Source: an uncultured Pseudomonadota bacterium (GTDB lineage: Bacteria; Desulfobacterota_B; Binatia; UBA9968). From it: a stretch of DNA of 25,416 nt. Positions within the stretch are counted from its first letter, which is position 1. Each line of letters begins with the position of its first letter. The notes below the pieces were generated by a model, which saw only the letters and a list, made by a program, of their open reading frames with translations, was not told the origin of the DNA and did not search any database. The position numbers were made by a program, and so were the translations under genes. Shown here in pieces: positions 1 to 25,416 of the stretch. The DNA lies in assembly GCA_946478635.1 (NCBI GenBank), contig CAMLCX010000014.1, positions 1 through 25,416 on the forward strand, read 5' to 3'.

Positions 1-19
1 TTCAAACGAGCGTCTGTGA

Positions 20-1087
20 TCATTTACCCCAGAGCTCGTTTTGAAATCCGCTCTTCTCCAGATTGTTCACAAAGGAATTGTCGTAGAGATCGTCCGCTTT
101 CCGCTTAATGAGCGTTCCTAAACTGCGTTGCAATTCCACGGACTCTGTTACTGCAGCGGCGGGGACGATCATGCGCCGATCGACGATGTCTTGAGTGTAA
201 ACGTTATAAGAAACCTGCAACGCCTCCTCGTCTTTCAACCGCATGACTTTGGCGATCGCTGCTTTTGCTTTCGCCGGATTGCGATCGGCGAAATTGAGCG
301 CCTCGGCGAACGCGCCGACCATGCGCTGCACCGTACGCGGGCGTTCTCGAATCAGCCGGGAAGTGGCATGGACGGAACTGTAGATAAACGGGATGTCGAG
401 ATCGATCAATCGATAGGCGATATTGTAGCCGTCGTTCTTGGCGCGCACATCGAGGGGCGGCGTGATGACAACACCCTGGACGATACCGGCAACCATGGCT
501 TGATAGCGCTCGGTTTGGCTGCCGCCGATGGGCCGCATGGTGACATCGGCAATATTGAACTTCTTTACCATGGCGCGCGACAAGCGATCGCTCAGATCGC
601 CGGCGCGCGCCACGCCCAACGATTTTCCTCTCAAATCCTCAAGCCGATGTATTTCCTTCCGTGTCACTAGTACGTAGGGCAGCTTGATCAACGGCGCGGC
701 GATGAGCTTGACGTCTACCCCGGCGGCCAAAGACGGTATGGTTGCGTCGGCAGCGCAATAGAGAAATTGAATCTCATCGGCCATGAGCGCGGCGAGCGAC
801 GGGCCGCTGCCGCGAATAAAAACATGCTCCATCCTAAATCCATACTTCTCGAACAGATTGTTTTCTAAGGCGGTATAGAGGTGAGTAAAGCCGCCGGAAA
901 CGGCGCAAGTGGCAATGCGAATATGGACCAACCGCTCGGCCGGCTTAGCCAGATAAGGATTCGCCCATGCCGAACCTGCGACAATAGAAACCAGAAGTGC
1001 CGAAGATAGCGCGCCAGTGATGAACAAGCGCGCACTCTCCGCGAAGCACTGCTTTCCGGTGCTTCGTCGCTTTACAAAGACCTCCAT
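20..1087 (-). CDS. NMT1/THI5-like ABC transporter substrate-binding protein
   Basis: This is a predicted exported solute-binding protein of the NMT1/THI5-like (SsuA/TauA-related) periplasmic binding fold, 355 residues from the ATG at 1085-1087. The open frame extends to a GTG at 1156, but the ATG is followed directly by a basic n-region and a hydrophobic segment ending in a plausible AxA-type signal peptidase site (SAWA/NP). The mature part opens with the family pattern of a strand followed by 'LYTALENNLFEKYGF'. It continues with a 'G.GPSLAALMADEIQF' ligand-pocket segment and 'LEDLRGKSLGVAR', which is typical of these proteins. No permease or ATPase gene lies beside it, so the substrate cannot be inferred; orphan binding proteins of this type are common in related uncultured lineages. 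It lies about 120 bases downstream of the YchF-like gene on the same strand and may be co-transcribed with it. Confidence 0.85.
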   Translation of the reverse strand: MEVFVKRRSTGKQCFAESARLFITGALSSALLVSIVAGSAWANPYLAKPAERLVHIRIATCAVSGGFTHLYTALENNLFEKYGFRMEHVFIRGSGPSLAALMADEIQFLYCAADATIPSLAAGVDVKLIAAPLIKLPYVLVTRKEIHRLEDLRGKSLGVARAGDLSDRLSRAMVKKFNIADVTMRPIGGSQTERYQAMVAGIVQGVVITPPLDVRAKNDGYNIAYRLIDLDIPFIYSSVHATSRLIRERPRTVQRMVGAFAEALNFADRNPAKAKAAIAKVMRLKDEEALQVSYNVYTQDIVDRRMIVPAAAVTESVELQRSLGTLIKRKADDLYDNSFVNNLEKSGFQNELWGK

Positions 1088-1209
1088 AGGATATCGCAAT
1101 CTTCTCCGACTGGACCGATGTGCAGGGGCGAATATTAGACGATTCTTATCCGGCACTCAACAAGCCGGTGAAACCACGGATCAGCAAATGTTTTCGGGAA
1201 ACTTCAGAG

Positions 1210-2244
1210 CTAGACGGCAAATCGAAAATGGATGATATCGCCGTCTTTGACGAGGTACTCTTTGCCTTCCAACCGAAGCTTGCCGGCTTCTTTACACTTT
1301 GCTTCGCTGCCGTAAGTGATGAAGTCTTCATAGGCGACCACTTCGGCGCGAATAAAGCCGCGCTCGATGTCGCTGTGAATTTTCCCAGCTGCTTTTCGCG
1401 CCACGGTGCCTTGAGCGATCGTCCAGGCGCGCACCTCATCTTCACCGGTGGTAAAAAAACTGATCAAGTCCAACAATGCATAGGAAGCGCGAATAAACCG
1501 CTCGCGCGCAGGTTCCTTGATGCCGATCTCCTGCAGGAATCCGGCTCGATCGCTTTCGTCGAGCTGAGCGATTTCCAATTCGACTTTGCCGGCGAGCGCG
1601 AGTCCCTGGAGACCGCGCCGGGTCAATTCCTCCAGGTACGCCCCTTCCAACGGTACACTGGCTTTTTCTTCCGGGCGATTGAAAATGACCAGCATGGGCT
1701 TCCGACTTAAGAAACCGAAGCCGGAAGACAGATTTTCCTCATCGGCAGTGAAGTTAAGATTTCGCAGACTTTCTTCGTTCTCCAGAGCCGCGGCACAGCG
1801 CTCGAGCAATGCCTCTTCCTGCGGCCTCGCTTTTTCTTTCTTGAGCCGGCTCCGCCGGTTTTCGACCACGGTAAGATCGGCCAGGATCATTTCCGTGAGG
1901 AGCGCGTTCAAGTCTTTCAACGGTTTGGCGTCGGTCTCGAAGTCGGGCAAAATGAGTGCGATGGCGTCAACTTCGCGCATTTGCATAACGAGCGCGTTGT
2001 TTGACTTTAAATCGTCATCGCCCTGGCTTGGCGGAAAATCGGTAAAGCGAATCTCGGCGTAGGTGGTTTTTTTCGGTTTAAATATCGCCGAAAGCTTGTC
2101 GATGCGCGCATCGGGCACTTTGATCACCCCGAGATGCACTTCTTCTTTGCCGCCGAATCCACCGACCTGGGCCTGGAGCCCGGTAAGCATATTGAAAATC
2201 GTTGTCTTCCCGGCACCACGAGGGCCGATCAATCCCAATTTCAT
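1210..2244 (-). CDS. YchF/OLA1-like P-loop ATPase, divergent
   Basis: The 344-residue protein resembles the Obg-related YchF/OLA1 family (usually about 363 aa), which binds ribosomes and hydrolyses ATP. The P-loop is GPRGAGKT (residues 7-14) instead of the usual GLPNVGKS. A 'KVPDARIDKLSAIFKPKKT' block after it matches the family's conserved 'PDPRLD.L..I.KP' segment. The G4 position reads N189-R-P-E192, the NxxE form that in YchF goes with ATP rather than GTP preference. The C-terminus (about 258-342) is a TGS/DUF933-type domain ending 'YLVKDGDIIHFRF'. The G3 region, normally DIAGLVKGA, is 'FTDFPPSQGDDD', so the switch II motif is not conserved. This may be a paralog of the housekeeping YchF rather than the true ortholog. 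The ATG at 2242-2244 is preceded by GGAG six bases upstream. Membership in the superfamily is secure; function is not. Confidence 0.82.
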   Translation of the reverse strand: MKLGLIGPRGAGKTTIFNMLTGLQAQVGGFGGKEEVHLGVIKVPDARIDKLSAIFKPKKTTYAEIRFTDFPPSQGDDDLKSNNALVMQMREVDAIALILPDFETDAKPLKDLNALLTEMILADLTVVENRRSRLKKEKARPQEEALLERCAAALENEESLRNLNFTADEENLSSGFGFLSRKPMLVIFNRPEEKASVPLEGAYLEELTRRGLQGLALAGKVELEIAQLDESDRAGFLQEIGIKEPARERFIRASYALLDLISFFTTGEDEVRAWTIAQGTVARKAAGKIHSDIERGFIRAEVVAYEDFITYGSEAKCKEAGKLRLEGKEYLVKDGDIIHFRFAV

Positions 2245-2343
2245 TGAATTCTCCAGATCTTTCGAGTCAGGAAGAGCAATCTAGCAGGAAAAGGCGAGCG
2301 AATAAAATTGCACTCCAGGAAGGATTGGTCAAATAGCCGGGCC

Positions 2344-2398
2344 AAAAAAAACCGCTCAGCTCGCACCGCCGAAATCGGGCGGGCCTTGAGCTGAGCGG
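2344..2398 (-). terminator. Intrinsic terminator after htrA
   Basis: A perfect 11-bp inverted repeat (CCGCTCAGCTC at 2352-2362 and GAGCTGAGCGG at 2388-2398) encloses a second small GC-rich hairpin. On the minus strand it is followed immediately by eight T residues (A-tract 2344-2351 on the plus strand). It lies 26 bases past the stop codon of the HtrA gene. This is a textbook Rho-independent terminator and separates htrA from the YchF-like gene. Confidence 0.93.
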
Positions 2399-2423
2399 CT
2401 TGGGCTCTAGCGCTCGAGACGAG

Positions 2424-3896
2424 CTAGCGCTTCAAGGCTAAGAACACGCTCGACTCACCGCGGCGCACAAGAAAAAGCACTGATTTGCTTTTTTCGTTGC
2501 GTGAAATTTCGCGGTTGTAGTCCGCCAAATTCTTCACCGGGCGCCGGTTGACTTGCGTGATCACATCACCGGAGCGTAACCCAGCTTCGTCCGCGGCACT
2601 GCCTGGCTTGACGGAGGCAACGACAAGCCCTTCGGCGCGCTCGAGCCCCAAACTTTGCGCGATGTCCGGGGTTACAGGTTGAACGGTAAGACCCAGTTCG
2701 CTCTCTTGACCCGCAGAAGCCACGACCTCACTGTCCTTCATTTCCCCGACCGTGATCGGCAAAGAAATCTGCTTGCCTTCGCGAACGATCTTCAGTTGAG
2801 CCGCGGTTCCGGGTGCAAGCCGAGCCACGGCTGCGGGAAGATCGGATGAATCCTTAATCTCTTTGCGATCGAACTCGACGATGATATCACCGGCTTTAAC
2901 ACCGGCTTTTTCGGCCGGGCCACCCTTCACCACATCAGCGACTAAAGCTCCCGCGTTCTGCTTTAGACCGAGTGAATCGGCAATTTCGGGTGTGATTTTC
3001 TGTACGGTCGTACCCAAATAGCCGCGCACGACTCTGCCTTTATCTTTCAGTTGAGGTAGCAGATCTTTCACCGAGTTTGTTGGAATGGCAAAGCCGATAC
3101 CGATGTTGCCGCCGGATTGGCTGAAAATAGCGGTATTGATACCGACCACTTCACCGCGCAAATTGAGCAACGGCCCGCCGGAATTCCCGGGGTTAATCGA
3201 CGCGTCGGTTTGGATAAAATTGTCGTACGGCCCGGCGCCGATTTGCCGCCCCTTGGCGCTAACAATACCCGAGGTTACCGTGTGGTCGAGGCCAAAGGGA
3301 TTACCGATAGCCATCACCCACTCGCCGACTTCCAGGCGATCGGAGTCGCCCAGAGTCACAGCCGGAAGGTCTCGCCCCGCATCGATTTTGATGACGGCAA
3401 TATCGGTCTTTTCATCTTTGCCGATCACTTTGGCGTCATAACTCTTGCCGTCGGATAACGTCACGCTGACTTTCTGGGCGTTGTTGACGACGTGGTAATT
3501 GGTGAGAATCGTGCCGTTATGATCAATGATGAATCCCGAGCCCACGCCGTTTTGGCGCTGCGGGCCGCGCGGTATGCGTCCGCCGAAAAACCTTTCCAAC
3601 AAGTCGTTACGGGGATCGCCCTGGTCAAATGGCGAGGGCATGTCCTGCGCCATCTTTCGAATCTGGGTCGTCGAAACGTTCACCACCGAAGGTCCCACTC
3701 TCTTTGCCAGGTCGGCAAAATTCGGCAAGCCGCGAACCGCCTCCGTAGAGCCGGCGACTGGGATGGTACGATCGGCCGACGGATGGTTCTCGATCCCGGC
3801 ACCGATACCGACGCCCGCCAGCACGCAAAACGTACTGCCGGCGAGCAACGAAGCGATGCTGATTGTTTTCTTATAATTTGTTAATCGCCCTACCAT
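2424..3896 (-). CDS. degP: HtrA/Do-type periplasmic serine protease with two PDZ domains
   Basis: The 490-residue protein is a DegP/MucD-type protease that degrades or refolds damaged envelope proteins. Residues 10-33 form an N-terminal hydrophobic segment (signal peptide or membrane anchor). The trypsin-like domain follows with the full triad: H135 in TNYHVV, D165 in TDIAVIK and S239 in NPGNSGGPL. Two PDZ domains come next, at about 290-385 (starting RGYLG) and 395-488; their carboxylate-binding loops appear as RGYLG and ELGL. Length and architecture are normal for the family. The ATG at 3894-3896 is preceded by AGGAAG at good spacing, and the gene ends at a strong intrinsic terminator. The leader sits in an AT-rich stretch (3897-3930) that probably holds the promoter. 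The symbol degP is used in the broad sense; mucD or htrA would fit equally well. Confidence 0.96.
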   Translation of the reverse strand: MVGRLTNYKKTISIASLLAGSTFCVLAGVGIGAGIENHPSADRTIPVAGSTEAVRGLPNFADLAKRVGPSVVNVSTTQIRKMAQDMPSPFDQGDPRNDLLERFFGGRIPRGPQRQNGVGSGFIIDHNGTILTNYHVVNNAQKVSVTLSDGKSYDAKVIGKDEKTDIAVIKIDAGRDLPAVTLGDSDRLEVGEWVMAIGNPFGLDHTVTSGIVSAKGRQIGAGPYDNFIQTDASINPGNSGGPLLNLRGEVVGINTAIFSQSGGNIGIGFAIPTNSVKDLLPQLKDKGRVVRGYLGTTVQKITPEIADSLGLKQNAGALVADVVKGGPAEKAGVKAGDIIVEFDRKEIKDSSDLPAAVARLAPGTAAQLKIVREGKQISLPITVGEMKDSEVVASAGQESELGLTVQPVTPDIAQSLGLERAEGLVVASVKPGSAADEAGLRSGDVITQVNRRPVKNLADYNREISRNEKSKSVLFLVRRGESSVFLALKR

Positions 3897-3977
3897 TTTT
3901 TCTTCCTTTTTTTTATTTTTACCGTAGCGCCATGACGCAGGGTAATCGCTGCGACTATATTTTTATTCCTCTAACAC

Positions 3978-4442
3978 TTAGGTTCCGACCCGGCCAATCA
4001 TATTCCGGCCGCCTTTTTCACCGCCATTCTGCCGTATCGAGTGTTTCCAACGCTGCAGTCCCTCGCGCATATAGTTGGGGTCGAAGGCTAGCGTTTCACA
4101 CACGTTTTCGAAGGAGAACAGATAGGATCGATCGGTATTTGTAATCCATTCTTCCGCTTCGCGATGTAGCGCTTGCTTGCGCTTGCATTTGGCTAAGGCG
4201 TGCTCCTGGAAACAGACCACGGCATCCTGTAACAGGGCAAGCATGAGCACTCTTTCGGGATCGAGATGAAAGCGCCTGCGCTGAGTTGACTGAAATTGCG
4301 CGTCAATGAGAATATCGGGCTGAAAAATCATCATCGCCTTTTCCTCGATCATGGGGCTCCGCTGCGGCGACCCCTGAACCCAAAAAGGCGCACGACCAGG
4401 CTGATTCGGTCGTTGTGCTTTGGTTCTTTTCTTGACGATCAT
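3978..4442 (-). CDS. Conserved hypothetical protein, 154 aa
   Basis: No function is recognised. The start is the ATG at 4440-4442, because GGAGGT lies seven bases upstream, one of the best Shine-Dalgarno sequences in the window; the frame stays open upstream to 4595 but that extension reads as non-coding. The first 40 residues are basic and Pro/Gln-rich, and the rest looks helical. A 'VLMLALLQDAVVCFQEH' helix is followed by a KCKRK basic patch, 'EAEEWI', then 'SYLFSFENVCETLAFDPNYMREGLQRW'. From memory, this last block resembles small proteins of unknown function seen in deltaproteobacteria, where it looks like a DNA-binding or regulator-interacting helical module; that cannot be confirmed here. 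The gene lies upstream of htrA on the same strand with an 81-base gap. Confidence 0.75.
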   Translation of the reverse strand: MIVKKRTKAQRPNQPGRAPFWVQGSPQRSPMIEEKAMMIFQPDILIDAQFQSTQRRRFHLDPERVLMLALLQDAVVCFQEHALAKCKRKQALHREAEEWITNTDRSYLFSFENVCETLAFDPNYMREGLQRWKHSIRQNGGEKGGRNMIGRVGT

Positions 4443-4613
4443 GAAATAACCTCCGTGACAATTAGACGGACTCCTCACTCCGATTGTTCCATCTTTTTTG
4501 CGGCGCCCTGAGGCCCCCTGTGAACCGGATTGCCGGGCAGCCGCCTGCACAGCACGTGCGGGCGCCCAGAATGAACAATCGGACAAAATTGGCAAATCTA
4601 GCGGGGGAGAAAT

Positions 4614-4967
4614 CTAGATCAAAAGGATCGAATCGAGAAGATGGAGGGCAATTTTTCGCGGCTTGACGCCGGCGAAGTCTAATAAACCACCGCTCACCGC
4701 CGCCGGCGATTGGACCTTACGCGGCGCCCGCGCCGCCCTCGGAAAAGAGATCGGCGCATAGCCCGATTGCGGAACTAAGCCGCTTCGAAGCGCGTAACCG
4801 TCGACCGTCGAGGCATTACCCGCATGGCCGCCGCGCTGGAAGCCAATCGAATGGCTAAGTCCGATGGCAGGGCTGTCCTGCGCCAAACTCACCGCAACAC
4901 AAGCCAGCATGATTACTAGTAGCAGGCCAATCGCTGAGAGCGTCTTTTTAGTCTGGCGGATTTTCAT
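4614..4967 (-). CDS. Small exported hypothetical protein, 117 aa
   Basis: Residues 1-29 are a clear signal peptide: a basic KIRQTKK n-region, the hydrophobic run 'AIGLLLVIMLACVAVSLA', and cleavage likely after SLA before QDS. The mature part is about 88 residues, rich in Gly, Ser, Ala and Arg, with no cysteine and no recognisable domain. A weakly purine-rich leader precedes the ATG at 4965-4967. It is divergently transcribed from the ribB-like gene. The short length, low-complexity mature sequence and poor ribosome binding site leave some doubt, but the signal peptide is convincing. Confidence 0.6.
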   Translation of the reverse strand: MKIRQTKKTLSAIGLLLVIMLACVAVSLAQDSPAIGLSHSIGFQRGGHAGNASTVDGYALRSGLVPQSGYAPISFPRAARAPRKVQSPAAVSGGLLDFAGVKPRKIALHLLDSILLI

Positions 4968-5118
4968 TGAAAGAAACTGTAGTTACGCTATGCACTGCGC
5001 AAACGAAAGTCAATGCGGCCCCTAACCTCCCCGTTCGAAGTCGGAATATTTTTCGTCCGCTGCATCACATTCATTCGCAATCCACCGCGGGGACCGTCGG
5101 TTGACGACTTGAGACAAG

Positions 5119-6315
5119 ATGGTAAAGTACAGCCCCATGCCTTTAGCCACCATTGACGAAGCTATCGCCGATATTCGGCGCGGCCGGATGGTCATTCTGA
5201 TGGATGACAAAGACCGTGAGAATGAGGGAGATCTCTGCATGGCAGCGGAGAAGGTCACCCCGGATGCAATCAACTTCATGGCAACCTATGGGCGCGGCTT
5301 GATCTGCCTGCCACTGACGGAAGAGACAGTGCGTCTTCTTGGCCTAACAATGATGGTGTCCGAAAATACCTCGCCGTTTGGCACTGCATTTACGGTTTCG
5401 GTCGATTCCGCCAGCGGAATCACCACTGGAATCTCCGCCGCAGATCGTGCCAAGACTATTCTCGATGCGATTGCAGACAATGCCAAGCCGCAAGATCTCG
5501 TCATCCCGGGCCATATTTTCCCTCTGCGGGCTCGTAACGGCGGCGTCTTGGTGCGCGCCGGGCAAACCGAAGGTTCCGTGGATCTGGCCCGGCTGGCGGG
5601 TCTAAAACCCGCCGGCGTGATCTGCGAAATCATGAAAGACGACGGCACCATGGCGCGCCAGCCGGATTTGATGCGGTTTGCCAAGCGGCACAAACTCAAG
5701 GCTGTCACGACGGCGGACCTCATCCAGCACCGCTTGAATTACGACTCTCTCGTCTATCGCGCCGCCAGCGCGCCGCTGCCAACTCGGGTCGGTGGCATGT
5801 TTCAAGCGATCGTTTACAACACCCACGTCGATCGAAGCGAACATCTGGCGCTCATCAAGGGCAATATTTCGCCCAAAGAAGAAACCTTGGTCCGCGTCCA
5901 TACCAAATATATTCCTGGCGATGTCTTCGGCTTTGAATTGCTCAACACCAATGCGGTCATTCAGCGCTCCATGGAAATCATCGCCAAGGCGGGGAAAGGC
6001 GTGATCCTCTACCTGCGCCCGGAGCTCAGAGGCTTGCGGCCGGCGATGGTCGCGTATCCGAGACTTGAAGGAAAACAGCAGCGCGAAACGGACCGCTCCT
6101 TCGTCTATCAAGCCGATTTTAAAGAGTACGGCATCGGCGCGCAGATTTTGCGCGACTTAGGAATCCGCAAGATGCGCCTGCTAACGAATAACAAGAAGCA
6201 TTTGGTCGGGCTACGCGGTTATGGCTTGGAGATCACGGCGCTGGAGCCGATCCCGCGCGATAACCCGCTGCGCGAAGCCGCCAAACAGAAAAAGACCAAG
6301 GCGCAGCGCGCCTGA
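5119..6315 (+). CDS. ribB: RibB with degenerate GTP cyclohydrolase II-like domain (RibBX type)
   Basis: The N-terminal domain (about 7-208) is 3,4-dihydroxy-2-butanone-4-phosphate synthase, which turns ribulose 5-phosphate into the four-carbon precursor of riboflavin. The acidic active-site motif DDKDRENEGD (29-38), the 'GITTGISAADRAKTI' block and the 'GHIFPLRARNGGVL.R.GQTEGSVDLARLAG' block are all intact. The C-terminal domain (209-395) has the outline of GTP cyclohydrolase II, with VRVH at 258-261, GDVFG and 'RLLTNN'. Its zinc cysteines are gone: the SEC position reads T-K-Y (262-264) and CDCG reads N-T-N (276-278). The EGRGIGL motif is PELRGLRP (301-308). It therefore matches the RibBX variants described in Proteobacteria, whose X domain lacks GTPCH II activity. 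The ATG at 5119 has little Shine-Dalgarno sequence, and the ATG at 5137 is an alternative start. No FMN riboswitch is apparent upstream. Confidence 0.93.
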   Translation: MVKYSPMPLATIDEAIADIRRGRMVILMDDKDRENEGDLCMAAEKVTPDAINFMATYGRGLICLPLTEETVRLLGLTMMVSENTSPFGTAFTVSVDSASGITTGISAADRAKTILDAIADNAKPQDLVIPGHIFPLRARNGGVLVRAGQTEGSVDLARLAGLKPAGVICEIMKDDGTMARQPDLMRFAKRHKLKAVTTADLIQHRLNYDSLVYRAASAPLPTRVGGMFQAIVYNTHVDRSEHLALIKGNISPKEETLVRVHTKYIPGDVFGFELLNTNAVIQRSMEIIAKAGKGVILYLRPELRGLRPAMVAYPRLEGKQQRETDRSFVYQADFKEYGIGAQILRDLGIRKMRLLTNNKKHLVGLRGYGLEITALEPIPRDNPLREAAKQKKTKAQRA

Positions 6316-6360
6316 AAGCCTCGCGTTTGCGATTGAAATTACCGGCGGGAGCGAAGAATT

Positions 6361-6570
6361 ATGCCGATATTCGAATACAACTGTCGTCGGTGTAAGCACC
6401 GCTTTGAAACGATCGTTCTCTCGCCGCGTGAAAAAATCGCCTGTCCCAAATGTCAAAGCAGTGCCGTCGAGAAGCAGCTTTCGGTTTTCAGCTCGCCGGC
6501 TTCGGGACAGGAAACTTCTGTTGCAAGCGGTGGCTGCGGCTGCACCCCGCAAACCTGCGGCTGCCATTAA
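6361..6570 (+). CDS. FmdB-family zinc ribbon protein
   Basis: The 69-residue protein has the FmdB regulatory-protein signature: 'MPIFEYNCRRC' at the N-terminus and two CxxC knuckles (C8/C11 and C28/C31) that would bind one zinc. The C-terminal tail is cysteine-rich (GGCGCTPQTCGCH), as in many family members. FmdB was named from the amide/urea operon of Methylophilus, but most homologs have no assigned role, so regulation is only a possibility. The start is supported by GGGAG nine bases upstream. It follows the ribB-like gene by 45 bases on the same strand. Its TAA overlaps the stop codon of the convergent gene by three bases. Confidence 0.93.
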   Translation: MPIFEYNCRRCKHRFETIVLSPREKIACPKCQSSAVEKQLSVFSSPASGQETSVASGGCGCTPQTCGCH

Positions 6571-7091
6571 GATTGCTTAGGCGGGTTTAGATACCTCGGC
6601 AGCTCCAGCCGGATGCGCTTGAGCGCTTCGCCCACATTCGAATAGACTCGCTCTTCGATCAATTGGCCATTGACCCAATAGTCTAACGCGGGCGCGTCCG
6701 TAAAGTTGATATCGACGTAGCGCTCGCCCACCGGTTCCCCGGTAATGATAATCCGCACCGAATAGCCGGCATCGATAACGATGCCTCGAGCGCCAGCCGG
6801 CAGAGGTAGACCGCTCTTAATCTTAGACAACTTCTCGGCCGGATAGTTACCTATTTCCAAGGAATAATAACCCCATGCTCCGGCAGCGATGGAAAGACCG
6901 TTTAGCAATTTCGTATTGATATCGACTAAATTTTTGGCGGCCTGGTCCTGGTTGTAATTGCGCAATAGCTCGTAGGCCCACTTCTCGATGATGCCCTTTT
7001 CCGGGGTGGCAGCCTTTTCGCGCTCCTTCACCGGACCGCGATCGATCCACCATTTGGTCTCTTCAAATGCCTGCGGTTTTTCGTCCGCCAT
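6567..7091 (-). CDS. Hypothetical protein, 174 aa
   Basis: No family is recognised. The protein is soluble, with no signal peptide. A charged N-terminus (to about 35) is followed by a helical stretch, then by a 'PAGARGIVIDAGYSVRIIITGEP' beta-rich half. It ends in an amphipathic helix with 'GEALKRIRLELPRYL'. The ATG at 7089-7091 has AAGGA at good spacing. It is the last gene of a three-gene minus-strand set, 29 bases after the decarboxylase-like gene, so it is probably co-expressed with it and may share its substrate context. Its stop overlaps that of fmdB in a TTAA. Confidence 0.78.
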   Translation of the reverse strand: MADEKPQAFEETKWWIDRGPVKEREKAATPEKGIIEKWAYELLRNYNQDQAAKNLVDINTKLLNGLSIAAGAWGYYSLEIGNYPAEKLSKIKSGLPLPAGARGIVIDAGYSVRIIITGEPVGERYVDINFTDAPALDYWVNGQLIEERVYSNVGEALKRIRLELPRYLNPPKQS

Positions 7092-7120
7092 GGAATCCTT
7101 CCATCGATCTTACCCAAACC

Positions 7121-8113
7121 TCATATTTTGAATTCTTCCAGCGTGCTTTTGGCAAACAGCGAATCGACTTCGAGTCGCTGGCTGATCAACCCCTGCTCGT
7201 AGGTGTACTGTACCAATGTTTCCAGAATATGGCGATTGGCTTCCAGCCCGTACGCCCAGGCGTCCGGCCCCAACACTTCACGCTCTTTTTCCATCTCGTC
7301 GATGGACCAGGCGAGCATATACTTCAGCGCCGAAAATTCGTACATCGCTTCCTGGCAAAGCCGCTTCGATTCCTCGAACGCCTTGAATAGACTCTGGGCA
7401 ATCCACGGATGCCTTTCATAGACCTCCTCGCGCATGACCATGGTATGCATGATCGGAAAAATCCTCGTGCGTTTGAAATAGTCTTGCTCCACTTCGCGAA
7501 AATTCGGGATCAAACGCTGCACCTTCGGATGTCGCCGGACAAATGGAGAGGGCATGTGCGCCGAGATCATGGCATCGATCTCGCCGCGTTCGAGCATGCC
7601 GGAGAGCGTCTTGTCCGCGGCAATCGGTTGGATTTCGATGTTCGGCGGCAGTTTGTGCCTGACTTTATCCTGGCGTCCCGGATGTTCTTCGCCGCCGGTA
7701 AACCATTTCATTTTCTCCGGCGCAACGCCATATTCATGCTGCAGGACGCCGCGCGCCCACGTCGCCATGGTAATTTGATATTCGGGAACTCCGACGCGCT
7801 TGCCGGCCATGTCGGCGGGCTTTTTAATCCCCGAGTCCGTGTTGATGTAGATGCACGAATGACGAAACGTCTTTGACGGAAAAACGGGAATTCCGATCAA
7901 CCGCGGCGCGCCCTTATCTCGCGACATCAAAAATGAACCCGTAGACATCTCGGCCACGTCGAACTCACCGTAGCGCAGCATGCGCCAAAACGTCTCTTCG
8001 ACGCGCAGCGGCAGATAAGTAAGATCGACACCCTCCACCTCAACTCTGCCGTCCTGCAACGCGCGCGTGCGGTCGTAATCCCAGCAGGCCAATGTCAAAC
8101 GAATTTTCCCCAT
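7121..8113 (-). CDS. 4,5-dihydroxyphthalate decarboxylase-like (NMT1 superfamily) protein
   Basis: The 330-residue protein resembles proteins annotated as 4,5-dihydroxyphthalate decarboxylase (PhtD/Pht5), which share the periplasmic-binding-protein fold but are cytoplasmic. There is no signal peptide. It opens with the typical 'LTLACWDYDRT..L.DG...EG.DL' pattern, followed by 'E.F.RM.R.GEFDVAEMS'. Later come 'KRVGVPEYQITMATWARG.L..EYGV' and 'ML..GEIDAMISA'. The chosen ATG (8111-8113) has GAGGAG six bases upstream; an in-frame TTG at 8131 lies upstream without support. It sits between a 66-aa gene (29-base gap) and a 174-aa gene (29-base gap). Family annotation as a decarboxylase is often transferred loosely, so the actual reaction, possibly on another aromatic acid, or a binding role, remains open. 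Confidence 0.87.
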   Translation of the reverse strand: MGKIRLTLACWDYDRTRALQDGRVEVEGVDLTYLPLRVEETFWRMLRYGEFDVAEMSTGSFLMSRDKGAPRLIGIPVFPSKTFRHSCIYINTDSGIKKPADMAGKRVGVPEYQITMATWARGVLQHEYGVAPEKMKWFTGGEEHPGRQDKVRHKLPPNIEIQPIAADKTLSGMLERGEIDAMISAHMPSPFVRRHPKVQRLIPNFREVEQDYFKRTRIFPIMHTMVMREEVYERHPWIAQSLFKAFEESKRLCQEAMYEFSALKYMLAWSIDEMEKEREVLGPDAWAYGLEANRHILETLVQYTYEQGLISQRLEVDSLFAKSTLEEFKI

Positions 8114-8142
8114 GATGCACTCCTCAAGCAAGCTCGATGATT

Positions 8143-8343
8143 TTAAGATTGAACTCCGGCGAGAAATTGGTTAGCCGTGATGACGAATTGCTCGTTCTCT
8201 CCCTGTAACACGATGGCGGCCTCGCCGGATGCGAGGGTCGTGCGGCGCTGGATCGTATAGGCCTTGCCCTTGAACTTGACTTGCAGCCCCGGGCAATACT
8301 CGCGCAGCCGCTCATGATCTTTTTGCGGTTCGATCTTTTCCAT
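8143..8343 (-). CDS. Small hypothetical protein, 66 aa
   Basis: This is the first gene of the set leading into the decarboxylase-like gene, ending 29 bases before its start. After a charged helix it has an alternating hydrophobic pattern ('GLQVKFKGKAYTIQRRTTL' then 'AAIVLQGENEQFVITANQFL') that would suit a small beta-barrel of SH3 type. The ATG at 8341-8343 has no clear Shine-Dalgarno. A longer overlapping frame (8124-8399) is Ser/Arg-rich and looks like a shadow. It is probably real from composition and position; function unknown. Confidence 0.6.
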   Translation of the reverse strand: MEKIEPQKDHERLREYCPGLQVKFKGKAYTIQRRTTLASGEAAIVLQGENEQFVITANQFLAGVQS

Positions 8344-8438
8344 CGCTTGGTTTCATACCATATCACCGCAAAAAGCTTAAATCGCCGCCAAATTGACATC
8401 CCCTATGCGCGCGACTAAAGTCACGCCGAGGTAAAGCG

Positions 8439-9374
8439 ATGCGTATCGCTGTAATGGGAACTGGGGCGGTCGGCGGCTACTTTGGCGCAAAGCTCGCGAC
8501 CGCCGGGCATGAGATTGTTTTCATCGCCCGCGGTAAACATCTCGATGCCATGCGCCGAAGCGGCCTTCGAATCGACAGCGCGACCGGAAGTCTCCTCGTC
8601 AGCGATTCCCTCTTTACCGACGATCCTGCTGAATTTGGCACGGCCGATCTTGTGCTTTTCTCTGTCAAGTCGTACGACACCGAAAGCGCCGCACGCGCGC
8701 TCGCGCCACTGATCGGTGGCGGTACATTGATTTTGTCTTTGCAGAACGGCGTGGACAACGCGGAGAGGATCGCGCGTTCGTGGGGCGCGCAACGAACGCT
8801 CGCAGGCGTCGTCTATATCGGCGCCCAAGTGATTGCCCCCGGAGTAATTTCTCATTCTACCGGCGGCAAGATTATCTTCGGGCAATCGGACGGCGAAAAC
8901 CGCGCGGGCGCCGCGCTGATCGATGGAACCCTTGCCGCGGCAGGCGTGGACTGCGCGATCAGCGAGAACATCGACACCGTTCAATGGACCAAGTTGTTAT
9001 GGAATGCGCCCTTCTGCGCCATCAGTAGTTTGTCCCGCGCCAACATGAAAAGAATTCTGGAGTCGCAGGCTCTGCTCAATCTGGCCATCGACTGCATGGC
9101 AGAAGTGCAAGCGGCGGCGCTCTCGCGCGGTATCCATCTGCCGCGCGCCTTGTTCGACGACACTATCACTTTTTCCAAAGGCCTGGGCGAATTCAAACCA
9201 TCCATGCTGCAAGATTTGGAAGCGAAAAAACCGCTCGAATACGAAGCCTTTAACGGCATCGTCACAAAAATATTGCGCCAGGCCGGCAAGGCGGCGCCGG
9301 TCAATCAATGCTTTTATGCATTACTCCAACAACTCGACGGAAACACTCGCGAGGAGGCCGCTCTTCAATCATGA
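8439..9374 (+). CDS. panE: 2-dehydropantoate 2-reductase
   Basis: The 311-residue protein is a ketopantoate reductase (PanE/ApbA), which makes pantoate with NADPH for coenzyme A synthesis. The Rossmann dinucleotide motif is GTGAVG (7-12), with R31 in the expected NADPH phosphate-binding region. 'SLQNGVDN' around 100-107 is the family's NG motif. K185 in 'WTKLLWNAPF' corresponds to the catalytic lysine. The C-terminal helical domain contains 'MLQDLEAKKPLEYEAFNG', which matches the family's 'S.L.D...GR.TEID...G' segment. GAGGTAAAG precedes the ATG. Many bacteria carry PanE-like paralogs of uncertain substrate, so panE is the likely but not certain name. The gene ends where a decayed cytochrome gene begins; the two ends overlap (ATGA at 9371-9374). 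Confidence 0.9.
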   Translation: MRIAVMGTGAVGGYFGAKLATAGHEIVFIARGKHLDAMRRSGLRIDSATGSLLVSDSLFTDDPAEFGTADLVLFSVKSYDTESAARALAPLIGGGTLILSLQNGVDNAERIARSWGAQRTLAGVVYIGAQVIAPGVISHSTGGKIIFGQSDGENRAGAALIDGTLAAAGVDCAISENIDTVQWTKLLWNAPFCAISSLSRANMKRILESQALLNLAIDCMAEVQAAALSRGIHLPRALFDDTITFSKGLGEFKPSMLQDLEAKKPLEYEAFNGIVTKILRQAGKAAPVNQCFYALLQQLDGNTREEAALQS

Positions 9375-9765
9375 TGTCCATCAACTTGCGTCGCTCGTCA
9401 TGCTTTGGCTGCTTATTGGCCCCGGGTTTAACTGGCTCACCGCTGCATCAGACGTCAATACATTTTCGCCGTCGCTGGTGGGTGTGCCTGCCATATCGTG
9501 CCGAAGCAAACACAACACACCGGCGGGCGCGCGTTCCCCATCCCGTTCGGAACGGTTTATAGCACCAACCTGACTCAAGACAAAAAAACCGGCTTAGTTA
9601 GGCGCGTGGACGGACCAGCAAATCATTGACGCTATCATCAAAGGCATTCGGCGCGACGGCAGCAGAATTTTACCGGTAATGCCCTACGAAATGTATTCAG
9701 GCATGGCTCAGGAAGATCTAAAGACGCTCGTCGCCTATCTATCTGCGCCACACTCAAGCCCCTAA
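9371..9765 (+). pseudogene. Frameshifted c-type cytochrome remnant
   Basis: No single frame is open, but a cytochrome c can be read across three frames. A start 'MMSINLRR' (9371) is followed one frame over by a signal-like 'VMLWLLIGPGFNWLTAAS' (about 9400-9450). The next frame reads 'IRRQYIFAVAGGCACH', then 'GGRAFPIPFGTVYSTNLT' up to about 9593. A tandem TTAG duplication at 9594-9601 breaks that frame. With one copy removed it would read 'TGLGAWTD', matching the family pattern, and it continues as 'QQIIDAIIKGIRRDG...LPVMPYEMYSGM' to the TAA at 9763. The PVMPY block would supply the axial methionine. The heme motif is CACH (9483-9494), one residue short of CxxCH. It overlaps the end of panE. 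Confidence 0.8.
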
Positions 9766-9920
9766 GAAGACCGACACCCGAGCTTAAAACTTGCCTGCCC
9801 TTCATGCGCGGTTTGGGAACCTTTGTCTATCTCAAAGTATTCGGCCGCTTTGGTCATAAAATCGATCGCCCCGATCAAGAACAAGATCAACAAATAGGCG
9901 AACGATCGGTCTGAGCGTTT
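9765..9920 (-). other. Protein-like open stretch after moxR, possible gene remnant
   Basis: A 52-codon open stretch lies between two in-frame stops (TGA at 9921-9923, TAG at 9762-9764) and has no ATG or GTG before its hydrophobic part. It reads as a membrane helix 'FAYLLILFLIGAIDFM' followed by a polar tail with 'KAAEYFEIDKGSQTAHEGQ'. An ATG exists only after the helix (9855-9857). It could be the tail of a decayed gene that once followed moxR, a very small gene with a TTG start, or chance. The surrounding 9766-9963 stretch holds nothing else that I can identify. Confidence 0.3.
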
Positions 9921-9963
9921 TCAGCCGAGTACCGGACTCAATGCAGCCAGTCCGCGCAGCCGT

Positions 9964-10944
9964 CTAATTTTTTGGCACGTGTTTGAGAACCTCTCCGATG
10001 ACTTGATCGGTTGTAATATTTTCCGCTTCGGCCTGGAAGTTGAGAATAATGCGGTGGCGCAATGCCGGGTAGACCATGCGTTCGACGTCTTCGTAGCTCA
10101 CGTGGACCCGGCTTTCAGCCAGCGCGTTGCCTTTGGCGCCTAGAATAATGGCCTGCGCGCCGCGCGGGCTTGCGCCAAAGCGGACGTACTGTTTCACTGA
10201 GCTCCGGCCGCCGTTTGCGCCGTCCGATTGAGTCGCGTGCACCAAACGCACAACGTAGTCCTCAATGGGCGGTGCGATCATAACCTGGCGCAGCAGTTTC
10301 TGCATCTCACCGACCAATTGGCCGCCATCCTCGGGCAAAACTTTCGAGACCTCGCCGGTGACCGTGCCTGTCGTCCGTTTCAAAATTTCTTTCAACTCGG
10401 CCGGCGCTGGTGGGGCAACTAAAAGCTTGAAAAAGAACCGGTCGAGTTGCGCCTCCGGCAGCGGATACGTGCCTTCGAGCTCGATGGGGTTTTGCGTCGC
10501 TAACACGATAAAGGGCGACTCGAGAATATGCGACTCGCCGAACACCGTGACTTGCTTTTCCTCCATCGCTTCGAGCACGGCAGATTGGGTCTTGGGCGTC
10601 GCCCGGTTGATTTCGTCAGCCAGAACAACATGGGCGAAAATCGGTCCGCGCTTAAACTGAAATTCCCTCCGCCCGCTGTTTTCGCTCAACACTTCGGTGC
10701 CGACGATATCCGAGGGCATCAAGTCCGGAGTGAATTGAATCCGCTTGAACGACATACCGAGAGCTTGGCTCAAAGACTTAACCAGCAGAGTCTTGCCCAA
10801 ACCGGGAACGCCTTCCAGCAATACGTGACCTCCAGCAAGAAAAGCGATCAAGATTTTTCGAATCACGTCGTCATGACCCACGATGACCTTTTGCACCTCC
10901 GCTTCGAGACGCTTAAAGGTCTGTTGAAATTGTTCCAGACTCAT
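9964..10944 (-). CDS. MoxR-family AAA+ ATPase
   Basis: The 326-residue MoxR-type AAA+ ATPase is typical of chaperone-like proteins that act with von Willebrand factor or membrane partners in assembling complexes. Walker A is GVPGLGKT (about 45-52). Walker B is VVLADEINRA (about 107-116), continuing into 'TPKTQSAVLEAMEE'. The sensor 'VLATQNPIE..GTYPLPEAQLDRF' and the 'FGASPRGAQA' segment are both characteristic. The ATG at 10942-10944 is preferred, with GGGGAG about ten bases upstream, over an in-frame TTG at 10965. It follows the Q/G/K-rich membrane protein gene by 17 bases and is the last intact gene of this operon. The usual DUF58 partner gene is not found downstream. Confidence 0.95.
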   Translation of the reverse strand: MSLEQFQQTFKRLEAEVQKVIVGHDDVIRKILIAFLAGGHVLLEGVPGLGKTLLVKSLSQALGMSFKRIQFTPDLMPSDIVGTEVLSENSGRREFQFKRGPIFAHVVLADEINRATPKTQSAVLEAMEEKQVTVFGESHILESPFIVLATQNPIELEGTYPLPEAQLDRFFFKLLVAPPAPAELKEILKRTTGTVTGEVSKVLPEDGGQLVGEMQKLLRQVMIAPPIEDYVVRLVHATQSDGANGGRSSVKQYVRFGASPRGAQAIILGAKGNALAESRVHVSYEDVERMVYPALRHRIILNFQAEAENITTDQVIGEVLKHVPKN

Positions 10945-10961
10945 GAATCTCTTTCTCCCCG

Positions 10962-12359
10962 TCAACGCAGGATGCCGCGGTATTCGATCGGTACTTGCTG
11001 CTTTTCTGTCGGCGCGTTCGGCACATGGGCCGGCAACGGCACATTGCTAACCGGGATTTGCGTTCGCGCGCGATTATTTTTCGACTCCTTAGTCGGGCGG
11101 CCCTCGCCTTTGGTGTCGGCAATGACATCTTCCGGCAATTGCACCGTCACATAACCTTTGGCACCAAGACCCTCTTTGCCTTCGCCGGGCTTGTAGAAAC
11201 GATCGGCCTGCGGGCCGCCTTGTGGTGGCGCTTCCATCGGTGCCTGCTGTTTGCCGGCACCGTCTTTTGAACCCCCTTCGGTTTTTCCCGTTTTCTCTTT
11301 ACTCGGATCCTTGCTGGGTTGATTCGGGTCCGGTGGATTTTGATTGTTCTTGGCGTCGCCAGCTTGGTTTTTGTCTTGTCCCTGTTCTTTCGGATTTGGC
11401 TGAGCAGACTTGCCCTGGTCCATCTTTTCCTGGCTCAACTGTGCGCTCGACTCGCCTTTGCTTTCGCCGCTGCCGCCTTGGCTTTGCTTGTTTTCGCCTT
11501 GCCCATCCTGGGGCGCGTTGCTTTGAATGCCCCCGCCGCCCTTCTCTTGTTGTTTCTGCTGGTCTTGACCGCTGGACAACTGTTGCTGCTTTTCTACGCC
11601 ACTGAGCGCGCTCGATGCGTCTCCGAGCATGTTGCGATCGTCTTTCTGCTCTTCTTTCTTGCTCTGCTCCTCGATCTTTTGCTCGATTTTCTGAGCGAGC
11701 GAGCGCTTTTCTTCGGGAGAAATTTTCGGATCGTCGAGCTTCGTCGCAAGCGCTTCAAGTTCTTTGGCGATCGGGCGAAGATGAGGCTTGGCCGCCATTT
11801 TTTGCGCGATGTTCCGAAGCCTTTCTTGCGGGTTAGCGGAATAGCGCGCCCAGTAAGCCATGGGGACGAGCGCATGAATCAAAATCGCCGCGGCCAGCGA
11901 CAAAGCCAGGGACCAATACGCCGAGCGTTTAAGGCGATATGGAAAATCGCGCTTAAGTTCCACCCGCTCAAGAAAAACGGCGGTTTGTTGGCGCAACCGC
12001 ATCAAAAAGGAAGCCGGTTGATTGGCCGGGTCAATCGTTGCCAGCGTCAAGAAATGATCCTTCGCTCCCGATCGTTCATCCACCAAACGAGCGGTTCCGC
12101 GGAAGGTCGGGATTAGCGGGTGGCGACGCAGAAAAACTGTGATAGCGAAGAGCGCAAGGACAAGAACTGCCGTCAAGAGAGCGGCCAACTGAGTCAACCA
12201 TGCGAAGCGGAAAAGCACGACGACGACGTACATCATCGCCGCGGCCGGGGGCACGCAAATGAGCAAGGAGTCCCAAAGTACGTGGCGGCTGAGTTGAGCG
12301 ACCAAACGGAGGACCAGATTTTCGGGCCCCTCATGACTGGATGGACGGGAATCTCGCAT
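10962..12359 (-). CDS. Membrane protein with long Q/G/K-rich segment (DUF4175-like)
   Basis: The 465-residue protein has three membrane helices, at about 30-52, 57-77 and 147-165. Between the second and third is a soluble block with 'RLVDERSGAKDHFLTLATI', as in membrane proteins that accompany MoxR (DUF4175 and relatives). Residues 185-240 are charged and helical. Residues 240-390 are low-complexity, dominated by Gln, Gly, Lys, Asn, Ser and Pro. The C-terminus ends 'QQVPIEYRGILR', similar to the VPxEYR ending seen in such proteins. It likely acts as the inner-membrane partner of MoxR, which starts 17 bases downstream. MltG lies 47 bases upstream on the same strand. The ATG at 12357-12359 has no good Shine-Dalgarno. 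The family link is by architecture and context, so moderate. Confidence 0.82.
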   Translation of the reverse strand: MRDSRPSSHEGPENLVLRLVAQLSRHVLWDSLLICVPPAAAMMYVVVVLFRFAWLTQLAALLTAVLVLALFAITVFLRRHPLIPTFRGTARLVDERSGAKDHFLTLATIDPANQPASFLMRLRQQTAVFLERVELKRDFPYRLKRSAYWSLALSLAAAILIHALVPMAYWARYSANPQERLRNIAQKMAAKPHLRPIAKELEALATKLDDPKISPEEKRSLAQKIEQKIEEQSKKEEQKDDRNMLGDASSALSGVEKQQQLSSGQDQQKQQEKGGGGIQSNAPQDGQGENKQSQGGSGESKGESSAQLSQEKMDQGKSAQPNPKEQGQDKNQAGDAKNNQNPPDPNQPSKDPSKEKTGKTEGGSKDGAGKQQAPMEAPPQGGPQADRFYKPGEGKEGLGAKGYVTVQLPEDVIADTKGEGRPTKESKNNRARTQIPVSNVPLPAHVPNAPTEKQQVPIEYRGILR

Positions 12360-12406
12360 CTCAGAAACTATAGCATGTCGGTCCGAGACTCTTAAGCTCA
12401 GAACTA

Positions 12407-13435
12407 TTAGCCGTTGCGCTTGGAACGGTTTACCGGCGCATCACGGGCAGGCTGATATAACTTCACCGCTTGGTTATGCGCCTCGATCGACTCCGAGAAA
12501 AGATGCGTGCCGTCGTTTTTTGACACGAAGTAGAGATACGGAACTTTCGCCGGCTGAAGCGCGGCCCGAATCGAGGAAAGACCAGGATTACAAATCGGCC
12601 CCGGGGGTAGCGCGGAAATCCGGTAAGTGTTGTACGGAGTTGGATCCTGCAAATGTTTTTTTGTAAGATTACCGCTGAAATCCTTGATGCCGTAAATAAC
12701 GGTAGGGTCGCTTTGGAGCGGCATCTGGCGTTGCAATCGATTGTGAAATACCGCCGAAACCAACGGACGTTCCGCCTCGATTCCCGTCTCCTTCTCGATA
12801 ATCGAGGCAATCGTGAGAATTTCATGAGGGGTGAGCGACGTCACGCCGTCGCGCTGATTCAACAAGGGCAGGGATACTTTGCGAAATTGTTCGGCCATCG
12901 TCGTGATAATATCTTTTTCCGGGGTCGACGGCGTAAAATGGTACGTGCTTGGAAACAAATATCCTTCGAGGCCCTTTTCGCTCAAGCCAAGCGTTGCCAA
13001 TAGATTTGGACTGCCGGCTTCGGCTAAAAATGTATCCTTATTGGCAATTTGCATCTTGTCGAGCAATTCGGCGATTTCCTTGATCGTCAAACCTTCGGGG
13101 ATGGTAACGCTTTGAAATATCCCCCTTCCGGTCACTAGCCGGTCCAAGATTTCCCTCGGCGGCACAGCGGTTTCGAAGCGATACAGCCCCTGGTGGATTC
13201 TTTTTTCCACACCGTTTAGACGCGCCCAGAGAGAAAATAGAAATCCATTGGCAATCAGTTGCTGATCGCGCAGCTTGCGGACCACGCTAGCCAACGAATC
13301 GCCCTGCTCGACCCGGATCTCCACCGGGTAGGGCCGGTCCCCGGCTGACCAGTAAAATATGGAGTAGGCCAAGACACCGGCCGTCAAAACGCCTCCAAGG
13401 AACGTGACGAGAAAAAAAATCCGTAAAGCTTTCAC
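12407..13435 (-). CDS. mltG: Endolytic murein transglycosylase MltG
   Basis: The 342-residue MltG (YceG-like) is an inner-membrane endolytic transglycosylase that cuts nascent glycan strands near the membrane and helps end their synthesis. An N-terminal membrane helix (about 5-28) is followed by a LysM-like region with 'VEQGDSLASVVRKL' (43-56). The catalytic domain then contains 'EGYLFPSTYHF' (157-167), the catalytic E214 in IIEKETG and 'NRLQRQMPLQSDPTVIYG'. 'DPTPYNTYRISALPPGPICNPGL' near the C-terminus is another family hallmark. The start is a GTG (13433-13435) chosen because it directly precedes the membrane helix; no ribosome binding site is evident. It is downstream of the 189-aa gene and upstream of the membrane protein/moxR pair, placing wall synthesis beside that system. 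Confidence 0.95.
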   Translation of the reverse strand: MKALRIFFLVTFLGGVLTAGVLAYSIFYWSAGDRPYPVEIRVEQGDSLASVVRKLRDQQLIANGFLFSLWARLNGVEKRIHQGLYRFETAVPPREILDRLVTGRGIFQSVTIPEGLTIKEIAELLDKMQIANKDTFLAEAGSPNLLATLGLSEKGLEGYLFPSTYHFTPSTPEKDIITTMAEQFRKVSLPLLNQRDGVTSLTPHEILTIASIIEKETGIEAERPLVSAVFHNRLQRQMPLQSDPTVIYGIKDFSGNLTKKHLQDPTPYNTYRISALPPGPICNPGLSSIRAALQPAKVPYLYFVSKNDGTHLFSESIEAHNQAVKLYQPARDAPVNRSKRNG

Positions 13436-13497
13436 GGTGGAGCGTCGGGTTAGGTTAAATCAACAGGCGGGGCCGGGATGACAAAACTAAAAGCAAT

Positions 13498-14067
13498 TTA
13501 GTTTTCCGCGGTGTTCACTTTCATCCAACCTTCGATCTGGCGGACAAAACCGGCAAACGGCTCTTCACCTGGAGCGGCGGCAAAATAAGCCTTGCGCGTA
13601 TAATCGAGCGCGCCGGAATAGTATTCGAACTTTTTCGAAAGCTCCTGGTAAAGCATATAACCGGTGCGATAAAGTGAGAGGTCGAGTTCCGAAACCGTCC
13701 AATACGAGCGGCTCCCTTCCCGGATGTAGTACTCGAGAGAGCCGATTCCCTCAATGTGTTTGCGGAACATGCCGCTCATGAAGAGCGCGTAATCGCCCGC
13801 ATATTTGCGCAAAGAGCGCTCGTGCAGAACATCGCTTTCGATTCCTGCGCCAGCCGGTTGGCGCGACAACATTTCTACCACACTGTCCACTTTGCGACCG
13901 GCGCGGCCGCGAAACTTGTACAGATTATCCGATCGGGCGAATTCTGCGAGCACATCGGCTACATAACCCGCCACGGTCGCGTCATAAATGCCGAGCTGCC
14001 AAAAACTCTGCCGCACCATTTCCAAAAAGAATTTTTGCAGCCTATCGTTCGATGCTCTGTTTTCCAT
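13498..14067 (-). CDS. Hypothetical protein, 189 aa
   Basis: No family is recognised. The protein appears soluble and mostly helical, with many aromatic residues. It starts 'ENRASNDRLQKFFLEMVRQSFWQLGIYD', has a 'VADVLAEFARSDNLYKFRG' helix, and a Tyr/Phe-rich C-terminal half ('LYRTGYMLYQELSKKFEYYSGALDY'). It begins the minus-strand run that continues into mltG 62 bases later, so it may be co-expressed with wall and envelope genes. The start is the ATG at 14065-14067; no clear Shine-Dalgarno precedes it. The 5' region faces the divergent hydrolase gene. Confidence 0.75.
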   Translation of the reverse strand: MENRASNDRLQKFFLEMVRQSFWQLGIYDATVAGYVADVLAEFARSDNLYKFRGRAGRKVDSVVEMLSRQPAGAGIESDVLHERSLRKYAGDYALFMSGMFRKHIEGIGSLEYYIREGSRSYWTVSELDLSLYRTGYMLYQELSKKFEYYSGALDYTRKAYFAAAPGEEPFAGFVRQIEGWMKVNTAEN

Positions 14068-14263
14068 CGTTCAGGTAAAATGATAGCAAAGTGGCGCCAG
14101 TGTGAAAAGATTATAGCACAGGTTGTTGGACCGCGCTTGAGGTAAGTGAATCTTTTAAAGGCCATTTTACCCGCCCGGATTTGCCGGTCGAGGGCTGGCC
14201 TGGAGAAATATTTTGCGCAGGCATGATACCGATTCCAGAGCTTCCAGCATAATGGAGCGGCGC

Positions 14264-15109
14264 ATGCTGGCTTTACCGGATCTGTTCAGAGCATGCACGT
14301 ATATGCTTTTTTTTACATTGCCCAGCTCGTGCGGCATCGAAAATCGGATGATTTTTCACCCGGCAGCGTCCCTTGAGAGAACTCCCGCGGACGTGGGGCT
14401 CAATTTCGAAGATGTTGTTTTCACCACCCGCGACGGCGTGCGTCTACACGGCTGGTTCGTGCCGCGCCGCGATGCCGATTCCACACTGGTCTGGTTTCAC
14501 GGTAACGCAGGCAACATCAGCCATCGGGTTGAAAATATCAAATTATTGCACGAGCTGGTGCGGGTAAACGTATTTATTTTCGATTATCGCGGCTACGGCC
14601 GGAGCGAAGGTCGTCCCTCTGAACAGGGCACTTATCTCGATGGCGAAGCAGCGCTCGATCTGATCGGCAATAAGCTCGGCGACGAAAACCGCAAGAAAAT
14701 TATTCTGTTCGGTCGCTCTCTGGGCGCGGCCATCGCCACAGAGATGGCAACCCGCTTTGACAGCCAGGCTTTAATACTGGAAAGCCCGTTTGTATCGATC
14801 GCCGAAATGGCGCGCGTGATACTGCCCTTTTTGCCGATTGGACCGTTCCTGCAGACGCAATACAACGTTGGGGCAAGAATTAAAAAGACCAGAGTTCCTC
14901 TGCTCGTGCTGCACGGGGACCGCGACGAGATCGTACCCATTGAGCAGGGGAGAAGAGTCTTTGACGCCGCGCCGCAGCCAAAGAAATTTATTACCATTGC
15001 CGGCGCGGCGCATAATGATACCTACACTGTTGGCGGTGAGAATTATTTTCGGCACTTGAAGGAATTTATCGATCAGACAGCGGTCGTGGCAAGCCGGCCT
15101 AATCGTTAA
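14264..15109 (+). CDS. Alpha/beta hydrolase (ABHD13/BEM46-like)
   Basis: The 281-residue serine hydrolase of the BEM46/ABHD13 group has substrates that are generally unknown (esters or thioesters). A short N-terminal hydrophobic stretch leads into 'ENRMIFHP', the usual opening of the group. The oxyanion segment is HGNAGN (about 79-84). The nucleophile elbow is GRSLG with S152. The acid is D221 in HGDRDEIVP and the base H250 in AGAAHND. The ATG at 14264 is chosen because GGAG lies six bases upstream. A TTG at 14213 with its own GGAG, and an ATG at 14252, are alternatives that would add 17 or 4 residues. The N-terminal segment 'FFTLPSSCG' could be a weak lipoprotein signal or a membrane anchor. 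It stands alone, divergent from the 189-aa gene and convergent with glgP. Confidence 0.88.
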   Translation: MLALPDLFRACTYMLFFTLPSSCGIENRMIFHPAASLERTPADVGLNFEDVVFTTRDGVRLHGWFVPRRDADSTLVWFHGNAGNISHRVENIKLLHELVRVNVFIFDYRGYGRSEGRPSEQGTYLDGEAALDLIGNKLGDENRKKIILFGRSLGAAIATEMATRFDSQALILESPFVSIAEMARVILPFLPIGPFLQTQYNVGARIKKTRVPLLVLHGDRDEIVPIEQGRRVFDAAPQPKKFITIAGAAHNDTYTVGGENYFRHLKEFIDQTAVVASRPNR

Positions 15110-15138
15110 GCGTGCCGGAAAAACTGGCAACCGCGTCA

Positions 15139-16866
15139 CTAGTCAAAAACCCGCGCGGGTTTGTTGCCGAGGCGCGCGTATGCGTTTGTGAGGTACTGCG
15201 AGAGCATGCGTTGCGTGTTAAAAAACGAGCCATTAATTGCAATCGCCGAGCGCATCACCTGGGCGAATCTGTCGGGTTCCTGATAGTAGAGCGGCAGGAT
15301 TACGCGTTCGAGCTTTTCGTAAAGTGAGTCGGCCTCGGCGCGTGAGTCGTTTTCCATGTCTCCCGCTGCCCCGATGGACCAGCCAGTGACTCCTTCGATA
15401 TGACCTTCGATCCACCAGCCATCGAGAACGCTCAAGCTGGGCACGCCATTGAGCGCTGCCTTCATGCCGCTCGTTCCCGAGGCTTCCTGCGGTCTGAGCG
15501 GTGTGTTGAGCCAAATATCGACCCCGGAGCAGAGCAATTTACCCAGATCGAGATCGTAATTTTGCAGGTAAACAACGCGTACGTCCTTCGCCAGCGCGGC
15601 CGCCGCCTCAAATATTCGCCGGATGATCTCCTTGCCGCCTTCGTCGCGGGGATGCGCCTTGCCGGCGTAAATGAGCTGTATCGGCCCACCGTTTCGTGCG
15701 ATTTGCTTAAGCCGTTCGAGATTCGAAAAGAGCAAATCACCGCGCTTGTACCCCGTGGCCCGGCGGGCAAAACCGATGGTGAAGACATTTTCGTCCAATT
15801 GACTCCCGGTAAGCCAGCGCACCTGGCGGAGCAATTCCTGTTTCGCTTGTTCGTGCGCCTGACGTATTTCGGGAAGGGGAATACCAATCGCATAACGGAG
15901 ATAACAATTGTCGCTCCGCCAGTTGGTTAAATGTCGATCAAACAACAAGGCGAACGAAGCGGCCGTCCACGTCGCCGCATGCACGCCGTTTGTGATCGCG
16001 GCAATGGGACAATTGGGAAACATGGCTCGCGAAACTTCGGCGTGACGCATGGAAACGGCGTTAACAAACCCCGAAAGACGAAGTGCCAGCTCGGTCATAT
16101 TGAGCGCGCCATTGATCAGTTGGAGTTGGCCAAGGGCGTTGACCCGCTTTTCACCCAATACTTGATAAACCAGTTCAGCGTGAAAGCGGTCATGCCCCGC
16201 CGGCACCGGGGTATGGGTGGTGAAGACACAGCGTCGGCGCACCGCCTCAATGTCGGTTTCCGAATATCGCCTTTCGGGTTGTTCGTGCCCGACTTCTTCC
16301 AGTAGCGCCAGGGTGGCCAACGCCGAGTGGCCCTCGTTCATGTGAAAAATTTCAATTCCCGAATAGCCGAGCGCGCGCACCATAGCGACTCCACCGATGC
16401 CGAGAATAACTTCCTGGCACAGCCGATAGCGCTGATCGCCGCCATAGAGAAAATCCGTGAGACCGCGGTCCGCCGGGCAGTTTTCCTCAAGGTCGGTGTC
16501 GAGAAAAATCAACGGAATAGTGTGACCTGATATACCAGTAAAACGGTATTCCCAGGCAACGATCTGAACGTTGCGACCTTCGATAGAAACGCTCACTCGT
16601 GCCGGAAGACGTTGCAGTCGGGTTTCCGGCGACCAATCCGATGGGCTTTCCGATTGATTGCCGCTGGCATCGAGACTCTGCACAAAATAACCTTTGCGGT
16701 GAACTAACGAAACCGCAATCAACGGTATTTCCAAGTCGGCTGCCGAACGCAGCATGTCGCCGGCTAGAACACCTAAACCCCCGCTGTACGTAGGGATTTT
16801 CGAGTCGACGGCCACATCCATTGAAAAGTAAGCGACACGCTCGATGGGGGAGGATTGATTGCTCAT
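15139..16866 (-). CDS. glgP: Alpha-glucan phosphorylase
   Basis: The 575-residue phosphorylase belongs to the short bacterial/archaeal alpha-glucan phosphorylase group, which releases glucose 1-phosphate from glycogen or maltodextrin with pyridoxal phosphate. It opens 'AYFSMDVAVDSKIPTYSGGLGVLAGD', has 'HMNEGHSA' and 'TTHTPVPAGHD', and 'FARRATGYKRGDL' in the second lobe. The cofactor site is 'EASGTSGMKAALNG', with K469 as the pyridoxal lysine. There is no N-terminal DUF3417 extension, in contrast with the longer (about 850 aa) members. The ATG at 16864-16866 fits the family start; an in-frame TTG at 16926 would add 20 residues without similarity. No other glycogen gene is adjacent. Its last codons contain a perfect 16-bp palindrome (15147-15162). 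Confidence 0.94.
   Translation of the reverse strand: MSNQSSPIERVAYFSMDVAVDSKIPTYSGGLGVLAGDMLRSAADLEIPLIAVSLVHRKGYFVQSLDASGNQSESPSDWSPETRLQRLPARVSVSIEGRNVQIVAWEYRFTGISGHTIPLIFLDTDLEENCPADRGLTDFLYGGDQRYRLCQEVILGIGGVAMVRALGYSGIEIFHMNEGHSALATLALLEEVGHEQPERRYSETDIEAVRRRCVFTTHTPVPAGHDRFHAELVYQVLGEKRVNALGQLQLINGALNMTELALRLSGFVNAVSMRHAEVSRAMFPNCPIAAITNGVHAATWTAASFALLFDRHLTNWRSDNCYLRYAIGIPLPEIRQAHEQAKQELLRQVRWLTGSQLDENVFTIGFARRATGYKRGDLLFSNLERLKQIARNGGPIQLIYAGKAHPRDEGGKEIIRRIFEAAAALAKDVRVVYLQNYDLDLGKLLCSGVDIWLNTPLRPQEASGTSGMKAALNGVPSLSVLDGWWIEGHIEGVTGWSIGAAGDMENDSRAEADSLYEKLERVILPLYYQEPDRFAQVMRSAIAINGSFFNTQRMLSQYLTNAYARLGNKPARVFD
15147..15162. repeat. 16-bp perfect palindrome at the glgP 3' end
   Basis: AAACCCGCGCGGGTTT is a perfect palindrome within the last codons of glgP. 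It lies 37 bases after the stop of the convergent hydrolase gene. In RNA from either strand it would form a GC-rich stem with a minimal loop. It may help end transcription in both directions, but there is no long T-run on either side, so this is not a standard intrinsic terminator. Confidence 0.4.
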
Positions 16867-17060
16867 TGGTCGTGTTCTTATTGGACGAGTCTGGGGGATT
16901 GTTGTGTAGCTGGAGAATTGCGACAAGCCGTTGTCATCCGCTTATTTGGCAATCAATCAATTGGTATCACAACTGCTTTTCGCGAGCAATTATTGGCATA
17001 CTTGGGAGCAAGCATAGTGCCAGCCTAAGTCTCTCGGGATGATCCAAACCGGCCTGTAAT

Positions 17061-17774
17061 TTATCGTAAATTGAAGCAATTGCGCAGTTCCTCCCAGGAG
17101 CGGTAATTGCTTAAATTCCGCAGCACGGCCAGGGTCGGCGGCACCATGCGGAATTCTCCCTCTTCGGCTCGCTGAAGAGCTGCGCTAGGGACAATCCATA
17201 AGCTTTCTGATATCTCCTCCGAGGCATGTAAGGGGTTTTGACCCCTCGGTAGTGCGGCTAGATAAAAGCGGGTATCGAATCGAACTCGGTAATGCTCCGG
17301 TGTAATTCGATGAAAAATATAGCTCAGCGGCGACACATCGCAAAAAAGGCCCTCGGAAATAAGCAGGTCTGCTAACGCGATATTGCCTTGTTGCAATGCT
17401 GCGCGCTTGCCCGCCAAGCGTTCGGAGATTTCCTCGGGAAGCATCGGCGCCGCTTTGCCCGACATGAAAAAATGGACCCCTACCTCTTCAAACAGTTCGC
17501 GCGCTGCCGCCACCCAATATGCGAGACAGATCTCCGGCTCAAACTCCGCGCCGAGTTTTTGCTTCGCTTCAGCAGGGGTCATGCCGAGGGTCCGGCCGAT
17601 CATACCTGTCGAATAGTCACCCTTCTCAACTCGCCCACCCGGAAAGACATAAACCCCGGCGTAGGTGTCCATCTCATCGGGTCGGCGATTGATATAAAGT
17701 TCGAATTTACCGTGCGGGTCAGGTCGAACGAGAACCACTGTCGAGGCAGGGAGCGGAGTTGCGGCTTGCGCCAT
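17061..17774 (-). CDS. Nudix hydrolase, NUDT19-like with split Nudix box
   Basis: The 237-residue Nudix hydrolase hydrolyses a nucleoside diphosphate linked to another group; related NUDT19 and RP2p enzymes act on coenzyme A or acyl-CoA esters. The first half of the Nudix box is 'VFPGGRVEKGD' (43-53) and the second half is 'RELFEEVGV' (92-100). About 30 extra residues lie between them, including 'GMTPAEAKQKL'. An insertion at this point is the hallmark of the NUDT19/RP2p group. The ATG at 17772-17774 has AAGGA seven bases upstream and is preferred over an extension to 17909. It begins 55 bases after the end of the first coiled-coil/peptidase-like gene and is probably co-transcribed with it. 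Confidence 0.88.
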   Translation of the reverse strand: MAQAATPLPASTVVLVRPDPHGKFELYINRRPDEMDTYAGVYVFPGGRVEKGDYSTGMIGRTLGMTPAEAKQKLGAEFEPEICLAYWVAAARELFEEVGVHFFMSGKAAPMLPEEISERLAGKRAALQQGNIALADLLISEGLFCDVSPLSYIFHRITPEHYRVRFDTRFYLAALPRGQNPLHASEEISESLWIVPSAALQRAEEGEFRMVPPTLAVLRNLSNYRSWEELRNCFNLR

Positions 17775-17829
17775 TTGGATTCCTTTTCGAATATCTTTAT
17801 GAAACTGCGAAGCCAAGCGCGTAAACGAC

Positions 17830-18603
17830 TCACAAGCGCGGCGATGGTTTGCCGATATGGATGTGTGCGCCCGTCGCTGCGCCGGGAACCGCGCTCCGGA
17901 AAGCGACAAATGGAATCCCCGATTGGCGTAGATAGTTCAGCAACGATTGGCCTTCTTTGCTATCTGGATGAAGCGCGACATCCATCGCATCGCGATGGTC
18001 GAATCGCAACCGATCATGAGTGGCCGTTTGACCAAGCGCGCTGATCGGCAAGGATCGACCGAAAGTCTCAAGAAAAAATTTTTCGATCCGTGAAGCGTCA
18101 CCGAGCCTCCACAATGTGCCCCCATTGAAGCGCAAAAATCTGCCGTTTTCGCTGTAGCCACCTAACGCCAAACGGGGCAGACGCAGCAACTCGTCGCGCA
18201 TGGCGACTTCGGTAATTGCCATGTCGGTTTCGGCCAACCAGCGTTTGTCTTCGTCGACTCTAATCATCGCCTCGGCGAGCGCGTTCTCCGCTTGCAGCAC
18301 ATCGCTGCGCGCGATCAGACCCTGGTGATAAAGCTCCCGCTGCCTTTGGTATTCTTCGACGCGCCTCTGCCGCTCTGTCTCATGGAGCGCCATGAGTTTT
18401 TCAGCGCCGGCCCGCGTCTCCTTTATTTTCTGAATGACTTCGGTGCGAGCGCGCGATAATTCAGATTCTGAAGGGCTAGCTCGCCGGCTTACGGCGGCGC
18501 GCAATGGCGCCTGGCTTCGCGATTCCTGCGCACTCGCCAGGTCACAACATAATGCCAGGATCGCCAGCCATCCCGTCAAATCGCTGAGTTTTAAAGAGCC
18601 CAT
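17830..18603 (-). CDS. Exported coiled-coil protein with LAS-like metallopeptidase candidate domain (paralog A)
   Basis: The 257-residue protein has a signal peptide (cleavage likely after DLASA, about residue 25). A long coiled coil follows at about 48-135. Its 'LYHQGLIARSDVLQAENALAEA' segment resembles the alpha-hairpin of TolC or HlyD proteins. The C-terminal domain (about 140-257) is 'RLPRLALGGYSENGRFLRFNGG...' followed by H196, H203-x4-D208 in HRDAMD, H212-P-D, and H247-I-H249 in ATGAHIHIG. An H-x(3-6)-D motif followed by a C-terminal HxH is the layout of LAS zinc peptidases (M15, M23), and 'TGAHIH' recalls M23 'TGPHLHF'. Assignment as a peptidase is inference. A paralog lies at 20519-21286, about 60% identical by eye over the C-terminal domain. 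The gene is divergent from a secreted protease gene and upstream of the Nudix gene. Confidence 0.8.
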   Translation of the reverse strand: MGSLKLSDLTGWLAILALCCDLASAQESRSQAPLRAAVSRRASPSESELSRARTEVIQKIKETRAGAEKLMALHETERQRRVEEYQRQRELYHQGLIARSDVLQAENALAEAMIRVDEDKRWLAETDMAITEVAMRDELLRLPRLALGGYSENGRFLRFNGGTLWRLGDASRIEKFFLETFGRSLPISALGQTATHDRLRFDHRDAMDVALHPDSKEGQSLLNYLRQSGIPFVAFRSAVPGAATGAHIHIGKPSPRL

Positions 18604-18757
18604 GGTTCTATTCGGTCCAAGGTCCAGAGTTTAAAAAGTTAGCGTATTTAGGTCAAGGCGCTTGGCCGGCTGCATTGATAGGCACTCCATATTGTCGCGA
18701 AGCTGCCGGCAGGGTAAGATCACAAAATCGATGGGTTTAGCGCTCGCGAATAAGAAC

Positions 18758-19546
18758 ATGTTTAGGTTTGAAAGATTTCGAGTGGGTCTGGCTTGCATCA
18801 CCGCTGCCGTCATTTCATTCACCTCGGTCAGCGCCACGGCAGCGCAGAACTTGCCCGACACCATCGAGAGAATCAAACCGGCGATCGTTGGCATAGGCAC
18901 CTTTGAGAGAACACGCCGGCCGCCTTCGGTGTTTCGTGGCACCGGATTCGCGATCGCCGACGGACTTCACGTGGTTACCAATGCTCACGTTTTGTTGGAA
19001 AAAGTCGATAGTAACAAGAAAGAAATTGTTGCCGTGTTTGCCGGGAAGGCAAACGCGATCGACATGCGCGAAGCCATTAAGATCGCCGAGGACCTGGAGC
19101 ATGATATCGCCATACTTAAAATAACCGGCCGGCCTTTGACGGCGCTGGCTTTGGGTGATTCCAATCGTGTCCGAGAGGGGGAAACCTACGCCTTTACCGG
19201 TTTCCCAATCGGCATGGTTCTCGGTCTTAACGCGGTTACCCATAGGGCGATCGTTTCATCAATCACGCCGATTGTCATTCCCCAACTTTCCGGCCAGCAA
19301 TTGGAAAAGAAGATCCTGACTCGGTTAGCGGCGCCGTATAACGTCTTTCAACTCGATGCCACCGCCTATCCAGGAAACAGCGGCAGCCCGCTTTACCATC
19401 CGGAAAGCGGGCAGGTCATCGGTATAATTAACAAAGTTTTTATCCAGGAAACGAAAGAGACCGTTATTCAAAAGCCCAGTGGAATCTCTTACGCGATTCC
19501 GATTATCCATGTGCAAGACTTGCTTAAGAAGAGCCGTATCGACTAG
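18758..19546 (+). CDS. Secreted trypsin-like serine protease (S1C type, no PDZ)
   Basis: The 262-residue protease has a canonical signal peptide ending SATAA/QN (about residue 29). The catalytic triad is visible: H77 in TNAHVL, D116 in EHDIAILK and S208 in YPGNSGSPLY. Unlike HtrA/DegP there is no PDZ domain; the protein ends shortly after 'GISYAIPIIHVQDLL'. It therefore may act as a stand-alone processing protease or be regulated through an unknown partner. The ATG at 18758 gives the best signal peptide; the ATG at 18731 (nine more residues) is possible and neither has a strong ribosome binding site. It is divergent from paralog A with 154 bases between, and lies between the two paralogs. 'GLNAVTHRAIVSSITP' is the loop region that differs most from DegP. 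Confidence 0.88.
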   Translation: MFRFERFRVGLACITAAVISFTSVSATAAQNLPDTIERIKPAIVGIGTFERTRRPPSVFRGTGFAIADGLHVVTNAHVLLEKVDSNKKEIVAVFAGKANAIDMREAIKIAEDLEHDIAILKITGRPLTALALGDSNRVREGETYAFTGFPIGMVLGLNAVTHRAIVSSITPIVIPQLSGQQLEKKILTRLAAPYNVFQLDATAYPGNSGSPLYHPESGQVIGIINKVFIQETKETVIQKPSGISYAIPIIHVQDLLKKSRID

Positions 19547-19561
19547 CGCACGCCGGACCAA

Positions 19562-19625
19562 ACCCGCGGCGGGTCTGACGAGATGGACCCAACGTGCGAC
19601 GCTGATCCTTGGTCAGCTGCGTCGC
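19562..19625 (+). other. Two consecutive GC-rich hairpins downstream of the protease gene
   Basis: The first is ACCCG/CGGGT around a CGG loop (19562-19574). The second pairs GCGACGC (19596-19602) with GCGTCGC (19619-19625), extended by TGA/TCA around a seven-base loop with a small bulge. They lie 16-80 bases after the protease stop codon. No T-run follows, so they could stabilise the mRNA end or take part in factor-dependent termination. The remaining stretch to 19752 shows nothing else. Confidence 0.35.
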
Positions 19626-19752
19626 CGTCGAACGCTTGGAGCCAGCGCGAGGACAGGAAGCGAGGAAGCCTTCCGCCCCTACTGGATTTGCTGAGAGACA
19701 AAAAAGGAAATTCCCTCGGACCGTCTTCACCGACCTTCAGCGGAAACCCTGG

Positions 19753-20130
19753 TCAGCGGATGAGGGACAGTAAAGTCGCAATGAAAATAACACCAAAAAT
19801 AACCAACCAAATCATTGACTGATTGGATTCGCCGGCGTTCTCGAGGAAGTCGTTCAACCGCCGCGGATTGCTCGTCCTACTGACATCCAGGAGTTCGTTA
19901 CGAATCGCCTTGAGACGATCGACAACCTCCAGCTGTTTTTCGACCCTGAGCTGCGACCATCGATTGGCATCGACGTTGCCGGTACCATCCGTCACGGTTG
20001 TGCGAATATTTTCGATTTTCGTTTGCTTCAACTTATCGGTTGGCATATCAGCGTTTTTCTCTGAATTCCGCGTCAGCTTGTCGATTTCATCGAGTAAGTG
20101 TTGAATGACTCTGGGTGCGATCTTTCCCAC
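19753..20130 (-). CDS. Tail-anchored membrane protein, hypothetical, 125 aa
   Basis: No family is recognised. The protein is helical and polar, with a Lys/Thr/Asp-rich middle ('DKLKQTKIENIRTTVTDGTGN') and an amphipathic 'EKQLEVVDRLKAIRNELLDV' helix. It ends in a single C-terminal membrane helix, 'SMIWLVIFGVIFIATLLSLIR', so nearly all of it would face the cytoplasm. The start is the GTG at 20128-20130, preceded by GAGAGGA nine bases upstream; an upstream GTG at 20196 has no such support. It lies between the secreted protease and paralog B and is transcribed toward the protease gene. Confidence 0.62.
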   Translation of the reverse strand: MGKIAPRVIQHLLDEIDKLTRNSEKNADMPTDKLKQTKIENIRTTVTDGTGNVDANRWSQLRVEKQLEVVDRLKAIRNELLDVSRTSNPRRLNDFLENAGESNQSMIWLVIFGVIFIATLLSLIR

Positions 20131-20518
20131 GTTCGTCCATCCTCTCCGTGCGTGTTGAATTTGAAAGGCGCAGTGGAAAGCGCCGGTAATTTTCACCCGG
20201 AAACTACCGTTTCACGTCTACTTTAAACTTCATGTGAGCGATTGATCGCCAGTAGGTTCTCGCAACCTAAGTGCCACGTGATCGACGCTAAAGACTCACA
20301 TTGCGGCCAGGCAATAAGAGCCGTGTTTTGCGACGTTTTTTGCGCGTGTCGATGGCAGAAAGCGGAAGAAAGAGCTAATGCGATAACGCGCCGAGCGTAA
20401 ACAACCGTTCACAGCCCGGAAACAAATGTTTACAGGCTGTGCGAGGAAGCGGATTGGAAGCTAAATTCGGAAGACGTTAGTCTGTTCAGGATCGAATCTT
20501 CAGGGCAACCGGAGGCAA
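20131..20518. other. 388-base gene-free stretch with nested inverted repeats
   Basis: No convincing coding frame was found. The main structure is at 20397-20441. CACAGCC (20410-20416) pairs with GGCTGTG (20435-20441), with an inner AAAC/GTTT stem. Alternatively GTAAACA (20397-20403) pairs with TGTTTAC (20427-20433). The two pairings exclude each other. No T-run follows on either strand. Position between the stop of paralog B and the start of the tail-anchored gene, both on the minus strand, would suit a leader with promoter and operator for the latter. Confidence 0.4.
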
Positions 20519-21286
20519 TTAGTGCGCGAGCCGTCCGGAAGGCCTGCCGACGTGAATGTGCGGGCCTGTGGAGGCGCCAGGGACGGAACCGCGAAAAGCG
20601 ATATAAGGGATGCCGCTTTTGCGTAGATGGTCGATAAGAACTTTTCCCTCTAAGCTGTCCGGATGAAGCGCCACATCCATAGAATCACGATGGTCGAAAT
20701 TTAAACGGTTATGAGTATCGGACTGCCCCAAAGCAGTCACGGGCAGTCGTCTGCCAAATGCTTGGGAAAAATACCTCTCGATGCGCGGCGCTTCCCGTAT
20801 CGACCATTTGAATCCACCGTTGAAACGCGCCAAATCGGGCGTCTCGCTGTAACCGTTGATGGGCAGGGGTGGCAGTCGATTGACTTTCTCACCGAGTACA
20901 GCTTCCGTAATGGCGATATCGGTCTCCGTCACCGAGTTGCGCATTTCATGCACGCGCTTAAGTACCGCGACAAACTGTTGCTCCGCTTCCTGAACCTGCT
21001 GTTTTGAGGATTGACCCTCCTGATGAAGTTTGCGCCAGTTGATGACCTCTATCCTTAAACGCGATTGTTCTTTCTCCAAGTCGGCGAGCAGCTTCCGCTC
21101 CTTGGCGAGCGAATTTCTCATTTCGCCGATGGCATCCGAGTTCGTAAAAGTATCGGGTTTTCGGCTAGTGCCAAAGATTTGGCCGGGTGAACTCAGAGTG
21201 TTGACAACCACGAAACCTACCGCGATCAAAGGAAGAATTATCGCGGCTAACAGGACTCGTCGAGGTAGGGCTAGGTCGTGGAACAT
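20519..21286 (-). CDS. Membrane-anchored coiled-coil protein with LAS-like metallopeptidase candidate domain (paralog B)
   Basis: The 255-residue protein is a paralog of the product of 17830-18603. It begins with an uncleaved-looking membrane anchor (about 10-31) instead of a cleavable signal. A coiled coil follows at about 55-130, with 'KLHQEGQSSKQQVQEAEQQ' matching the hairpin segment of paralog A. The C-terminal domain (135-255) is 'RLPPLPINGYSETPDLARFNGG...' with H192, H199-x4-D204 in HRDSMD, H208-P-D and H243-I-H245 in ASTGPHIHVG. All candidate metal ligands of paralog A are conserved here, while the coiled coil has diverged strongly, so the C-terminal domain is under the stronger constraint. 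A LAS-type zinc peptidase fold is inferred from the motifs. The ATG at 21284-21286 has GAGG close upstream. The 97 bases to the next gene upstream hold nothing obvious. Confidence 0.8.
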   Translation of the reverse strand: MFHDLALPRRVLLAAIILPLIAVGFVVVNTLSSPGQIFGTSRKPDTFTNSDAIGEMRNSLAKERKLLADLEKEQSRLRIEVINWRKLHQEGQSSKQQVQEAEQQFVAVLKRVHEMRNSVTETDIAITEAVLGEKVNRLPPLPINGYSETPDLARFNGGFKWSIREAPRIERYFSQAFGRRLPVTALGQSDTHNRLNFDHRDSMDVALHPDSLEGKVLIDHLRKSGIPYIAFRGSVPGASTGPHIHVGRPSGRLAH

Positions 21287-21383
21287 GAGCCTCGAATTTT
21301 AGGGTTTCCGGGCCCACCGGTCAAGCCAAACAAAGGCCCCGATCCGAAGCACCGTTACGGACTACTAAATGTCAGTAGGCTGT

Positions 21384-22139
21384 CTATCCCCTCCGGATCG
21401 CCAGCCAATCCGCCTGCCACGGCGCTTGCCATCGATAGCAAACGATTTCTGCCGGCCTGCTTTCGATCACTAGCGCTGACTCATATGCGTCACCACTATG
21501 TAGGGGTACCAACGACCAACCAGATACATGCGCGAGGATTTGTACCTGTAGCTCGCCGGTGAGTGTGATTTCGACCTCGTCCAATTTTCCCGACAGACCG
21601 GTGCCCTTGGCTTTTAGGAAAGCCTCTTTGCTGGTCCAGCATTGGTAAAACGCGTGGCGTTGCAGCCGCTCCGGAAGCTGGCGCAGAACCACTGCCTCCC
21701 GTTTTGTAAAAAAATGACTGGCTACTTCGTGGAACTCGAAATCCGCTCTGACAAATTCGATATCGATACCGACCTCAGCGCCACTATTGACGGCAACGAG
21801 CGCTCTTTCATGAGAGTGGGAAAGGTTAAACTTTAGTCCGCTTGCCGCCGATGGCAATGCCAATTGCGGCTTGCCGCTCTGGCCGTCGATGAATTTTATG
21901 GTCGCAGGCTCCTCACTTGTATAGCGAGCCAATATAGCGCGCAGGGCCGCATGAGCGACGATGTAGCGTTTTTGATCTCCCTCGAACTTAAATCTCGACG
22001 CTCGTGCTTGTTCCTCAGCCGAGAGTCGGTTACGCCAAGGTGCGGGTTCAAAGCCCGGATCGTCCAGCGCAATCGCCCAGACATGAACATTTCGGCCCAG
22101 TGGCGGGATGGTATCTGGCGGATGCGGCCATTTGTCCAT
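21384..22139 (-). CDS. 4'-phosphopantetheinyl transferase, Sfp type
   Basis: The 251-residue protein transfers the phosphopantetheine arm from coenzyme A to the serine of carrier proteins. Both family motifs are complete. VGIDIE supplies the magnesium ligands D126 and E128, and 'WTSKEAFLKAKGTGL' carries W168, K171, E172 and K176. The N-terminal half has 'RYIVAHAALRAILARY' and 'GKPQL...LKFNLSHSHERALVAV', as in Sfp and Gsp. The about 250-aa length is that of the Sfp type, not the short AcpS type. Start at the ATG (22137-22139); no ribosome binding site is seen. No polyketide or peptide synthetase gene is in the window, so the carrier-protein partner lies elsewhere. It is downstream of the acyl-CoA ligase on the same strand. 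Confidence 0.94.
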   Translation of the reverse strand: MDKWPHPPDTIPPLGRNVHVWAIALDDPGFEPAPWRNRLSAEEQARASRFKFEGDQKRYIVAHAALRAILARYTSEEPATIKFIDGQSGKPQLALPSAASGLKFNLSHSHERALVAVNSGAEVGIDIEFVRADFEFHEVASHFFTKREAVVLRQLPERLQRHAFYQCWTSKEAFLKAKGTGLSGKLDEVEITLTGELQVQILAHVSGWSLVPLHSGDAYESALVIESRPAEIVCYRWQAPWQADWLAIRRG

Positions 22140-22174
22140 GATTGGCAATTCGCAGGCCCCTGAAGAGATAGTTA

Positions 22175-22315
22175 TCCTGGCTCCCCGCTTTCCGGCTGTC
22201 CGGGACGAAGATTATTCCAAAAAAGTTGCGACGCCGGCAACAATGGTTCGAATAACTCCCCAAGGGCGTTTTTGATTTCGCCGAGCAGTTCTTCGTCGTT
22301 ATCTCGGCCCTTAAA
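22175..22315 (-). other. 47-codon protein-like open stretch without start codon
   Basis: Between the acyl-CoA ligase and the transferase, on the same strand, a stretch open between two stops reads 'DNDEELLGEIKNALGELFEPLL' and then 'LFWNNLRPGQPESGEPG'. The first part looks like the first helix of an acyl carrier protein, but there is no phosphopantetheine serine motif and no ATG or GTG. It may be the residue of a small carrier-like gene, or chance. It is in a different frame from the ligase. I would not annotate it as a gene. Confidence 0.25.
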
Positions 22316-22323
22316 TCACCTGT

Positions 22324-23853
22324 CTAATTCGCCAGCAGCGACTCGGCATCACGAATGGTTTTGCCGGAGCTTGTGCGCGGCAGCGTGTCACGCACGACGA
22401 TCCGATCCGGCACTTTGAAGTTCGCCAGATTGGCGCGCAAAAATGTCAGCAGTTCCTTTTCATTGACCGCCGCGCCGGTTCGGGGAACCACGGCGGCGCC
22501 GATGACCTGACCGCGTTTTGCGTCGGCTATGGGAAAGACGATCGTCTCCTGCACGCCGGGGTAAGTATAGATCATGTTTTCCACTTCGGCGGGATAGACG
22601 TTGAGCCCTCCGGTGATAATCATGTCGTCGCGCCGGCCAAGATGGTAGTAAAAGCCGTCGGCGCCGCGTTTGCCGACGTCGCCGGTGTAAAGCCAACCGT
22701 CGCGAATGCGCTGTGCCGTGGCGTCGGGCCGGCGGAAATAGCCTTTCATGACGTGAGGACCGCGCGTAATGATCTCCCCCGGCTCATCGTCAACCAGTTC
22801 CTTGCCGGTTTCATCGACGATCTTGACTTCGACCCCTGGGACGGCGCGTCCGATGCTGCCCATCTTCGCTTCAGCTTTGTCCGGGTCGACCAATGTAATC
22901 AATGGCGATGTTTCGGTCAGTCCGTAGCCTTGAATCACTTTGATGTGCGGTTGCGCCGACTGAAACGCGCGTAGCAACGGCAGCGGGATGCTCGTTCCCA
23001 TCATCGCGGCGATCTTCATGCTGCTCGTGTCGTAGCTGGCGAGATTTTTCACGCCCAGCAAGAGTTGAAACACGATCGGCACGCTTTCGAAGACATTCAC
23101 CCGATATCTTTGAATGCCCTCGAGCAGCGTGATCGGATTGATCTGATCGAAGATCACGAGCGTGTAGCCCTTTTCCGCCAATTCATTGCAAACCACCGGA
23201 CCGACAATATGAGACATCGGCAAGATGCAGCCGCGAATGGTGGACGCATCGCTCACGCGCATCTCGGTCATCACGCGTGGATACTGGACAAGATTACGGA
23301 AACTTAAAACAACGCCTTTAGGCTCCCCGGTCGTTCCCGAAGTGTAAAGTATCAAGGCGTCGTCATCGGCCGTCCGATTCGGTAACGATACAGCATTTGC
23401 GGGGCGTAAAAATCGCCTTTCAAAACTGCGCTCGTCAGCGCCATTGGCGATCCACACGGGGATCGGCGCTCCGGTCTTAAAAACTTCTTCGACTTCAGAA
23501 AATAATTGGCTATGAACCACCAGGAGCTTTAGATCGGCATCCGCAAGAACTGCCTCGAGCTCTTTGCCCTTGAGCCGCGCATCAAGGATAACCGTGACAG
23601 CGCCAATTTTTTGCGTGGCGAAATAACTGAGAGGTATCGCCGTCGAATTGGGCAGCAACAAGCCGACCCGATCGCCTGGGCGAATGCCTTCGTGCTGGAG
23701 ATGCGCGGCGAGTGCGTAAACGCGCTCGTTGAGCGCGCCAAAGGTCAGTTCCTCGTCCTTCGAGATGATCGCGGTTTTCTGTCCTTGCCGCGCCGCGGTT
23801 TTTTCCAAAACCTCAGCCGCAAAAAATCCTAGTGCACCGGAATCGTTTGCCAT
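22324..23853 (-). CDS. AMP-forming acyl-CoA synthetase/ligase
   Basis: The 509-residue ANL-superfamily ligase activates a carboxylic acid as acyl-AMP and passes it to coenzyme A. The visible core motifs are YTSGTTGEPKG (170-180), 'GYGLTET', 'GWLYTGD', 'GRRDDMIITGGLNVYPAEVE' and the C-terminal catalytic lysine in PRTSSGK (about 493-499). Length and order are normal. The pattern resembles medium/long-chain fatty acid or cyclohexanecarboxylate-type ligases; the substrate cannot be fixed from sequence. The ATG at 23851-23853 has GAGGG about ten bases upstream. Its start overlaps the end of the aldolase/SCP2 gene by 25 bases, which implies translational coupling in one operon. Confidence 0.94.
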   Translation of the reverse strand: MANDSGALGFFAAEVLEKTAARQGQKTAIISKDEELTFGALNERVYALAAHLQHEGIRPGDRVGLLLPNSTAIPLSYFATQKIGAVTVILDARLKGKELEAVLADADLKLLVVHSQLFSEVEEVFKTGAPIPVWIANGADERSFERRFLRPANAVSLPNRTADDDALILYTSGTTGEPKGVVLSFRNLVQYPRVMTEMRVSDASTIRGCILPMSHIVGPVVCNELAEKGYTLVIFDQINPITLLEGIQRYRVNVFESVPIVFQLLLGVKNLASYDTSSMKIAAMMGTSIPLPLLRAFQSAQPHIKVIQGYGLTETSPLITLVDPDKAEAKMGSIGRAVPGVEVKIVDETGKELVDDEPGEIITRGPHVMKGYFRRPDATAQRIRDGWLYTGDVGKRGADGFYYHLGRRDDMIITGGLNVYPAEVENMIYTYPGVQETIVFPIADAKRGQVIGAAVVPRTGAAVNEKELLTFLRANLANFKVPDRIVVRDTLPRTSSGKTIRDAESLLAN

Positions 23854-24818
23854 ATTGAAAACGCCCTCTGAAACGGCTTGTACCAGCGCGATAGCTCGGC
23901 CAGCTCACCGCGTTGAAGTTTAAGTTTGCCTTGTTGGGTGGCGAGGAACGCATCCATTCGGTTGTTGAAAACGGCGTTCCACCATTCGGCTTTGCCGCCG
24001 ATCATGAACTCGCCAGTGTCGGTCTGATCGAGCACGGTGATCTCACCCTCCACGAATTTCACCGTCCAGGCGTCTTTTGTCTCGTCGAGGAAAAGCGTCA
24101 GGGACGTCGTGAGCGCGGTTTCCGCGCCATAGGCGCGAAATTGTGAATCGCCATTGGCACTGTCCACAAGCGCTTTCATATGCTTTTTGGAGAAAAGCGT
24201 AAAATGCTCTTCGCGCCCTCGCGAGTCCGCGGCTGGCTCAGCGGGCGCGCCCCTCGGCGACGGCGCGCTGGTTTGTTTGAAAAACTGGCAACGCACAGCC
24301 TCCTCCAGCAAGTCGGTCAGCAAAAATGCCTCTTGAAAGTTTTTGCCGATAGCGACAGTGCCATGACCTTTGATGATCACCACGGGATGATACCTCAGCT
24401 CTTCCACGACTTTCTCGGGCTTGGTCACCGTCGGCGTATCTTGGGCGATGACTGGCACTTCGCCGATGGTGTACTTCTCTTCAAAGCTGAGCGGGACAAA
24501 ACTCTCATGCGTCAGCGAGAACGCCAAAACCATCGGCGGATGGACATGAACGATCGCCCGGGCGTCGGAGCCGGTGTAAACGGCCATATGCATCGGTGTT
24601 TCGCTGGAGGCCCGCTGTAGTTTTTTTAAGGGCTTGCCCGACTGATTGATCCGCACCAGATCTTTCGTGGTGAGAAAACCAAGCGGCGCGTGTTGCCCGG
24701 TAATCAGAAACTGGCCTTTGTCCGTACGGCAACTGAGGTTGCCGCCCCAGCCGCTGATCAGGTGCCGCTCGAAGAGCAGCTTACCCCATTGAATCATTTC
24801 TCGTTCGACCTTGGTCAT
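23829..24818 (-). CDS. Class II aldolase/adducin domain fused to SCP2-like domain
   Basis: The 329-residue protein has two domains. The first (1-180) is a class II aldolase/adducin fold. 'GWGGNLSCR' is the substrate loop, E73 in SSETPMH is the catalytic-glutamate position, H91 and H93 in HVHPP and H152 in GHGT are the zinc ligands. Enzymes of this fold cleave or dehydrate phosphorylated sugars (fuculose, ribulose, methylthioribulose). A Pro/Ala/Arg-rich linker (182-205) leads to the second domain (about 225-329), which resembles the SCP2 sterol-carrier family. It has 'AWTVKFVEGEITV', 'ADxxIGG.AEWWNAVF'-like spacing and 'FLATQQGKLKLQRG'. This combination is uncommon. The ATG at 24816-24818 lies six bases after the upstream gene's stop, and its end overlaps the ligase gene, so the three form an operon. 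Confidence 0.87.
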   Translation of the reverse strand: MTKVEREMIQWGKLLFERHLISGWGGNLSCRTDKGQFLITGQHAPLGFLTTKDLVRINQSGKPLKKLQRASSETPMHMAVYTGSDARAIVHVHPPMVLAFSLTHESFVPLSFEEKYTIGEVPVIAQDTPTVTKPEKVVEELRYHPVVIIKGHGTVAIGKNFQEAFLLTDLLEEAVRCQFFKQTSAPSPRGAPAEPAADSRGREEHFTLFSKKHMKALVDSANGDSQFRAYGAETALTTSLTLFLDETKDAWTVKFVEGEITVLDQTDTGEFMIGGKAEWWNAVFNNRMDAFLATQQGKLKLQRGELAELSRWYKPFQRAFSIWQTIPVH

Positions 24819-24824
24819 GTTTTT

Positions 24825-25416
24825 CTAACTCTTCAACAACGACCAGGGAATCACTTCGGCACCGACAACCCGGATGTTCACACCCGCCGGACAGACAGTC
24901 TTGCCGAGGAATGTCGAGGCATCCTTGTCGAGAGTCTCGCTAGGGTGACTCTCCGCGCTGAACAATTCGACCGAAACGCCGTGCAACCGCGCCAGGCGCG
25001 CCGCGAGCAGCGAACCACAGATGCCCCTCGGCCCGGCGTCCGTGAGCTCGTTATAAAACAGACAGAGTTTGCGAATCTCGTTTTGCGCGAACAAAGTGCC
25101 CATCATGTTGTCGGAGATCAAAGTCGTCGGTGTTTTGCGCTCAAGGAGCTCTGGCACCACTCCGCGCGCGCCCCACAGGTGCGGGCGCATTTCCGGAACT
25201 AGAACGCTTTCAGCTTCTTCGGCTTTGAGGGCGCTGGCGAGAAAAGCATACTGATTTCTGAGCGGCACGCCGTAGATCAACAAATATTTGCCGCGTTCAT
25301 TGGCCCGGCGAGTTTGCCGCACCGCTCGTGTTTGATATTTCCGCCGGAACGTTTCCGGAGTGTAAATAGCATCGAACCCGATAAGATGAGCAATCAGAAC
25401 CGCCGGCGTCACGTCA
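24825..25416 (-). CDS. MtnA/IF-2B-fold protein, 5' end beyond window
   Basis: The visible 197 codons resemble the C-terminal half of the MtnA/eIF-2B alpha-beta-delta family. 'ESVLVPEMRPHLWGARGVVPELL' is followed by 'TTLISDNMMGTLF', matching the family's 'ETRP.LQGAR.TAWEL' and 'TLI.DNMAG' blocks. The GAD-R-I-N-GD segment that carries the catalytic aspartate of methylthioribose-1-phosphate isomerase is replaced by 'FYNELTDAGPRGICGSLLAA'. It is therefore probably not a standard MtnA. A GTG at 25410-25412 is in frame, but the frame runs open to the right edge as 'DVTPAVLIAHL', so the gene is likely truncated. It ends six bases before the aldolase/SCP2 start, implying joint expression. Confidence 0.72.
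   Translation of the reverse strand, partial: DVTPAVLIAHLIGFDAIYTPETFRRKYQTRAVRQTRRANERGKYLLIYGVPLRNQYAFLASALKAEEAESVLVPEMRPHLWGARGVVPELLERKTPTTLISDNMMGTLFAQNEIRKLCLFYNELTDAGPRGICGSLLAARLARLHGVSVELFSAESHPSETLDKDASTFLGKTVCPAGVNIRVVGAEVIPWSLLKS

Follow-up and report, generated by a model that had tools for sequence, protein, structure and literature searches.

Two paralogous, probably envelope-held proteins of a presumed Binatia-type lineage with a candidate LAS-like peptidase domain that recurs in a phage

The window, a stretch of 25,416 nucleotides, contains two sister genes which we call paralog A and paralog B (Table 1). Both products are likely to be exported, envelope-held peptidoglycan peptidases which carry an unnamed LAS-like domain and form part of a lineage-restricted family. 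Together with a phage copy of the domain, the two sister proteins suggest a new family of cell-wall-cutting enzymes.

Both open reading frames are intact and were found on the minus strand where an earlier note on this DNA had placed them. A and B share 48% identity over 204 amino acids. The N-terminal hydrophobic segment is strong in B (KD19 2.76) and milder and signal-peptide-like in A (1.43); B is probably membrane-anchored and A probably secreted. In the model of B, residues 9-30 form a helix, residues 46-89/95-137 a helical hairpin, and the C-terminal domain stands apart from both. The previously suggested plan of export or anchor segment, coiled coil and C-terminal domain was thus seen in the hydropathy of both proteins and in the model of B. 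The note had recognised no named family of this form; Pfam and NCBIfam scans of A and B gave no model over the cut-off, and a Pfam scan of 30 domains revealed no family common to them. We call the family unnamed on the basis of the Pfam, NCBIfam and PHROGs scans and of the names of relatives among the matches listed, which are mostly absent or 'hypothetical protein'. A search of the literature for Binatota/Binatia and the cell wall gave no paper with either name among the matches listed.

Table 1. Positions of the discussed features in the window.
Feature	Position	Strand	Remarks
Paralog A, 257 aa	17830..18603	(-)	signal-peptide-like N-terminus, helical hairpin, LAS-like C-terminal domain
LAS-like domain of A, about residues 142-257	17833..18180	(-)	alignment to B, alignments A2 and A3
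A H203-x4-D208, predicted first two zinc ligands	17980..17997	(-)	89/89 invariant
A H247-x-H249 (HxH)	17857..17865	(-)	first His 89/89, second 88/89
Paralog B, 255 aa	20519..21286	(-)	N-terminal membrane anchor, helical hairpin, LAS-like C-terminal domain
B N-terminal hydrophobic helix, residues 9-30	21197..21262	(-)	model and hydropathy
B helical hairpin, residues 46-137, HlyD-type periplasmic adaptor-like	20876..21151	(-)	
LAS-like domain of B, residues 138-255	20522..20875	(-)	model pLDDT 92.5, pTM 0.87
B H192, invariant, proposed counterpart of Shh H135	20711..20713	(-)	89/89, retained in phage
B H199-x4-D204, predicted zinc ligands	20675..20692	(-)	89/89
B H243-x-H245 (HxH), predicted catalytic His and third zinc ligand	20552..20560	(-)	89 and 88 of 89
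NUDIX hydrolase directly downstream of A	17061..17774	(-)	likely start ATG 17774; PF00293 E 1.4e-6
Secreted PDZ-less trypsin-like protease	18758..19546	(+)	Trypsin_2 E 1.9e-23; divergent from A, convergent with B
Tail-anchored small protein	19753..20196	(-)	C-terminal hydrophobic segment, KD19 maximum 2.77 at residue 128

Since whole-protein fold searches matched mainly the coiled coil, the C-terminal domain was modelled alone. The fold search revealed a resemblance of the hairpin of B to HlyD and MacA hairpins; such hairpin matches are common. No HlyD adaptor model was found over the cut-off in the Pfam and NCBIfam scans, TIGR01843 reaching 15.3 of 208.65 bits for A. PF25994 is a precomputed accession on many of the homologs listed and was not reproduced by our own Pfam scan of P0241 and P0167. 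The Pfam model AbiEii, which exceeded the cut-off in the hairpin of one homolog (P0322), was taken as a chance match. For the relatives P0130, P0149, P0152 and P0209 the source gives the name 'Spy/CpxP family protein refolding chaperone', perhaps on account of the hairpin alone. In the periplasm the hairpin probably acts as a spacer or a docking arm.

The LAS consensus is H-X(3-6)-D ... H plus H-X-H, with the first histidine of H-X-H being catalytic (LdcB paper PMC4087270, available excerpt). The C-terminal domain has this motif, with H-x4-D in 89/89 and HxH in 88/89 aligned sequences. In B numbering, H192, H199, D204, H243, Q188, D210, E213 and R222 are invariant (89/89), as is the H-x4-D spacing, while H245 is present in 88/89 and H208 in 87/89. 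The 30 copies from genomes that make up alignment A3 have all five of H192, H199, D204, H243 and H245; the broken A copy of genome G009 and the duplicate L024 were left out of the alignments and the tree. The bare pattern H-x(3-6)-D ... HxH arises in 1203 of 20000 shuffles of the domain and is not significant alone. It is the conservation across homologs which places the His/Asp pattern beyond chance.

The earlier note had regarded H-x4-D, HPD and HIH as invariant and had made its reading dependent on the conservation of H203, D208, H247 and H249 of A. Three of these residues were found in 89/89 sequences and the last in 88/89, in agreement with H-x4-D and HxH as conserved motifs. HPD has to be placed outside the core, because H208 is kept in 87/89 and the phage copy described below has S-P-T there. 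A fifth invariant residue, absent from that note, is H192 of B (H196 of A). The likewise invariant Q188 pairs, in an alignment by eye, with the SGYR arginine of M15 enzymes. The C-terminal domain is likely to have a small zinc-peptidase fold of the LAS type, its first motif being shortened to H199-x4-D204. H243 would be catalytic, H245 would be the third zinc ligand within the HxH motif, and Q188 would take the place where M15 enzymes carry arginine. Zinc binding and catalysis by the domain of A and B are predictions made from these residues.

The modelled domain gave weak structural matches to Shh, VldE, the S. albus DD-peptidase, LdcB and VanXYc. A Foldseek search with the domain model returned nothing significant, and a PDB sequence search with the domain profile gave two matches only (E 0.74 and 1.6), both judged to be due to chance. 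Comparison by hhalign with the M15_3 domains of 29 loci, every one of which was used (L053, L085, L102 and L108 were left out), revealed no profile link (prob 0.2), and no M15 Pfam match was found among the 30 domains scanned. The Peptidase_M23 model matched neither A nor B nor the 30 domains; hhalign with M23 gave a prob of 15.8 over 14 columns. The proposed relationship to LAS enzymes is favoured by the motif, its conservation, the order of elements and the weak structural matches, whereas the Foldseek and M15_3 profile results did not add to it. LAS-like is therefore a supported, not a proven, description of the domain.

Protein searches at E ≤ 0.001 detected 719 relatives for B, 1416 for A and 623 for a divergent member, the best 120 of each being listed. 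Among the organisms named in the matches listed are 'Candidatus Binatia bacterium', 'Deltaproteobacteria bacterium' and a single 'Terriglobales bacterium'; from such labels the lineage appears to be Binatia-type. In the family of G001, a relative that shares the synteny, 22/25 genomes matched the full-length profile. Of the 145 genomes in the class sample 24 matched. These include 22 from G001's own family and two which matched via the coiled coil alone and are not regarded as members. The phylum samples gave 2/297 genomes with the full-length profile and 2/395 with the domain profile, all of G001's family, in searches which scored at most 9 (full-length) or 11 (domain) candidates per genome listed, so that misses are possible. 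Within the phylum sample the proteins are restricted to this one family. Plasmids and INPHARED phages gave no match. In a tree of 44 rows the B clade comprises 12 (support 100/99), and A and the other members 32 (100/99). B and A stand together at the syntenic locus in five genomes (G001, G009, G010, G011 and G012). The sequence P0091, labelled 'Terriglobales bacterium', sits within the B clade; consequently, the label may be wrong or the gene may have moved.

Between A and B, a PDZ-less secreted trypsin-like protease and a tail-anchored protein had been described. Both were identified, the former by its Trypsin_2 match with no PDZ model matched, the latter by its C-terminal hydrophobic segment. 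The protease frame is open from 18662 to 19546; by our own reading, translation is likely to begin at the ATG at 18758, immediately ahead of a signal-peptide-like segment. The suggested partnership with the peptidase candidates held only in part. At the syntenic locus, G011 and G012 have an intact protease. In G010 it is split into two pieces, both of which contain a TGA, and in G001 it is reduced to a 62-residue stretch. In the three relatives which possess it, it has the same place and orientation and was probably inherited there. At E ≤ 1e-30 it was found in 3/24 family genomes and not in the other 21/24, a sample outside which G009 lies; at the syntenic locus of G009 it is absent and a homolog of the tail-anchored protein stands instead. 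The A/B pair persists without the protease, and a steady protease-peptidase module was rejected given these 3/24 genomes, one of which has the protease in two pieces, the remnant in G001 and the absence from the locus of G009. The tail-anchored protein has a homolog between the paralogs (41% identity) in one relative only, G009; the query found it in 0/24 genomes of the sample without G009, an uninformative answer. The splits in paralog A of G009 (L033:9317-9992) and in the protease of G010 (L035:2656-3428) may be assembly errors or decay.

The NUDIX hydrolase is a steadier neighbour of A than the protease: it adjoins A on the downstream side in 9/9 genome rows of the A clade and lies beside the broken A copy of G009. 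The same block as A/B contains genes for a glucan phosphorylase, an alpha/beta hydrolase, a YceG/MltG protein and a MoxR-type ATPase. Elsewhere in the window, 2424-3896 encodes a trypsin-like protease that bears two PDZ domains, and 12407-13435 is a gene of the YceG/MltG family, which belongs to the conserved block of the paralogs. No transporter gene is steady beside family members. In two close relatives (L020:1081-2726 and L048:6403-8049) a single-copy member overlaps or follows a same-strand ABC-transporter ATPase gene.

When viral contigs were scanned with the domain profile, three matched, and two further scans gave only the same three. They are 99.99% identical over the compared parts and were therefore counted as one phage. 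The domain forms the C-terminal end of a 623-aa protein (L111:3396-5267) and shares 52% identity with the B domain and 55% with the A domain. Upstream of this gene the PHROGs scan revealed the tail proteins phrog_394 and phrog_376, a pair of internal virion proteins that match phrog_308 (E 1.3e-4) and phrog_418 (E 1.8e-8), and a start of the tail-fibre type (phrog_1640). The carrier is followed by a 1515-aa protein in the gp16 position (L111:5267-9814), about 200 residues of which match a DarB-like antirestriction PHROG. Neither protein had a Pfam match at E ≤ 0.01, nor the carrier a PHROG at E ≤ 0.01; both were placed by position and size. The gene order resembles that of T7 genes 11 to 16, with the tail-fibre piece between 14 and 15. 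The carrier lies among tail and internal virion genes, as T7-like ejection proteins do, and its product is presumably located in the virion.

The phage domain keeps H192, H199, D204, H243, H245, Q188, E213 and G214 and lacks H208, D210 and R222 (B numbering), leaving the LAS set as the likely active site. The GC contents of phage (0.55) and window (0.547) are close, a weak hint at a shared host. The wall-remodelling role proposed in the earlier note gains strength from this relative among virion ejection genes, with peptidoglycan as the putative substrate. In the gp15 position of the short-tailed, T7-like phage the same domain probably opens the wall during DNA entry. We propose tentatively, as something short of probable, that a new LAS-clan peptidase family of one Binatia-type lineage, with an adaptor-type hairpin and a minimal H-x4-D/Gln site, has been taken up (or given) by its phage as the wall-opening blade of the ejection machine. 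If true, an unnamed family would join a superfamily which spans wall enzymes and animal Hedgehog, and a poorly known bacterial lineage would gain a wall peptidase of its own. The phage entry enzyme would be a peptidase where glycosidases are usual (PMC5380687, available text), and the invariant Gln would offer a test of the replacement of the oxyanion Arg, as in phi29 gp13 (PMC9662197, available text).

A and B could also be regulators like EnvC and NlpD, in which a coiled coil and a non-cutting LAS-type domain activate other wall hydrolases. The gross plan of hairpin and LAS-like domain is the same, and related genomes own M23 proteins (24/24 searched). However, A and B have no M23 Pfam match, and the predicted ligands and the catalytic His are kept in 88 or 89 of 89 sequences, whereas EnvC and NlpD are without a complete catalytic set (PMC9662197, available text). 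Because the A/B family is not degenerate in these residues, we consider the EnvC-like regulation suggested earlier to be unlikely. Similarly improbable is a LAS-like zinc protease that acts on envelope proteins or a hairpin partner, not on peptidoglycan, and uses the hairpin as an adaptor-type docking arm. The HlyD/MacA-like hairpin and PF25994 on many listed homologs would fit, although the latter was not reproduced for P0241 and P0167, and Shh is a LAS protein which acts outside any wall (PMC6027127, available part). Against this speak the frequency of such hairpin matches, the lack of a steady transporter neighbour and the phage copy among ejection genes, which points to the wall. That the domain has an unrelated fold, binds zinc or a glycan and resembles LAS enzymes in its motifs only is likewise unlikely, in view of the same element order, the recurrent LAS matches, the fitting HxH register and the phage gene context.

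Among the known systems closest to A and B, M15-type enzymes (S. albus Zn DD-peptidase, LdcB, Peptidase_M15_3) are alike in secondary-structure order by our own comparison and in H...D followed by HxH or HxD near the end, with weak structural matches over 87-92 residues; they have H-x6-D instead of H-x4-D, and the SGYR arginine instead of Gln, as aligned by eye. The L,D-endopeptidase domain of VldE (Spr1875) is of similar size; it has a LAS fold and uses H301, D308 and H375, with H373-x-H375, and H375 falls on H245 of B. It differs in a LysM module where A and B have the hairpin, in the catalytic Arg294 and in a zinc-zipper loop (PMC11667670, available part). The Hedgehog signalling domain and the Hedgehog-like DD-peptidases of bacteria were a further comparison. 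In Shh, H141, D148 and H183 form the zinc triad and H135 and H181 are stacked (PMC8052667, excerpt). The A/B domain has candidate counterparts for all of these, but none for Glu177, and its similarity to the printed Drosophila Hh peptide was at background. TGPHIH resembles TGPHLH of M23/LytM enzymes, whereas a helix between Asp and HxH in the model and far fewer residues between the motifs than in the M23 sequences compared set the domain apart. In phi29 gp13, an M23/LytM protein and phage entry enzyme, the oxyanion arginine is replaced by glutamine (PMC9662197, available text), and the A/B domain likewise has an invariant Gln at the M15 SGYR Arg place. The phage carrier is similar to T7 gp15/gp16 in gene position and size, and the gp16 hydrolase domain can swap onto gp15 homologs (PMC8954989, excerpt). 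T7 gp16 is listed as a lytic transglycosylase and the virion-associated lysins described are mostly glycosidases (PMC5380687, available text), whereas the phage carrier bears a peptidase-like domain.
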